NCBI RefSeq assembly: GCF_023195755.1
Contig: NZ_CP096203.1
Span: 3,720,001-3,784,000, forward strand
Length of the DNA: 64,000 nt
Direction: 5' to 3'
Source of the DNA: Chryseobacterium nepalense
GTDB taxonomy: Bacteria > Bacteroidota > Bacteroidia > Flavobacteriales > Weeksellaceae
Below, in pieces: positions 1-64,000 of the stretch. The notes under the pieces were generated by a model. The model searched no databases, was not told the origin of the DNA, and was given only the letters and a program-made list of their open reading frames with translations. The position numbers were made by a program, and so were the translations under genes. The number at the start of each line of letters is the position of its first letter. Position 1 is the stretch's first letter.

Positions 1-82
1 AATTTTGTACCATCATTTTAAAAAAAAATTAAAGATGCAACAGTCAAATAAAATCAAAAACATGGTTGAAAAAGATAAAACA

Positions 83-1084
83 ATGAAAGCCGTACGCCAG
101 CATGAGTTTGGAGGCCCTGAAGTATTGGTATACGAAGATGCTCCCATCCCCGAATTAAATAAAGGAGAGGTAAGAGTAAAAGTGCATGCGATAGGCCTCA
201 ATCCACCGGACTGGTATCTGCGGGAAGGATACAAAATGCTGCCTCCCGAATGGCAGCCAAAGGTCCCTTTTCCTATCATTCTGGGTACAGACATTTCAGG
301 AGTCATTGAATCCGTTGCCGATGATATTGAGGACTTCTCTGTTGGTGATGAAGTTTATTCCATGGTGAGATTTCCCAGCTATGGCCCAAGCCGGGCTTAT
401 GCAGAATACGTTAATGTACCTGTATCAGAACTTGCTCTGAAACCGGCCGGTATTGATCATGTCCATACAGCCGGTGCGCCAATGTCGTTGCTTACTGCCT
501 GGCAGTTTATGATCGAGGTCGGTCATGATGAGCCGAATCCCCTTCAGCCCAATAAGCATGTACCGGTTCCTCTCGAAGGTAAAACCATAATGATTAATGG
601 AGCAGGGGGTGGAGTTGGCCATTTCGCATTACAGATCGCCAAATGGAAAGGTGCAAAAGTTATTGCTGTAGCTTCCGGTCGGCAGGAAGAATTATTAAGA
701 GAACTGGGTGCTGATGAATTTATTGATTACACGAAAACCAATGCTGATGAAATCTTAAAAGATATCGATTTGGTTATTGATACAGTTGGAGGGGCCAACA
801 CCGGAAGATTTTTAAAGATATTGAAGCCGGGAGGGTCATTATTTCCGATCTTCCCTTTAGGATTTTCCGATCGTGACGAAGCAGAAAAATTAGGGGTCAA
901 TGTATCGGCAACCCAGGTGCGCTCTGATGGCAAACAACTTTCAGAACTCGCAGCATTGCTTGATCAGGAAATTATCCGCATCGTGATCGACAGCACTTTT
1001 CCACTTGCTCAGGCCCGTCAAGCGCATGAAAGAGCAGCTTTAGGGCATATACAGGGAAAGATTGTCTTAACTGTAGACCAGTAA
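83..1084 (+). CDS. Zinc-less MDR-family NADPH:quinone oxidoreductase / alcohol dehydrogenase-like protein
   Basis: Likely a cytoplasmic NAD(P)H-dependent oxidoreductase of the medium-chain dehydrogenase/reductase superfamily, quinone reductase branch. An N-terminal GroES-like domain (GTDISGVI, then the DEVYSMV turn) is followed by a Rossmann domain with the nucleotide-binding motif GAGGGVGHFALQIAK in the middle of the protein. I see no cysteine cluster for structural zinc, which fits the zinc-less quinone reductase branch. The frame is open back to base 5, but family members normally begin at MKAVRQ, so I chose the ATG at 83 (333 aa); ATGs at 62 and 35 are alternatives. A hairpin follows the gene. 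The substrate cannot be told from sequence. Confidence 0.85.
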   Translation: MKAVRQHEFGGPEVLVYEDAPIPELNKGEVRVKVHAIGLNPPDWYLREGYKMLPPEWQPKVPFPIILGTDISGVIESVADDIEDFSVGDEVYSMVRFPSYGPSRAYAEYVNVPVSELALKPAGIDHVHTAGAPMSLLTAWQFMIEVGHDEPNPLQPNKHVPVPLEGKTIMINGAGGGVGHFALQIAKWKGAKVIAVASGRQEELLRELGADEFIDYTKTNADEILKDIDLVIDTVGGANTGRFLKILKPGGSLFPIFPLGFSDRDEAEKLGVNVSATQVRSDGKQLSELAALLDQEIIRIVIDSTFPLAQARQAHERAALGHIQGKIVLTVDQ

Positions 1085-1114
1085 TCCAATATGTGGTCAT
1101 CAATAAACAACAGC

Positions 1115-1142
1115 AAGGCTTTCTGCGATAAAGAAAGCCTTT
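1115..1142 (+). terminator. Probable intrinsic terminator after the oxidoreductase
   Basis: A 9-bp stem (AAGGCTTTC with GAAAGCCTT, 9-nt loop) ends in a short T stretch about 30 bases after the stop. The T tract is weak. Confidence 0.55.
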
Positions 1143-1161
1143 AATTATATTTAAAAACCTA

Positions 1162-1605
1162 ATGAACAATACATTGACAGAAGATAAAATATTGCTGAAA
1201 GAACTCATCGATAAAGTTTCTATGTTGGGGGATGAAAAAGATTTCCATAACCAGGTACAACTTTTTACAGAGAATGCCTCATCAGAAACCAAAGCTGACG
1301 GTAAAGTCATCATGGAATTAAAGGGCCGCGAAGTCATGGCGAAGGCTTTCGCAGAATTTCTTAAAGATGTGGATATCGTTTACCATTTTAACGGACCATC
1401 CTTATTTACCATCAGAGGAAATGAGGCCACAGGAACCTGTTATTGCCTCATTACACTGATCAGTAATCAAAAAGAGAAGAAAATCATGACTACCGTTGGA
1501 GCGGTTTACAAGGATCGCTATGTCCGTCAGGATGATCGATGGCTTATTGATAGGCGTATAGGTGATTTTTTGTGGCAACAAGAACGTGAGATTTACTCTA
1601 CCTAA
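1162..1605 (+). CDS. SnoaL/NTF2-like fold protein
   Basis: A 147-aa protein with the look of the SnoaL-like/NTF2-like superfamily. It has N-terminal helices (LLKELIDKVSML), a segment NQVQLFTENASSE where the cone fold begins, a central GREVMAKAFAEFL helix, and alternating strands ending in DDRWLIDRRIGDF, a typical last strand of these small alpha/beta-barrel proteins. Members can be isomerases, hydrolases or binding proteins, so no reaction can be assigned. It has no signal peptide and is expected in the cytoplasm. It follows the oxidoreductase in the same direction, but a hairpin lies between them, so co-transcription is uncertain. Confidence 0.75.
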   Translation: MNNTLTEDKILLKELIDKVSMLGDEKDFHNQVQLFTENASSETKADGKVIMELKGREVMAKAFAEFLKDVDIVYHFNGPSLFTIRGNEATGTCYCLITLISNQKEKKIMTTVGAVYKDRYVRQDDRWLIDRRIGDFLWQQEREIYST

Positions 1606-1886
1606 TGACAAAAGCATTTAATATTAGTATATGAAATGTGCTAACTTGGATTATGGAAGTGGCAAATTATCTGCAAAAAGATTTATCTGAAGGAACGCTT
1701 CTCTATGAAAAGAAAGGTTTAAAAAAATAGCTGAATGTTTGAAGTAATTACATAGCGTTCCAATTAAATATAGTTGTAAAAAGTATATAAGGGCTATATT
1801 TAAATTTACTTTGTCTTATAATGATCGTCAAGGTATTGCAGAACTTTTGTATATTTAAACAACTACCTCACAGAACGATTATAATT

Positions 1887-3377
1887 ATGATAATAGGATT
1901 AGATATTGGCACTTCATCTACGAAAGCGGTTGCATTTGACCTGGAAGGTCAGGTTTTGGCCACACACAGTATATCTTATCCTATACTGAATCCTTTGGAA
2001 GGATATTACGAACAGGATCCTGAAGTTATTTATAGGGCGTGTATCGATTCCGTTGCACGTGTGATGACCGAATTGCAGGATCATGATAAGGTGCTACATC
2101 CAATGTGTATTTCGGTTAGTAGTGCCATGCACGGATTAATAGCGGTTGACAAATCGGGCAAGCCGCTCACGAATTGTATCATTTGGGCTGATCGGAGAAG
2201 TGAAGAGATAGCTATCGGATTGAAGGCAACTGAAAAAGGACGACTACTGTATCAACAGACCGGCACGCCTATTCATCCCATGTCTTTGCTCTGCAAATTA
2301 ATATGGATAAGGTCCCATGATGAAAAAGTGTTTTTTCAATCGCATAAATTTATTGGCATTAAGGAATTTCTTTTTTACCGACTCTTTGGTGTTTATCTGG
2401 TTGACCATTCTATTGCGTCGGCTACGGGACTATTTGACTTGCACCAATTAGCATGGTCGGATGTAGCTTTGAATGTAGCGGGAATCTCGGTCGAACAACT
2501 ATCGACGCCCGTACCTGTTGATCATATTACAAGATTACTAGATCCAGATATCGCAGCCTCTATGCACATCCCTGAAGGTACTTTGTTTGTTATTGGCGGC
2601 AGTGATGGTTGTCTGGCCAATCTGGGAGTTGGAGCTGTGAAACCGGGAGTGGCTTCCGTAACTGTTGGCACCAGCGGAGCTATACGGGTAACCAGTCCTC
2701 TACCAAACCCTGAGCAAAAGCAACGGTTATTTAGCTATCTCCTTAGACCGAATGAATATATCATTGGAGGCGCTGTTAATAATGGGGGAATTTTGCGGAG
2801 CTGGTTCCGGGATACCTTCTTAGACGAACCAATCGAAAAAATACAGGATAAGGATGCTGACACTTTATTAAACGAAATGATAGATTCAATCGATCCTGGA
2901 TCAGAAGGCTTGATCTTTTTGCCCTATTTAACCGGTGAACGTGCTCCGCACTGGAATTCCAATGCTAAAGGTGTTTATTTTGGAATACAGTTGCAGCACA
3001 CCAAGGCCCACTTTGCCCGTGCAATGATGGAAGGCATGTTGTTCGTCATCTACAGCGTGGGCATTGCGTTGGAGGAAAACACCGGCCCCATTCACAAGAT
3101 ATATGCAAGTGGCGGTTTAGCACGTTCTCATAATCTTGTTCAAATGTTAGCAGATATTTTCAACAAGCCTGTTTTCATTAAAAACACCGTGGAAAGCTCT
3201 GCATGGGGAGCGGCACTCATAGGTATGGAAGCATTAGGAATTGAGCTTAAGGAGCCAATCACAAAGGCAGATAATGCTGAACAATTGTATAGACCGAATG
3301 CGAAAAATCATGCGGTCTATGTAAGAAATTTTGAACAATTTCAGCGACTTTATAATAAGCTAGAAGACGAGTTTTAA
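1887..3377 (+). CDS. gntK: Gluconokinase, FGGY carbohydrate kinase family
   Basis: Phosphorylates gluconate (or a related sugar) with ATP. The protein opens with the phosphate-binding loop GLDIGTSSTKAVAFD, has the GTSGAIR motif mid-protein, NNGGILRSWFRD and FLPYLTGERAPHWN in the C-terminal actin-like domain, and the late nucleotide-contact motif ASGGLARS. The 496-aa length fits intact FGGY kinases. Homologs begin at MIIGLDIG, so I placed the start at 1887 rather than at upstream in-frame codons. The gluconate permease gene follows 14 bases later, which supports gluconate over xylulose or glycerol; that permease is broken, so the kinase may now be short of imported substrate. I see no GntR-type regulator beside it. 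Confidence 0.85.
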   Translation: MIIGLDIGTSSTKAVAFDLEGQVLATHSISYPILNPLEGYYEQDPEVIYRACIDSVARVMTELQDHDKVLHPMCISVSSAMHGLIAVDKSGKPLTNCIIWADRRSEEIAIGLKATEKGRLLYQQTGTPIHPMSLLCKLIWIRSHDEKVFFQSHKFIGIKEFLFYRLFGVYLVDHSIASATGLFDLHQLAWSDVALNVAGISVEQLSTPVPVDHITRLLDPDIAASMHIPEGTLFVIGGSDGCLANLGVGAVKPGVASVTVGTSGAIRVTSPLPNPEQKQRLFSYLLRPNEYIIGGAVNNGGILRSWFRDTFLDEPIEKIQDKDADTLLNEMIDSIDPGSEGLIFLPYLTGERAPHWNSNAKGVYFGIQLQHTKAHFARAMMEGMLFVIYSVGIALEENTGPIHKIYASGGLARSHNLVQMLADIFNKPVFIKNTVESSAWGAALIGMEALGIELKEPITKADNAEQLYRPNAKNHAVYVRNFEQFQRLYNKLEDEF

Positions 3378-3391
3378 ATAAATCGACCGCT

Positions 3392-3830
3392 ATGCCTTTA
3401 ATCATTATCATATTTGGAGTGGTTATGCTACTCATTTTAGTAACTGCGATCAGACTAAACACTGTATTTTCCCTGCTTATAACCTCTATCGCGGTGGGCT
3501 TTGCCATGGGAATGAGCGTTGAGGAAATTCTTAAATCTGTTGAAACTGGAGCAAGCAGTACGATGGGACAATTAGGACTTTTGCTGGCCTTTGGATCAGT
3601 TCTTGGAAAGCTGATGGCAGAAGGCGGCGCTGCAGAGCGTATTACAACGGTATTGACAGCGGTATTTGGCAAAAAGAATTTACCGTGGGCCATGGTGCTT
3701 ACGGGCTTTTTGGTTGGCATACCGTTATTTTACAATGTTGGATTTATCGTATTGGTGCCATTTGTCTTTATGGTTTGTGCATCTAACAAATTACCTATGC
3801 TGTAAGTAGCTATTCCACTATTAGCAGCGC
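3392..3830 (+). pseudogene. gntP: Gluconate:H+ symporter (GntP family), N-terminal third only
   Basis: The first 137 codons encode a GntP-type permease: hydrophobic segments, then GQLGLLLAFGSVLGKLMAEG and LVGIPLFYNVGFIVLVPFVF. Family members are about 440 aa, so two thirds are missing. The frame meets TAA at 3803-3805 where family members continue with a tyrosine, yet the family-like VAIPLLAAL can still be read just beyond the stop. Homology then ends at about 3830 where recombinase sequence begins. The gene is therefore doubly broken, by a stop codon and by the junction with foreign DNA. It lies directly downstream of the kinase and was presumably its operon partner. Confidence 0.85.
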
Positions 3831-5068
3831 TTCGGATAAAGAAGCCAGAGCGGTAATTCAGACAACGGATATGGGATTCTTTGTGGCGGGGAATATGGCC
3901 ATTGAGCAACCATTAGATATTTCAATTACTGAAAATAAAATGATGCTGGCGATCTATCTTGCGGCACTGGAAGTTGAAAACGACAGGCGAGCGCTGAATA
4001 CATATTATGGAATGCGTCGTGCTAAAAAGGAAGGAAGATTGATGGGAAGGGCACCTTACGGATATGTTAACAAAATAACGGAGGACGGAAAAAATATGTA
4101 ACGCTACAAGAACCGGAAGCGTCAAACATGAAATGGGCATTTACGGAAATGTCCAAAGGCGTGTATTCAGCGAGCCAGATAATGGATATGATGAACAGAA
4201 AGAAAGGAAAATCAGTTAAGATTAGTGCCTTTCTTGCAAGTCTACGCAATCCGGCATATTGTGGTAAAATTTACGTGGAGCAATTCAATGGGGAAGAGGC
4301 TTGTTTTGTTAAAAGTATTCATGAACCTCTGATCAGTGAAGAACTGTTCGAAAAAGTTCAATGTATAATGGACGGTAATGTGAATCCAGCCAGACCCAAT
4401 GTTAAAGTATTGTCTGACGATAATTTACCTTTAAGAGGTTTTCTTGTATGTCCTGAATGTGGTCATTTGATTACAGGCAGTGCATCTACAGGGCGTTCTG
4501 GAAACAAGTATTATTACTACCATTGCCAGTCTCCGTGTTCATACCGCTACAAATCTGAGATTATTAATTCTAAATTTTTAGAGATATTGCAGTCTTTGGA
4601 AATGCGTGCCTCTATAAGAATTATTTAAAAAAAGCACTGAAACAAAATTTTGAAAGATTAATCAATAATCCCCAAAGGGAAAGAAAGCAATTCTATTAGA
4701 AATAGATCGTTTAAACAGCAGCTTGAAACAGGCAAGAAATAAACTGATGGAGGAAGTAATTGATAATGAAGACTACCTCGAAATTAAAACCGACTATAAA
4801 GCGCAAATTGAAAAGCTCGAAGCTAAATTAACTAAAGGAAAAGAGAATAAGAAAATAGATCTTACCAAATTACTAGACCAAGCATTATCGAACCTGGTAG
4901 ACCTTGCGAAAGTCTATACTGATGGGGATATTGAGGTGAAGCGTAATATAATTGGCTCGATATTCCCTGAAAAATTGCAATTTTCAAAAAATCATTATCG
5001 AACCACCCGACCCAATGTTTTACTCTGTTATATATATCAGATAAACAATGAGTTAGGGATAGAAAAAA
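3829..5068 (+). pseudogene. Large serine recombinase (resolvase/invertase family), decayed
   Basis: Fragments in different frames join into one Bacteroidetes-type serine recombinase lacking its N-terminal catalytic region. Fragment 1 (to about 4090) has ENKMMLAIYLAALEVENDRR and GRAPYGY. A missing A in the run near 4088-4094 shifts to the second frame, which has the recombinase-domain motif NPAYCGKI and the zinc ribbon CPECGHLITGSAS. Another shift near 4620 and an in-frame TAG near 4696 precede the C-terminal coiled coil (EKLEAKLTKGKENKK). The last open frame reads into the tRNA-Leu terminator and antisense tRNA; that tail is not native protein. The catalytic serine region is absent, so the gene is inactive. 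It is likely the leftover of an element inserted at the tRNA. Confidence 0.85.
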
Positions 5069-5103
5069 ACCGGAAAGAAAGTGAATTATCACCTCTCTCC
5101 GGT
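5063..5103 (-). terminator. Intrinsic terminator of tRNA-Leu
   Basis: Read on the minus strand, ACCGGA and TCCGGT close a long hairpin (5069-5103, with G-U pairs inside) followed by a T tract at 5063-5068, immediately downstream of the tRNA. Confidence 0.75.
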
Positions 5104-5107
5104 CTTG

Positions 5108-5187
5108 TACCCAGGACCGGGATCGAACCGGTACTCCTAAGAACTGGTGTTTGAGACCAGCGCGTCTACCAATTCCGCCACCTGGGC
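5108..5187 (-). tRNA. tRNA-Leu (anticodon CAA)
   Basis: On the minus strand the acceptor arm GCCCAGG pairs with CCTGGGT, the anticodon stem CTGGT/ACCAG encloses the loop CTCAAAC giving anticodon CAA, and the T arm ACCGG/CCGGT encloses TTCGATC. The variable region is longer than in class I tRNAs, as expected for leucine. CCA is not encoded. The 3' end faces the recombinase remnant. Confidence 0.93.
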
Positions 5188-5265
5188 TACTGTTTTTCCG
5201 TGTTTGAATCGGTGTGCAAATATAGAAACTTTTTATGAATACCGAAAAAAAATTAAGCAAAAAAA

Positions 5266-6033
5266 TTAAAAATTTATCTCAAGACCATCGTAGGCAAGAT
5301 GTATTCCGGATGGAAGTTGTTTGTCTTCAACATCATGCAGACCCAAATGATGACTGATGTGTGTTAAAAATAATTGCTTAGGTTTCAGTTCTTCAAATAG
5401 TTTAAGGATGTCCGGAAGGATAAAGTGTGCCGGATGCGGATCAAACTTCCTGATGCAATTTAAAATCAATACATCCAGATTCTTTAATTTTTCTTTTTCC
5501 GTGTCGGAAATAAAACCTGCGTCCGTAATATACGCGAGATTTTTAAACTTATAGCCAAAAACGGTAATTTTATAATGAATTACTTCAACCGGAGTAATTT
5601 CTGTATCTAAAACGGTAAAGGGACTGTTCTCAATTTCATGAAGCTCAAAAGCAGGAGCTCCGGGATATCTTTCATCAGCAAATGCGTAAGGAAAACGTTT
5701 TTTTACTTCATTTCCCACTCTGGAATAGCAATAGAGAGGCATGTCATTTCCTGTTTTGAAAATCAGAGGGCGCATGTCATCAAGACCGATCACATGGTCA
5801 TTATGTTCATGCGTAAGCAAAGCTATATCAACCGTATTTTCTTTATTAGCAAGCATTTGCTGTCTGAAATCGGGACCGCAATCAATCAGTATTTTTTTAC
5901 TTTCATCGGTGGTCACCATGACAGAAGATCTGAGACGGCTGTCTTTGGGATTTTCTGAAGTGCATACCTCGCAGGTGCAGCCAATCACGGGTACACCCTG
6001 GGAAGTTCCCGTTCCTAAAAATTTCAACTTCAT
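5266..6033 (-). CDS. Metallo-beta-lactamase-fold hydrolase, PhnP/Lipoate-ligase-associated type
   Basis: A 255-aa cytoplasmic MBL-fold phosphodiesterase-like enzyme. It starts MKLKFLGTGTSQGVPVIGC, typical of the PhnP/YcbJ branch, and carries CTCEVC, which in PhnP relatives belongs to a structural zinc site. The metal motif is THEHNDHVIGLDD, followed by HYKITVFGYKF, YITDAGF and a late LTHISHHLG histidine. PhnP itself cleaves phosphoribosyl cyclic phosphate, but no phn genes are nearby, so the physiological substrate is unknown. It is divergently placed from the 475-aa gene at 6087, with 53 bases between them for both promoters. Confidence 0.85.
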   Translation of the reverse strand: MKLKFLGTGTSQGVPVIGCTCEVCTSENPKDSRLRSSVMVTTDESKKILIDCGPDFRQQMLANKENTVDIALLTHEHNDHVIGLDDMRPLIFKTGNDMPLYCYSRVGNEVKKRFPYAFADERYPGAPAFELHEIENSPFTVLDTEITPVEVIHYKITVFGYKFKNLAYITDAGFISDTEKEKLKNLDVLILNCIRKFDPHPAHFILPDILKLFEELKPKQLFLTHISHHLGLHDVEDKQLPSGIHLAYDGLEINF

Positions 6034-6086
6034 TTCTTTTGAGGTTGTTTTAATTTTGGTAAATTTACGAAAAATTTAATGTCCTA

Positions 6087-7514
6087 ATGTATCAGAAACT
6101 AACTCCTAAACAAAAAGCATTAACAATTAATCTAGATCCTACTATTTATGGTACTTTCGCGGAAATTGGAGCAGGGCAGGAGACTGTTCGGCACTTTTTT
6201 AGAGCAGGGGGAGCTTCAGGTACAATCGCTAAGGCAATGTCGGCTTACGACAAAGATTTCAGTGATGCAATCTACGGAAAAGAAGTAAAAAACCGATACG
6301 TTACCCAAAACAGGCTTCGAAAAATGCTTCGCTATGAAGTCGCTTTGATTGAAGAACGGATTTCAAGGGAAAACCACCCGAACAGAAAGTACTTTTCTTA
6401 CGCCAATACTGTTACCACCATTAATTTTGATAAAACAGTAAAAGGTCACGGCTGGGTTGGAATACGTTTTCAGGCGAATGAAAATGAAGATTACAACGAA
6501 ATTGTAATTCACGTAAAATTTAAGGAAAATGATGCCACGTTACAACAGGAAACCCTTGGTAATCTTGGAGTAAACCTTATTTTCGGGGCGTTTCATTATT
6601 ATGACAATCCAAGGAATTTAATAGAATCTCTATACGACGATGTAGCTAAAGATAACCTTGAAATTGATATGATCGATTTCAGCGGACCGGCTTTTACTTA
6701 TGTTGATAACAGGCTGATGTCTTTACAATTGGTTAAAAACGGAATGACCGATGCGGTGATTTTCAATTCAGAGGGCAACAATATGCTTCCTGCAGATGTT
6801 TTATACAAAAAAAATATTTTTGCCGTAAGAGGAAGCTTCAGGCCCGTAACAAAGGTAAATATCGATATGCTGAAAAACGGACTCGATATGTTTCTTAAAG
6901 ATGCGATATGTACAACCGACGAAACTGAAGTTCTCATTGAAATAACCATTTCAAATCTTCGTGCAGACGGCGATATTGATGAAAGAGATTTCCTGGACAG
7001 GGTAGATATTCTCGGCAAGCTCGGCTATACCGTTATCGTTTCCAATTATTCGGAATATTATCGCCTTATTGATTACTTTGCTTCCTATACAAGCGGAAAT
7101 ATTGGTGTTGCGATGGGGGTAAATAATCTTCTGATGGTTTTTGATGAAAGATATTATAAAGACCTCTCAGGAGGAATTCTTGAGGCTTTCGGAAAGTTCT
7201 TCAGAAATGGAATGAGAGTATATCTTTATCCTTACAAAGACCCTGAAACACATGAACTTTTAGACTCTTCTACATTAAAAGTGGAAGAAAATCTGAAAGA
7301 ACTGTATAAATATTTCAAACATAACGAGCGCATTGTGGATATTACCAATTACAATCCGGAATATCTGGAAATTTATTCAAGAGATATTCTTAAAAAAATT
7401 GCATGTAATATCAAAGGCTGGGAAACACAGGTTCCTGAAGGCGTTGCAGAAATGATCAAAGAACGCGGAATGTTCGGGTATAAAGAAGAATTTTCACTAA
7501 AACAATTCTCTTAA
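6087..7514 (+). CDS. Conserved flavobacterial protein of unknown function (475 aa)
   Basis: I recognise this as a protein that recurs in Bacteroidetes genomes but not as a member of an enzyme family whose chemistry I can name. It has no signal peptide or membrane segment and should be cytoplasmic. Visible marks are a glycine-rich N-terminus (YGTFAEIGAGQETVRHFFRA, then GGASGTIAKAMSAYDKDFSD), a central YVDNRLMSLQLVKNGMTDAV, and a C-terminal EILIEITIS-like strand region rich in charged residues. Automated names sometimes attached to it (such as TonB-dependent receptor) do not fit, since no beta-barrel or plug features are seen. The GAF-domain gene starts 11 bases after its stop, so the two are probably one operon. 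Confidence 0.8.
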   Translation: MYQKLTPKQKALTINLDPTIYGTFAEIGAGQETVRHFFRAGGASGTIAKAMSAYDKDFSDAIYGKEVKNRYVTQNRLRKMLRYEVALIEERISRENHPNRKYFSYANTVTTINFDKTVKGHGWVGIRFQANENEDYNEIVIHVKFKENDATLQQETLGNLGVNLIFGAFHYYDNPRNLIESLYDDVAKDNLEIDMIDFSGPAFTYVDNRLMSLQLVKNGMTDAVIFNSEGNNMLPADVLYKKNIFAVRGSFRPVTKVNIDMLKNGLDMFLKDAICTTDETEVLIEITISNLRADGDIDERDFLDRVDILGKLGYTVIVSNYSEYYRLIDYFASYTSGNIGVAMGVNNLLMVFDERYYKDLSGGILEAFGKFFRNGMRVYLYPYKDPETHELLDSSTLKVEENLKELYKYFKHNERIVDITNYNPEYLEIYSRDILKKIACNIKGWETQVPEGVAEMIKERGMFGYKEEFSLKQFS

Positions 7515-7525
7515 ACAATATAAAA

Positions 7526-7975
7526 ATGTCAGAATTAAAAAAAAGACTTTTATCCATCCTGGAAAGTCCAAAACATAATACGGAAGAAAAACTTGAAAAA
7601 GTTTGCCATCTTTTAGATCAGGAAATTTCTTATTTCAACTGGACGGGTTTTTACTTTAAAAACGGAGATAAAGATGAGTTAAAACTTGGTCCTTACGTAG
7701 GAGCTCCTACCGATCATACCATCATTCCTTATGGTAAAGGGATTTGCGGACAGGTAGCCGTTTCCAATGAAACATTTGTAGTTCCGGATGTGAATGAGGA
7801 AAGCAATTACTTAAGCTGCTCCATTGATACAAAAGCGGAAATTGTTGTTCCTATTTTTAAAGACGGGAAAAACATCGGGCAGATTGATATCGATTCCCAT
7901 ACCGTTGATCCATTCACGGATGAAGATAAAGAGTTGCTGGAATGGCTTTGCAACGAGGTTTCCAAGATTTTGTAG
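7526..7975 (+). CDS. GAF-domain protein, free methionine-(R)-sulfoxide reductase-like
   Basis: A 149-aa single GAF domain resembling fRMsr, which reduces free methionine-R-sulfoxide. Characteristic segments are LGPYVGAPTDHTIIPYGKG, ICGQVAVSNETFVVPDV, YLSCSIDTKAEIVVPIF and IGQIDIDSHTVDPFTDEDK. Of the three cysteines conserved in the E. coli enzyme, two are present (in GICG and YLSCS), while the first position (PTDH) lacks cysteine. It may therefore still work with a two-cysteine cycle or may be only a GAF sensor. It lies 11 bases behind the 475-aa gene and ends before a strong terminator. Confidence 0.8.
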   Translation: MSELKKRLLSILESPKHNTEEKLEKVCHLLDQEISYFNWTGFYFKNGDKDELKLGPYVGAPTDHTIIPYGKGICGQVAVSNETFVVPDVNEESNYLSCSIDTKAEIVVPIFKDGKNIGQIDIDSHTVDPFTDEDKELLEWLCNEVSKIL

Positions 7976-7998
7976 TTAAAATTTTTGCTTAAAATAAA

Positions 7999-8030
7999 GA
8001 CTCCGGCCCGAAGGGCCGGAGTCTCTTAGT
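7999..8030 (+). terminator. Strong intrinsic terminator
   Basis: An 11-bp perfect stem (GACTCCGGCCC with GGGCCGGAGTC, loop GAA) lies 23 bases after the GAF gene stop. Confidence 0.85.
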
Positions 8031-8060
8031 TTTCTTTCTTTCTTCTTTCGAATTTTTATT

Positions 8061-8236
8061 ATCTGCGTAATCATTGAAATCCGCGGGAGCTAAAAAGATT
8101 AACAAAAATCGTACGCTTAAGACCATCCGTGTAAATCAGTAACATCCGTTGTAAATACTATTTATAAGGCATGAATCGATTATAAAAATAAGTTAATCTG
8201 CCCTCATATTTGTGTAATTCATGAAATCTGTGGAAA
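8061..8236 (+). repeat. Three diverged copies of a 29-nt intergenic repeat
   Basis: Copies at 8061-8089, 8125-8153 and 8208-8236 align base for base. They begin ATCTGCGTAATC, ATCCGTGTAAAT and ATTTGTGTAATT and share a later AAATCYGYGG-like block. A related copy in inverted orientation sits at 23773-23801. No coding potential is visible. Confidence 0.55.
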
Positions 8237-8259
8237 AAAAACAGCTGCAATCTTACCGA

Positions 8260-8997
8260 TCACATTTTAATTGCTTCCACTTCAGCAATCAGTCCTTTGA
8301 AATAGCTTTCGCATTTGGCAATATGAGTTCCGTACCATGAAAAAGCTTCCCCATCCACGATCATGATTTTCTTATCAGGATAAAATACTTTCAGTTCCTC
8401 CATATGTTTTTCTTTAAAAGGAAAGGGTTCGGAAGAAAGCATGATAATTTCAGCTTCTTTTAAATCTTCGGTTTCAATAACAGGATAGCGATTCCGATCC
8501 TTAAAAATATTTTCAAAACCAATTTCACTAAGAATTTTATGAATAAACGTATCCGAACCTATTGTCATATAAGGATTTTTCCAAATAAGATACGCAACCT
8601 TAACCCTGGAGCTAACTTTGGCCTCATTCAGAATATCATAAATTTTGAGATTAAAACATTGCGCTTTTTCTTCTTTGTTGAATAACCTGCCTAAAGTTTT
8701 AAGTAAATAATAATTGTCCTCAATATTTTCAACATTCGTAACAATTACCTTAAAATCGTCCATTAAGGCCTCAACCTGCTCTTTTACGTTTTCTTCCTTA
8801 TTAGCTAAAATCAGATCAGGCTGTAAAGCTTTTATTTTTTCAATGTTGATATTCTTTGTACCACCTATAACAGTTACATTTTTTACTTTTTCAGAAGGAT
8901 GGATACAGAATTTTGTTCTTCCGATGACTTCATTTTCAGTTAAGCCCAGATCAAATAAAGACTCGGTGATAGAGGGGACAAGAGAAACAACTTTCAT
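8260..8997 (-). CDS. BtuF/periplasmic-binding-like protein without signal peptide (helical-backbone metal receptor family)
   Basis: A 245-aa protein of the cobalamin/siderophore-binding fold. It opens directly with the mature-domain motif MKVVSLVPSITESLFDLGL, then VIGRTKFCIHP, GGTKNINIEKIKALQPDLIL, the long connecting helix region, and a second lobe with VAYLIWKNPYMTIGSDTFIH and EIIMLSSEPFPFKEKH. BtuF proteins are normally exported, yet neither signal peptide nor lipobox precedes the first motif here, and no upstream in-frame extension is seen. Such signal-less relatives are frequent in Bacteroidetes; their role is unsettled. No permease or ATPase gene adjoins it. The neighbour mgtE lies upstream in the same direction with 26 bases between them. 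Confidence 0.8.
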   Translation of the reverse strand: MKVVSLVPSITESLFDLGLTENEVIGRTKFCIHPSEKVKNVTVIGGTKNINIEKIKALQPDLILANKEENVKEQVEALMDDFKVIVTNVENIEDNYYLLKTLGRLFNKEEKAQCFNLKIYDILNEAKVSSRVKVAYLIWKNPYMTIGSDTFIHKILSEIGFENIFKDRNRYPVIETEDLKEAEIIMLSSEPFPFKEKHMEELKVFYPDKKIMIVDGEAFSWYGTHIAKCESYFKGLIAEVEAIKM

Positions 8998-9023
8998 AAT
9001 GATATTTTAGACGTTGCCTAAAA

Positions 9024-10346
9024 TTACAAAAGTTTATCCGTTAAGAAAAGTCCGGCAACAGAAAAATAGATAATAAGTCCCGTTACATCTACCAAAGTTG
9101 CAACGAATGGAGCCGAAGAAGTAGCGGGGTCAAGTTTTAGTTTTTTAAGAATAAACGGAACCATAGAGCCGGAAAGAGTTCCCCAAAGTACGATCATTAC
9201 CAAAGAAACGCCCACACTTAGTCCAACGAAAGGCCAATAAATACCATAATTAAAAAAGCCTGCTTTATGCCAGATCATAATCCTCAAAAAGCCGATAATT
9301 CCTAAAATACCACCAAGGAAAAGCCCGGTGAATATTTCTTTTCTCATTACATACCACCAGTCTTTCAGCCCGATTTCCTGAAGGGCCATCGCTCTGATGA
9401 TCAATGTTGCAGCCTGGGAACCTGAATTCCCGCCACTGGATATAATTAAAGGAACAAATAATGCCAAAACAACTGCCTTTTGGATTTCATCTTCAAAATA
9501 TCCCATCGCCGAAGCAGTAAGCATTTCCGAAAGGAAAAGAATAATCAGCCACATTCCTCTCTTTTTTACCATTTCTATAAGAGAAGTCTGGGTGTACGGA
9601 ACATCCAACGCTTCGAGTCCCCCGAACTTCTGGATATCTTCCGTATTCTGCTGCTCAATCTGGTCAAGGATATCGTCAATTGTTACAATGCCTACCAGAA
9701 CTCCGGATTCGGTAACAATAGGAAGCGCAGCCCTGTCATATTTCTCAAAATACTGAACGGCATCTTCTTTTGAAGTGGTAGTTGTAATAGCTACGAAATG
9801 ATTATCGGTGATCTCGGAAACCATGGTGTCTTCTTCGGCAAGCAATAAACTTCCTAAAGCAATATCATCAATCAGCCGGTTTCTTTCGTCCACTACATAA
9901 AGATAATTCATTGTTTCTACCTTACTTCCGACTTTTTTGATCTGTTGAAGGCATCTTTTAATGGTCCATTCTTTACGGATCTGGATATAATAAGGCGTCA
10001 TCAGTCGGGCAATAGAATCAGAATCATAACCCAATAATTTCAGGGCAATTCTTCTTTCCTGAGGATTCAGATGATTGATGGAATATTTAATAAGCTCATC
10101 CGGAAAATCTTCAAACAATGCTGTTCTGTCGTCAGGGGTCATCGCATTGAGGATTTCGGACACTTCATCACTTCCGATACTGCGGATTGTTTCTTCCTGA
10201 AAATCAGGATCCAGGTGAGAAAAAACTTCTGCTTTGTATTCTTTCGGAACTTTCAGGAATGCCAAAAGCCTCTCGTCAGCGTGAAGTTCGCTAAGAGTTT
10301 CGGCAATGTCGGCGGGGTTAAAGATAAGTTCGTCCTTAGAATTCAA
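9024..10346 (-). CDS. mgtE: Magnesium transporter MgtE
   Basis: Inner-membrane Mg2+ channel/transporter of 440 aa. The acidic N domain ([12 protein letters not shown] and related helices) is followed by paired CBS domains ([12 protein letters not shown]-like region and [20 protein letters not shown]), and then by five membrane helices containing [39 protein letters not shown] and the late [20 protein letters not shown]. The conserved GNSGSQ and the aspartate in [10 protein letters not shown] belong to the pore of characterised homologs. The domain order and length are standard. It is probably read together with the BtuF-like gene downstream. Confidence 0.93.
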
Positions 10347-10669
10347 AACCTTATTTTTTGGCTATGCAAAAATAACTCAAATTTTTAAAACAAGAGAATA
10401 CTGCTTTAAATTTAAGGATTAATTAAACTCGTGCATCTATTATCTAAATTAAGTATGAAAATTTTATACATAAAAAAACACCCACAAAAACTGCGAGTGT
10501 AAGAAGAATTTTGAATTGAGATAGTTTGAATGAATTGTTTATTTAAAAATACTAAAATAAATTAAATTATTCACCATGTAATGAATATAATTTCATGAAA
10601 TTCAATGATATGCATAATATCAATTAGAGATTTAAAAAAAGATTGGTGAAAAAATTTTTGATTGAATGG
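10347..10669. other. Intergenic region, AT-rich, no gene seen
   Basis: These 323 bases separate mgtE from the gene encoding a secreted protein. Apart from the terminator hairpin at 10472-10500 I see only AT-rich sequence that must include the mgtE promoter. Confidence 0.6.
10472..10500 (-). terminator. Probable intrinsic terminator (minus strand)
   Basis: Minus-strand ACACTC pairs with GGGTGT across a 12-nt loop and runs into seven T residues. It would end transcription of the gene at 10670-11221. Confidence 0.6.
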
Positions 10670-11221
10670 CTAAAAACCGTTTTCTGCGGAAGGTTTTATT
10701 TTTCGAAGCTGTTTCAGGATGTCTTTAATAGCCCCGTTAGTACCGATCTTTACGGAATTTACCGTAGATCCTAAAAGCCGCATATTTTTTCTGTAGGTGT
10801 CATAATCTGTTTCCGTGATAAGGTTACCCTCCGCATCGAAAAGTTTCATGCTCACGATCACCTGGTTGGAAAAAACATATTTCCCGATTCCTACTTTAAA
10901 ATATTTTACTTTGGGTATGACAGCGAAATCTGCATCATTATTCAGGCAGTAATCTGAAATGGTTTTTTTATCGATGCTGTCAAACGAAATCTGAGTTTCT
11001 GTTTTGAGCATTTTGTTTTTCCTTTCGCTCAGATTATCGGAAACAGCACTGAAAAAGGCTGTGTTGGTGGGTTCTTTAATTTCTTCAATATCGGGTTCTA
11101 CCTGGGGATTGAAGTAAAGTATTCGCTTTACTTTTGCCTCATGGTTATTTTGCGCTTTCAGCAAAGAAGAGCCTGAAAAGATAATAATGGCGAATAGTAT
11201 GAAAACAGTAGAATTTCTCAT
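10670..11221 (-). CDS. Secreted hypothetical protein
   Basis: A 183-aa exported protein. A signal peptide (MRNSTVFILFAIIIFSGSSL, cleavage near LKAQ) precedes a mature part with KRILYFNPQVEPDIEEI, an aspartate-rich AISDYCLNNDADFAVIPKVK-like middle region and a predicted beta segment VIVSMKLFDAEGNLI. The middle resembles the general pattern of outer-membrane or periplasmic proteins that bind to a target named in DxDFAVIP motifs, but I do not recognise the family. I chose the ATG at 11221 over one 12 bases upstream because it gives the standard short basic N-region. It stands alone, with a terminator downstream. Confidence 0.7.
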   Translation of the reverse strand: MRNSTVFILFAIIIFSGSSLLKAQNNHEAKVKRILYFNPQVEPDIEEIKEPTNTAFFSAVSDNLSERKNKMLKTETQISFDSIDKKTISDYCLNNDADFAVIPKVKYFKVGIGKYVFSNQVIVSMKLFDAEGNLITETDYDTYRKNMRLLGSTVNSVKIGTNGAIKDILKQLRKIKPSAENGF

Positions 11222-11326
11222 CATGAATACCATGCAAAAGTACTGCCTTTTAACACGATATCATAATTTTTTTAAGAAATATTTAACATATTTTTCTATC
11301 AAAATCAATTTATGAAATCAATAATG

Positions 11327-11357
11327 TTTGTAAAATCAAAAAAATATCGTACTTTTG
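11327..11357 (+). promoter_or_regulatory. rpsO promoter, Bacteroidetes type
   Basis: TTTG at 11327-11330 and TACTTTTG at 11350-11357 are separated by 19 bases, a full match to the Bacteroidetes TTTG / TAnnTTTG promoter. It lies 36 bases before the rpsO start codon. Confidence 0.8.
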
Positions 11358-11393
11358 CAGCCGTTACATAATAATCATTTAAATAATATTGGA

Positions 11394-11663
11394 ATGTACT
11401 TAAATACAGAAAAAAAGCAGGAAATTTTCGCAAAACACGGAAAATCTGCACAAGACACAGGGAGTGCTGAAGGACAAGTTGCACTTTTCACTTTCAGAAT
11501 CAACCACCTTTCTGCTCACTTGAAGAGCAATCACAAAGATTACAACACAGAAAGATCTTTGGTGAAACTGGTAGGTAAAAGAAAAAGATTATTAGATTAT
11601 CTTAAAAAGAAAGATATCGAAAGATATAGAGCAATTATTGCTGAATTAGGTTTAAGAAAGTAA
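11394..11663 (+). CDS. rpsO: 30S ribosomal protein S15
   Basis: Primary 16S rRNA-binding protein of the small subunit platform. The 89-aa length is standard, and the family core is plain: DTGSAEGQVALFTFRINHLS, LKSNHKDYNTERSL and LVGKRKRLLDYLKKKDIERY. I chose the ATG at 11394 because family members begin with MYLNTEKKQ-like residues; an upstream in-frame codon would add a non-homologous extension overlapping the promoter. A full promoter lies upstream and an intrinsic terminator 19 bases downstream. rpsO next to pnp is a common bacterial arrangement, and PNPase and S15 are often regulated together. Confidence 0.97.
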   Translation: MYLNTEKKQEIFAKHGKSAQDTGSAEGQVALFTFRINHLSAHLKSNHKDYNTERSLVKLVGKRKRLLDYLKKKDIERYRAIIAELGLRK

Positions 11664-11682
11664 TCTACAAAGATTTTAAAGG

Positions 11683-11709
11683 GCAGCTTCGGAAGAAGCT
11701 GCTTTTTTT
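11683..11709 (+). terminator. rpsO intrinsic terminator
   Basis: GCAGCTTC pairs with GAAGCTGC around a GGAA loop and is followed by seven T residues. Confidence 0.9.
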
Positions 11710-11871
11710 GTGCATTTAATTGGTAAAGAATGCACCTATTCATTTTTTTTGGATCTCTGCAATAATCATTATTTACCCGGAAAAATGAGCGCTAGTTACT
11801 GAAAACATAAATTAGTAACCATTTTGATATGGATTTTATCCGGAAGCGGTGCTAGATCCAAATAATTACAT

Positions 11872-11879
11872 TAAATTTG
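11872..11879 (+). promoter_or_regulatory. Probable pnp -7 box
   Basis: TAAATTTG matches TAnnTTTG 67 bases before the pnp start. No clear -33 TTTG stands at the expected distance. Confidence 0.5.
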
Positions 11880-11945
11880 CATCGAAAATTTAAAAAGTTT
11901 AAATATTAATCGTACTCAATACGGGGTACAAGAAGACAATTTTTT

Positions 11946-14213
11946 ATGAGTATACCTCAAGCGTTTACAGAAACGATTACTCTTGCAGACGGCAGAGAAA
12001 TTACTATTGAAACGGGGAAGCTGGCAAAACAGGCAGACGGATCCGTAGTCGTAAAATGTGGCGGAACAATGCTTTTAGCGACTGTTGTTGCCAATAAAGA
12101 AGCCAATCCCGGTGTGGATTTTTTACCGTTAACGGTAGATTACAGAGAAAAATTTTATGCAGGAGGAAGAATTCCGGGAAACTTTTTCCGAAGAGAAGCA
12201 AGACCTTCTGATCAGGAGATTTTAACGATGCGTCTGGTAGACAGGGTGCTGCGTCCGCTTTTCCCTGAAGATTTCCACGCGGAAGTTCAGGTAATGATTT
12301 CACTTATTTCTTACGACGGGAAAACCATTCCTGATGATCTGGCAGGTTTGGCGGCTTCTGCAGCCATTGCCATTACCGATATTCCTTTCAACGGACCGAT
12401 GTCTGAAGTAAGAGTGGTAAGATTTGACGGCCAGCTGGCTATTAACCCAAGTTATGAGCAGCTGAAAGATTCTGAGCTGGATATCATGGTGGGAGCTACT
12501 AAAGATTCTATCGTAATGGTAGAAGGAGAGATGAAAGAAATTTCCGAGCAGGAAATGCTGGAAGCCATTATCTTCGCACACGCTGAAATCAAAAAACAAA
12601 TTGAAGCTCAGGAAAGATTAGCTGAAAAAGTAGGTAAGGCTTTCCCTAAAAGAGAATATTCCCACGAAGTTCATGAGGAGGCTATCCGTGAAAAAGTGTG
12701 GAAAGAGTGCTATGACAAAGTATATGAAGTAGCAAAAACACCTTCTGCAAAAGAAGAAAGACACGAAAAATTCAAGGCTGTTCTTGATGAATTCCTGGCT
12801 CAGTACGTGGATAATCCTGAAGAGCTGGAAAGAATAACACCTTTCGCCAAAATATATTACCACGATGTAGAAAAAGAGGCTATGCGCCAGATGATCCTTG
12901 AAGACAATATCCGTCTTGACGGCCGTGATCCGCAAACGATCCGTCCGATCTGGTCTGAAATTGATTATCTTCCGGGAGCACACGGTTCTGCGATCTTTAC
13001 AAGAGGAGAAACCCAGTCTTTAACAGCGGTAACCTTAGGTTCTGTAAAAGATGCCAACATGGTAGACAGTGTAATTTCTCAGCACGATGAGAAATTCTTC
13101 CTTCATTATAACTTCCCTCCATTCTCAACAGGAGAAGCAAGACCTTTAAGAGGAACTTCAAGAAGAGAGGTAGGACACGGAAACTTAGCTCAGAGAGCAC
13201 TGCAGGCTGTAATTCCTGAAGAAAATCCATATACCATCAGAATTGTTTCCGATATTCTTGAATCCAACGGTTCGTCTTCCATGGCAACGGTTTGTGCAGG
13301 AACATTGGCATTAATGGATGCAGGGGTGCAGATTACAAAACCTGTTTCCGGGATTGCAATGGGATTGATCACGGATACGAAATCCGGTAAATTTACCGTA
13401 CTTTCTGATATCTTAGGAGATGAGGATCACCTGGGAGATATGGACTTTAAAGTAACCGGAACTGCAGACGGTATCACGGCCTGCCAGATGGATATCAAAA
13501 TCCAGGGACTTTCTATGGATATCATGGAAAAAGCGTTGATGCAGGCAAGAGACGGAAGATTACACATCTTAAATAAAATCACGGAAACAATTGCTGAACC
13601 GAGAGCCGACGTAAAACCTCACGCTCCGAAAATGGTGGTAATGGAAATTCCGAAAGACTTCATCGGTGCGGTAATCGGACCTGGTGGAAAAATCATTCAG
13701 CAGATGCAGAAAGATACGGATACGGTGATCGCGATTGAAGAGATCGGAGAAATCGGACGTATTGAAATTGCAGGTACTGACAGAGAGAAGATCAATGCTG
13801 CTGTGGCGAAAATCAATGAGATCACTTTTGTACCGGTTGTAGGACAGGTGTACAACGGAAAAGTTGTTAAGATCATGGATTTCGGTGCCTTCGTAGCGAT
13901 CGCAAAAGGAACGGAAGGACTTCTTCACATCTCGGAAATCGAGTGGGCTCGTCTTGATAAAGTACCTTACAAAGAAGGAGATGAAGTGGAAGTAAAGTTT
14001 ATGGGTTATGACGACCGTAAGAAAATGAAGCTTTCCAGAAAAGTTCTTTTGCCAAGACCACCAAGACCTGAGAAAAAGGAAGGTGAGCAAAGAGGTCCTA
14101 GACCGGAAGGTCAGAACAGAGCTGACAGACCGGCGAGACCAGAAGGCAACAGAAGACCAGAGGGCGAAGGCGAGAAACCTGCCGGAGATCAGAATCCTTC
14201 TAACGAAGCTTAA
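11946..14213 (+). CDS. pnp: Polyribonucleotide nucleotidyltransferase (PNPase)
   Basis: Phosphorolytic 3'-5' exoribonuclease in mRNA turnover; trimeric, cytoplasmic. In order: first RNase PH domain ([20 protein letters not shown], then [20 protein letters not shown]), a helical linker, second catalytic RNase PH domain ([20 protein letters not shown] and [19 protein letters not shown]), KH domain with the GGKIIQ loop ([12 protein letters not shown]), and S1 domain ([15 protein letters not shown]). The last about 50 residues are an Arg/Pro/Glu-rich, low-complexity tail ([17 protein letters not shown]) often present in Bacteroidetes PNPases and probably disordered. The 755-aa length is normal. 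It follows rpsO, but a terminator separates the two. Confidence 0.97.
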
Positions 14214-14235
14214 GATTATCATCATCGATTATATG

Positions 14236-14261
14236 AAACCACCGAATTCCGGTGGTTTTTT
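14236..14261 (+). terminator. pnp intrinsic terminator
   Basis: AAACCACCG pairs with CGGTGGTTT around a 5-nt loop, with further T residues. Confidence 0.85.
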
Positions 14262-14457
14262 GTTTGGGTAAGGTTGGGAACACGCATTGCAAATCCGCGC
14301 GATCTGCGTCTATGTATTGTATCGTTGAGATTTACAGAGATTGGACCCCTTCGGAGTCCCGCTGTTTCGTACTGTTATTTTTCTACACAGCTGCTGTTCC
14401 TACGGAAGTTGTATACTACTTTTATTGATGCCGGATTAATGGATCATACAGGTATGA

Positions 14458-14604
14458 AAATATAATTTACAGTTGCAAAAATATTGTTTACAGGAGCAGG
14501 AATATAAATTGCAGGCTGAAGAATATTATTTACAGGCAAAAGAATATATATTGCAGTTGTGATATTATGGTTTGCAGACGCAAAAATATAATTTGCAGGC
14601 GGCA
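14458..14604 (+). repeat. Seven diverged copies of a 21-bp tandem repeat in exact phase
   Basis: The word TTTRCAG/ATTGCAG recurs at 14466, 14487, 14508, 14529, 14550, 14571 and 14592, each exactly 21 bases apart, while the rest of each unit (pattern GAATATAATTTGCAGGCGCAA) varies. Insertions and deletions are absent although the substitutions are many. Read in one plus frame the units give a heptad such as EYKLQAE with one TGA inside; on the minus strand a frame stays open across all units (pattern PVNNILQ). Confidence 0.75.
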
Positions 14605-14609
14605 GAATA

Positions 14610-14642
14610 TAAAAATATCCTGACCGAATATTCGATCAGGAT
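14610..14642 (-). terminator. Probable terminator of the 261-aa gene
   Basis: ATCCTGA (14617-14623) pairs with TCAGGAT (14636-14642); on the minus strand the stem is followed by a T-rich stretch. Confidence 0.6.
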
Positions 14643-14707
14643 GATTTAAATCAAATTATAGATTGTTGTAGAATGAATCTTTGGTTTACTGGCTTTTTCA
14701 TTACAGT

Positions 14708-15493
14708 TTACTGATTCGAAACGACAGTAAATTTAATACCTGAAACCGTCAGATATTCCGGGGAAGTGCCACCGTAAAGGCTCTTCATATATTTTTTAAC
14801 ATTCAGGGCAATCGAGTAGAGGCCGGTTCCTTCCGTATACAATATTTTATCTCTTTCTATCAGTTTAAGATTCAGCTCCGCCTCGGTCTGGTCTACTGCC
14901 TGTGTTGCGCTTACCAGCTCGCTTTTATAAGTGTTGAGGCTGGTTAATTTTAATTCATCTTCCTGGGGGGCATACGCTGAAATGGTTGTTAAGAGCTGCA
15001 ATAGCACCCCGAAATTATCGGCCCTTTGGGTGAAAGACTGCCTGGAGGAAGAAATAGTTTTTGGGGCTTCTTTTCCTGTTTCGGTTGTTTTGACAGATTT
15101 CTTTGTGGTTCCCTGGATAGAACGGTTCAATGATTTTGCCTGGTCTATGGTCCCTTGTGGTAATCCGAGGATTTCCAGTCGGTTCACAATGCGGGTACAG
15201 GTTGCTTTCAGGTTCTCAAAAGCCTCCTGACGTAAGGCGATGGCATTTTTGTTGGCATTCCGCTTATCTTCCACTTCGCTTATTTTGGCTGTTGCCGTAT
15301 TGTACAGTGCCTGAAGGCTGGCTACGGTAAGCTCAGGAACCGGCGGATTGTACAAACTGTACACGGAAACCTGCTGGATGAGCTTTTGGAGGTTGGCGAC
15401 ATTTCGGGCATGGCCGACTTCGCTCGCGGTTTTTGGATTGTTTTTCTCGGGTTCAGGATTGCCCTGCAATTCGGGATTTGTTTCCATATGCAT
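14708..15493 (-). CDS. Hypothetical protein with an internal duplication, lineage-specific
   Basis: A 261-aa soluble protein I do not assign to a named family. It lacks signal peptide and membrane segments. The N-terminal 30 residues are Pro/Asn/Glu-rich and probably disordered. Two halves look related: residues around 58-110 (SLQALYNTATAKISEVEDKR and the following helix) and residues around 180-240 (SLNTYKSELVSATQAVDQTE and the following helix) both read as a helix, a turn, a second long helix with N/K/L/E content, ending in similar RLEILGL/KKYMKSLYG segments. A Lys/Thr/Ser-rich linker joins them. This helical-hairpin pair could be a small coiled-coil or phage-tail-like structural protein. 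It borders the 21-bp repeat region. Confidence 0.65.
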   Translation of the reverse strand: MHMETNPELQGNPEPEKNNPKTASEVGHARNVANLQKLIQQVSVYSLYNPPVPELTVASLQALYNTATAKISEVEDKRNANKNAIALRQEAFENLKATCTRIVNRLEILGLPQGTIDQAKSLNRSIQGTTKKSVKTTETGKEAPKTISSSRQSFTQRADNFGVLLQLLTTISAYAPQEDELKLTSLNTYKSELVSATQAVDQTEAELNLKLIERDKILYTEGTGLYSIALNVKKYMKSLYGGTSPEYLTVSGIKFTVVSNQ

Positions 15494-15600
15494 TTGTGTT
15501 TTTAAGTTAGTGGAACAAATATAAAATTTATTTTAAAGGGAAGAAATTTTGGAGGGAAGTATTTGGGTGTTATTATTTTATGTTAAGTGAAGGGTATGTA

Positions 15601-15630
15601 AAAACCCTGGCTGATGAGCGAGGGTTTTTA
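15601..15630 (-). terminator. Probable terminator of the SIR2-STAND gene
   Basis: AAAAACCCT pairs with AGGGTTTTT across a 12-nt loop, 31 bases beyond the stop of the minus-strand gene. Confidence 0.7.
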
Positions 15631-15660
15631 AGAAGTGATTGGAAAATCTACGTTATCAGA

Positions 15661-18600
15661 TTATTGGGCAGCTATAAATTTTTCCCATTTTTGAGTATTA
15701 GTTTCTACAAAACTTTTTAAATTATCCAAACCAAAATACGAATAAGAAAAATTGTAATTACTGTCTAAATTATTATCTAAATTTTCAAATAGATGATTTA
15801 TATATTGGTATTTGTAAAATTTAGAAAGTGATAGGCCTTCCTGTACGATATCTTCATAATCTTTTGAGTCGATTTCTTTTAAAAATTTTGCATAGAAAAA
15901 TATAGCTTCTAAATAGTAATATTTAATATGTTTTAAATTTGATATTGCTTCTTTAAAATATGTTATTTTGCTAATTGTCTCTTCAGTATTAAAGGCGAAC
16001 ATCAGATTTTTAAGTCCTTTTGTATAGGGATTTGTTATGACAAGTTTTTTTATTTCTTTAAGTGTTAACTTTTCAACTTTTGATAAAGTATATGTGCATT
16101 GCATTATCTCAAGGTGCTCTTCCATATAAAGATCACTAATGTGTTTTTTCAATTCATCTACATTTAGACTTCTGCTTCGTAATAAATATTCAAAGTAATA
16201 GAATGAGTTAATATTCTTAATATATTTTATATTATCTATTCCTAAGTAATGATAGTCACTATACAGATTTTTATCGTAGTTATCATTCTTAATAAACATT
16301 TTAAGATATTCTATTGTATTTCCCTCCATTGAATGTACTTGTGAAATTAAATTTTTCCATTTAAGTTCACTTTTATTTTCATTACTCATATTTCTATTTT
16401 TCATCTCATCAGTTGATAGTAATTTTTTCATCTCAATATATGAATTATCAAATTCAACATGATAATACAATTCTCGTAAAATTATTGTTTTTATCAGATT
16501 TTCAGCATCTTCAATTTCAGAAAAGTATTCAATAATTGATTCTAGTTTATTGTTGAAGTAAAGTACATTTTTGGTACTTGTTAAAAAGTCTTCAAGTTCA
16601 TATATGTATTCTAAAATTGAATTTTTAATACCTAATAAATCATTACCTGTTATAGAATAAATATATTCTAAAACCTGTAATAAATTATTTTTAACTTTTA
16701 AGCTTAATTTTAAGCTAAATGAGTCACTTTTTTTCCGTGAGTAAAAATGTAGAGTTTTTAAAATAAAACGATTATATAGATATGCATCAATACAATATTT
16801 CTGCTTATTATCTTTATGTTTGTTAAACTGAAAGTCAGCAAATCTTCTGATTATAGGCTGTAATTGTAATATTCCATTGTAATTTTCTAAAAGAGATTTA
16901 TTTTCTAATTGTTTTATTTCCGTATCGGTGATATTATTTGACGATTTTCTTTTTTGAAAACATTTTTTAAAATCTGGTAAATTAATCCCATCTGGAAAAA
17001 GACTTAATAACTCAAAAGCTAATTTCTGTCTTGAGTTCAATGATGTATAAGAATAATTAATAGATTGAAAAATTGATTTTGTTCTCTCAATATTTAAATC
17101 GGCAGTATTTTTAAAGACGTCTGAATACTCTTCATTTAGAGTTTCAAAGAAATGATCTCGGATTTGATCCCTTAGTTGACTAATCTTCATTGTTGGACGA
17201 GATGTTGTAACTAATTTAATTGCTAATGGATTGTTAGCTAGTAAATCCTCTAAAATATCTGTCCTGAGAATCTTTATATCTTCAGAAGAGTAATTTTTAT
17301 TACCATAGTTTGCCATAAATAGTTTTAACGCATCATCTGTTGTCATTGGTGTTAAAGTAAAAACTTCCTCAAACTCTTTATTGCTTATAATATCTCTTGA
17401 TGTGATAACTATATTGGAATAATCTGAAGTAAATTCCAAAAGTTCGATAACTTTTAAATATTCCTCATTATCTAAATTATTTACAACGGTCTCAAAATTA
17501 TCTAATATTAAAAGTGAATCTATTTTTTCTGAGCTATAATTTTCAATTAAATATTCTCTGAAATTTAATATATCTTTTAGATTAAAGCCTTCAATAACTA
17601 TTTCCTCAAAATCATCAAATGACTTTATAGTTTCACAAGATTTAAAATTTACACCATTTTTATAGTAACCCCTATTGTATAATTCGTATGATATTTTTTT
17701 AACTAGTGTTGTTTTACCCAAACCACCTGAGGCTTTAATATTTAAAATTTTGTTTGATGAGTTTAAAAATAAAAACCTTGATATTAAATTACTTTGTTCT
17801 TCAATTCTCCCAATAACATCAGTAAGACATTTCTTACCAATATCTAAATTACGATTATTGCCGTAAAAATTATTTTTGAACGTTTTTCCCTTTTCTAATT
17901 CAACTTTCCATTCAACATCATTACTCTTAATATTTGTATCTGTAAATGAATTTTTTTTTTCTGTTATAATTTTATGTAAAAATTTTTTAATTGTTTGATT
18001 CTTGTATTCAAAAATATTTATAATAGGATGAGTTATATGCTTAATTTCTACTTGTTCATTTGTTAGTAACAGAATAGGTATACTTGGATTAGTTATATTA
18101 TCTACAATATCATCAAGAGAGATTAAAATATTTTTAAGATTTTTGTCTTCGATATAGATATTGTTTTTGTAGACATTTGATATTATTATGAGTAAATCGT
18201 AATCTTCAATTAAGTTTAATGTATTTAGATTTAGATACCCGATTAGAATTTCCGCGTTTATGTTTTCAAATAGAGAAATTGTATTTCTATATTCATCAGC
18301 ATAATTTTGATCAATAATATCTGGATAAAGTATGACTATTTTTTTTACTTTATGTTCAATTTTAATCTGCTGGCTTAAATTAATTTGTGTTGGAATAATA
18401 TCTTTTTTGAAACTGATTAATTCATCGATTTTAGTTTCTAATTTTGAATAATCTTCTATTTCAATTATATTAAGGAAATCATATTTTTCAAAGGCCTTGG
18501 CATCGGGAGTTATTATAAAGTGTTTATTATTACCGCCAAAGGTCTTATTCATTTTATCAAATATTAAATTAATATCCGGATCGCTAAAGCTAAAACCTAT

Positions 18601-19167
18601 AAATAAAAATGTCGAATTTGTAAATAAACTTTTTAATTTTTCCGGAGCGGCTTCATTATTATCAGAAGAATATAGTTTTTCATAGTCCTCCTTAAAAACT
18701 ATACAATTATCAGGTTCATCAAAACTTCCGTGTAATTTAAAAATAAAGCCATTACTATTTTTATTAATATTATTTATAGTGTATTTAGATGTTGGTTTTG
18801 ATGGAATTATTTCATTATTTGCTGCTAGCTCAAAAGCATTGTCATAATTAGTTGTAATAACTTTATTATTGCTTAATTTTAGAAGCTTTTCATGTAGTTG
18901 AAGATTACAATCTTTTCTAATTTTAAAATTAGAACCGATATAATTGTATATCTCATTTTCATCTGTTTTTAAATATTCCAACACATCTAATGCTGACATT
19001 GTATTATTATTTAATAGATCTATAAATGGATTTAAATGTGGTTTATTAATATTTTTAATATTTTGAATAACCATATTATTCCAATTAGGCAGGTTCAAGG
19101 ATTTAGACAAGCCAGATCCTGCAAAAACAATAATATTATTCTCTTCCAGTTCTTTTTGAATATTCAT
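15661..19167 (-). CDS. SIR2-domain STAND NTPase, probable antiphage defence protein (Avs-like)
   Basis: A 1168-aa cytoplasmic multidomain protein. Residues 1-255 form a SIR2-type NADase domain: GSGLS loop (FAGSGLS, 15-21), TTNYDNAFE (105-113), KLHGSFDEP with the catalytic-type His146, and GFSFSDPD (191-198). Residues about 275-402 form an alternating alpha/beta domain I cannot name. Residues about 450-700 are a STAND/NB-ARC NTPase: Walker A GGLGKTTL (481-488), Walker B SLLILDNFE (551-559), TSRD (589-592), NNPLAI (645-650). The remaining 400 residues are helical, TPR-like, and probably sense a phage trigger. In characterised SIR2-STAND systems, oligomerisation on sensing leads to NAD depletion. 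It is visibly richer in A+T than neighbours, has its own terminator and no defence partners, consistent with horizontal gain. Confidence 0.85.
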   Translation of the reverse strand: MNIQKELEENNIIVFAGSGLSKSLNLPNWNNMVIQNIKNINKPHLNPFIDLLNNNTMSALDVLEYLKTDENEIYNYIGSNFKIRKDCNLQLHEKLLKLSNNKVITTNYDNAFELAANNEIIPSKPTSKYTINNINKNSNGFIFKLHGSFDEPDNCIVFKEDYEKLYSSDNNEAAPEKLKSLFTNSTFLFIGFSFSDPDINLIFDKMNKTFGGNNKHFIITPDAKAFEKYDFLNIIEIEDYSKLETKIDELISFKKDIIPTQINLSQQIKIEHKVKKIVILYPDIIDQNYADEYRNTISLFENINAEILIGYLNLNTLNLIEDYDLLIIISNVYKNNIYIEDKNLKNILISLDDIVDNITNPSIPILLLTNEQVEIKHITHPIINIFEYKNQTIKKFLHKIITEKKNSFTDTNIKSNDVEWKVELEKGKTFKNNFYGNNRNLDIGKKCLTDVIGRIEEQSNLISRFLFLNSSNKILNIKASGGLGKTTLVKKISYELYNRGYYKNGVNFKSCETIKSFDDFEEIVIEGFNLKDILNFREYLIENYSSEKIDSLLILDNFETVVNNLDNEEYLKVIELLEFTSDYSNIVITSRDIISNKEFEEVFTLTPMTTDDALKLFMANYGNKNYSSEDIKILRTDILEDLLANNPLAIKLVTTSRPTMKISQLRDQIRDHFFETLNEEYSDVFKNTADLNIERTKSIFQSINYSYTSLNSRQKLAFELLSLFPDGINLPDFKKCFQKRKSSNNITDTEIKQLENKSLLENYNGILQLQPIIRRFADFQFNKHKDNKQKYCIDAYLYNRFILKTLHFYSRKKSDSFSLKLSLKVKNNLLQVLEYIYSITGNDLLGIKNSILEYIYELEDFLTSTKNVLYFNNKLESIIEYFSEIEDAENLIKTIILRELYYHVEFDNSYIEMKKLLSTDEMKNRNMSNENKSELKWKNLISQVHSMEGNTIEYLKMFIKNDNYDKNLYSDYHYLGIDNIKYIKNINSFYYFEYLLRSRSLNVDELKKHISDLYMEEHLEIMQCTYTLSKVEKLTLKEIKKLVITNPYTKGLKNLMFAFNTEETISKITYFKEAISNLKHIKYYYLEAIFFYAKFLKEIDSKDYEDIVQEGLSLSKFYKYQYINHLFENLDNNLDSNYNFSYSYFGLDNLKSFVETNTQKWEKFIAAQ

Positions 19168-19631
19168 AGTTTTATTAATTTGTCGAATATATTAATAATT
19201 TACATCAAATTCATAAAAACAATTAAAAACCGTAATGTTTGGATAAAAAAAATCCTTTGTTTTTAGCAATGACAGAACGCGTAAAAATTGATTTGACTTT
19301 TGAGGTCGTTCATTCATGTGATTTTTTGCTCGTATGTATGCTATTTCATAAAGCTTTAGGCTAAAAACAAATTGAGATCCAATTCATTAATAGGAAGTTT
19401 GGATGTTTTTTCGTATCTTTGTATGATAATAAAAGGAAACAACCTTTCTCTGTAACAGTTTAGATTTCTATTTTCAATCGGTTTTTTTTGCTTTTACAGC
19501 TGACAGATTTTAATACTATTTCATTTTAAGCACTTATTTAAGGCATAATCAGAGATCTTATTCAAACTTTTTATTTCTTTTCCTGCAACGGAAAAATGTA
19601 TTCATGTAACAACTAAATTTTATAATAATAT
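19168..19631. other. Intergenic region with a truncated reading frame and the cold-shock gene leader
   Basis: The 464 bases hold the promoter of the SIR2-STAND gene, a short frame at 19269-19364 whose first residues (MTERVKIDLTFEV) resemble the start of START-like proteins but which then loses similarity, and the -7 box plus long leader of the cold-shock gene. Confidence 0.5.
19414..19421 (+). promoter_or_regulatory. -7 box of the cold-shock-domain gene
   Basis: TATCTTTG matches TAnnTTTG. The implied transcript starts near 19428, leaving a 5' leader of about 200 nt, long for this genome and typical of cold-shock messages. Confidence 0.6.
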
Positions 19632-20066
19632 ATGGCGGATTCTTTTTCTAAAAAAGAAAATTTCAAAAAGAAAGTTCAAAAACAAAAGGAAAAAGCTCTG
19701 AAACGTGAAGAGCGTAAATCGAGCAACAACAAAGGTAAAAGTCTTGACGAGATGTTTATGTATGTAGACGCAAACGGTCAATTGACTTCAACTCCACCGG
19801 ATCAGGGGGAAAAAGCTGAGATCAACATTGATGACATCCAGTTGGGTGCAGCTCCTATTGAGGCGGAGGAACTCAGAAAAACAGGAATCGTTACTTTTTT
19901 AAGCGAAAAAGGATACGGTTTTATCACGGAAGACAAAACGAAGGAAAATATTTTCTTCCACAGTAACAACTGTGCAGAACCTGTGAAAAAAGGAAACAAA
20001 GTTTCTTACGAGAAAGAAAAATCACCGAAAGGATTTTCCGCAGCGGAAATTCAGCTGGTGAAATAA
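19632..20066 (+). CDS. Cold-shock-domain protein with basic N-terminal extension
   Basis: A 144-aa nucleic-acid-binding protein. Residues about 85-144 form the OB-fold cold-shock domain with the RNP-like motifs KTGIVTFLSEKGYGFITED and ENIFFHSNNC, and end in the strand GFSAAEIQLVK. Classical Csp proteins are near 70 aa; here a Lys/Arg-rich, coil-prone extension (FKKKVQKQKEKALKREERKS) and an acidic linker precede the domain, an arrangement recurring in Bacteroidetes. It is likely an RNA chaperone. Its long AT-rich leader and -7 box suggest control at the RNA level, as in other cold-shock genes. Confidence 0.88.
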   Translation: MADSFSKKENFKKKVQKQKEKALKREERKSSNNKGKSLDEMFMYVDANGQLTSTPPDQGEKAEINIDDIQLGAAPIEAEELRKTGIVTFLSEKGYGFITEDKTKENIFFHSNNCAEPVKKGNKVSYEKEKSPKGFSAAEIQLVK

Positions 20067-20106
20067 AATTACCCGGAAGCTTTTTCCGGTGTACCGAATA
20101 AATTTT

Positions 20107-20114
20107 TAAATTTG
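20107..20114 (+). promoter_or_regulatory. -7 box of the small membrane protein gene
   Basis: TAAATTTG matches TAnnTTTG just 14 bases before the ATG at 20129, implying a very short leader. Confidence 0.45.
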
Positions 20115-20128
20115 TCGAAATTCAACCT

Positions 20129-20523
20129 ATGAATTTCGACTTTTTTGATTTTTAGACCTGTGTGGTAATGCGCTTAACCTGTTTAATGGTGGTTCTTCAG
20201 ACTCGATTCATTATGATCTGCCTGATAAGAAGAAGAAAAGAAAATATGTCTTTGAAAAGGTAAGCGCAGTATTGTATCTTATTTCAGCTGTTCTTTTCTT
20301 TTTTGTTTTTAGAAATCCTACTGTTTCAGGAAATTATATCCAGTCCGTTGCTATAGCTTCGGTTTTAGGCTTCGCAGTATCGATGGTTATTTTCTTTGTG
20401 CTGTATCTTTTGGGAAAGTATTATTTTAAAAGCGTTTTTCAGTGGCTGTTTTTCAGTCTTTCGGTAGCCACAGTGTGTGTATCTGTATTTCTGTGGATTT
20501 ATTTTAAATCAGGAATATTCTGA
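20129..20523 (+). pseudogene. Small two-to-three-helix membrane protein, broken by a one-base frameshift
   Basis: From the ATG at 20129 the frame reads MNFDFFDF and stops at TAG (20153 region). If one T is added to the run GATTTTTAG, the reading continues as LDLCGNALNLFNGGSSDSIH, then a basic stretch (DKKKKRKYVFEKV) and hydrophobic helices (LYLISAVLFFFVF, GFAVSMVIFFVLYLLG, LFFSLSVATVCVSVFLWIYF) to the stop at 20523. The span of 395 bases is one short of a multiple of three, which fits a single missing base. I do not know the family; similar short N-terminal motifs are common in flavobacterial membrane proteins. It may be a real pseudogene or a sequencing error in a T run. Confidence 0.6.
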
Positions 20524-20555
20524 TTGTTTAATTGGGAATCTTAATGATTGGCTTA

Positions 20556-20583
20556 GAGATTCTTCGCTGCTCTCAGAATGACA
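20556..20583 (+). repeat. Copy of a GTCATTCTGAG-type dispersed repeat
   Basis: The 28 bases starting GAGATTCTTCGCTGC are, on the minus strand, the common intergenic word TGTCATTCTGAGAGCAGCG. A second, diverged copy stands in the opposite orientation at 23628-23653. Confidence 0.5.
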
Positions 20584-20621
20584 AAAATAAATAGTTGACT
20601 TTTGAGACGGTACTATTAATA

Positions 20622-21428
20622 TTATCTTACCAGTGACGGAGCAAAACCGTATTGTTTTTTAAAGGCATAAGAGAAATGCGAAAGATCTTCAAAGCCAACT
20701 TCCATAAAAACATCCGACGGTTTTTTACTTTTTTCAGAAAGATGATAAAATGCAAGTTCCAGCCGTTTCTGGGTAAGCCACCGTTGCGGTGTTACCTGAA
20801 AAACCTTTCTGAAATCCCTGTTAAAGGTAGACAGGCTTCTTCCTGTTAAATACCCGAATCTCTCCAGCGGCATATTGAACATGTAATTTTTTTCCATAAA
20901 GTCCACCAGATCGATTTTTCCGGGTTCTTCAAAATTACCGAGAATGGAATCAATAGTTTTATCGATTGCCCTTAAAATACTTATGGCTTCCGTAATTTTT
21001 AATGCTGCAATATTTTCGGGAAAAGATTCCGTAAGGTCGAAATAGGGAATGAGTGATGCGAGACAGCTTTCCAATAAAGGATGTTTTTCAAAACTACGAA
21101 TGGTCGTTTTTTCAGATGAATCTTTTTTCGGCGTTTCAATATTAGAATAGAAATCCTTCAGCCGTTCTGTGGTGAGGTGCATGACTACCGCTTTGTGCGG
21201 AAGTCCGTTTTTTGGATAATTGATGATGGTTGCGAGATGATTTCTGGGAATCAGGAAAATGTCACCGGCTTTGAAAAGATACGATTTGTCTGCCTGAATG
21301 ATTTTTGTTTCCCCTGAGATAAACCAGACCAGCATGTGAAATTCAAAAACCGTTTCTGTTTTGAAGAGTTTGTCGTCATACGTTGAAAGCTTGATATCCG
21401 GAGTGATGTATTTAATTTGAAAATCCAT
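20622..21428 (-). CDS. AraC-family transcriptional regulator
   Basis: A 268-aa cytoplasmic regulator. The N-terminal part is a cupin-like sensor (residues about 20-130, with AGDIFLIPRNHLATIINYP and KAVVMHLTTERLKDFY), the C-terminal part (about 165-268) an AraC/XylS double helix-turn-helix: MPLERFGYLTGRSLSTFNRD is the first and SKKPSDVFMEVGFEDLSHFS, YAFKKQYGFAPSLVR the second element with its closing signature. The ligand is not evident. It starts 37 bases after the stop of the short-chain dehydrogenase gene on the same strand, so the two may be co-transcribed, with the dehydrogenase as a plausible target. Confidence 0.9.
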   Translation of the reverse strand: MDFQIKYITPDIKLSTYDDKLFKTETVFEFHMLVWFISGETKIIQADKSYLFKAGDIFLIPRNHLATIINYPKNGLPHKAVVMHLTTERLKDFYSNIETPKKDSSEKTTIRSFEKHPLLESCLASLIPYFDLTESFPENIAALKITEAISILRAIDKTIDSILGNFEEPGKIDLVDFMEKNYMFNMPLERFGYLTGRSLSTFNRDFRKVFQVTPQRWLTQKRLELAFYHLSEKSKKPSDVFMEVGFEDLSHFSYAFKKQYGFAPSLVR

Positions 21429-21465
21429 AGGTAAACATTTTCCTGGGTAAATTTAATTAAAAGAA

Positions 21466-22377
21466 TTATTCCGCTTCGAATTTTATACCGGTCATCTCTT
21501 CGCTGAGGATCCAGAGCTTTTCTGCCAAATTCAAATCTATGGAGTAGGGTTGAACTCCCCTGATTGTTGATGGGTCGCCATATCTGTGTTCAATTTGTCC
21601 GCGATCAATTTCAGCGATGTCACAGTTTTCACAATACACGCCACCGATATCTTTAAGTTCCGGACTTGTAGCACACCAAATTGTTGTGGCAGCTCCTTGC
21701 GGAATGGTTTTTAATTGAGCCTGAACTTCAGGTTTTATTTTCCCGTCTGCATCATGAGTTCCCATCTGGATATACAGATCGATGGGCTCTTCTCTTCCCA
21801 GATCTGTGCCGTATACTGAACCGGGATGTACAGCATAGGCACGGACATTGAATTTTTTTGCTCTTTCATCAAGAGCCACTGCAAAAAGATTGCTGGCTGT
21901 TTTCGATTGCCCGTAACCCAGCAGTGTTTCATAGGTCCTGTGCTCGAAATTGGGATCATTAAAGTCAAATGGCGACATCTGGTGCCCGTAAGATGAAACA
22001 TTTCCTCGGCTGTCCCTTCTCAAAGGAACCCACATAATGCCGGCGTTATTGATCAGCAGATCCAGTTTTCTGCCGGAACTTAAAAACCGGTCTGCAAAAT
22101 TACTGATAGACTGCGGATCCATTAAGTCCAGTTTTTCAATTTCGATATTGTTTAAGCCTGAAAGATTTTTTCCTGCTTTTTCAAGATCTCTCGCGGGTAC
22201 AATGACGTAGGCTCCGGCTTCTGTGAGTGTTTTTACTGTTTCAAGTCCGATTCCGGCATAACCTCCCGTTACAATTGCCGTTTTTCCGGATAAATTAATT
22301 CCGCTGATTACTTCTTCTGCTGTTGATTGTGCATTAAATCCCGAATTGATAGGACGTTGTGATTTACTAAGTCTCAT
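21466..22377 (-). CDS. Short-chain dehydrogenase/reductase (SDR family)
   Basis: A 303-aa NAD(P)-dependent oxidoreductase with a Rossmann fold. The cofactor loop TGGYAGIGLETVKTL, the aspartate in KLDLMDPQS, the NNAGIMWVPL strand and the catalytic YxxxK in YGQSKTASNLF are all present, and the segment AYAVHPGSVYGTDLG is the usual loop after the active site. The protein is close to the retinol dehydrogenase/WW-domain oxidoreductase-like branch of plant and bacterial SDRs, but substrate is unknown. An AraC-type regulator follows on the same strand. No signal peptide. Confidence 0.9.
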   Translation of the reverse strand: MRLSKSQRPINSGFNAQSTAEEVISGINLSGKTAIVTGGYAGIGLETVKTLTEAGAYVIVPARDLEKAGKNLSGLNNIEIEKLDLMDPQSISNFADRFLSSGRKLDLLINNAGIMWVPLRRDSRGNVSSYGHQMSPFDFNDPNFEHRTYETLLGYGQSKTASNLFAVALDERAKKFNVRAYAVHPGSVYGTDLGREEPIDLYIQMGTHDADGKIKPEVQAQLKTIPQGAATTIWCATSPELKDIGGVYCENCDIAEIDRGQIEHRYGDPSTIRGVQPYSIDLNLAEKLWILSEEMTGIKFEAE

Positions 22378-22595
22378 TTTTAAATATTTTTATTAATTGA
22401 GGCAAAGGTAGATTAGACAGTTTTTTTTCGTTTTGTTTAAAATGCCAATTTATTTTGTTTAAAATTTCACAGTATTAGAAAAGTGTTTTCTAATATCCTG
22501 ATCTAATTCTGTTAAATCCTCCTTTCAAGTTATAAATTATCATAAATGCGTTGCGCATTCCTTCATGAATAAGTAATTTTGAAAAATTTTCAGAT

Positions 22596-23600
22596 TTGAG
22601 TCCTACCATTTCCATAGTTGTTGCTATTTTTAACCGTAAAGATGAGCTTTTTGAGCTCCTCACTTCCCTGACTTCCCAAACCGATAAAGACTTTGAAATA
22701 ATCATTGTGGATGATGGCTCATTGGTAGACCTCCGTCCTGTGATTCAAAATTTCGAAAGCTTTTTATCGATAAAATACTTCAGGAAAGATAATTCCGGCC
22801 CGGGACTTTCGAGAAATTACGGGGCGAGGAGAGCTGCCAATGAATGGCTGGTTTTTGTAGACAGTGACGTTATTGTAGAAAAAGATTATATCGAAAATAT
22901 CAAAAAGGATATTGTTGAAATTCCGTGTGATGCTTTCGGCGGGGCAGATAAGGCGCATAAAGGCTTTAACCTGATGCAGAAAGCGATTTCCTATTCCATG
23001 ACTTCCGTTTTTACCACCGGCGGAATCAGAGGAAATAAAAAAGCGGTATCGAAGTTCCAGCCGAGAAGCTTTAATATGGGAGTAAAAAAAGAAGTTTTTG
23101 ACAAAGTAGGCGGTTTCTCTGAAATGCGGATAGGAGAGGATCCGGATCTTTCCATGACACTTTGGGAAAACGGATATACCACTGCTTTTTTCGATAATAT
23201 TGCTGTTTATCACAAGAGAAGGGTAGACTTCGGGAAATTCTCAAAACAGGTGTATCAGTTCGGTTGCGCAAGGCCCATCCTGAATCAGCGGCACCCGAAT
23301 TATGTGAAAATATCATTTGCTTTTCCTACTTTGTTTCTATTGGGTTACATTATGGGCTTCCTGGAATATTTTATTATGGGAAAAGGAATTATCCTTGCCT
23401 TTTACGGTCTGTATACTTTTATGGTTCTCTTTCATGCATTATTTGTCACCAAAAATATCAGTATTGCCGGAATGGCGGTAATATCCACTTATATCCAGAT
23501 GTTTTCTTATGGTTACGGATTTTTAAAATCATGGATATTGTTAAATGTTTTCAGGATGAAGCCGGAGGAAGCGTTCCCGAAACATTTTCATAAAAATTAA
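22596..23600 (+). CDS. Family 2 glycosyltransferase
   Basis: A 334-aa GT-A fold transferase. The N-terminus has ISIVVAIFNRKDELFELL and the nucleotide-sugar site IIVDDGSL; WLVFVDSDVIVEKDYI carries the DxD motif; the acceptor region has RIGEDPDLSMTLWENG. The last about 90 residues include hydrophobic stretches (FPTLFLLGYIMGFLEYF, IILAFYGLYTFMVLFHALFV) that probably anchor it to the inner membrane. Likely function is surface polysaccharide or glycolipid synthesis, but the acceptor is not identifiable and no polysaccharide cluster surrounds it. I accept a TTG start, since the only upstream ATG (22567 region) stops after two codons. Confidence 0.88.
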   Translation: MSPTISIVVAIFNRKDELFELLTSLTSQTDKDFEIIIVDDGSLVDLRPVIQNFESFLSIKYFRKDNSGPGLSRNYGARRAANEWLVFVDSDVIVEKDYIENIKKDIVEIPCDAFGGADKAHKGFNLMQKAISYSMTSVFTTGGIRGNKKAVSKFQPRSFNMGVKKEVFDKVGGFSEMRIGEDPDLSMTLWENGYTTAFFDNIAVYHKRRVDFGKFSKQVYQFGCARPILNQRHPNYVKISFAFPTLFLLGYIMGFLEYFIMGKGIILAFYGLYTFMVLFHALFVTKNISIAGMAVISTYIQMFSYGYGFLKSWILLNVFRMKPEEAFPKHFHKN

Positions 23601-23965
23601 TTTAAATTATTTTATAAACGTACACATTGTCATTCGGGAAGAATCTCAGCAACAATTTTTATATTAAAATGCTTTACTTCAAAATATGTAAATTTTAAAA
23701 TTTTGTAGGCTTTATCTTTCAACCTTAATCATCCGTCTTTTGTTGTTTAATATTTTCAAACTCTTGATTTTTCTCCCGCAGATTCCACAGATTTTGCAGA
23801 TATATGGTCTAATTTTCATTTAATGCATTAAGTTTCTCATCTTAGAAGGTATCTCAGCAATGCATTTCAAAAACTATGTCTGGATGCTTTTAAGATAACA
23901 GTAAAGCGTTAAACTTTATTAAAAAAATAAAGCTGTTGAGTGAACAACAGCTTTTTGAAAGGAAA
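23601..23965. other. Intergenic region with dispersed repeat fragments, no gene seen
   Basis: These 365 bases include a diverged GTCATTCTGAG-type copy (23628-23653), an inverted copy of the 29-nt repeat found near 8.1 kb (23773-23801), another GTATCTCAGCAATGC fragment near 23850, and the terminator at 23929-23956. Confidence 0.6.
23929..23956 (-). terminator. Bidirectional intrinsic terminator
   Basis: AAAGCTGTTG pairs with CAACAGCTTT around a 6-nt loop, with T-rich tails on both sides; it sits 10 bases beyond the PLP enzyme stop. Confidence 0.8.
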
Positions 23966-25192
23966 TTAAGATGTAAATATGGTTTCATGGTTGAGAACGC
24001 CTGTTTTGAGCATGCATTCCCGCATCTTTTCGTAAGTTCTTTTGATATCATGATCGAGACCGATGGAAAAACGGATCAGGCCATCTGAGATTCCCATTTC
24101 GGCACGTTCTTCCTCCGGTATTTCAGAAGAAGTTGAGCTTCCCGAACATGAGAATAAAGTTTTATAAAATCCAAGGCTTACCGCAAGATATCCCAGGTTT
24201 TCCTGCTGCATCATTTCCATCAGTTCGTTGGCTTTTTCGGTAGTTCCTGTATCTACTGTCAGCAGCCCTCCAAAACCATATTCTTCATGCATCATGCTTT
24301 TCATTAATTCATGGTTTTTGTGGGATTTCAATCCGGGATATGAAACTTTCAATCCGTCATTTTCAAATCTTTCAGCAAGATACTTGGCATTGTGGCTGTG
24401 CTGTTTCATTCTGATGTGAAGGGTTCTGAGGTTTTTCAGAATACTTGCAGAACGCAGGCTGTCCATGGTAGGTCCCAACAGCATGCATGCTCCGGTATTC
24501 ACATTTTTGGTGTCGTTGATGAATTCCTGGGTTCCACAATATACACCGCCCACCGTATCGCTGCTTCCGTTAATGAATTTCGTAAGGGAATGAATCACAA
24601 TATCCGCTCCCAGTAATGAAGGGGAGATGGAAAGTGGTGAGAAGGTGTTGTCAACAATAAGTTTCAGGTTGTGCTTTTTACAGATTTCAGATAATTTTCT
24701 CAGGTCGGCAACCTCAAGGAGGGGATTGCTTACACTTTCACAGTATATAATCTTTGTGTTCGGCTTTATAGCTTTTTCAATAGAATCAAAATTATTGATG
24801 TCTAAGAATGTAGTTTCAATATTAAATGGCGGAAGAAAATTTTTCATGAAAGCATAGGTTCCTCCGTAAATTGTTCTGCTGGAAATAATATGGTCTCCGC
24901 TTTTACATACCTGTAATAAAACCGAAGTAATGGCGCCCATACCTGAAGCGGTAACATTGGCTGCTTCCGTATTTTCCATTTTGGCAAGGGCCTGGGAAAG
25001 ATACAGATTCATAGGAGAAGAATGCCTTGAGTACAGATAACAGCCTTCCGCATTTCCCTCAAATGTATCAAACATTGTTTTTGCGGAGAGGAAGGTATAG
25101 GTAGAACTGTCTGAAATGGATGGGTTTACCCCGCCAAATTCACCGAAATACTGTAAATCCTGAATTTCATTTGCCGCGTTAAAATCTTTCAT
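23966..25192 (-). CDS. PLP-dependent trans-sulfuration enzyme (methionine gamma-lyase / cystathionine gamma-synthase family)
   Basis: A 408-aa Cys/Met-metabolism PLP enzyme. The sequence runs through YSRHSSPMNLYLSQALAKME, ASGMGAITSVLLQVCKSGDH, the cofactor-stacking region SSRTIYGGTYAF, LIVDNTFSPLS with the PLP-pairing Asp, and the Schiff-base lysine in HSLTKFINGSSDTVGG. The C-terminal domain ends in LIRFSIGLDHD. Members use cysteine, homoserine esters or methionine as substrate; the sequence alone does not separate methionine gamma-lyase from the synthases. The Lrp-type regulator gene is divergently placed 156 bases away, so control by amino-acid availability is likely. Confidence 0.9.
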   Translation of the reverse strand: MKDFNAANEIQDLQYFGEFGGVNPSISDSSTYTFLSAKTMFDTFEGNAEGCYLYSRHSSPMNLYLSQALAKMENTEAANVTASGMGAITSVLLQVCKSGDHIISSRTIYGGTYAFMKNFLPPFNIETTFLDINNFDSIEKAIKPNTKIIYCESVSNPLLEVADLRKLSEICKKHNLKLIVDNTFSPLSISPSLLGADIVIHSLTKFINGSSDTVGGVYCGTQEFINDTKNVNTGACMLLGPTMDSLRSASILKNLRTLHIRMKQHSHNAKYLAERFENDGLKVSYPGLKSHKNHELMKSMMHEEYGFGGLLTVDTGTTEKANELMEMMQQENLGYLAVSLGFYKTLFSCSGSSTSSEIPEEERAEMGISDGLIRFSIGLDHDIKRTYEKMRECMLKTGVLNHETIFTS

Positions 25193-25348
25193 AACTATTT
25201 AATTTTTTTCCGATGCTAAAATGAAAGTATTCCTTCTTTTTTACAAGGAAAAATTGATTTTACAGAATATAAATCTATTAAATATCAATCTGATAGAAAT
25301 AAAGTTTATTATATTTGATAAATGTAAATTTTTAACAAAAAAATATCT

Positions 25349-25807
25349 ATGGCACTGGATAATACGGATAAAAAATTGCTCCTTTATTTACAGGAAGATT
25401 CAAAGCAGACCACCAAAGAGCTGTCCTACAAGCTGGGTTTGTCTGTAACTGCTGTTTATGAACGCATCAGGAAACTGGAAAATACAGGAGTTATTTCCAA
25501 ATATGTCGCTATTCTCAACCGCCATAAAATCGACCGTGATTTTATTGTTTTGTGCCATGTAAAATTAACCCAGCACAAAAAAGAATATGTATTGCAGTTC
25601 GAACGGGAAATCATGAACCTGGATAAAGTTACAGAATGTTTCCACGTAAGCGGAGACTATGATTATATTCTGAAAATCGCAGTAAAGGATATGGAAGATT
25701 ACCGGAATTTCATGCTTTCCAAACTTACCACATTACAGCATATTGCAAGCACCCACAGCTCTTTTATGATCTCTGAAGTGAAAAATACAACGGCGATTGT
25801 TCTGTGA
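25349..25807 (+). CDS. Lrp/AsnC-family transcriptional regulator
   Basis: A 152-aa amino-acid-responsive regulator. The N-terminal winged helix-turn-helix is clear (KKLLLYLQEDSKQTTKEL, YKLGLSVTAVYERIRKLENT) and the RAM effector domain follows (YVLQFEREIMNLDKVTECFH, VSGDYDYILKIAVKDMEDYR), ending in SSFMISEVKNTTAIVL. It is transcribed away from the PLP trans-sulfuration gene, a typical arrangement for local control by Lrp proteins. I chose MALDNTDKKLL as start, which gives the normal family length. Confidence 0.92.
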   Translation: MALDNTDKKLLLYLQEDSKQTTKELSYKLGLSVTAVYERIRKLENTGVISKYVAILNRHKIDRDFIVLCHVKLTQHKKEYVLQFEREIMNLDKVTECFHVSGDYDYILKIAVKDMEDYRNFMLSKLTTLQHIASTHSSFMISEVKNTTAIVL

Positions 25808-25817
25808 ATATAATATT

Positions 25818-25930
25818 TGAAGCTATTCCCGCTTTCCGCACTCGCTATTTTTTGGTATTGGCGCGGCGAAGCCGCCGCGCCAATACCAAAAAATGAGCTC
25901 AGACAAAGCTGCAATCGGGGCTAGGCCGCA
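25818..25930. repeat. Structured repetitive element with a 21-bp perfect hairpin (REP-like)
   Basis: A stem of 20-21 perfect pairs (25847-25867 with 25874-25894, loop GAAGCC) sits between GC-richer flanks. The left flank includes GCTATTCCCGCTTTCCGC and the right GCTGCAATCGGGGCTAGG, whose CCCG and CGGG words can extend the fold. It lies between the convergent Lrp and bestrophin genes, so it may also end transcription from both sides. Confidence 0.7.
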
Positions 25931-25957
25931 GTTTGTTACTTCAATAATAGTTTTAGA

Positions 25958-26989
25958 TTATACCAGAACACCATTTTTAGAAGCAATCGGATCCGGAAGT
26001 TCGGTATCACCTGTCATTTGCAGCAGGTCGATTTCTATCGTCCTGCAGATGGACAACATCGGAATGTCAAACATGAGCCCTTCAAAAGGGTTTTCAGAAT
26101 AATCACCTACCAGTTCCATAATGATGTAAATCCATCCAATTGTAATGCAAAAAGGAATTGAGGCCCAGACGCCCCAGTCTCCCAATTTGGCAAATTCGCT
26201 TACCAGACCTAGCGGAAGCAGCATGATGAAAATAACGTTAAATACAAAAGCGGTGCTGGCAAACTGTCTTGGCAACGGGAATTTCTTGATTCTCTCAGCT
26301 TGTCCCTGTAACGTATAAAATTCGTTCAGGCAGTCCTGAAGCTGCATGTGATTAAATCCTGAAATGGCACCCATATTCTTTAATTCGTTAATATCTTTTG
26401 ATTGTTGTGCGATAAGATGGGTTGCAAAATTCTTGTATTCAGACTGAATTGCTGCCTCATCTTCGGATAGATATTTATTAAGGAATATCGGAGTTCTTCC
26501 ATAATCTGGAAAACCTGCTTTAATTAAACGATTACGTTTCTGATCTACACTTTTTAGCTGGTCTTCTTCCACTTTAATATGTTCCCATTCTGTAGGAATC
26601 AAAAGCTGTTCGCGCAATTGATAGAGCCACGCAATGTGTCGGTACACTATTTTTTTCCGTCGGTCTTCAAGATCGAACTTTCCGATTTCATCGTTTCCCG
26701 TGTCAAATGCAGAGACCATGGAGCCGAGCATACGGCTGGAATTTACAATACCACCCCATATTTTCCTGGCTTCCCACAATCTGTCGTAGGCCTGATTGTT
26801 TTTAAAACCAACCAGAAAAGCTTCTGCCGTACCGATCAATGCTACCGGAACCCAGGGAATGATCATCCAATGCCAATTGAAAAAATGAAAAAGAATGGCA
26901 ATCAAAGTACACCAAATGGAAATCATAATAAGATGAAATCCCGATAAATTGAGAACCTGCCTGTAATTGACATATTTTGTAGTGATCAT
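25958..26989 (-). CDS. Bestrophin-like anion channel protein
   Basis: A 343-aa inner-membrane protein of the bestrophin (UPF0187) family. Typical segments are FHLIMISIWCTLIAILFHFF, the strongly conserved GTAEAFLVGFKNNQAYDRLW and EARKIWGGIVNSSRM, and, after a large soluble part, helices ending in the family signature GLMFDIPMLSICRTIEIDLL. Bacterial homologs form pentameric ion channels; direction and ion are unknown here. I chose the ATG at 26989 because MITTKYVNYRQV matches the usual N-terminus; a start 39 bases upstream is possible. The gene ends close to the REP-like element. Confidence 0.88.
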   Translation of the reverse strand: MITTKYVNYRQVLNLSGFHLIMISIWCTLIAILFHFFNWHWMIIPWVPVALIGTAEAFLVGFKNNQAYDRLWEARKIWGGIVNSSRMLGSMVSAFDTGNDEIGKFDLEDRRKKIVYRHIAWLYQLREQLLIPTEWEHIKVEEDQLKSVDQKRNRLIKAGFPDYGRTPIFLNKYLSEDEAAIQSEYKNFATHLIAQQSKDINELKNMGAISGFNHMQLQDCLNEFYTLQGQAERIKKFPLPRQFASTAFVFNVIFIMLLPLGLVSEFAKLGDWGVWASIPFCITIGWIYIIMELVGDYSENPFEGLMFDIPMLSICRTIEIDLLQMTGDTELPDPIASKNGVLV

Positions 26990-27042
26990 AAAAGATATGC
27001 TTTTTTTAAAGATTATTAAAAGTAACAAAAAGCATACAAAAA

Positions 27043-27067
27043 AGCCCCTAAAAATTTTTAGAGGCTC
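27043..27067 (-). terminator. Intrinsic terminator after the E1 gene
   Basis: On the minus strand AGCCTCTAAAAA pairs with TTTTTAGGGGCT (one mismatch) followed by T residues, 20 bases past the E1 stop. Confidence 0.75.
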
Positions 27068-27087
27068 AATTTTATTTTTATTGTAAA

Positions 27088-29160
27088 TTAATATTTCAGC
27101 ATTTCTTCAATTTTGGCGCTCAGCTTTTCAGCGTTTGGCAACATTTCTTTTTCCAGCACAAGGTTAATAGGAACTGCCGGAACGTCAAGCGATCCCATCG
27201 TTTCTACCGGAGCATCAAGATACCTGAAACAGTTTTTGGAAATTCTGTGTGCAAAAGCTTCCGCAAAAGAGTTGTTAAGCTGCTCTTCCGTTAAAACGAT
27301 ACATTTTCCGTGCGCTTTTACTCTTTCAAAAATCAATTCTTCATCAAGAGGAATCAATGTTCTTAAATCGATAACTTCCACTTTTCCGCCGAAATTTTTC
27401 GCTGCTTCTTTAGCCCAGTAAACCCCCATTCCGTAAGTAACAACCAGTAAAGTTCTGCCTTTTTCCGTTTCATCTTTATCGGCTTCAATGATTACTTTTC
27501 CTTTACCGAAAGGTAAAATATAATCTTCCGCCGGCTCTATTGTTTTTGCATCTTCCGTTCCAGGAACTTTACTCCAGTAAAGACCTTTGTGTTCCAGCAT
27601 AATTACCGGATTCGGATCGTAATAGGCCGCTTTCAGTAAACCTTTAAAATCTGCCGCATTGCTTGGATAAGCGATTTTTATTCCTTTAATGTTGGCAAGA
27701 ATACTTTCTACGCTTCCGCTGTGATATGGTCCGCCGCCGCCATAAGCGCCGATCGGTACACGGATGATATTGCTGACCGGGAATTTTCCCTGGCTCAGAT
27801 AGTTCGATTTCGAGATTTCCGTGATCAATTGGTTGATTCCCGGATAGATATAATCGGCAAACTGAACTTCAACGATCGGTTTCAGGCCAACCGCACTCAT
27901 TCCGGTAGTGGAACCAATGATATAAGCTTCCTGGATAGCGGTATTAAAAACCCTTTTACTGCCGAATTTTTTTCCTAATGTTACCGTCTCACGGAAGACA
28001 CCACCGATTCTTTCTCCAACATCTTGTCCGTATAGCAAAGCTTCCGGATGTTTCCACATCAATTCCTGAATAGCATGTATGGCAGCATCTACCATTACAA
28101 TCTTTTCACCACCTGCAGGCTCACGTGTTCCTGTTTCTTCCGTAATCGGAGTCGGTGCGAACACATGCTGCATTACCGTTTCAGGTTTCGGATCCTCGGC
28201 ATTTTTTGCTCTGTCGAAGGCTTCTTCGGCTTCAAGACGGGCTTTTTTGGTAATTTGTTTTAATAATTCTTCATCAACACCGGAATCCAGCAACTGGTTT
28301 CTAAGGATTTCTCCCGGATCTTTAGCTCTGTGTTTTGCCAGATCTTCTTCATCTCTGTAAAATTCTCTTCGTACTCCGGAAGTATGATGGCCGATAAGGA
28401 CAGTTTTTGCACAGACAACCAAAGGTTTTCTCTCATTACGCACAAAATCAACCGCTTTTTTCATGACTTCAAAACTTTCAATGAAATCGGTACCATCCAC
28501 TCTCATTCTGCTAAGGCCTGTGAAACCTGCCACGAAATCGTAAGCGTCACAGGTTCTTGCTTCATCTTTGGTTACAGAAATTCCCCATTCGTTATCCTGT
28601 ACCAGGAAAATAATCGGAAGCTGATGTAATGCTGAAAACTGAAGCGCTTCACTCACTTCGCCTTCCGTAACGGAGTTGTCTCCGAGGCTGCATACAACAA
28701 CAGGATTGTTTTCAAAGTGCTGCAGATTAAAGTCCTGAATATATTTTATACCTTGTGCCACTCCTGCTGTAGGAATGGTCTGCATTCCGGTTGCGGAACT
28801 CTGATGAATGATTTTAGGTTTGTTTTCGTCCCTGCTAGAAGGATGGGAATAATAAGATCTTCCTCCTGAAAAAGGATCTTCGGCTTTAGCCAGCAATTGC
28901 AGCATCAGCTGATAGGGTTCGAAACCTATTCCTAAAAGAATACTTTCATCTCTGTAATAAGGGGATACCCAGTCTTCTTTTTTTAATTGATAAGCAGTAG
29001 CCAGCTGAATCGCTTCGTGACCTCTTGAAGTGCTATGAACATATTTGGTAACATTTCTGTTTTCTTCGTAAATGTCTGCCATTGCCTTGGCAAGCATCAT
29101 ATGATTATATGCTTTTAGCAGAATCTCCTGTGAAACTTTCTCGTGAAGTGTATTTTCCAT
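27088..29160 (-). CDS. Alpha/beta-fused 2-oxoacid dehydrogenase E1 component (branched-chain type)
   Basis: A 690-aa thiamine-diphosphate enzyme that decarboxylates 2-oxo acids for an E2 acyltransferase. The alpha part (to about residue 330) has SRGHEAIQLATAYQLKKEDW, YYRDESILLGIG, and the ThDP motif CSLGDNSVTEGEVSEALQF with DNEWGISVTK. The beta part (from about 355) has EALLYGQDVGERIGGVFRET, NTAIQEAYIIGSTTGMSAV, VEVQFADYIYPGINQL and GPYHSGSVESI. Most bacteria encode alpha and beta separately; the fusion is common in Bacteroidetes. I start at MENTLHEK because the terminator of the upstream gene ends 24 bases before it. The lipoyl-bearing E2 is not in this window. Confidence 0.9.
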   Translation of the reverse strand: MENTLHEKVSQEILLKAYNHMMLAKAMADIYEENRNVTKYVHSTSRGHEAIQLATAYQLKKEDWVSPYYRDESILLGIGFEPYQLMLQLLAKAEDPFSGGRSYYSHPSSRDENKPKIIHQSSATGMQTIPTAGVAQGIKYIQDFNLQHFENNPVVVCSLGDNSVTEGEVSEALQFSALHQLPIIFLVQDNEWGISVTKDEARTCDAYDFVAGFTGLSRMRVDGTDFIESFEVMKKAVDFVRNERKPLVVCAKTVLIGHHTSGVRREFYRDEEDLAKHRAKDPGEILRNQLLDSGVDEELLKQITKKARLEAEEAFDRAKNAEDPKPETVMQHVFAPTPITEETGTREPAGGEKIVMVDAAIHAIQELMWKHPEALLYGQDVGERIGGVFRETVTLGKKFGSKRVFNTAIQEAYIIGSTTGMSAVGLKPIVEVQFADYIYPGINQLITEISKSNYLSQGKFPVSNIIRVPIGAYGGGGPYHSGSVESILANIKGIKIAYPSNAADFKGLLKAAYYDPNPVIMLEHKGLYWSKVPGTEDAKTIEPAEDYILPFGKGKVIIEADKDETEKGRTLLVVTYGMGVYWAKEAAKNFGGKVEVIDLRTLIPLDEELIFERVKAHGKCIVLTEEQLNNSFAEAFAHRISKNCFRYLDAPVETMGSLDVPAVPINLVLEKEMLPNAEKLSAKIEEMLKY

Positions 29161-29166
29161 AGAAAG

Positions 29167-29174
29167 CAAAGATA
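29167..29174 (-). promoter_or_regulatory. E1 -7 box
   Basis: On the minus strand TATCTTTG matches TAnnTTTG and lies six bases from the E1 ATG, implying a nearly leaderless message. Confidence 0.45.
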
Positions 29175-29177
29175 AAC

Positions 29178-29212
29178 AAAAAAACAAAACACTAACAAGT
29201 GTTAGTGTTTTG
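29178..29212 (-). terminator. Terminator of the S8 peptidase gene
   Basis: A 13-bp perfect inverted repeat (CAAAACACTAACA, 2-nt centre) is followed on the minus strand by a T tract, 29 bases past the peptidase stop and directly before the E1 gene. Confidence 0.8.
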
Positions 29213-29240
29213 AGCGTTTTAAATAAAAATAATGATAATG

Positions 29241-31343
29241 TTATTCTTTAATTACTTTTTTAGAAACAGTATCTTTCTCTGTTTTAACTTCTATAATATA
29301 TACTCCTTTGATATAAGGTGTCAGGTCAATGGTTTCTTCCTCATTTTTGAAAATTCCGGTCTGAAGTTTTTTTCCGGAAAGATCATAAACATTATAAACG
29401 GATTTCTTAGGGGCTTTTAAGACTTTTACGAAATCTTTTGTAAGCGTTGGCGCTATTACCATTCCGTTGTTTTTTATAAGGTCATTGGTTGACAATGAAG
29501 ATTGTGTTTGCCCGGTTACCATAATGGAATAGTTCTGTGAAGACGTACTTCCGGAATCGTTGACTAATGTACCTTTGTTTGTGATTTCAATTCTGTAGCT
29601 TCTGCCCGCAACGGGATTGTCAATGACTACCTGCTCCACATTATCCACCGTGTTGTCTGCTTTTGACGCAGGTGTTAAAGGACTGTTGGCGTTAAGCTTC
29701 CAGGGATAATAAACGGTATTCGTAGTAAGGTCTATAATTCTCAAATCCAGATCATTAATTAATTTTGATGATCTGTTGTTGTAAACATCAGATATAAACT
29801 GATAATTGGGTTCATACTGAGGATCTATCCAGCTAATGGTGGCTTTTAATGGTTCACCTCCGCTCGCTATTATGGTTTTGCTGTTTTTAACACCGCTATT
29901 TAAAGTTTCATTGTTGAAAATTACGGTATTATTGGCTTTTCCTACCAGTAATTCTGCTCCTTTTTTAGCATCGATAAAACCCCATCCGAACCATGGGTCC
30001 GGTCCTATATTTCCAGCTTCTGAAGCGGAGTGAACAGTAAGTACTTTTGCTGAAGCAGCATCAAGTAATGCATTATTGAACAGCTGCTTGTAAATTTGGG
30101 TCCATAATCCTATGATTCCTGTAACAACAGGTGCTGAAAAAGAAGTTCCGCTTCCTTCTGCCCAAAGAGAGCTCCCCGAAGCTGAGCTAGCGGCATACAA
30201 AACGTCCGTTCCTACAGTAGAGATATCCGGTTTTATTCCACCGTCATCTCTGGGACCTGCGCTACTGTAAGTGGAATGTGCTACATCAAATGAATCTGTA
30301 TAACGGAAATTATTGGTGGTAATAATGTCTGTAGCTCCCACAACAATAATATTTTTTGCCAATGATCCGGGGCCTATACAGTCGTAGCCCTGTGAACAAT
30401 TATTCGGTGGGGGAGTGTCGTTGCTTCCAAATGCGGCCTGGCCGTTCGAAGTGCTGTAATATTTAGGAATTGTTGCTGAACCTCCATTCGGGCCCATACC
30501 GAATGAATTTCCTGCAGATTTTACAATAATGAAAGAAGGGTTATTGTAAACCAGAGCGTCATAATTGTAATCATTGTCATCATAAGTTCCCTGAAAATCG
30601 TAAAATGTATTACCGCTTTTAGAACCGTTGTAAACATAATATAAATTTCCGTTGCTGTCATAATCTTCATCCCAACCGGCATTAATACCATAAGAATGAT
30701 TGGAAATATTGGGAGATGCAATAATAATTTTTTCAAAAACATTACTGCTGGAACTGTTGCCGGGCAAAGTGGTTGTTGCGAACATATAGCTGTCCATCGT
30801 AGAATTAATGGCAACTCCTTTTGTGTTTCCTACAATACCGCTACTGTTGGATAAAGTAACACTTTTTCCTCCTATAAAGCTTCCTACACCTGTAGAGTGA
30901 TCAGAATAAATCTGGGAACTTGCCTCCTTATTGCTTATTCTTCCGGGCGCATTATTGAAAGCTGTATGTGCTCCGTAAATTCTTCCGCCGTCGAAGATGG
31001 TATATTTGATGTTTTCACCATTGAAAGCTCCTGTCAGTCCTGTTACGTTGCCGGCTGTATTCAGTAAATCAGAATTTGAATTGGATAGCTGCCTGGTGTC
31101 CTGTTCCTGTAAAAAGTAAGGAATATCAAAATGAAAACCTCCAAGCCGTGATTTCAGAGAATCTATTTTTTTCTTAGTGACTGCGTCCGGACTTTTCCCG
31201 TAGACTTTTTCAGCATACCGATCAAACTTTTTCTCATTCTGAATCTTTTGCTGTTCAAATTCTCTTCTTAAAACTTCATTGTTTTTCTGTGAGTATACCA
31301 ATACACCCAATAATGTACTTAATACAATTAGATTTTTCCTCAT
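29241..31343 (-). CDS. Secreted S8 (subtilisin-like) serine peptidase with T9SS sorting domain
   Basis: A 700-aa exported protease. A short signal peptide (MRKNLIVLSTLLGVLVYSQ) and a propeptide-like region rich in Lys/Glu precede the subtilase domain. The catalytic triad is visible: Asp in IKYTIFDGGRIYGAHT, His in YSDHSTGVGSFIGG, Ser in GSGTSFSAPVVTGI; ASASKVLTVHSAS follows. A beta-rich domain comes next and the C-terminal 80 residues (VYNVYDLSGKKLQTGIF, IKGVYIIEVKTEKDTVSKK) form a type A T9SS sorting domain. It should be secreted across the outer membrane by the type IX system. Own terminator; E1 lies downstream. Confidence 0.9.
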   Translation of the reverse strand: MRKNLIVLSTLLGVLVYSQKNNEVLRREFEQQKIQNEKKFDRYAEKVYGKSPDAVTKKKIDSLKSRLGGFHFDIPYFLQEQDTRQLSNSNSDLLNTAGNVTGLTGAFNGENIKYTIFDGGRIYGAHTAFNNAPGRISNKEASSQIYSDHSTGVGSFIGGKSVTLSNSSGIVGNTKGVAINSTMDSYMFATTTLPGNSSSSNVFEKIIIASPNISNHSYGINAGWDEDYDSNGNLYYVYNGSKSGNTFYDFQGTYDDNDYNYDALVYNNPSFIIVKSAGNSFGMGPNGGSATIPKYYSTSNGQAAFGSNDTPPPNNCSQGYDCIGPGSLAKNIIVVGATDIITTNNFRYTDSFDVAHSTYSSAGPRDDGGIKPDISTVGTDVLYAASSASGSSLWAEGSGTSFSAPVVTGIIGLWTQIYKQLFNNALLDAASAKVLTVHSASEAGNIGPDPWFGWGFIDAKKGAELLVGKANNTVIFNNETLNSGVKNSKTIIASGGEPLKATISWIDPQYEPNYQFISDVYNNRSSKLINDLDLRIIDLTTNTVYYPWKLNANSPLTPASKADNTVDNVEQVVIDNPVAGRSYRIEITNKGTLVNDSGSTSSQNYSIMVTGQTQSSLSTNDLIKNNGMVIAPTLTKDFVKVLKAPKKSVYNVYDLSGKKLQTGIFKNEEETIDLTPYIKGVYIIEVKTEKDTVSKKVIKE

Positions 31344-31588
31344 GCCGCTAGTGATTATATAAATATCGATAACAAATGTAAATAAGATTCATGATTTTTC
31401 ATTAAATGTTGTTTATGCTATAATGAATATTAATTGAATTTTAATGATTCTTAAATTTTTAATAATGTGTATTTAATGCTATTTAGTTTAGTACGAACTG
31501 ATGATTATTTAATAGGCTTAAAGTTTACAGGAAATCAAAAAATGAAGTAACTTTACATTCTCTTTTTAAATAAAAGCTAGAAGATTAC

Positions 31589-34500
31589 ATGTATTTAGTT
31601 TTTGACACAGAAACCACAGGTTTACCAAAGAATTTCAATGCTCCGCTTTCAGACTCAGACAACTGGCCAAGAATGGTTCAGATTGCATGGCAGCTGCATC
31701 ATGATGATGGGACACTTATTGAAAATCAGGATTATATCATAAAACCGGAAGGATACGATATTCCCTTCAACGCCGCGAGAATTCACGGTATTACTACGAA
31801 GATTGCCAATGAAGAAGGTCGTGATCTTACTGAAATTTTAAATGAATTCTCTAAAGTTTTAGAAAAAGTAAGAGTCGTTTCCGGACACAATGTAGAGTTT
31901 GATTATAACATTGTAGGAGCAGAATTTTACCGTAAAAATATTAAAGACAACCTTCAGGAAAAGCCTAGAGCCGATACCATGGTTCTGGGTACAGATTTCT
32001 GTCAGCTCGGCGGCGGCCGCGGTGGCAGATTTAAGCCTCCAAAACTGGAAGAGTTGTACGAAAAGCTGTACGGGCACAAGTTTGATGAAGCTCATAATGC
32101 TGCTGCAGACGTAAATGCAACCGCTCAGGTTTTCTTCGAAATGATGAGAATCGGGGTTATTCCTGCGGAAGTTTTAAAGATTTCTGAAGATCAGCTTACA
32201 TATTTTAAAACGCTTTATCCCGACCCGATCAAACCTTTCAATATTGTTATCAGAAGGCAGGTTGCGGATTTCCATAATAAAAAGAAACAGCAGGATTTTG
32301 GAAGTATTGATGAAATTGATCTGGGAAAATATTTCAATTTTGATAATCACAGTGTTTTTTCAACATTATCGGCGACTTCCAGCATTAATGATCTGATTAA
32401 AAAAGCCACCGATGATAACTTCCCGGCTGTCGGAATGGTAGATCTGGGAAATATGATGGGTGCTTTCAAATTTGTTTCCGCGGTGGAAGGAGCAAATTCA
32501 GATCGTGCTAAAAAGCATAAGGAATATTTAGCAAAAAAACAGGAAGCGGAAGAGAAAGGCGAAGCTTTTAATGAAGCTGAACCTGTGTCAGAGCCGTTAA
32601 TTCCTGTTGTAGGCTGTGAGTTTTATATCTCTGAACGGTATGAACAGAAGCAGTTTACCAAAGATGATCCCGACCGAAGAACACAGGTTGTCCTTTTGGC
32701 AAAAGATTTTAACGGATATAAAAACCTGGCAAAACTTTCCAGTATCGGTTTCCTGAAAGGATTTTATTTTGGAGTTCCAAGAGTAAGCCGCGAGCTGATC
32801 GCACAATATAAAGAAGGAGTTATCGCTTTAACTTCAGGTATTCATGGAGATATTCCTGATGCCATATTAAATACCGGGGAGCAAAAAGGAGAAGAACTGT
32901 TCAAATGGTGGAAAGATACCTTTAAAGATGATTTTTATGTTCAGATTCAGAATCATAAGCTACCCGAAGAAGAGCACTTAAATGATGTTCTCCTTCATTT
33001 TGCCGATAAATATAATGTTAAAATTTTAGCACAGAACGAAACGTTTTACACGAATAGAGACGATTCCAATATTCAGGATATTGTCAGCTGTATCAAAGAT
33101 GGTGAAAAGTTGTCAACGCCCGTTGGTAAAGGTTTTGGTAAAAGAAGAGGTCTTGCTACCGGAGAATATTACATTAAAAATTCAGATGAGATCAAGGAAG
33201 CATTTCTTGCTTATCCTGATGCTTTTGATGCGTATGAAGAATTTACTGCGAAGTTCAAACCTTATACCCTTAAAAGAGATGTTTTGCTTCCGAAATTTGA
33301 TATCCCTCAGGAATTCATACATGCTGAAGATGAACTTGACGGAGGAAAACGTGGAGAAATGGCTTATCTTACCTATTTAACGTATGAAGGCGCAAAAAAG
33401 AGATATGGAGTTAATGGAATAACTGAAGGTATCAAAGAACGTCTCGATTTCGAACTTGAAGTAATCGCCAATACGGGTTATCCGGGTTATTTCCTCATCG
33501 TACAGGATTTTTGTAATGAAGCCCGGAAAATGGGAGTTTGGGTAGGGCCGGGCAGGGGTTCTGCTGCAGGATCTGCTGTAGCATACTGCATCGGAATTAC
33601 CAATGTGGATCCTATTAAATATGATCTCCTTTTTGAGAGATTCCTTAATCCTGAAAGGGTTTCCATGCCGGATATTGATATTGACTTTGATGATGAAGGC
33701 CGTGACCGGATTATTAAATGGGTAATCGATAAGTACGGACAGAGCCAGGTAGCGCAGATTATTACTTACTCTGTTCTGGGTGGTAAATCTGCTATTAAAG
33801 ATGCAGGAAGAGTACTGGATGTTCCGATTCCTGATACGAATAATATTGCCAAACTGATTCCTTCCACGCCAGGGATGAATATTGCGAAAGCCTTGGCAAA
33901 ATATGATAAACTAAAACCGGAAGAACAGATGCTCGTTGATGAGATGAGACTGGTTTTAGACAGTCCTTCTGATCCTCGTCATGACGTGCTTGCAAGTGCA
34001 AAAAAGATGGAGGGATGTATCCGGAATACAGGGATCCATGCCTGTGGGGTGATTATTACACCTGAAGATGTGAGTAACTTGGTTCCGGTAACGATTGCGG
34101 CAAAAGATGCGGATATTTTGGTGTCACAATTTGATAACTCTGTTGCTGAAAGTGCCGGTCTCCTAAAGATGGACTTCCTGGGCCTTAGAACACTTACCAT
34201 TATTAAAGATGCCTTGAAGCTCGTAAAAGAACGACATGGCGTGGATATTGATCCAGACGAAATTCCTTTGGATGATGCTAAAACCTATCAACTTTTTAAA
34301 GAAGGACGAACCATCGGGATTTTCCAGTATGAAAGTCCCGGGATGCAGAAATACATGAGGGAGCTTAAACCAACGGTTTTTGCTGACCTTATTGCCATGA
34401 ATGCTTTGTACCGTCCGGGTCCGATAAAATATATTCCGAACTTTATCAACAGGAAACATGGCATTGAAGAAATTGTTTACGATTTACCCGAAACTGAAGA

Positions 34501-36265
34501 ATATTTAAAGGAAACTTACGGAATTACCGTTTATCAGGAGCAGGTAATGCTTTTATCACAAAAATTGGCCAACTTTACAAAAGGTGAGGCGGACACGCTG
34601 AGAAAGGCAATGGGTAAAAAGCAGATTGACGTTCTTAATAAAATGTATCCGAAATTCATCGAAGGCGGAAGAAAAAACAATCTTGATGAAGAAAGATTAG
34701 AAAAAATCTGGAACGACTGGAAAGCTTTTGCTGAATATGCCTTTAATAAATCACACTCTACCTGTTATGCGTTTATTGCTTATCAGACAGCGTTCTTGAA
34801 AGCCAATTATCCGGCAGAATATATGGCAAGTGTAATGAGCAACAACATTAATAATACCGACTCGATTACCATGTTCATGGAAGATTGTAAAAGTATGGGT
34901 GTTGATGTATTGGGTCCGGATGTTAATGAATCTCAGTATAAATTTTCGGTAAACGAAAAAGGACAGATCCGTTTCGGATTAGGAGCGATTAAAGGTATTG
35001 GTGAAGGGCCGAGTGAAGCTATTACAAGGGAAAGAGCAAACGGAAGATTCAAAAATATTTATGATTTCTTTGAAAGAATTCTTCCTTCGCAGATGAATAA
35101 AAGAGTGGCGGAAAGTTTGGTGTTGGCGGGAGCTTTTGATGAGCTGGATTCTTTCCACCGGGGCCAGTATTTCGATATAGATATGGCCGGGAGAACCAAT
35201 CTGGAAAGACTGATCAGATACGGACAAAGCTTTCAGGAGAGTAAAAATGAGATGGAAAATTCTCTTTTTGCAGATTTTGCGGAAGAAGTTCAGATCGAAC
35301 AGCCCAAACTGCCGCCCTGCCCGGAATGGCCGAATATGCATAAGCTGAACAAAGAAAAGGAAATTATAGGATTCTATCTTTCCGCACATCCTCTGGATGA
35401 GTTCAGGTATCAATACCAGTTTATGCAGGGACAGCTTTCTAAAAAGGCTGTTTTGGAAAAAGAGGAAGAAGTAAAACTGGTAGTGGATGAAGCTCCTATC
35501 CTTGAGCAGGATGCTCCTGAAGATGTTACTGAGCTTGTAGAAATTGTTTCCGATGATATTGTTGCAGGTGAGGAGGAAGAGATTATTGAAGAAGTCACGA
35601 AAAAGGCAGAGCCAAAAGGAGTTTTTCATTTTCTTAATCTGGATGAGGTAGATGCTTATAAAGAACAAGCCTTTGCCGGCAAGCAGGAAGAATTGTTTGA
35701 AGAGAAGAAGAAAGACTGGAAAACGATCCAGAAAGAAAGAGAAAATGGCGGAGGTGGTAAAGAATATACGGTCGCGGGACTGATTACTGAATATCGTGTG
35801 CAGGATGGTTTCAGAAGCGGTGAAAAGGTTGCTTTTGTTACCCTTGAAGATTATTCTGGGTCCTATTCTTTCCGGCTCGGAGACAGGGATTATATGCGTT
35901 TGAAAGAAAAGCTGGAAGTTCAGCGTTTTGTGATCTTTAAGATTAAATTTGCACAGGTAAAAGACGGAAGGGTTTTCGTGAATGTAAACGAGGTGATTGA
36001 ACTTCAGGAAGCATTTGAACGGTTTGCCAAAAGCATTTCTCTGGTCATGGATGTGATGGATTTCAGGCCTGAAGATCTTACTTTTTTCAGAAGTGTTCTG
36101 GAACGTAATCAGGGAGATCAGAAACTGAAATTCTATATCAAAAATACCGAAGATGATCGGGAAGAGCATATTGAAGTTCAGTCGATGAAGCATTCGGTAC
36201 ATCTCAGTGGAGAACTGATTAAGGAAATTCAACTGCTTAGCAAATATGAATTTTATCTGAATTAA
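31589..36265 (+). CDS. dnaE: DNA polymerase III alpha subunit with N-terminal DnaQ-like exonuclease
   Basis: Replicative DNA polymerase, 1558 aa (standard DnaE is near 1160). Residues 1-190 are a DEDDh exonuclease: FDTETTG (5-11), HNVEFD (100-105), HNAAADV (169-175). A PHP domain follows, but the metal-binding pattern is broken: only H254 remains of the usual HxH, and DHGN reads DLGN (285-288). The polymerase core shows GPGRGSAAGSAVAYCIGI and the catalytic aspartates of MPDIDIDFDDEGRDR (P at 694), plus the KSHSTCYAFIAYQTAFLK helix region, then an acidic insert and OB-fold (KEYTVAGLITEYRVQDG). Built-in proofreading would explain loss of PHP metal ligands. Confidence 0.93.
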   Translation: MYLVFDTETTGLPKNFNAPLSDSDNWPRMVQIAWQLHHDDGTLIENQDYIIKPEGYDIPFNAARIHGITTKIANEEGRDLTEILNEFSKVLEKVRVVSGHNVEFDYNIVGAEFYRKNIKDNLQEKPRADTMVLGTDFCQLGGGRGGRFKPPKLEELYEKLYGHKFDEAHNAAADVNATAQVFFEMMRIGVIPAEVLKISEDQLTYFKTLYPDPIKPFNIVIRRQVADFHNKKKQQDFGSIDEIDLGKYFNFDNHSVFSTLSATSSINDLIKKATDDNFPAVGMVDLGNMMGAFKFVSAVEGANSDRAKKHKEYLAKKQEAEEKGEAFNEAEPVSEPLIPVVGCEFYISERYEQKQFTKDDPDRRTQVVLLAKDFNGYKNLAKLSSIGFLKGFYFGVPRVSRELIAQYKEGVIALTSGIHGDIPDAILNTGEQKGEELFKWWKDTFKDDFYVQIQNHKLPEEEHLNDVLLHFADKYNVKILAQNETFYTNRDDSNIQDIVSCIKDGEKLSTPVGKGFGKRRGLATGEYYIKNSDEIKEAFLAYPDAFDAYEEFTAKFKPYTLKRDVLLPKFDIPQEFIHAEDELDGGKRGEMAYLTYLTYEGAKKRYGVNGITEGIKERLDFELEVIANTGYPGYFLIVQDFCNEARKMGVWVGPGRGSAAGSAVAYCIGITNVDPIKYDLLFERFLNPERVSMPDIDIDFDDEGRDRIIKWVIDKYGQSQVAQIITYSVLGGKSAIKDAGRVLDVPIPDTNNIAKLIPSTPGMNIAKALAKYDKLKPEEQMLVDEMRLVLDSPSDPRHDVLASAKKMEGCIRNTGIHACGVIITPEDVSNLVPVTIAAKDADILVSQFDNSVAESAGLLKMDFLGLRTLTIIKDALKLVKERHGVDIDPDEIPLDDAKTYQLFKEGRTIGIFQYESPGMQKYMRELKPTVFADLIAMNALYRPGPIKYIPNFINRKHGIEEIVYDLPETEEYLKETYGITVYQEQVMLLSQKLANFTKGEADTLRKAMGKKQIDVLNKMYPKFIEGGRKNNLDEERLEKIWNDWKAFAEYAFNKSHSTCYAFIAYQTAFLKANYPAEYMASVMSNNINNTDSITMFMEDCKSMGVDVLGPDVNESQYKFSVNEKGQIRFGLGAIKGIGEGPSEAITRERANGRFKNIYDFFERILPSQMNKRVAESLVLAGAFDELDSFHRGQYFDIDMAGRTNLERLIRYGQSFQESKNEMENSLFADFAEEVQIEQPKLPPCPEWPNMHKLNKEKEIIGFYLSAHPLDEFRYQYQFMQGQLSKKAVLEKEEEVKLVVDEAPILEQDAPEDVTELVEIVSDDIVAGEEEEIIEEVTKKAEPKGVFHFLNLDEVDAYKEQAFAGKQEELFEEKKKDWKTIQKERENGGGGKEYTVAGLITEYRVQDGFRSGEKVAFVTLEDYSGSYSFRLGDRDYMRLKEKLEVQRFVIFKIKFAQVKDGRVFVNVNEVIELQEAFERFAKSISLVMDVMDFRPEDLTFFRSVLERNQGDQKLKFYIKNTEDDREEHIEVQSMKHSVHLSGELIKEIQLLSKYEFYLN

Positions 36266-36285
36266 ATATTTAAAATATTATAAAA

Positions 36286-36316
36286 AGCGCGGCCTGAAGG
36301 CCGCGCTGTTGTTTTG
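36286..36316 (+). terminator. dnaE terminator
   Basis: AGCGCGGCC pairs with GGCCGCGCT around TGAA, followed by a T-rich stretch. Confidence 0.8.
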
Positions 36317-36507
36317 TAAATACTTGGCTGATTCTTAAAAAAATGATACCACATTTAAATTATGTTTTATTCACTATATTTTGAATTTATTTACGTTTTC
36401 TGTAATTTAAATCATTTATTTTTATTTAAATTTAAAATAAATTAGCAAAAATTTACAGTAAATATTTTTTATTTGCTATTTTTAAAATCTAATTTAAAAG
36501 AATCTTT

Positions 36508-38757
36508 ATGAGAAAACTTTACACGAGTCCGTGGCAATGGTGTCTTGGCTTAAAAAAAACGGGAATTATTGCCCTTGCATTCTTTGGAGCTGTACAGACG
36601 ATGAATGCGCAGGTGAATAACTATGTATTTGCTCAGACTACAGGCACATTCAATAGTATTGCTTCTTCAGGTACGGTTGTTTCCGGGAGTGAGGCTACAA
36701 CATCAACTACTAATGATACAGCAGGCTGGCCGGTTACTATTCCTTTTAATTTTAATTTTAACGGGGTAGATTATACCTCAATATTTGTCAATTCAAATGG
36801 AGGGGCAACATTTGGTGCTACTACCAGTACTGCCAGTTCTTTAATATCTTCAACTACCGGATTTTCTGGAGCTGTAAGTGTTATGAACAGAGATTTGTGG
36901 GGTGTATTTATTACTTCCGGAGTTACCACAAGCGGATCTGATATCATTACCAATGTGGCTTCTTTTAAAGGTATTGAAATAGGAAAACAGCTCAATAATG
37001 TCAATGGAATTCCTTCGGGAGCCACTGTAACGGCTTTTGATGAAACTGCCGGAACCATTACCATGTCTGCTCCTGCAACATCCAGCTCTTCGTCTGCTGT
37101 AGTGCGTTATGGATCAGGTAAGATTTTTACCGCTGTTGAAGGAGTTGCTCCAAACAGGGTTTTTGTTATTGAATGGATCGGATATAATGATTACAGTACA
37201 GCGGTAACCGGAAGTAATCATCTTAATTTTCAGTTAAGGCTGGCTGAAACTTCTAACCGTATTTCGATAGTTTACGGGCCGGGTTATAATATTAACACGA
37301 CATCAAGAACCAATCAGGTTGGTTTGAGAGGGGCTTCAAATGCTGATTTTAATAACAGGTCCGGTGCGGCAGGTAGTCCGTGGGATTCTACAACAGCCGG
37401 AACTACCAACAGTGCAAGTGTTGCGAGAGATAATACGAGTTTTCCTGTTCCGGGATTAACATTTAACTGGGCGCCGCCAACATGCATAGTTCCTACAGGT
37501 TTAACGGTTCCTTTAGCAACGGTAACCACTAATGGAGCTGTAGTATCATGGACTCCGCCTTCAGCACTTCCGGGTAATGGTTACGAAGTATATTACAGTA
37601 CGTCAAATACTGCGCCTACATCAAGTACGGTTTTGGATGCATCAAATTCTGTCACTTCAACAACGGCTTCGGCATCAATTGGTGGCTTGCTTCCTGCTAC
37701 AACCTATTACGTATGGGTAAGATCGGTGTGCTCAGGATCGGATAAGAGTGTTTGGTCTACAGTATCTTCATTTGCAACGTCATGTCAGCCTCCTGCTATC
37801 CTAAGTGTAAATGGGGCAACTGTTTGTGGGGCTTCAGGTTCGGCTACCATATCGGCTACGGCAGATTCAGGTGCTACTGTTACATGGTATGATGCTGCTA
37901 CTGGAGGAAATGTCTTAAGTACCGGGAATTCTTACACAACACCTGTGATTTCAGCAAATACTACATATTATGTATCGGCAAAAACCGGGACTAATCCCCC
38001 AAGTGCAGGATTGGCAAATGCGATATCCACGAGTGGATATACTTTAGAGGCGGGATTGTTTTTTGATGCTACTTCCAGTTTTACAATCAATGGGGTGTAT
38101 GTTTATCCTATAGGCACAGGCGCGGGAACGGTTGTCATCGCTTTACAGGATGGAAATGTTAGTCCGGCAGTTACCTTACAGACTGTTACGGTAAATCTTA
38201 CAGGTACAACGGCTCCTTATGTAAAAACGTTTGTTCCTCTGAATTTTTCCGTAACACCGGGAAGCAATTATAAATTAATGATGATGAGCAGAACGGGAGG
38301 GGTTAGCAGTTTGGTAAGAGAATCGGGAGCATCTTGGGGAGCATATCCGCTTTCCGTTCCGGGTGTAATGACGATCACCAATGGTAATTGCTGTTCAGGT
38401 AATACCACTTCTACTTCATATTATTATTTTTATGATTGGCAATTAACTGCTGGTTGTGAAAGTGCAAGACAGCCGGTTAATGTAATCGTAAACTCTTCTT
38501 GCCTTGGAACTTCAGAAACTTCAGCCTTAAAAGATGGTATTAAGGTATTTCCGAATCCTTTCTCTGATGTGCTGAATATTTCAGAGGTTGATAATGTAAA
38601 ATCGGTTTCTGTTACGGATCTTTCCGGAAGATTGATAAAGACAATTGAAAAGCCTGGATCTGAGCTTAATCTAGCCGATTTAAAATCAGGAATGTACATG
38701 ATTACGCTATACTTAAAAGATGGAACTCAAAAAACAGTAAAATCAATTAAAAAATAA
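36508..38757 (+). CDS. T9SS-exported fibronectin type III / Ig-like surface protein
   Basis: A 749-aa secreted protein. The long signal peptide (MRKLYTSPWQWCLGLKKTG, hydrophobic core IIALAFFGAV, cleavage near NAQ) is followed by a beta-rich head with SIFVNSNGGATFGATTS, then a fibronectin type III module (AVVSWTPPSALPGNGYEVYY), an Ig-like module (GATVTWYDAATGGNVLS) and the C-terminal T9SS type A sorting domain (IKVFPNPFSDVLNISE, KSGMYMITLYLKDGTQKTVK). It is probably an adhesin or surface-layer component. It is first in a row of four related genes, each closed by its own hairpin. Codon use resembles its neighbours. Confidence 0.85.
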   Translation: MRKLYTSPWQWCLGLKKTGIIALAFFGAVQTMNAQVNNYVFAQTTGTFNSIASSGTVVSGSEATTSTTNDTAGWPVTIPFNFNFNGVDYTSIFVNSNGGATFGATTSTASSLISSTTGFSGAVSVMNRDLWGVFITSGVTTSGSDIITNVASFKGIEIGKQLNNVNGIPSGATVTAFDETAGTITMSAPATSSSSSAVVRYGSGKIFTAVEGVAPNRVFVIEWIGYNDYSTAVTGSNHLNFQLRLAETSNRISIVYGPGYNINTTSRTNQVGLRGASNADFNNRSGAAGSPWDSTTAGTTNSASVARDNTSFPVPGLTFNWAPPTCIVPTGLTVPLATVTTNGAVVSWTPPSALPGNGYEVYYSTSNTAPTSSTVLDASNSVTSTTASASIGGLLPATTYYVWVRSVCSGSDKSVWSTVSSFATSCQPPAILSVNGATVCGASGSATISATADSGATVTWYDAATGGNVLSTGNSYTTPVISANTTYYVSAKTGTNPPSAGLANAISTSGYTLEAGLFFDATSSFTINGVYVYPIGTGAGTVVIALQDGNVSPAVTLQTVTVNLTGTTAPYVKTFVPLNFSVTPGSNYKLMMMSRTGGVSSLVRESGASWGAYPLSVPGVMTITNGNCCSGNTTSTSYYYFYDWQLTAGCESARQPVNVIVNSSCLGTSETSALKDGIKVFPNPFSDVLNISEVDNVKSVSVTDLSGRLIKTIEKPGSELNLADLKSGMYMITLYLKDGTQKTVKSIKK

Positions 38758-38778
38758 TAGCATCATCATATATTAAAT

Positions 38779-38808
38779 AGCGGCCATTTTTGGCCGTTAT
38801 TTTTTTTG
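38779..38808 (+). terminator. Terminator of the first T9SS cargo gene
   Basis: AGCGGCCA pairs with TGGCCGTT around TTTT and runs into eight T residues. Confidence 0.85.
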
Positions 38809-39039
38809 TATAAATGAAGAGGTTGGGATTGATTTAATATGTATTTGAATTTTATATTATTAATAATCAATTATATAAATATATCAACAATCAGGGATAA
38901 ATTATCAAAAATCAAATATTTGTTTAGTTTTATTGAATTATCTTAGTTGATATATAAATTTTATTAAAAATTTCATTATAATATTTGATAATATATAATT
39001 AAATTAATATTTTTACCACCTAATTTTAATTAACTAAGT

Positions 39040-42000
39040 ATGAAAAAACATTTACTTACGTACCTCTTATTTTTGGGTACATTAATGTCGGCTCAGATTA
39101 CCTTAGGGTCTGGAACGACATCGGGTGGTGTCTCCACAACTGTGGCCACCGTCCCATGGAGTACTTACTACGGGTACAGCTATGCCCAGCAGATTTTGCT
39201 TAAAAGCGATATCAATGCTGCCGGAGCAGGGAATATTACAGGATTACGATTTTATTTAAGTGCTTCTGCCAGTCTTACCAACTCAAATGATGTGGTTGTT
39301 TATTTGGGACAGACTACAAAAACTTCTTTTTCCTCAACTACCGACTGGATTCCTACCAGTGCAATGACACAGGTTTACAGCGGAACAGTAACCAATAATG
39401 CGGGTATTGTGGAAATCACACTTTCATCGCCTTTTGCTTACGATAACGTAAACAACCTTGTGATTGCGGTTGATGAAAATAAAGCCGGTGATAACGGAGG
39501 TGAAGTTTTTTATACCTATACCAGCGGGACAAACAAAACGTTGTATTACAGAAATGACACTACCAACCCGAATCCTGCCTCTATTACTCAGACCGGGACA
39601 AGATCTGCAACGCAGTCTGTAGTTACTTTGTTAGGTCTTGCTCCTAACCCAGTGCCTGCATGTCCTGCAGTTACAGCTCCGACAGCTGCGGCTACAGGAG
39701 TTTCCGTGCTTCCTGCTATCAACTGGAATGCAGTGAGTGGAGCTACAGGATACAGACTTTCTGTAGGAACTACTTCAGGAGGAACTGATGTAGTCAACAA
39801 TGTTGATCTGGGGAATGTTACCACGTACACTTTTGCATCTGCTTTGCAGTTTAATACACAATATTATTATACGGTAAGCTCTTACAACGGTGCCATTCCT
39901 TCTGCTGCCTGCTCAGAAAGAACTTTTACAACTGCTAATATTTCCTGTCCGGCTGTTACAGCTCCTGCAGCTGCTGCAGTAGGTCTTTCTGTAACGCCAA
40001 CCATTACTTGGACAGCTTCAACGGGAGCTACAGGATATAAAATATCTGTAGGAACAACTGCCGGCGGAACGGATGTTTTAAATAATGTTGATCTGGGGAA
40101 TGTAACATCATATACCTTCGGTTCAGCTTTAATGAACAGTACAAAGTATTATTATACGGTAAATGCTTATTCTGCACTTGCCACTTCATCCGGATGTACG
40201 GAAAGAAACTTTACAACTGTATGTACTCCGGTAACAGCTTTTTCTGAAAACTTTGATACTGTTACAGCGGGTTCATGGCCGAATTGCTGGGCTAAAGTAG
40301 GCGCAAACGGTAGTGCTTATACTCAGGCAAGCACCGCAATGAGTGCTCCGAATAATATGTATATTTATACCAGTTCAGTTTCTTCTCCTGCGGTAGTTTC
40401 TATGCCGCCGGTAAGTACACTTCAGTTGGGGACTTATCGTTTGAGATTTAAAATGAGAGGAAATTTTACAGCCGGAGATAAAATAGATGTAGGATATCTT
40501 ACCAATCCTTCCGACGCCTCTACATTCGTGTCTTTCGGTACTACCTATACTGCGAATAGTGCAACGGTTGTAGATAATTATACAATTAATAATATTATTG
40601 CTCCTGCGGGTGTTACCACAATGGCATTTAAGCATATCGGACCATCAGGGTACAGTATTCTGATTGATGATGTTGTGTATGAATTAATGCCTTCATGTGT
40701 AGAGCCTTCAGCGGTTACGGTTTCAGCTATTGGTGCAAATAATGCAACTGTTGCATGGACAGCTCCTTTATCAGCTCCGGGCAATGGCTATGAGTTTTAT
40801 TACAGTACGACAAACACGGCGCCAACAGCTTCAACTACAGCATCTGGTACAAGCGCTACTACTTCTGCGCCTTTATCAGGCTTAACAAGTTCTACAACTT
40901 ATTATGTTTGGGTTCGTTCTGTGTGCAGTACTGCTGATAAGAGTGTTTGGACTACTGCTGCTACATTTACTACAGCATGTACTTCTGTTAATGTACCGTA
41001 TACTTTAAATTTTGACAGTGTTACCACACCTGCTTTACCGGTTTGTACATCAGCTGTAAATTCAGGATCAGGAAATGTGTGGAATACATCCACGGCTACA
41101 GGGTTTACCGGGAATGTTTTAAACTATACTTATAACACTTCTAATGCTGCAAATACATGGTTCTTTACTCAGGGAATTAATCTTACAGCGGGTGTGAGCT
41201 ATAGAATTAAGTATAAATATTCTAATGCTACAGGAACGACACAGTATCCTGAAAAAATGAAAATTTCTTATGGTACTTCAGCTACCGCTGTAGGGATGAC
41301 AAATCTTTTAAAAGATTATCCGGTTATTACGGGAGGTGTAATTACAAGTGATTTTGTTGATTTTACTCCTGCTTCAACAGGCACATATTACTTTGGATTC
41401 AATGCGTATTCTGCAGCTAATATGAATAGAATTTATGTAGATGATATCAATATTGATGTTACTCCTACTTGTTTTGAGCCTACTGCTTTAGTATCTTCTA
41501 ATATCACGGCTACATCTGCTGATGTTGCATGGACTGCCCCTGCTCCTGCGCCGTCAAATGGTTATGAAATCTATTACAGCACAACAAATACTGCTCCTGT
41601 GTCTACAACAGTTCCTACTGTTTCAGGAATCACAGGAACTTCTCAGTCTTTGAATACGCTTTCACCTGCAACAACCTATTATGTTTGGGTAAGATCGAAA
41701 TGTTCTTCAGCGGATATGAGCAGCTGGTCTAATGTTCTGACCTTTAGTACACCATGTGCTTCAGTAGTGCCAACTTATACAAATGATTTTGCTTCAACAG
41801 CTGGAGCTTGTACTTCAAATGTTTCAGGAGGTTCTCCTACAGGAAGTGCACCAACAGGAACAACGGCTTATTGGATACAGAACAACTGGTTAAATTCTCC
41901 TGTTACTAATTCAGGTACCGGATCAATGAGAATGAATTTGTATTCTGTGAACAGAGCCGGATGGTTAAAAATGGCTCCTTTAAATTTATCAGCGGGAGGA

Positions 42001-42558
42001 TACAGAGTGAAATTTGATTATGCTGTAACAACATATTCAGGTACTGCGGCTTCTGCAATGGGTTCTGATGATGTCGTTCAGTTTGTGGTATCACAGGACG
42101 GAGGAAATACCTGGACAGTTCTTCAGACCTGGAATGCAGCTAATGCTCCTTCCAATACATCGAACACATTTTCTTTGGATTTAACTGGTTATACAGGTGC
42201 CAATACAATATTCGCATTCTATGGAAATGATGGTACGGTAGATGATACTGAAGACTATAATTTCTATATTGATAATTTTGTAGTAGAGGTAAATAATGTA
42301 CTTGCTGCAAACGATGTTAAGGCTAATGCTAATACTGGAATTAAATTATATCCAAACCCTTTCACTGAAGTGTTGAATATATCTGATGCTTCAAATGTGA
42401 AAAATGTTCTGGTAACGGATATTGCCGGAAGATTGATAAAAACAATCGCAAATCCTGGTAAAGAACTTCATTTGGGAGAACTAAAACAAGGAATGTATTT
42501 GGTGACTCTGGAAATGAAAGATGGTTCCAGACAAACAATCAAGGCGATTAAAAAATAG
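39040..42558 (+). CDS. T9SS-exported multimodular adhesin-like protein
   Basis: An 1172-aa secreted protein. After the signal peptide ([19 protein letters not shown]) comes a head domain ([36 protein letters not shown]) shared with the 657-aa protein at 45065. Two copies of a fibronectin-like module ([19 protein letters not shown] and [19 protein letters not shown]) follow, then a concanavalin-like/choice-of-anchor J-type domain ([18 protein letters not shown]), a second FN3 ([20 protein letters not shown]), another anchor-like domain ([19 protein letters not shown]), a third FN3 and a last lectin-like domain. The T9SS type A sorting domain closes it ([17 protein letters not shown]). A probable surface adhesin or carbohydrate-binding protein. 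Confidence 0.87.
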
Positions 42559-42580
42559 TATTTTTAATTACTTATATTAT

Positions 42581-42611
42581 GTAGCGGTCAAAACGGCCGC
42601 TACTTTTTTTT
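42581..42611 (+). terminator. Terminator of the second T9SS cargo gene
   Basis: GTAGCGGTC pairs with the run GGCCGCTAC (G-U allowed) and is followed by eight T residues. Confidence 0.8.
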
Positions 42612-42847
42612 TATGTTAAATGAAAAGGTTGGGATTTGATTATGTTAAATTGTTTTTCATAATTAATTGTAAATCAATAAGTTTAAATAATTACATTTTT
42701 ATATTTTTTTAATAAAATTTAAATAAATGTTTGTTTTTTTTAAATATTGTATGATTCTTTAGCTGATTTTGTTGATAATTTGATTATATTTTTGTTTGAT
42801 ATTGTATAAATTGATATTTTTACCACCTAATTTTAATTCAAATAAGT

Positions 42848-44749
42848 ATGAAAAAAATTCTATTAGTATGTATGATGGCTTTTGGGATAGGAGCTTCAGC
42901 ACAAATTACAGTATCGGAAAGTTTTGAAGGTAGTACATTGCCTACTGGGTGGATAAGTACAATAACAGGTTCAGGATTTTCATCTGCTCCTTCTGGCTAC
43001 GGGACTTTAGCAGGAACAGCTTGTGCTGGAACTAATGCTGTTTATAAAAACATTTACGGCACAACTTACACAAGTTGGTATATGACCTATTCTTCTACAG
43101 CTTCGAATGCAACTGCTCTGAACTATTCTTTCAAATACCTGGCGAAAGGTTATTCTACCACAGGTGATATTAATGGGAGTGTAGCGGCTGATTATTCAGT
43201 AGACGGTGGAACAACATGGAATAATTTGTTAACACCTGTTACTCTAAATAGTCCTAATGCTACTCCAATACCATGTACAACGGTTTCCGGAACTATACCC
43301 GCAGGTACCATACCGGCAGGAGCGAATTTTAAATTCAGGCTTAAAAGTACCAGCGCTACGAATGGAGATTTTTACATGGGATTTGATAATGTAGTGCTTT
43401 CGCAAGCTGCTACTACAGCTCCCAATTGTGTTGCAATCTCAAGCCCTGCAAATGCTGCTACCGGTATTTCTTTAACTCCAACAATCACTTGGCCTGCTGC
43501 GGCAGGTGCTTCCAGCTATGTTATTAATATGGGTACAACTCCAGGTGGTACTCAGGTGATGGCAGGAATGGATGTGGGGAATACTACATCGTACACGGTT
43601 CCTGCTGCTACATTGGCTTATTCAACAATGTATTATATTACCATAATACCTAAGAATAGCTTTGGGTTGGCAACAGGATGCACGGAGACAAGTTTCACAA
43701 CCTTAGTTATACCTTGTCCAACTGTAACGGCTCCTGCAGCAGGCGCAACAGGTATTAGTGTAACACCTACCATTACTTGGACGGCTTTGTCCGGCGCTGC
43801 TGGGTATAAATTATCGGTAGGAACTACGTCTGGAGGTACAGATATACTGAATAATCTTGATGTAGGAAATGTAACTTCTTATACATTTGCTTCTGCATTA
43901 ATGTCAGGTACAAAATACTATTATAAACTAAATTCTTACTCTTCAACCTCTAATTCTTTAAGTTGTACAGAAAGAAACTTTACAACATTATGTTCAGCTG
44001 TTGCTTCTGTTCCGTATACTCTAGACTTCGAAGGTTTAACTACACCATCTCTACCTAACTGTAGTTTAGCTATAAATGCGGGCACGGGTAATAACTGGGT
44101 TACTGCATCCGCACCAACTGATTGTCCGGGCTTCACGACAAAAGTATTACAATATGGATACGATAGTTTTTCAGCAGCTAACGCATGGTTCTTTACCCAA
44201 GGTATTAATCTTACAGGAGGTACTCAGTATACAATTACTTATAAATATGGTAATAATAGCACAACCTACACGGAAAAATTAAAAGTAGCATACGGAAATT
44301 CTGCAGCGGTTGCGGCTATGACTAATGTTTTAGCAGATTATCCATCAATTAATGATAAAGTTTCTCATTCAGCATCTGTTAATTTCACGCCAACAACTTC
44401 CGGAACTTATTATTTTGGATTTAATGCATATTCGGCAGCAGATCAGTTTAACTTATATCTTGATGATATTAATATCACCGCTACGGCAGTATTAGCTACA
44501 TCTGAAATAAATGATATTGCTAAAAATAACATTAAGGTATATCCAAACCCATTCTCCGAAGTGTTAAATATCTCTGATGCTTCTGATGTGAAAAATGTTT
44601 TGATAACAGATGTTTCAGGAAGGGTGTTGAAAACTATTGCAAATCCTGGTAAAGAACTTCATTTAGGAGACTTAAAACAAGGAATGTATCTAGTTACATT
44701 AGAAATGAAAGATGGTTCTAAGCAAACTATTAAGGCAATTAAAAAATAA
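42848..44749 (+). CDS. T9SS-exported protein with paired FN3-like modules
   Basis: A 633-aa secreted protein with signal peptide MKKILLVCMMAFGIGASAQ. The first 170 residues are a choice-of-anchor J-type domain (SESFEGSTLPTGW, FKFRLKSTSATNGDFYMGFD). Two FN3-like modules follow (GASSYVINMGTTPGGTQVM and [19 protein letters not shown]), then the same anchor-like domain as in the 1172-aa protein ([19 protein letters not shown]), then a T9SS type A sorting domain ([19 protein letters not shown]) almost identical to that of its upstream neighbour. The leader before the ATG also matches that neighbour. Recent duplication or gene conversion is likely. Confidence 0.87.
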   Translation: MKKILLVCMMAFGIGASAQITVSESFEGSTLPTGWISTITGSGFSSAPSGYGTLAGTACAGTNAVYKNIYGTTYTSWYMTYSSTASNATALNYSFKYLAKGYSTTGDINGSVAADYSVDGGTTWNNLLTPVTLNSPNATPIPCTTVSGTIPAGTIPAGANFKFRLKSTSATNGDFYMGFDNVVLSQAATTAPNCVAISSPANAATGISLTPTITWPAAAGASSYVINMGTTPGGTQVMAGMDVGNTTSYTVPAATLAYSTMYYITIIPKNSFGLATGCTETSFTTLVIPCPTVTAPAAGATGISVTPTITWTALSGAAGYKLSVGTTSGGTDILNNLDVGNVTSYTFASALMSGTKYYYKLNSYSSTSNSLSCTERNFTTLCSAVASVPYTLDFEGLTTPSLPNCSLAINAGTGNNWVTASAPTDCPGFTTKVLQYGYDSFSAANAWFFTQGINLTGGTQYTITYKYGNNSTTYTEKLKVAYGNSAAVAAMTNVLADYPSINDKVSHSASVNFTPTTSGTYYFGFNAYSAADQFNLYLDDINITATAVLATSEINDIAKNNIKVYPNPFSEVLNISDASDVKNVLITDVSGRVLKTIANPGKELHLGDLKQGMYLVTLEMKDGSKQTIKAIKK

Positions 44750-45064
44750 TTTTTAATCTATTAAGATAAAGTAGCGGCTGATATCAGCCGCTATTTTTTT
44801 AAGATTGATATTAATTCTAAATGATGTGAATTAATAGCGTGAAACCTTTCTTTTTGTATTGTAAAAAAGGTACTAAATTTTGATTTTAAAATTAGATTTT
44901 AATAGAATACATGCTATTTTATGCGGATAATTAAAATGTAAAATTTTATTTATATATATAATTATTTTTAAGTTTATTAAAATTATTAAAAAAAAGTGGT
45001 ATTTATTATGATGAAATCACAGTATTATTCCTAAATTAGTGTATTAATCAGCAAAAATAAATTT
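44750..45064. other. AT-rich intergenic region with a terminator, no gene seen
   Basis: Only the hairpin at 44772-44793 stands out in these 315 bases; the remainder is very AT-rich and should include the promoter of the gene at 45065, for which I cannot pick a convincing -7 box. Confidence 0.55.
44772..44800 (+). terminator. Terminator of the third T9SS cargo gene
   Basis: A perfect 11-bp palindromic stem (TAGCGGCTGAT / ATCAGCCGCTA) followed by seven T residues. Confidence 0.85.
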
Positions 45065-47038
45065 ATGACAAAATTTCTACTTTCATGCTTATTGTTTTTA
45101 AGTATGATGCTTAATGCACAAATAACTTTGGGTGCAGGAAGTACGAATGTCGGGACAGCCCCGATAAGTACATATTATGGTTATTCTTACACACAGCAGA
45201 TTTTTACAAAACAGGAAATCAATGCTAATGCTGCAGGAAACATTACGGGATTAAAATTTTATCTGGATCCTTCCATGTCTATTGCAAGCTCATCAGAATG
45301 GGTAGTCTATCTGGGTCAGACTTCAAAAACGACATTTGCATCGGATTCTGACTGGATTCCTCTTTCACAGCTGACACAGGTTTTTTCAGGAACTGTCACC
45401 AACAATAATGGTGTTGTTGAAATTACTTTCTCTGCACCCTTCGCTTACGACAATATTGCTAATCTTGTTGTAGCAGCTGAAGAGAATTCTTCAGGCTATG
45501 ATAGTAATGATTATGATGAAGTAATGTATGTTTATCCGGCAGCAGCAAATTCCACACTTAATTATAAAAATGATTATAACGACCCGGATCCTGCTTCGCC
45601 GCCTTCTTCAGGTGATCTGAAAAATTATAAATCCGTTACTACTTTTGAAGGCCTTACCGCTAATCCGATCCCTCTTTGCCCGGTAGTCTCTTATCCGTCA
45701 AATAATTCAACTTTTGTTCCTCTAGGTTCAACAATTACTTGGGTTAACTCTTCAGGAGCGACAGGATATAAAGTTTCTATCGGAACAACTTCCGGAGGAA
45801 CTGACATAGCCAACCAGGTGGCTGTAACTACAAACAGCTTTACACCGGCAGCACCATTCGCACCCAATACAACACTTTATTTGAAGGTTGTGGCTGTAGG
45901 GTCTGGAGGAGAATCTTCCGGCTGCTCGGAAATAATGTTTACAACAGCACCGCCGCCGCCTACCAATGATGAATGTGCTACTGCGGTTACATTAACGGTG
46001 AATCCGGATCTCAACTGTGGTACTGTAACTCCGGGTTATACCATTGGTGCTACCGATTCTGGAATGATACCTGATCCATGCTATGGGAACCCTGATGATG
46101 ATGTATGGTTTAAATTCGTGGCAACAGCTACCTCTCATAAAATCTCTCTTTTAAATATTCAATCGGTAGGAACCGAGCCGAATGATACCGATACTTATTT
46201 CCAGGTATTCAGTGGCGGATGTGGAGCATTGTCCAGTATCTATTGCTCAGATCCAGCTTCGGGAACTGTCACAGGTCTTACTGTGGGTGAAACATATCTG
46301 GTAAGAGTATACAGCTATTATGGTACGGGAAGCAATCAGAGTTTTGATGTTTGTGTAGGAACGTTCCCGCCGCCACCTGCAAATGATGAATGTAGCGGAG
46401 CTCTTGTAGCCACTACATTCCCATATACTTTCGTACAGAACGATGGAGAAGCGGCTACAAATAACGGCGGTATGGTTACTGCCTGTACTAATAACGGAAT
46501 GAATGACGGTACATGGTTTACTTTCGTAGGAGACGGAGATACATTTAATATTACAGTTACGATGCCTGCAGGAAGTGATTTTGATCCTAAAATCGGAGTT
46601 TACAGCGGAACCTGCTCTGCTTTGTCATGTGAAGATTCTGAAGATTCAGGAGGAACGGGAGTTAGCGAAACACTTTCAATCCCAACACTTTCAGGAAATA
46701 CGTATTATGTAAATGTTGGATACTATAGTGGATGGTCTGATGAACCGGAAGGTGCTTTTACTATTAATATTACCAAGGGTGTACTGGGAACTTCTGATGT
46801 GAAGCCGGAAAAGAAAAATATCAAAGTATATCCTAATCCGTTTACAGATCTGATAAATATTTCCGATGCTGCCAATGTAAAATCAATTTCAGTTTCCGAT
46901 CTTTCCGGAAGATTGATAAAAGTGATTGATAACCCTGGAACTTCAATTCATTTGGGTGAACTAAGACAGGAGATGTATTTATTGACACTTATTATGAAAG
47001 ATGGTTCTAAGCAAACAATTAAAACCATAAAAAAATAA
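45065..47038 (+). CDS. T9SS-exported protein with PPC-like domains
   Basis: A 657-aa secreted protein. Signal peptide MTKFLLSCLLFLSMMLNAQ, then the head domain shared with the 1172-aa protein ([20 protein letters not shown]), one FN3-like module ([19 protein letters not shown]) and two copies of a pre-peptidase C-terminal-like domain beginning NDECATAVTLTVN and NDECSGALVATTF, each with a disulfide-like cysteine pattern (CSALSCEDSED). The T9SS type A sorting domain ends it (VYPNPFTDLINISDAANVK). The last of the four modular cargo genes. Confidence 0.87.
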   Translation: MTKFLLSCLLFLSMMLNAQITLGAGSTNVGTAPISTYYGYSYTQQIFTKQEINANAAGNITGLKFYLDPSMSIASSSEWVVYLGQTSKTTFASDSDWIPLSQLTQVFSGTVTNNNGVVEITFSAPFAYDNIANLVVAAEENSSGYDSNDYDEVMYVYPAAANSTLNYKNDYNDPDPASPPSSGDLKNYKSVTTFEGLTANPIPLCPVVSYPSNNSTFVPLGSTITWVNSSGATGYKVSIGTTSGGTDIANQVAVTTNSFTPAAPFAPNTTLYLKVVAVGSGGESSGCSEIMFTTAPPPPTNDECATAVTLTVNPDLNCGTVTPGYTIGATDSGMIPDPCYGNPDDDVWFKFVATATSHKISLLNIQSVGTEPNDTDTYFQVFSGGCGALSSIYCSDPASGTVTGLTVGETYLVRVYSYYGTGSNQSFDVCVGTFPPPPANDECSGALVATTFPYTFVQNDGEAATNNGGMVTACTNNGMNDGTWFTFVGDGDTFNITVTMPAGSDFDPKIGVYSGTCSALSCEDSEDSGGTGVSETLSIPTLSGNTYYVNVGYYSGWSDEPEGAFTINITKGVLGTSDVKPEKKNIKVYPNPFTDLINISDAANVKSISVSDLSGRLIKVIDNPGTSIHLGELRQEMYLLTLIMKDGSKQTIKTIKK

Positions 47039-47057
47039 CAATACAATCATAATACAA

Positions 47058-47089
47058 GAAAGGCGATCTCAAACAGATCGCCTTTTTTA
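47058..47089 (+). terminator. Terminator of the fourth T9SS cargo gene
   Basis: AAGGCGATCT pairs with AGATCGCCTT around CAAAC and is followed by T residues. Confidence 0.85.
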
Positions 47090-47111
47090 TTTTGCGCTAA
47101 ATTTTAATAAT

Positions 47112-47273
47112 TTATCTGTTTTCAGGAACAGGCTGTAGATCACCGGTATTAAGGCTCTCAAAAACCGCCGGAAAGAAGGTGACGAGAATGAAATAAATAA
47201 TGACCATTAATACAATCAAAGAAAACAGTATAACTACTAAAGTATTTGGCTTATTTTTCTTTTTTGGTTCCAT
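47112..47273 (-). CDS. Small single-pass membrane protein (53 aa)
   Basis: A short reading frame: a basic start (MEPKKKNKPN), a single strong hydrophobic helix (TLVVILFSLIVLMVIIYFIL) and a short polar tail (NTGDLQPVPENR). The composition follows the positive-inside rule, with the N-terminus expected in the cytoplasm. I do not recognise a family. It is read on the same strand as the ion channel gene upstream, 40 bases away, so the two may be one transcript and the small protein could be a partner of the channel; that is inference. Codon pattern and position between genes favour a real gene. Confidence 0.6.
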   Translation of the reverse strand: MEPKKKNKPNTLVVILFSLIVLMVIIYFILVTFFPAVFESLNTGDLQPVPENR

Positions 47274-47313
47274 GATGTTGGTATTTAGTTAATAGATATT
47301 ATAATATTTTACA

Positions 47314-48141
47314 CTAAGCTAATTTCTTGCCACATTGTTTGCAGTACCTTGCATCATCATCAATATCCTCATTTCCGCACCGGTCGCATACTTTTTCAAG
47401 ATTTTGCCTCTTGTTCCGCATTTCCGCCGTTACAATTCCTGTAGGAACAGCAATGATGGAATAACCGGCAAGCATAAGAATAACTGCAAAAAACTTTCCC
47501 ATAGGAGTAATCGGAGAAACATCACCATAGCCAACGGTAGTTACCGTAACCACCGCCCAGTAAATCGATTGCGGAATTGTTTCGAACCCCGGCCTTCCGC
47601 CTTCCACCATAAACATCATAGAACCGACAATTACTGAAAAGATAATCAGGAATAGCAGGAAAATATAGATTTTTCTTGAGCTGTTCTTTAATGCTCTTAC
47701 AATAACAAATCCGTCATTCATAAAATCCAGGAGGTTGAATACTCTGAAAACCCTCAGCATTCTGAGCATTCTGAAAATGAGGAAGTATTTTGTAACCGGA
47801 AAGAAAAAGCTCAGATAAAAAGGAATCAATGCTAAAAAATCAATAATTCCGAAAAAGCTGAAAATATAACGACGTTTGTTTTTTAGAACCGTAATTCTTG
47901 AAGCGTATTCTATTGAAAATAAGATGGAAATAATCCATTCCAGAACAAGAAAGGTATAATGGTAACGTTTATCAAGTTTAGGGATGCTTTCCATCATAAT
48001 GATAGCGGTACTGATCAGAATGAGCAACAACAGGATAATATCAAACAGCTTTCCGAGCTTTGTATCAGAACGGTAAATAATTCTGTAAAGATATCGTTTC
48101 CACCACGCATCTTCCGGAACAAGATTATGTTCTCTTTCCAT
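47314..48141 (-). CDS. Voltage-gated-type potassium channel with C-terminal zinc ribbon
   Basis: A 275-aa inner-membrane ion channel. Six-helix architecture is visible: S1 (LFDIILLLLILISTAIIMM), a positively charged S4 (FRMLRMLRVFRVFNLL), then S5, the pore helix and the potassium filter TVTTVGYGDVSP, and S6 (FFAVILMLAGYSIIAVPTGI). The last about 30 residues form a zinc-ribbon-like tail with two CxxC pairs (CDRCG and CKQCG), which may bind metal and regulate gating. The pore sequence indicates K+ selectivity. A 53-aa membrane protein is encoded just downstream on the same strand. Confidence 0.92.
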   Translation of the reverse strand: MEREHNLVPEDAWWKRYLYRIIYRSDTKLGKLFDIILLLLILISTAIIMMESIPKLDKRYHYTFLVLEWIISILFSIEYASRITVLKNKRRYIFSFFGIIDFLALIPFYLSFFFPVTKYFLIFRMLRMLRVFRVFNLLDFMNDGFVIVRALKNSSRKIYIFLLFLIIFSVIVGSMMFMVEGGRPGFETIPQSIYWAVVTVTTVGYGDVSPITPMGKFFAVILMLAGYSIIAVPTGIVTAEMRNKRQNLEKVCDRCGNEDIDDDARYCKQCGKKLA

Positions 48142-48203
48142 TTTTAACCTTTTTTTAAATATAACAAATTATCCTTACTTTCGTAACAAACATACAGAAT
48201 AAA

Positions 48204-49301
48204 ATGAAAATTAGAGAGGTCGTTTCAAAGATAGAAAAGCGTATTCCCCTCCAGCAGGCGGAAGATTTTGATAATGTCGGGTTACTCTGTGGTTCATGGG
48301 ATCGTGATGTTAGCGGGGTATTGATCTGTCACGATGCCCTTGAAAATGTTGTAGATGAAGCAATCCTTAAAAACTGCAATCTTATTGTATGCTTTCATCC
48401 GATTATTTTTTCAGGCTTAAAATCATTAACGGGAAAAAATTACGTTGAAAAAGCGGTGATCAAGGCAATTGAAAATAAAATAGCAATTTACGCCATTCAC
48501 ACCGCCTTCGATAATGATTTTTTTGGGGTCAATGCAGGAATCTGTCAGCAGCTCGGACTTAAAAACCTTAAAATTCTTCAGCCTAAAAAAAATGATCTGA
48601 AGCAACTCACCGTTTTTGTTCCGAAAGAATACTCTGAAAAGGTAAGAGAAGCGCTTTTCGAAGCGGGAGCGGGCAGTATCGGTTTTTATGATGAGTGCAG
48701 TTTCAGCATAAACGGAAACGGAACTTTTCGCCCTAAAGAAGGCTCAGATCCATTTTCAGGAAAGTTGGGAATTCGGGAGAATGCAGATGAAGACATGATT
48801 TCCGTTATTTTTGAAGGGTACAAACAGGGGCAGGTAGTCGCAGCAATGAAATCGGCACATCCTTATGAAGAAGTAGCACATCAGATTTACAGCCTTGATA
48901 ATACAAATCATTACACTGGTCTTGGTATGTACGGAGATTTTGAAGAGCCGATGGAAGAGCAGGATTTTCTGAAATTTGTTAAAGAAAAATTTAATCTTGA
49001 AGTGATCAGACATTCTGATTTTACCAGGAAAAAGATTAAAAGAGTAGGTGTTCTGGGAGGCTCCGGAGCAAGCGGTATCAAGTCTGCAATCTCCAAAAAA
49101 TGTGATGCTTATCTCACGGGAGATGTAAAATACCATGATTTTTTCCTTGCCGAATCTAAAATGATGATTTGTGATATTGGTCATTTCGAATCAGAACAAT
49201 TTGTTACTCAACAATTATTTGAAATTTTGTCACAAAAATTTAGTACATTTGCAATCTCAAAATCTATTGAGAAAACGAACCCGGTAAATTATTTCATTTA
49301 A
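48204..49301 (+). CDS. Nif3-like dinuclear metal centre protein (with NIF3/YqfO insertion domain)
   Basis: A 365-aa cytoplasmic protein of the Nif3/DUF34 family, often hexameric with a dimetal site. The N-terminal half has EDFDNVGLLCGS, the metal motif in VCFHPIIFSGLKSL and YAIHTAFDN; residues about 130-225 are the YqfO-type insertion (KQLTVFVPKEYSEKVREALF, HPYEEVAHQIYSL); the last third carries GGSGASGIKSAISKKCDAYL and DIGHFESEQF with the C-terminal metal ligands. The family is universal, but its reaction is still debated. The DUF164-type coiled-coil gene follows three bases later, a conserved pairing in Bacteroidetes. Confidence 0.9.
   Translation: MKIREVVSKIEKRIPLQQAEDFDNVGLLCGSWDRDVSGVLICHDALENVVDEAILKNCNLIVCFHPIIFSGLKSLTGKNYVEKAVIKAIENKIAIYAIHTAFDNDFFGVNAGICQQLGLKNLKILQPKKNDLKQLTVFVPKEYSEKVREALFEAGAGSIGFYDECSFSINGNGTFRPKEGSDPFSGKLGIRENADEDMISVIFEGYKQGQVVAAMKSAHPYEEVAHQIYSLDNTNHYTGLGMYGDFEEPMEEQDFLKFVKEKFNLEVIRHSDFTRKKIKRVGVLGGSGASGIKSAISKKCDAYLTGDVKYHDFFLAESKMMICDIGHFESEQFVTQQLFEILSQKFSTFAISKSIEKTNPVNYFI
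49244..49251 (+). promoter_or_regulatory. Internal -7 box for the coiled-coil gene
   Basis: TACATTTG (TAnnTTTG) inside the end of the Nif3-like gene, 53 bases before the next start; it could give the downstream gene its own transcript. Confidence 0.4.
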
Positions 49302-49304
49302 AAT

Positions 49305-50081
49305 ATGGCAAAAACCAACGATATTTCAGTTGAAGAGAAGTTAAGAGCTTTATACGATTTGCAGATCATTGATTCCAGATTGGACGAAATCCGAAATACA
49401 AGAGGAGAATTGCCAATCGAAGTAGAGGATCTTGAGATTGAAATCGAAGGTCTTGAAAAAAGAGCTGAAAAATTTCATGCGGATATCAAAGATCAGGAAG
49501 ATCAGATCAAAACCAAGCATGAAGTAATTAACCATGCAAAAACTTTAATTGAAAAATACAAATCTCAGCAGGATAATGTAAGGAACAATAAAGAGTTTGA
49601 AGCATTAAGTAAAGAGGTTGAATATCAGGAACTTGAAATTCAGCTTGCTGAAAAAAGAATCAAAGAATTCGGTGCTAAAATCAGCCACAAAAACGAAACG
49701 CTGGATGAGCTTAACGCAAAAATCGATGATCTTAAAAACCACCTGAAGTTCAAAAAAGAAGAATTGGAAGGTTTGATCTCTGAAACCCAGAAAGAAGAAG
49801 AATATCTGATTGAGCAGTCTAAAGAATTTGCTGCAAAAATCGATGAAAGATTGCTGGCTTCTTACAACAGAATCAGAACCAATTCTCCGAACGGACTTGC
49901 AGTAGTAGGATTGGAAAGAGGGGCGCCAAAAGGTTCATTCTTTACTATTCCGCCTCAAAAGCAGATGGAAATCGCTCAGAGAAAGAAAATCATTATTGAT
50001 GAGCATTCAGGAAAAATCCTTGTGGATGACGAATTGGTAATGGAAGAAAACGAAAAAATGAAATCAGTGATTAAGTTTTAA
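49305..50081 (+). CDS. DUF164/CT398-like coiled-coil protein lacking zinc-ribbon cysteines
   Basis: A 258-aa cytoplasmic protein. Residues 12-190 are one long coiled coil (EVEDLEIEIEGLEKRAEKF, KNKEFEALSKEVEYQELEI, KKEELEGLISETQKEEEYL). The family normally ends in a C4 zinc ribbon, but here the corresponding segments (GAPKGSFFTIPPQKQMEIAQ and IIDEHSGKILVDDEL) contain no cysteine, so the ribbon cannot bind zinc although its fold outline is kept. The function of the family is not settled; roles in flagellar/secretion assembly are proposed for some members. It follows the Nif3-like gene by three bases and has an intrinsic terminator downstream. Confidence 0.88.
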   Translation: MAKTNDISVEEKLRALYDLQIIDSRLDEIRNTRGELPIEVEDLEIEIEGLEKRAEKFHADIKDQEDQIKTKHEVINHAKTLIEKYKSQQDNVRNNKEFEALSKEVEYQELEIQLAEKRIKEFGAKISHKNETLDELNAKIDDLKNHLKFKKEELEGLISETQKEEEYLIEQSKEFAAKIDERLLASYNRIRTNSPNGLAVVGLERGAPKGSFFTIPPQKQMEIAQRKKIIIDEHSGKILVDDELVMEENEKMKSVIKF

Positions 50082-50109
50082 TTAGTCACCATTTTAAAAA
50101 ATATAAAAG

Positions 50110-50137
50110 CTGTCTCATATGAGGCAGTTTTTTTTTG
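50110..50137 (+). terminator. Terminator after the coiled-coil gene
   Basis: CTGTCTC pairs with GAGGCAG around ATAT and is followed by nine T residues. Confidence 0.85.
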
Positions 50138-50283
50138 TGAAGAGCTTGCAGGAAAGCATCTTTTGCTCATTATTTAAATAAAATTTATTATACTAAAAAT
50201 TTAGACTGGAAATTTTAATAGTATTGAGATTCAATACTATATTTCATTCGCTTTGAATGATCGCACAGTTTTAATCTTAAAAT

Positions 50284-50310
50284 TAAAAAAACCGCCTCAA
50301 AGAAGCGGTT
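50284..50310 (-). terminator. Terminator of the acyl-CoA ligase gene
   Basis: On the minus strand AACCGC pairs with GCGGTT, extended over one mismatch, and ends in a T tract; it is six bases past the stop. Confidence 0.75.
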
Positions 50311-50315
50311 GCAAT

Positions 50316-52094
50316 TTATTCATGATGTTCATACATTTTATTGTACAGATCAATAAACTTTTCTTTAATCGCCTTTCTTTTCAGCTTTAAAGTAGGTGTT
50401 AAAAGGCCGGTATCAATACTCCAGACTTCCGGTGTCAATTCAATTTTCTTGATTTTTTCCCAGTTTCCGAGGTGTTCGTTCGTACTTTCGATTTCTTTTT
50501 CTATTCTTTCTTTGAGTTCCTTGCTGTTGGCAATTTCTTTTGGTGTAGAACCGATACTCAGGTTGTTTCTCTGAGCCCAGCTTTTGGCAAATTCAAAATC
50601 CGGTTGTATAACTGCAGTCGGCATCTTTTCACCATCGCCAACAACCATAATCTGCTCGATAAACTTAGAGGCTTTGGCAAGATTTTCAATGGTTTGGGGA
50701 GCAATATATTTTCCGCCGGAAGTTTTAAACATTTCTTTTTTACGGTCTGTAATCTGAAGAAAGCCATCGCTGTCAACGTGCCCGATATCTCCTGTTTTAA
50801 AAAATCCGTCTTCGGTAAAAACTTCTTTTGTCATTTCTTCATTTTTAAAATAACCTTTAAAAATAGATGGCCCTTTTACGGTAATTTCTCCATCTTCCTG
50901 AATTTTTACCTGGACATTATCCAAAGGAAGTCCCACAGTTCCTATTTTCATTTTCCCAAAAGCATTCACGGAAATAACCGGTGAGGTTTCCGTAAGACCA
51001 TATCCTTCAAGAATAGGAATTCCGGCATTCTGAAACATCAGGTTCAGTCTTGTGGAAAGGGCTGCAGAGCCAGAAACCAGGGTGATAATTTCGCCGCCCA
51101 ATCCTTCACGCCATTTTTTGAAAACCAGTTTATCTGCAATTATTTCCTGTAATCCGGAAGGTTTGGAGACTGTTTTCTTTTTAGAAATCAGATTCAGTGC
51201 CCAGAAAAATATCTTCTGCTTAAGACCTCCTGCTGAAGATCCGGTAGCATAAATTTTATCATAAACCTTTTCCACAAGCCTTGGAACAACGCTCATGTAA
51301 TGAGGTTTCACTTCTTTTACATTTTCTCCCATCTTCTCAATGCTTTCCGCAAAATAAATGGAAAAACCATTATACTGGAACAGGTAAAAAAGCATCCTCT
51401 CGAAAATATGGCAGATGGGCAGAAAGCTTAATACTCTCGTATCTTTATAATCCAGGTTTTTCTTTTTAGGGATTCTCGGAATTGATCCTAATACGTTGGA
51501 CACAATGTTATGGTGAGTCAGCATAACTCCTTTGGGTTTTCCCGTAGTTCCGGAAGTATAAATAATGGTGGCCAGATCTTCCGGATTGATCGTATTAGAA
51601 AGATCTTCTACTTCAATCTGTGTAGAATCGTCTTCTCCAAGATCCAGCACTTCTTTCCAGTTGGCAGCTCCGCTGATATTCTCGAAGGTGAAAATTCCCT
51701 GCAGTGAAGGGATATTGTGCTTTACCTTCATTACTTTATTTAAAAGATCTTTATCAGATAAAAAGCAATATTTGATCTCGGCATTGTTGAAGATAAACTC
51801 GTAATCTTCCGGCGAAATACTCGGATATACCGGTACGGAAACCACCCCGATCTGAGAGAGCCCAAGATCCATTATGGCCCACTCTGTGCGGGAATTGGTG
51901 GTAATCAGCGCGATTTTGTCCCCAGGTTTTATCCCGAGTTTTAAAAGTCCGCGTGAGATTTTATTGCCTTCATTGATAAATTCCTGAGTAGACGTTTTCT
52001 TCCATTCCCCCTGATATTTTGTTACAAACATATCCGTTTTCGGGTAGGTCTCTAAAGCATAATGAGGAATATCGAATAATCTTTTTATAGTCAT
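50316..52094 (-). CDS. Long-chain fatty acid-CoA ligase (AMP-forming)
   Basis: A 592-aa peripheral-membrane enzyme activating fatty acids with ATP and CoA. The AMP-binding signature YTSGTTGKPKGVMLTHHN is clear, followed by LPICHIFERMLFYLFQYNGF, the SGSAALSTRLNLMFQNAG segment, EGYGLTETSPVISVNAFGKM, the ADP/AMP motif TGDIGHVDSDGFLQITDRKK, and TSGGKYIAPQTIEN before the small C-terminal domain. The length and layout match the long-chain branch of bacterial FadD/Faa-type ligases. The acyl-CoA dehydrogenase gene at 52372 is divergent from it, so both could be controlled from the 277-base gap between them. Confidence 0.93.
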   Translation of the reverse strand: MTIKRLFDIPHYALETYPKTDMFVTKYQGEWKKTSTQEFINEGNKISRGLLKLGIKPGDKIALITTNSRTEWAIMDLGLSQIGVVSVPVYPSISPEDYEFIFNNAEIKYCFLSDKDLLNKVMKVKHNIPSLQGIFTFENISGAANWKEVLDLGEDDSTQIEVEDLSNTINPEDLATIIYTSGTTGKPKGVMLTHHNIVSNVLGSIPRIPKKKNLDYKDTRVLSFLPICHIFERMLFYLFQYNGFSIYFAESIEKMGENVKEVKPHYMSVVPRLVEKVYDKIYATGSSAGGLKQKIFFWALNLISKKKTVSKPSGLQEIIADKLVFKKWREGLGGEIITLVSGSAALSTRLNLMFQNAGIPILEGYGLTETSPVISVNAFGKMKIGTVGLPLDNVQVKIQEDGEITVKGPSIFKGYFKNEEMTKEVFTEDGFFKTGDIGHVDSDGFLQITDRKKEMFKTSGGKYIAPQTIENLAKASKFIEQIMVVGDGEKMPTAVIQPDFEFAKSWAQRNNLSIGSTPKEIANSKELKERIEKEIESTNEHLGNWEKIKKIELTPEVWSIDTGLLTPTLKLKRKAIKEKFIDLYNKMYEHHE

Positions 52095-52371
52095 GATGGT
52101 AAAAGTAATTAGTTAAAGGATTTTAAATATAAGCATTTTTTTTAATTAGCAATACCACATTCGGAAATTTACAATTACTGAAGAATATGGCGTATTATGT
52201 ATTAATTGTTATACTTTTTAATTAAATAAATTAATAATGTTTTAATCAATTTATTTGTTTTTTAATATTTGTTTAATTCCTGATTTTCAGAATGTAAGAC
52301 TTAAGTTTTAATTCTATTTTCAGATTTGATCAAAAAGTGTAAATTAGCGTCCATCTAATTATTCAATTTTT

Positions 52372-53511
52372 ATGGACTTTAATTTATCGGAAGAACAGCT
52401 GATGATTCAGCAGGCAGCAAGGGATTTTGCACAAAACGAACTATTACCTGAGGTAATCGAAAGAGACCGCGATCAGAAGTTTCCTGCAGAACAGGTGAAA
52501 AAAATGGGTGAAATGGGACTTTTGGGAATGATGGTAGATCCTAAATACGGCGGTGCAGGGATGGACAGTGTTTCTTACGTTTTGGCCATGGAAGAGATTG
52601 CAAAAATAGATGCTTCTGCAGCTGTGGTAATGTCTGTAAACAATTCTTTGGTATGTGCCGGACTTGAAAAATTTGCTTCTGAAGAACAGAAAGTAAAATA
52701 TTTAACACCTCTTGCAAGCGGACAGGTAATCGGAGCATTTGCATTGTCTGAGCCGGAAGCAGGTTCTGATGCAACTTCACAAAAAACCACTGCAGAAGAT
52801 AAAGGAGATTATTATTTGCTGAACGGAATTAAAAACTGGATCACCAACGGTGGTACAGCAAGCTATTATATTGTAATTGCACAAACGGATCCTGAGAAAA
52901 AACATAAAGGAATCAATGCTTTCATCGTTGAAAGAGGATGGGAAGGATTTGAAATCGGGCCTAAAGAAGACAAACTGGGAATTAGAGGAAGCGATACGCA
53001 TTCTTTGATCTTCAACAATGTAAAGGTGCCGAAAGAAAACAGAATCGGAGAAGACGGTTTCGGATTCAATTTTGCGATGGCTGTTCTGAACGGAGGCAGA
53101 ATCGGGATTGCTTCTCAGGCATTAGGTATTGCTTCAGGAGCTTACGAACTGGCATTAAAATATGCTAAAACAAGAAAAGCTTTTAAAACTGAAATTATCA
53201 ACCATCAGGCGATTGCATTTAAACTGGCAGATATGGCGACCCAAATCACGGCGGCAAGAATGCTTTGTTTCAAAGCTGCAGTAGAAAAAGATGCTGGAAA
53301 GGATATTTCAGAAAGCGGTGCGATGGCGAAATTATATGCCTCTCAGGTAGCAATGGATACGACAATTGAAGCAGTACAAATTCACGGTGGATACGGATAT
53401 GTAAAAGAATACCACGTGGAAAGAATGATGAGAGATGCAAAGATCACACAGATCTATGAAGGAACTTCTGAAATCCAGAAAATCGTTATCTCAAGAAGCA
53501 TTGCAAAGTAA
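52372..53511 (+). CDS. Acyl-CoA dehydrogenase
   Basis: A 379-aa FAD-dependent enzyme of beta-oxidation or branched-chain degradation. The helical N-domain (SEEQLMIQQAARDFAQNELL), the middle beta-domain with GAFALSEPEAGSDATSQKT and NGIKNWITNGGTASYYIVI, and the C-terminal helical domain with ITAARMLCFKAAVEKDAGKD and VQIHGGYGYVKEYHVERMMR are in the usual order. The catalytic base is expected in the IYEGTSEIQKIVISR segment (Glu of YEGTSE), as in short-chain and butyryl-CoA dehydrogenases. The divergent acyl-CoA ligase gene supports a fatty-acid role. Confidence 0.94.
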   Translation: MDFNLSEEQLMIQQAARDFAQNELLPEVIERDRDQKFPAEQVKKMGEMGLLGMMVDPKYGGAGMDSVSYVLAMEEIAKIDASAAVVMSVNNSLVCAGLEKFASEEQKVKYLTPLASGQVIGAFALSEPEAGSDATSQKTTAEDKGDYYLLNGIKNWITNGGTASYYIVIAQTDPEKKHKGINAFIVERGWEGFEIGPKEDKLGIRGSDTHSLIFNNVKVPKENRIGEDGFGFNFAMAVLNGGRIGIASQALGIASGAYELALKYAKTRKAFKTEIINHQAIAFKLADMATQITAARMLCFKAAVEKDAGKDISESGAMAKLYASQVAMDTTIEAVQIHGGYGYVKEYHVERMMRDAKITQIYEGTSEIQKIVISRSIAK

Positions 53512-53536
53512 TTGCTTACTATAAAAATGAAATAGT

Positions 53537-53566
53537 AAAAGGCTCTCAGAAATGGGAGCCTTTTTA
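53537..53566 (+). terminator. Terminator of the acyl-CoA dehydrogenase gene
   Basis: GGCTCTC pairs with GGGAGCC, extended by A-T pairs, then five T residues. Confidence 0.85.
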
Positions 53567-53748
53567 CTTTCACACGAACCACAAAATATTAATAATATAT
53601 TGTTCTAACTATTGTTTTGATTGATTTTTTTAGCTTAAGTTAAATGATAAATGTAAATTATAATCAATGAAGTAAAATTAGGAATATCATTTTCGGAATA
53701 ACGTGATTATGATTAAAATATTATTAAAATCTATCGGAATATTCTTTC

Positions 53749-54668
53749 TTAAGGATTTTTATCCGTAGCCTTTCTTTTTTTATAAAAATAATATCCGATT
53801 CCTGCAATCACAAATAACGGCCAAAGCGGAAGAATAAACAGAAAAATAGAAGTGATGACATTCCAGCCCGAAGATATAGCAGCAAAGGACTGTGCTCCCA
53901 ATGTTTCAGGGTTTTTATCATCCGCGATATTTCCCTGCTGTCCGTAAAGGGTAATGTCGATTTCACACATCGTGTTTTCAACAATATCATGACCGGAAGT
54001 TTCAATGTTCATATTTTCGACCGTTCCCAGATTGTAGTTGAGGTCAGACATAAGATAATCAAATTTCTGAACAGGAACTTTCACTTTCAGATAGGCGGTT
54101 TTTTTATCACTATTTTGAAGGGAAACACTTTCACTTCTTATAAAGCCGTTGTATTTGGCAACTTCATCCTTTACAATTTCTTTTGCAGTTTCAGCATCAT
54201 TTACGCTAAGTTCCACTATTCCTTTTTTGATGAATCTATTCTGCTGAATCAATTCAGGATTTTCTTTCTTCGGAGAATTTTTATAAACGATTTTTGTTTC
54301 CTTAATAATTTTCGGGGCAGGAACATTTACTACAATTTTATTTTCTTTCTTTGCCGAATCTTTCTTTTCCTTCTTAGATTCCAGTTTTACGGATGATATT
54401 TTTTCGGAAAGAGAATCTACTATTTTGGAAGTACTTTCTATTTTATCTTTTACCGCATTTTTAGTGTCTCAAATTCTTTGATTTTAACATTCGCAGAGTC
54501 TAAAGCAGCATTTGCCTGATCATTGATTGTAATGATTTTTTCCGAGGCATCAGCAATGGTACTGTCGGCCGAACTGATGGTATTTTCCAGCTGCGATGTT
54601 GCAGCTTCTCTCTTTTTACACATGATGAATGTTCCCGATACGGCAACAAGTAAAATGAATTTTTTCAT
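53749..54668 (-). pseudogene. DUF4349-domain membrane protein, frameshifted
   Basis: Two frames on the minus strand join into one DUF4349-type protein. The first part (54668 to about 54470) has a signal-like N-terminus (MKKFILLVAVSGTFIMCKK, possible lipoprotein cysteine) and a helical stretch (DQANAALDSANVKIKEFE). One base appears to be missing near 54466-54470; the other frame then continues with TKNAVKDKIESTSKIVDSLS, a Lys-rich linker, NRFIKKGIVELSVNDAETAK, the core KVKVPVQKFDYLMSDLNYNL, and a C-terminal membrane helix (FLFILPLWPLFVIAGIGYYF) with a basic end. The 920-base span is one short of a multiple of three. Either a recent pseudogene or a sequencing deletion. Confidence 0.75.
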
Positions 54669-54843
54669 ACGATTAATTTTTTCGATGAAGTAAAATTAGG
54701 AGTGGAATTGTTGTAAAGATTGTAAAAGGTTTGTTTTGAAGATGTAAATTGATAAAGGTTTGATTTTTATGGTTTTGTAAAATAAAATTAACGATTATAC
54801 AATCTGTTTTTCAAATGAATATTGAATATAGTTCAATAAAAAA

Positions 54844-54873
54844 CAAAAAAATCCGCAGAAAATTCCGCGGATT
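54844..54873 (-). terminator. prfC terminator
   Basis: On the minus strand AATCCGC pairs with GCGGATT around a 10-nt loop, followed by T residues, 25 bases beyond the stop. Confidence 0.75.
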
Positions 54874-54897
54874 AAATATCTGAATTAATATTTCTCA

Positions 54898-56493
54898 TTA
54901 AGCATTCTTAAATTCACTGATGAAATGCAGTTTCACATTCGGGAATTTTTCCTGCGTCATATGGATGGTAAAAGAAGAATCAGCAAGAAATACCAGTTGG
55001 TTGTATTTGTCTCTTGCTAAAAACCGCTGCTTTAATCTCGCAAATTCTTTAAATTCTTCAGACTTTTCATCGGCTTCAACCCAACACGCTTTGTGCATGG
55101 AAAGCGGCTCGTAGGTACATTTTGCACCATATTCATGTTCCAGACGGTACTGGATTACCTCGTACTGAAGAGCTCCCACTGTTCCGATGATTTTTCTGCC
55201 GTTCATTTCCAGCGTAAACAGCTGTGCAACTCCCTCGTCCATTAGCTGATCGATCCCTTTTGCCAATTGTTTTGCTTTCAGCGGATCATTATTATTGATA
55301 TATCTGAAATGTTCAGGCGAGAAATTCGGAATTCCTTTGAAGTTCAGTTTTTCACCTCCGGTCAACGTATCACCGATCCTGAAACTTCCTGTGTCATGAA
55401 GCCCTACGATATCTCCCGGGAAACTCTCTTCCACGACTTCCTTTTTATCTGCAAAGAATGCATTGGGTGAAGAGAACTTCATTTTTTTACCCTCTCTTAC
55501 CAATAGATAATTTTCGTTTCTTTTAAACGTTCCGGAAACAATTTTTACGAAAGCCAAGCGGTCCCTGTGTTTCGGATCCATATTCGCATGGATTTTGAAA
55601 ACAAAGCCAGTAAACTGATTTTCTTCAGGTTTTACCAGACGCGTATCACTTTCCTTTGGCTGGGGCATCGGTGCAATATCGATAAAGGCATCCAGCAATT
55701 CGCGCACTCCGAAATTATTCAAAGCCGATCCGAAGAAAACAGGCTGAAGATCACCTTTCATATAATCTTCACGGCTGAATTCAGGATATACCGACTGTAC
55801 GAGATCAAGCTCTTCACGAAGCGTAGCTGCCGATTTTTCACCGATTAATTCATCAATGGCAGAATCATTAATGTCATCAAACTTAATGGCTTCTCCAACC
55901 TTCTGCTTTTTCTCCTCCAAAAACAGTTGGATGTTGTTTTCCCAGATGTTGTAGATCCCTTGAAAATCACTTCCCATACCAATCGGTAATGAAAGCGGAA
56001 CAACCGTTAAACCTAATTTCTGTTCAACCTCATCCAGGAGATCAAAAGCATCCTTACCCTCACGGTCAAGTTTATTGATAAATACCAGCATCGGGATATT
56101 TCGCATTCTGCATACCTGTACAAGCTTTTCAGTTTGTTCCTCAACCCCTTTTGCCACGTCTATGACAACGATTACAGAATCTACGGCAGTCAGTGTTCTG
56201 TAGGTATCTTCCGCAAAATCCTTGTGTCCCGGAGTATCCAGGATATTGATTTTATGATCTCTGTATTCAAAAGCAAGTACGGAAGTTGCTACGGAAATCC
56301 CTCTCTGTCTTTCAATTTCCATAAAGTCGGAAGTGGCTCCTTTTTTTATTTTATTGGATTTTACCGCTCCCGCTTCCTGGATGGCCCCTCCGAAAAGAAG
56401 CAGCTTTTCCGTGAGCGTCGTCTTTCCGGCATCGGGGTGAGAAATAATCCCGAAAGTTTTTCTTTTCTCTATTTCTTTGATTAAGTCTGACAT
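54898..56493 (-). CDS. prfC: Peptide chain release factor 3
   Basis: A translational GTPase that recycles RF1/RF2 from the ribosome; cytoplasmic. GTPase motifs are complete: G1 SHPDAGKTTLTEKLL, switch region ERQRGISVATSVLAFEY, G3 LDTPGHKDFAEDTYRTL, G4 VFINKLDREG. Domain II follows (FRIGDTLTGGEKLNFKG) and the C-terminal domain has VGALQYEVIQYRLEHEYGAK, a hallmark of RF3. I start at MSDLIKEIEKRKTF (531 aa), the family length; an open frame extends 27 codons upstream but without homology. Terminator downstream. Confidence 0.95.
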   Translation of the reverse strand: MSDLIKEIEKRKTFGIISHPDAGKTTLTEKLLLFGGAIQEAGAVKSNKIKKGATSDFMEIERQRGISVATSVLAFEYRDHKINILDTPGHKDFAEDTYRTLTAVDSVIVVIDVAKGVEEQTEKLVQVCRMRNIPMLVFINKLDREGKDAFDLLDEVEQKLGLTVVPLSLPIGMGSDFQGIYNIWENNIQLFLEEKKQKVGEAIKFDDINDSAIDELIGEKSAATLREELDLVQSVYPEFSREDYMKGDLQPVFFGSALNNFGVRELLDAFIDIAPMPQPKESDTRLVKPEENQFTGFVFKIHANMDPKHRDRLAFVKIVSGTFKRNENYLLVREGKKMKFSSPNAFFADKKEVVEESFPGDIVGLHDTGSFRIGDTLTGGEKLNFKGIPNFSPEHFRYINNNDPLKAKQLAKGIDQLMDEGVAQLFTLEMNGRKIIGTVGALQYEVIQYRLEHEYGAKCTYEPLSMHKACWVEADEKSEEFKEFARLKQRFLARDKYNQLVFLADSSFTIHMTQEKFPNVKLHFISEFKNA

Positions 56494-56636
56494 ATCGTAT
56501 TTTGAAGTTGCAAAAATCGTAATTTTTAATGGAATCTGAAAATGATTTCCTTCAGGAAGAGATCTGTACCTCAAAAAAATGCAGATGTTTTTATTACTTC
56601 ATTATTCAAACAATAAAGAAACTTCTCAAAAACTTT

Positions 56637-56644
56637 TATCTTTG
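56637..56644 (+). promoter_or_regulatory. -7 box of the CPBP protease gene
   Basis: TATCTTTG (TAnnTTTG), 23 bases before the start codon at 56668. Confidence 0.5.
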
Positions 56645-56667
56645 CCCGATAAATCTGAGTATAAAGT

Positions 56668-57498
56668 ATGGAAAACAGCAGGTATCCGAAATTTACATTT
56701 ACATGGTTGGGCGGACTTGTCTTACTGGCCGGGCTCATAGTCGGAACCATGGCCTTATCATTTTTTAATATCTTCTGGATGTTTGCTTTCAAAGAAAACC
56801 TTCAGTATAAAGATTGGTACTTTATGCTTTCCAATGCCGCCGGATTTCTTACCGCTATCGCTTTTTTTGATTTTTTTATCGTAAGACCAAGCACCGGAAA
56901 AAAACTGAACTTCAATTTTTCACCCACCAATTTTTACACCTATTTATTGATTTTTCCTATGATGTTCGGGATGATGCTCATCGCGGAATTTATCACCTCA
57001 CAAATACCTACAACAGGACCTTTTTTCGGGAAATATTATGAATTTTTCGAAAGATTGATGGAGCAGCTTACCGATGATCCGTTGGTGATGATTATCACTG
57101 CTGTAATTTGTGCTCCTATTTTCGAAGAGATTGTTTTCCGCGGGATTATCCAGAAGGGATTGATCAATAAAGGGGTACGGCCGGTAAATGCGATTCTCAT
57201 GGCATCTGTTATTTTCGGTCTGGTTCATGGAAATCCGTGGCAGTTTGTGGGAGCGGTTTTATTGGGATGCGTTCTTGGTCTGGTATACTACAAAACAAAA
57301 TCTTTATTGCTGCCGATGCTTCTTCATGGCTTCAATAATTTGTGTTCCACCATATTGATTGTTTACACGAAAAATGAAAGTTTTGCAGACGCTTTTAAAA
57401 TCCAGGAATGGGTAATACTTGCCGTTGGTATTATACTTTTTTCAGTCTTTTATTATCTTTTTACAAGAAAATATAAAGTACATTATTCTGAAATTTAA
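56668..57498 (+). CDS. CPBP (CAAX/ABI) family intramembrane metalloprotease
   Basis: A 276-aa polytopic inner-membrane protein of the Rce1/CPBP (ABI) family. About seven to eight hydrophobic helices are visible. The catalytic motifs are in place: EEIVFRGIIQKG (paired glutamates and arginine), the first histidine in FGLVHGNPWQFVGAV and the second in LLHGFNNLCSTI. Proteins of this family cleave or modify membrane substrates; some are linked to bacteriocin immunity. No peptide or bacteriocin genes are nearby, so the substrate is unknown. The rdgB gene follows 82 bases downstream. Confidence 0.88.
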   Translation: MENSRYPKFTFTWLGGLVLLAGLIVGTMALSFFNIFWMFAFKENLQYKDWYFMLSNAAGFLTAIAFFDFFIVRPSTGKKLNFNFSPTNFYTYLLIFPMMFGMMLIAEFITSQIPTTGPFFGKYYEFFERLMEQLTDDPLVMIITAVICAPIFEEIVFRGIIQKGLINKGVRPVNAILMASVIFGLVHGNPWQFVGAVLLGCVLGLVYYKTKSLLLPMLLHGFNNLCSTILIVYTKNESFADAFKIQEWVILAVGIILFSVFYYLFTRKYKVHYSEI

Positions 57499-57580
57499 CT
57501 ACAAATTGCTTTAAGAGTCATCACAATAGATAAATATTCAAAAAATATTGTGATTAAAAAAATAAAAATAAAAAAAGGAA

Positions 57581-58150
57581 ATGGAGTTATTGGTTGCTAC
57601 CCACAATGTACATAAAAAAGAAGAAATCCAGCAGATTTTAGGGGATGGTTTTTTTGTAAAAAGCTTAACGGATTACAATATTCATGAAGAAATTGTGGAA
57701 GATGGTGATTCTTTTAACGCCAATGCTTTGATTAAAGCTAAATATTGCTTTGAAAAAACAGGAATTCCAAGCTTAGGTGACGACAGCGGATTGGTTGTTG
57801 AAGCGCTGGACGGCAGACCGGGAATATTCTCCGCACGGTACGCAGGAGATCATGATTTTGCCAAGAATATTGAAAAAGTGTTGGGAGAAATGCAAGGCAT
57901 TGAAAACAGGAAAGCCTATTTCATCACCGTTTTATGCTATTATGATGAAAACGGAGCAAAATATTTTGACGGAAGGGTTCACGGAAATCTCCTGAATGAA
58001 AATAAAGGTTTCAAAGGGTTCGGCTATGATCCGATCTTTGTTCCTGAAGGATACGATAAAACCTTTGCAGAAATGGAACCTCAGGATAAAAACAAAATCA
58101 GTCACAGAAAACAGGCCCTGGATCTTTTTCTGGATTTTCTGAAAGAATAG
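57581..58150 (+). CDS. rdgB: Non-canonical purine NTP pyrophosphatase (RdgB/HAM1)
   Basis: A 189-aa housecleaning enzyme that hydrolyses dITP/XTP to monophosphates and pyrophosphate, preventing misincorporation into DNA. The family signature is complete: MELLVATHNVHKKEEI, PSLGDDSGLVVEALDGRPG, IFSARYAGDH, then GFGYDPIFVPEGYDKTFAEM and NKISHRKQAL. The length is standard for the family. Start codon ATG follows an AGGA-like stretch (aaaggaa) seven bases upstream. A terminator is not apparent; an inverted-repeat region follows. Confidence 0.95.
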   Translation: MELLVATHNVHKKEEIQQILGDGFFVKSLTDYNIHEEIVEDGDSFNANALIKAKYCFEKTGIPSLGDDSGLVVEALDGRPGIFSARYAGDHDFAKNIEKVLGEMQGIENRKAYFITVLCYYDENGAKYFDGRVHGNLLNENKGFKGFGYDPIFVPEGYDKTFAEMEPQDKNKISHRKQALDLFLDFLKE

Positions 58151-58155
58151 TATGG

Positions 58156-58302
58156 TTAAGATTAAGGTTGAAGTTTTTGAAATTTCAATTGTGTTTAAAA
58201 ACAGAAAGTTTAGGTAATATTAATTAAAAAGATAATATCTCTTTAAGCCAATTTTTAATACATCTGCTTTATTCTCAACCTTAGGCTCAACCTTAATCTT
58301 AA
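58156..58302. repeat. Inverted repeat pair with TCAACCTTAATCTTAA words
   Basis: TTAAGATTAAGGTTGA at 58156-58171 is the exact reverse complement of TCAACCTTAATCTTAA at 58287-58302. The right arm sits in a longer run of related words (CTCAACC, TTAATCTCAATCTCA) up to about 58325. The 115 bases between are AT-rich. Confidence 0.6.
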
Positions 58303-58336
58303 TCTCAATCTCAGCCTTTTCTTAACCTAAATTCCG

Positions 58337-58344
58337 TACATTTG
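58337..58344 (+). promoter_or_regulatory. -7 box of rnz
   Basis: TACATTTG (TAnnTTTG), 21 bases before the TTG start at 58366. Confidence 0.55.
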
Positions 58345-58365
58345 TCTATATAATAAACGATAGAT

Positions 58366-59280
58366 TTGAGTACTTATTTAACGATATTAGGCTTTAATTC
58401 GGCAATTCCCACCATCAATTCTTCTCCTACCGCACAATTCCTGGAAATGGAGGAAAGGTCTTTTCTGATTGATTGTGGAGAAGGAACACAGGTTCAGCTG
58501 AGAAAAGCAAAAGCGAAATTTTCGAGAATTAATCATATTTTCATTTCCCATCTTCACGGAGACCACTGTTTTGGTCTTCCCGGCCTTATTGCATCTTTCC
58601 GTCTTTTAGGAAGAGAAACACCGTTGCATGTATACGGACCGAAGGGAATAAAAAAAATGCTGGAAACTATTTTTACCATTACCGAAACCCATCGCGGTTT
58701 TGAAGTGGTTTATCACGAACTGGATAAGGACTATTCCGAAAAAATTTATGAAGACAACCGGGTAGAGGTATACACTATTCCTCTTGATCACAGGATTTAT
58801 TGCAACGGATATCTCTTTAAGGAAAAGCCTAAAGAAAGACACCTGAATATGCAGGAAATTTCAAAATACAAAGAAATTGAAACCTGCGATTATCACAATA
58901 TTAAGGCAGGAAAAGATTTTGTGCTGAGCGATGGGTATGTTCTCAAAAATGAAATTCTTACAACAGATCCGGTTCCTCCGGTTTCTTATGCGTTTTGCAG
59001 CGATACACGTTATCTTGAAAATGTGATTCCCGTCATTAAAAACGTTAATGTCCTTTATCATGAATCCACTTTTTTACATGATTTAAAGGATATGGCAGAT
59101 TATACCGGACATACGACCGCAGTGGAAGCAGCAATGATTGCCAGAAAAGCTGAGGTAGGAAAACTTATTTTAGGACACTTCTCAAACAGGTATGCAGATC
59201 TTACAGTATTCACTGATGAAGCAAGAACCATCTTTCCGAATACTTTCTTACCGAAGGCACTGGAGCCTGTGAAAATTTAA
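58366..59280 (+). CDS. rnz: Ribonuclease Z
   Basis: A 304-aa endonuclease that trims the 3' ends of tRNA precursors lacking CCA. The MBL-fold metal motif HLHGDHCFGLPGL, the histidines of VAYHE-type and DHRIY segments, the exosite-like arm, and CSDTRYLENVIPVIKN with the metal-bridging Asp and the last motif ILGHFSNRYADL are all visible. The family length (about 300) is met. The start is TTG (MSTYLTILGFNSAIPT), supported by the family N-terminus and an upstream -7 box. Since the tRNA-Leu in this window lacks an encoded CCA, RNase Z is expected to process it. A TIGR02757 gene follows five bases later. Confidence 0.93.
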   Translation: MSTYLTILGFNSAIPTINSSPTAQFLEMEERSFLIDCGEGTQVQLRKAKAKFSRINHIFISHLHGDHCFGLPGLIASFRLLGRETPLHVYGPKGIKKMLETIFTITETHRGFEVVYHELDKDYSEKIYEDNRVEVYTIPLDHRIYCNGYLFKEKPKERHLNMQEISKYKEIETCDYHNIKAGKDFVLSDGYVLKNEILTTDPVPPVSYAFCSDTRYLENVIPVIKNVNVLYHESTFLHDLKDMADYTGHTTAVEAAMIARKAEVGKLILGHFSNRYADLTVFTDEARTIFPNTFLPKALEPVKI

Positions 59281-59285
59281 AATAA

Positions 59286-60059
59286 ATGATGTTGAATTTT
59301 GAAGAACTGAAAATCTTCCTGGATGAAAAAGCAGACCAGTATAATCATCCGGATTTTATCGGGAATGATCCTATACAGATTCCGCATCGGTTCACCCTGA
59401 AACAGGATATTGAAATAGCAGGTTTTCTGGCAGCAACGATTTCCTGGGGAAACCGGAAAGCGATTATAAAATCTGCTGAAAAAATGTTGGATATTATGGG
59501 GAATACCCCTCATGATTTCGTATTGAATCATTCGGAAAAAGATTTGAGATCTATTGAAGATAAAAGCATTCACCGCACTTTCAATGGAGAAGATTTTGTG
59601 TATTTTATGAAACAGTTTAACAGGATTTACCGTGAAAATCAAAGTCTTGAAAGCTTATTCAGACTCCATGAATCGGAAACCAGTTTTCTGCATTCTGTTG
59701 AACGGTTCAGAAGCAGTTTTTTGGGTGCTGAAAAACACAGAAGCCACAAACATGTAAGTTCACCGTATAAAAATTCTTCCACCAAAAGGATCATCATGTT
59801 CCTGCGTTGGATGGTGCGAAAGGATAAGCGTGGCGTAGATTTTGGTATCTGGGAAAATACAGGACAGCAATATCTTTCCATTCCGCTGGATGTGCATACG
59901 GGAAATATTTCAAGGAAGTTAGGGCTTATTTCAAGAACGCAGAACGACTGGAAAACGGTAGAAGAGCTGGACGCCGTAATCAGAAAGTTTGATGAGAAAG
60001 ATCCCGCAAAATATGATTTTGCATTGTTCGGATTAGGAGTTACCAAAGAATTATTATAA
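59286..60059 (+). CDS. TIGR02757 (DUF2400) family protein
   Basis: A 257-aa cytoplasmic protein recognised by the whole-length pattern of TIGR02757: DQYNHPDFIGNDPIQIPHRF, IEIAGFLAATISWGNRKAII, MLDIMGNTPHDFVLNHSEKD, then RWMVRKDKRGVDFGIW, LDVHTGNISRKLGLISRTQN and the final FALFGLGVTKELL. The region with GVDFGIW resembles endonuclease III-like helix-hairpin-helix proteins, but function is unknown. Either of two adjacent ATGs (59286, 59289) may start it. It begins five bases after rnz and likely shares its transcript. Confidence 0.85.
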   Translation: MMLNFEELKIFLDEKADQYNHPDFIGNDPIQIPHRFTLKQDIEIAGFLAATISWGNRKAIIKSAEKMLDIMGNTPHDFVLNHSEKDLRSIEDKSIHRTFNGEDFVYFMKQFNRIYRENQSLESLFRLHESETSFLHSVERFRSSFLGAEKHRSHKHVSSPYKNSSTKRIIMFLRWMVRKDKRGVDFGIWENTGQQYLSIPLDVHTGNISRKLGLISRTQNDWKTVEELDAVIRKFDEKDPAKYDFALFGLGVTKELL

Positions 60060-60071
60060 AAGCAGAACACA

Positions 60072-60602
60072 ATGAAAAAGTACGAAGAAAAAACTGAGGC
60101 TTTAGAAAAAATTGCCAACGGAATTACCTGGTGGATAGGTTCTATACCGTCTCTGATTGCACATACATTGTTTTTTATTATATCATTTGTTTTACCGCTT
60201 TTGGGCTTGGTGGAATTTGATAAAATGTTGCTGATTCTTACCACGGTAGTTTCTTTGGAAGCAATTTATCTAGCTATTTTTATTCAGATGTCCGTCAATA
60301 AAAGCCATGAGAAAATTGAAGACATCCAGGAGGATATTGAGGATATCCAGGAAGATATTGAAGAGATCAGCGAAGATATAGAGGAAATCAGTGAGGATAT
60401 TGAAGAAATTAACGAAGATATTGAAGATATCCAGGAAGATATTGAGGAAATTAATGAAGAAGATGAAGAAGATGATCACAGTGAGCGTGCAAAAAACGTG
60501 ATGTTGAAAAGCAATGTAAGTTCAAATAAAAATGAGATCAAAGCACTTAAGGATAAAATTCAGGAGCTTCAGGAAAAAATTAATGAACTTAAGAATGAAT
60601 GA
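60072..60602 (+). CDS. DUF1003-like membrane protein with an acidic heptad-repeat tail
   Basis: A 176-aa protein. Two membrane helices (about residues 24-45 and 53-73) bear the DUF1003 features, with VVSLEAIYLAIFIQ closing the second helix. Residues 82-130 are seven consecutive heptads of the form I-E-D/E-I-x-E-D, such as IEDIQED, IEEISED and IEEINED, without a break; a 46-residue Lys-rich helical end (LKDKIQELQEKINELKNE) follows. The heptads should form a highly acidic coiled coil on one side of the membrane. Other DUF1003 proteins have a short C-terminus, so the tail is the odd feature. It starts 13 bases after the TIGR02757 gene. Confidence 0.85.
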   Translation: MKKYEEKTEALEKIANGITWWIGSIPSLIAHTLFFIISFVLPLLGLVEFDKMLLILTTVVSLEAIYLAIFIQMSVNKSHEKIEDIQEDIEDIQEDIEEISEDIEEISEDIEEINEDIEDIQEDIEEINEEDEEDDHSERAKNVMLKSNVSSNKNEIKALKDKIQELQEKINELKNE

Positions 60603-60767
60603 TTTAAATTTCGATTTATATAAATAACTCCACAAAAGGCTAATAAAAAAATTGGTCTTTTTTTTATTATTACAGATATATTATCTGATATGTATGGATT
60701 TGATGAAATAGATTAGGTTTTTACTGCAATTATTTCATTTCTTATCAAATTTTAATCAAAAAATTAT

Positions 60768-60775
60768 TATTTTTG
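60768..60775 (+). promoter_or_regulatory. -7 box of the first anchor-L gene
   Basis: TATTTTTG (TAnnTTTG) 17 bases before the start, preceded by TTTAATCAAAAAA that also precedes the paralog's -7 box. Confidence 0.55.
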
Positions 60776-60791
60776 AACAAACAACAACAAA

Positions 60792-63167
60792 ATGTTAAAT
60801 TATAGACTGAAAAACTACTTCTTCTTTTTAGTGTTGCTTTTGATTTCAGGATCAGCTGCTGCTCAGCATGCGTCAAGAAAAAATGGTAAAGTTAAACTGA
60901 CTTCCGAGAGTATGAAAGTGGGAGCTTTTATTGATGTGAATACCGCATCTTATCCGGAATCATCTTACAACATTCAGCAACTTGTTCAGCAGGTCCTTAT
61001 CAACGGAACATCAAGCTGTGCAACGCCGAATGTAAGCAATGTAACGGTTACGCCCAATCATCCGGTGACTAATCCGGACAGGTTTTGGGGGTATTTTCAT
61101 AAAGGAACAACCAATTTCCCTTTCGAAGACGGAATCGTTTTGACAACAGGCTACGCGAGAGAAGCCGGTAATACCGCAATTGCTACCAACCTTGCAGGTC
61201 TCATTTCCGAAGGTGGTGATGCAGATCTTGCTGCAGCAACCAATACCAATATCTCCAATCAGCGTGATGCTGTTGCTCTGGAATTTGATTTCGTACCGAA
61301 TTCAAATCAGGTAAAATTTAATTATATATTTGCTTCCGAGGAATATACCGGAGGCTTTCCATGTAATTATTCGGATGCATTTGCATTACTTATCAAGCCT
61401 GTAGCGGGAGGTGCCTACACAAATGTTGCTATTCTTCCCGGAGGAGCTGGTCCTGTAAGTGTTACGAATATACGTCCTGCAACTCAGTTTGGAGGTGGTA
61501 CACTTACCTGCGGGGCATTGAACCCTACTTATTTTGCAGGATATAACACTACAAGTATTGAAACCAATTACAACGGAAGGGTAGTACCCTTAACTGCAAT
61601 TGCGGATGTAACTCCAGGTGTTGCCTACCATTTTAAGATGGTTCTTGCAGATTATAATGATCAGACTTTAGATTCTGCCGTATTCCTTGAGGGAGGTTCT
61701 TTTGATATAGGAATTAAAATTGTAGATGCCAACGGTGTTGTTTTGCCTGATACCGTAAATATGTGTGACAATACGCCACAGGTGTTAACAGCTTTGCTTA
61801 CCGTATCACCAGGGATGACTTTCCAGTGGTATAAGGATGGAGTGGCAATCAATGGTGCAACCAATGTTTCTTATACAGCAACATCTCCCGGCGCTTACGA
61901 AGTGAAAGTGTCTGTACCGGGAAATCAGTGTCCTGCTTCTGCAGTAATAACCATTGTTGGAGGAACTACTCCGCCTGCACAGAATGCAACCCTGAAGCTG
62001 TGTACAACTCCTTCAGTTTCTACATTTAATTTAAATGATGCAACTCCGTTAATCACCACGTCAACGACTGCTGTTGTAAGGTACTATGTTAACCAGGCTG
62101 ATGCGGTTGCACAAAATAATAATTTCCTGAATGCTTCTGCAGTAAGCAGTTATAATGGTGCCGACGGGCAGGTATTGTACGTTGTTGTTTCCAACGGTGC
62201 TTTTTGTAGTAAAATGGTTACATTAACTCTAAGAAAAGAGGCAACGCCAATTGCACAGCTTACGGCCACTAAAGTAAGATTATGCGTAGGTGAATCTACT
62301 ACTCTTACAGCAGCCAACGGAGCTACTTACGAATGGGTAGGAATGACGGGCACCGGAGCAACCCAAACGGTTTCTCCAACTCAGACAACAACCTATTCTG
62401 TTTATGCTATCGGCGCACAAGGATGTAAATCACTTCAGCCGGCATCTATTACAATAGAAGTAGTCCCTGCTATTACTTCAAACCTTTCCGGTGGAATGAT
62501 CTGCCAAGGGGATGTAATTACTCTTGATGCAGGACCTGGACCAAACTACAGCTATTTATGGAACACAGGAGATACGTCGCAAACAATTTCCGTAGGAACT
62601 CCGGGGACATATTCTGTGACAATCAATAATGGTGTTTGTTCAAAAGTATTTACAACACAGGTGATTCAGGCTATTATTCCTGAAATTATCAACGTAAATT
62701 ATAATGAGAACGGAACAATGATTCTTACGGCAAGTAACCCAAGCAATGGAGCATTGGAATATTCTATTGATAATGGTCTTACCTGGCAAAACTCCAATAC
62801 ATTCAGTAATGTACCGAGAAATACCGTGGTTTCAATTCGGGTAAGAGTTAAAAAAACGAGCTGTGTAGGATTCCTTCAGTATTTTACTTTTGTGATGCAG
62901 AATGTAATCACACCAAATGGAGATAATATTAATGATATCATCGATTTCAGAGGGGTGAATCAGAATAAAGATTTCAAGGCATCTATTTTCGATCGATATG
63001 GAAAAGAAGTTTACAAAGCAAGTAGTCTTCAGCCTTATTGGGACGGCTATTTCCAGGGGAAACGTCTGCCTACATCATCATACTGGTATCAGGTGAGTTT
63101 TGAGGATCCGGCAAGTAAAAAACCTGCATTGAAAACAGGATGGATCCTGCTTAAGAATATAGAATAA
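60792..63167 (+). CDS. Choice-of-anchor L domain protein with T9SS type B (gliding motility-associated) C-terminus
   Basis: A 791-aa exported protein. Signal peptide MLNYRLKNYFFFLVLLLISG (cleavage near SAAAQ). Residues about 55-280 form the choice-of-anchor L domain: DRFWGYFHKGTTNFPFEDGI, VALEFDFVPNSNQVKFNYIF, ASEEYTGGFPCNYSDAFALL. Ig-like repeats follow (TFQWYKDGVAINGATNVSYT, TTTYSVYAIGAQGCKSLQP, GTYSVTINNGVCSKV). The last about 95 residues carry the gliding-motility-associated, type B T9SS sorting domain (NVITPNGDNINDIIDFRGVN, IFDRYGKEVYKASSLQPYWD). It should be exported by the type IX system and be attached to, or shed from, the surface. A paralog starts downstream. Confidence 0.9.
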   Translation: MLNYRLKNYFFFLVLLLISGSAAAQHASRKNGKVKLTSESMKVGAFIDVNTASYPESSYNIQQLVQQVLINGTSSCATPNVSNVTVTPNHPVTNPDRFWGYFHKGTTNFPFEDGIVLTTGYAREAGNTAIATNLAGLISEGGDADLAAATNTNISNQRDAVALEFDFVPNSNQVKFNYIFASEEYTGGFPCNYSDAFALLIKPVAGGAYTNVAILPGGAGPVSVTNIRPATQFGGGTLTCGALNPTYFAGYNTTSIETNYNGRVVPLTAIADVTPGVAYHFKMVLADYNDQTLDSAVFLEGGSFDIGIKIVDANGVVLPDTVNMCDNTPQVLTALLTVSPGMTFQWYKDGVAINGATNVSYTATSPGAYEVKVSVPGNQCPASAVITIVGGTTPPAQNATLKLCTTPSVSTFNLNDATPLITTSTTAVVRYYVNQADAVAQNNNFLNASAVSSYNGADGQVLYVVVSNGAFCSKMVTLTLRKEATPIAQLTATKVRLCVGESTTLTAANGATYEWVGMTGTGATQTVSPTQTTTYSVYAIGAQGCKSLQPASITIEVVPAITSNLSGGMICQGDVITLDAGPGPNYSYLWNTGDTSQTISVGTPGTYSVTINNGVCSKVFTTQVIQAIIPEIINVNYNENGTMILTASNPSNGALEYSIDNGLTWQNSNTFSNVPRNTVVSIRVRVKKTSCVGFLQYFTFVMQNVITPNGDNINDIIDFRGVNQNKDFKASIFDRYGKEVYKASSLQPYWDGYFQGKRLPTSSYWYQVSFEDPASKKPALKTGWILLKNIE

Positions 63168-63198
63168 TAATGAAATAATAATTTTTAAATATTCAAAG

Positions 63199-63229
63199 AA
63201 AGACCAACAATTTGTTGGTCTTTTTTTCG
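63199..63229 (+). terminator. Terminator of the first anchor-L gene
   Basis: AAAGACCAACAA pairs with TTGTTGGTCTTT and is followed by more T residues. Confidence 0.85.
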
Positions 63230-63324
63230 TTCTTATAGTAATTGAACAAATATTGTAAAATCAGATGAGTTATATTATTAATAATGTAATTTATTATGAA
63301 TTGATATTTAATCAAAAAAAATAG

Positions 63325-63332
63325 TATTTTTG
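63325..63332 (+). promoter_or_regulatory. -7 box of the second anchor-L gene
   Basis: TATTTTTG (TAnnTTTG) 18 bases before the ATG at 63350, with the same upstream word as the paralog. Confidence 0.55.
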
Positions 63333-63349
63333 TTTAAAATAATATAAAA

Positions 63350-64000
63350 ATGTTAAATAGGAGGACAAGAAATTTACTTTTGGCTTTATTTTTAGTTTTT
63401 ATGGGATCTCTTGTATTTGCCCAGGACAGGCAAAGCAAAGTACCCGCTAAAAAACCTACGGCTGCAAGTATGAAGGCAGGGGTCTTTATTGATGTGAATG
63501 CTGCCGGTTATCCGGAATCTGCTTACAGTATTACACAATTGGTAAAAGATGTACTTATCAGTGGCGGGTCTACGTGTTCGGCTGCCAATGTAAGCAATGT
63601 GGTTGTCTCTCCGAATCTTGCAGTAACTGATCAGAACAGAAGCTGGGGGTATTTTAATAAGGCAACTACCAATTTTCCATTTGCCAAAGGTATTGTTCTT
63701 ACTACCGGATATGCCAGAAAAGCAGGAAATACTTTTCAGGGAAACCTAAGTGACGGGCTTGGTTCCGGAGGAGATATAGATCTTGCAACAGCTTTAAATG
63801 TAAACAATTTAAGTTTAAGAGACGCTACTTATATAGAATTTGATTTTGTACCTGCTTCAACTAAAGTTACCTTCAGGTATTTATTTGCATCCAAAGAATA
63901 TCAGAGTAATTTTACATGCAACATTTCAGACGGATTTGCGCTGTTACTGAAAAAAGTTGGAGATCCTACATACACCAATTTAGCATTGCTTCCTAACGGT
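63350..64000 (+). CDS. Choice-of-anchor L domain protein, partial (runs off the window)
   Basis: The first 217 codons of a close paralog of the preceding gene. Signal peptide NLLLALFLVFMGSLVFAQ, then the anchor-L domain with SWGYFNKATTNFPFAKGIVL, YIEFDFVPASTKVTFRYLFA and SKEYQSNFTCNISDGFALLL. The start ATG at 63350 follows the same kind of -7 box as its paralog. The 3' part lies beyond base 64000, so Ig-like repeats and a type B T9SS sorting domain are expected but unseen. Tandem pairs of this family suggest duplication. Confidence 0.88.
   Translation, partial: MLNRRTRNLLLALFLVFMGSLVFAQDRQSKVPAKKPTAASMKAGVFIDVNAAGYPESAYSITQLVKDVLISGGSTCSAANVSNVVVSPNLAVTDQNRSWGYFNKATTNFPFAKGIVLTTGYARKAGNTFQGNLSDGLGSGGDIDLATALNVNNLSLRDATYIEFDFVPASTKVTFRYLFASKEYQSNFTCNISDGFALLLKKVGDPTYTNLALLPNG

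Follow-up and report, generated by a model that had tools for sequence, protein, structure and literature searches.

A SIR2–NB-ARC protein of Chryseobacterium nepalense as a probable single-gene, NLR-like antiphage system

Introduction

The stretch of Chryseobacterium nepalense DNA analysed here, called the window below, covers 64,000 nucleotides (contig NZ_CP096203.1, positions 3,720,001 to 3,784,000) and contains, at 15661-19167, a gene that may form a defence system by itself. A sequence-only reading of the window had described this gene as a SIR2 NADase-like domain joined to a STAND NTPase and a long helical C-terminus, and had proposed that it is a self-contained antiphage sensor of the Avs type. 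This proposal was followed up by domain, structure, conservation and locus comparisons.

Domain architecture of the protein

No stop interrupts the 1168 codons of the open reading frame at 15661-19167 (minus strand), whose G+C content is about 24% against about 38% in the surroundings. In the translated protein, Pfam matched SIR2_2 (residues 102-229, E 2.1e-30) and NB-ARC (residues 460-678, E 5.1e-7), both above the curated cut-offs. The coordinates, the length and the union of a SIR2 NADase-like domain with a STAND NTPase were therefore described correctly, and the quoted motifs were located at F15-S21, T105-D109 and K144-G147 in the SIR2 part and at G481-T487 and L552-E559 in the ATPase. The long helical C-terminus was also recovered, in a model of residues 440-1168 with a mean pLDDT of 84. 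A separate folded domain at residues ~272-410, between SIR2 and the ATPase, had been missed. The features of the gene are as follows.

15661..19167, minus strand: gene for the SIR2 - putative caspase/CHAT-like domain - NB-ARC - helical sensor protein (1168-aa ORF, Pfam, relatives)
18403..19167, minus strand: SIR2 NADase-like effector domain, residues 1-255 (SIR2_2 match, ThsA structures)
18847..18849, minus strand: predicted catalytic Asn107 of TTNYD, invariant in 13 full-length proteins
18730..18732, minus strand: predicted catalytic His146 of KLHG, invariant in 13 full-length proteins
17938..18354, minus strand: middle alpha/beta domain, residues ~272-410, putatively caspase/CHAT-like, without a conserved His-Cys dyad (AlphaFold, Foldseek)
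17128..17820, minus strand: NB-ARC NTPase, residues ~450-680 (Walker A SGGLGKTT, Walker B LLILDNFE, TSR, NPLA)
17713..17715, minus strand: P-loop Lys485, invariant in 13 full-length proteins
17500..17502, minus strand: Walker B Asp556, invariant in 13 full-length proteins
16798..17127, minus strand: winged-helix-like region, residues ~681-790 (model and alignment, by analogy with NB-ARC proteins)
15664..16797, minus strand: C-terminal helical solenoid, predicted sensor, residues 791-1168 (helical model, 6mfv match)

SIR2 effector, NB-ARC switch and C-terminal solenoid

The SIR2 part matched the solved ThsA NADases at 2e-16, with E values of about 1e-16 to 1e-15 for 6lhx/8bto, and the solved KomC at 8e-14. 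Its GxGx(S/T), TTNYD and HG motifs are kept in the 13 full-length proteins of the family, and the catalytic Asn and His conserved in SIR2 defence effectors are present (N107 and H146 in 13/13), as are K485 and D556 of the ATPase; NADase activity is predicted. The equivalent of Asn107 in PaAvs5-1, Asn110, is required for defence (PMC12931631). A SIR2 domain close to that of the family was also found in front of TPR repeats, with no recognised ATPase, in proteins of the Chryseobacterium genus and other Bacteroidota (L032, L062 and L067, probably also L029-L031).

The window protein shows the hallmarks of an NB-ARC STAND ATPase: Walker A, Walker B, the TSR sensor, NPLA and a winged helix. Both Walker motifs, (S/T)R and NPLA are kept throughout the 13 full-length proteins. 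The sequence profile of the ATPase matched the NB-ARC of Roq1 (E 1.9e-6), and the best PDB match of the 440-1168 model was the STAND protein PH0952 (6mfv), whose sensor is of the TPR type. This alignment covers 717 columns of NB-ARC plus C-terminus and extends over the entire C-terminal half; the plant NLRs NRC1, Roq1 and NRC3 came next, and then CED-4, NLRC4 and Avs4. The fold matches to NB-ARC structures together with the Roq1 profile match identify the ATPase as a canonical NB-ARC (AP-ATPase). It differs from the usual pattern at one point, in the winged-helix-like region, where FPDGI is accompanied by LQ(P/S)IIxRFA in the position of the NLR MHD motif. MHD was absent from the 13 members and LQ(P/S) stood there in 13/13; since the MHD histidine is replaced in all members, the details of the nucleotide switch may differ from those of usual NB-ARC proteins.

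The mean pairwise identity among the 13 proteins was 51% for NB-ARC plus winged helix and 41% for SIR2. In the C-terminus it was about 30% over most of the length and 47% in a conserved core at residues 1001-1110. This pattern of residue conservation fits a working enzyme and switch combined with a faster-changing sensor. A profile of the C-terminal domain by itself had no usable match in the PDB.

The middle domain

AlphaFold modelling of residues 252-432 (mean pLDDT 85, pTM 0.80) gave an alpha/beta domain at ~272-410, for which the best Foldseek match in the PDB was caspase-6 (E 5e-4, probability 1.00); a SAVED-CHAT filament (E 3e-3, probability 1.00) appeared among other caspases. These matches ranged from E 5e-4 to about 8e-3 with TM values of 0.3-0.5, and flavodoxins were close behind. 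Pfam gave no match in the domain, comparisons by hhalign with CHAT, C14 and TIR alignments were not significant, and profile searches of the PDB with the domain alone gave no usable match. The link to CHAT is consequently based on the fold search and on the residue pattern YDxLIIxTK...K.YIEDxxLKS..S..EI..IP.D.IPxIFIT, which we take to follow the CHAT layout, and the assignment of the domain as caspase/CHAT-like is made with moderate confidence.

An active caspase/CHAT-like protease at this position would give the protein two effectors, as the caspases and SAVED-CHAT at the top of the fold search might suggest. This is very unlikely, however, given that nearly all members have other residues where His-Gly and Cys would be expected, that no conserved His or Cys was found in the alignment of the 13 full-length proteins, and that no other large region is as poorly conserved as this domain, with its mean pairwise identity of 29%. 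A profile of the domain, searched against 396 genomes of the phylum, met family members in only two, that of the window itself and one Flavobacterium, and its third match was weak and interrupted by several stops; the search thus turned up no relative whose dyad is intact. If the domain is caspase/CHAT-like, it appears, with moderate confidence, to be catalytically dead.

The middle domain is probably a non-catalytic spacer or a regulatory surface that would relay NB-ARC movement to SIR2. A more far-reaching possibility, which we put forward only tentatively, is that the family represents a distinct kind of bacterial NLR, in which a dead caspase/CHAT-like domain between SIR2 and a plant-like NB-ARC acts as a regulatory relay or as a decoy, offering a surface that could, for instance, bait phage proteins directed against CHAT or caspase effectors.

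Relatives and horizontal transfer

The family comprises 12 full-length relatives with 32-57% identity to the window protein, distributed over three phyla (Bacteroidota, Bacillota and Campylobacterota). The relatives were found in Flavobacterium, Nonlabens, Bacteroidales, Mucilaginibacter, Spirosoma, Chitinophagaceae and on a Hymenobacter plasmid, and further on a Peribacillus plasmid, in Paenibacillus and in a Campylobacteraceae genome. In the search of genome contigs, a single-protein query gave no match and a four-member alignment query found relatives. Among other genomes, 149 of the genus yielded no full-length SIR2-NB-ARC protein and 395 of the phylum yielded one (1/395).

In all hosts the gene is AT-rich, with 21-29% G+C against 26-55% in the flanks. 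In the tree, a Flavobacterium and a Spirosoma copy are close sisters although neither the family nor the order of their hosts is the same, and this placement points to the spread of the gene by horizontal transfer. The gene occurred in none of the phage records searched, and viral contigs gave matches to the SIR2 domain only. A broken copy, split over several frames, was observed on the Metabacillus plasmid pBY2G20 (L004:7989-11060).

The neighbouring ORFs of the 13 loci were compared, and no gene was positionally common beside the SIR2-NB-ARC gene. The few genes that the loci share lie at scattered positions, the nearest one scanned (L049/L054) encoding an alcohol dehydrogenase.

Insertion site and defence hotspot

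In the nearest relative found (G012), whose flanks are 95-97% identical, the gene is missing and the match to the window picks up again at 19226, and the left flank matches other members of the genus up to 15629-15640. These two ends bracket an insert of a single gene.

15641..19225, no strand assigned: approximate horizontally acquired insert with the SIR2-NB-ARC gene only (flank homology, empty site, low G+C)

The earlier statement that no partner gene adjoins the SIR2-NB-ARC gene agrees both with this boundary and with the comparison of the loci of relatives. The neighbouring gene for a 261-aa protein (14708-15493) was considered as a partner and rejected, being an ordinary gene of the genus beside pnp that occurs in relatives without the SIR2-NB-ARC gene. 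Between pnp and this gene, at 14447-14612 of the window, short repeat units of the type TTGCAGG...AAGAATAT and similar were noticed; they are also present in other members of the genus in variable copy number.

The slot between the 261-aa gene and a cold-shock gene (19632-20066) was filled variously or empty across the window (at 14708-20066) and the corresponding loci L129, L130, L184, L185, L186, L188 and L189. When the contents of the slot were examined with PADLOC in eight other members of the genus with filled slots, recognised or candidate defence genes were found in six. Two different Gabijas occupied the slots of G419 and G449 (GajA E 1.7e-222 and 1.9e-267), Drt3b that of G471 (E 1.2e-183), PDC-M62 pairs those of G444 and G467, and a methyltransferase with a PDC-M31-like set that of G438. 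The G438 slot (L130:2783-6629, plus strand) contains a cassette of three genes, for a type II methyltransferase, an ATPase whose N-terminus resembles a restriction enzyme, and a PDC-M31B-like protein.

The genes in the remaining two slots, G396 and G434, were not recognised by PADLOC. The G396 slot contains an overlapping pair on the minus strand (L185:231-2924 and L185:2917-4098) encoding proteins of 897 aa and 393 aa, the latter starting with an ATPase-like P-loop sequence; the pair, which matched no PADLOC model, is a candidate for an unknown defence system.

Unrelated defence systems swapping at one slot are the usual picture of a defence hotspot, and the use of this location as an argument for defence is guilt by association. 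It also bears on a different target for the protein. A SIR2-STAND protein directed against plasmids or other mobile DNA, or active in another stress or cell-death response, would fit the carriage of the family on plasmids, where it could act in inter-plasmid competition, and SIR2 NADases are also part of anti-plasmid systems such as the short Argonautes. We regard such a role as unlikely, because most alternative occupants of the slot, Gabija and DRT among them, are recognised antiphage systems, and because an NB-ARC joined to a solenoid suggests that the ligand is a protein. The antiphage reading of a self-contained gene, as first proposed, stands as probable in view of the invariant catalytic residues, the single-gene insertion without a partner, the hotspot, and the carriage on plasmids and across phyla.

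Proposed mode of action and significance

The protein is probably a self-contained NLR-like antiphage protein in which sensing of a phage product leads to NB-ARC oligomerisation and NAD hydrolysis by SIR2. The sequence of events proposed here follows what has been established for SIR2 effectors and for STAND proteins. Before infection, the NB-ARC would be kept closed by the helical, TPR-like sensor at the C-terminus. On infection, the sensor would recognise and bind a phage product, nucleotide exchange would allow the NB-ARC to oligomerise, and the movement would be passed by the middle domain to SIR2. The clustered N-terminal SIR2 domains would then switch on and hydrolyse NAD, and the loss of NAD would stop phage growth, with or without death of the cell.

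With such a system, SIR2-STAND immunity encoded by one gene would reach beyond nSTAND3 (Avs5) to ATPases of the canonical NB-ARC type, to which plant NLRs and APAF-1/CED-4 belong, here in Bacteroidota, Bacillota and Campylobacterota. The pseudo-enzyme-like middle domain raises the question of how NB-ARC movement reaches the SIR2 effector, and the slot that recurs across the genus, with the 261-aa gene on one side and the cold-shock gene on the other, offers a place to look for new systems.

Comparison with Avs5 and other known systems

Avs5 consists of SIR2, nSTAND3 and repeats (Muralidharan et al. 2026, PMC12931631), and PaAvs5, which protects against jumbo phages, depends on its SIR2 residues, on its P-loop and on its C-terminal repeats (PMC12931631). 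Phage-triggered NAD hydrolysis is a further characteristic of Avs5. Like PaAvs5-1/2/3, EcAvs5 and EfAvs5, the window protein combines SIR2, a STAND ATPase and helical repeats in a single gene, and it has the N-terminal SIR2 (PF13289) with GxGxS and TTNxD motifs by which Avs5 is recognised. The earlier label "Avs-type" is thus appropriate for the layout; it does not extend to the ATPase, which is NB-ARC instead of nSTAND3, to the PADLOC Avs models, or to the extra domain.

A true Avs5 (AVAST type 5) that has diverged beyond current models would have its effector, STAND ATPase and helical repeats arranged in this way, and the identity between clades of Avs5 is itself only 18-21% (PMC12931631). 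Weak nSTAND3 scores were obtained in 8 of 11 members (best 8.5e-6), with a model that also weakly matches every genome searched. Such an origin is nevertheless improbable: in the window protein NB-ARC passes its cut-off and nSTAND3 (PF20720) is absent from the Pfam matches at E<=1, and no PADLOC Avs model matched the window protein or 10 relatives (0/11), using a library that includes Avs4 and was run without a known-Avs5 control. The extra domain also shifts the P-loop to 479-487, compared with about 357-364 in Avs5.

Two further differences concern the motifs, as HG is invariant in the SIR2 of the window family while about half of the Avs5 homologs have NG (PMC12931631), and the nSTAND3 of PaAvs5-1 has an atypical Walker B (PMC12931631), where the window protein has canonical NB-ARC motifs. 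On domain models and the published description of Avs5, the family is set apart as a relative of Avs5 and not a proven member; the protein would be expected to work like Avs5 or an NLR, and Avs5 is the closest system in layout, although the protein is not filed there. In a separate search of loci from sampled genomes of the phylum, no SIR2-nSTAND3 protein was detected, and SIR2 genes of E. coli, Pantoea and other plasmids that were examined as possible Avs5 controls proved to encode short SIR2 proteins and not Avs5.

Among other defence systems, the SIR2 domains of ThsA (Thoeris), KomC, DSR1/2 and LmuA are clearly homologous to that of the window protein, but none of the matches reaches its NB-ARC or solenoid. 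ThsA is activated by a small molecule bound by its SLOG domain, and the sensors of KomC, DSR1/2 and LmuA also differ from that of the window protein. The proteins at L066 (Ruminococcus) and L068 (Lachnoclostridium) have SIR2 followed by NB-ARC and TPR, as in the window protein, but gave no match to the family's middle domain or to its conserved C-terminus. Conversely, PH0952 (6mfv), Roq1, NRC and CED-4 share NB-ARC, winged helix and a C-terminal solenoid with the window protein but lack SIR2; in plant NLRs the repeats are leucine-rich and the effectors are of the TIR or CC type.
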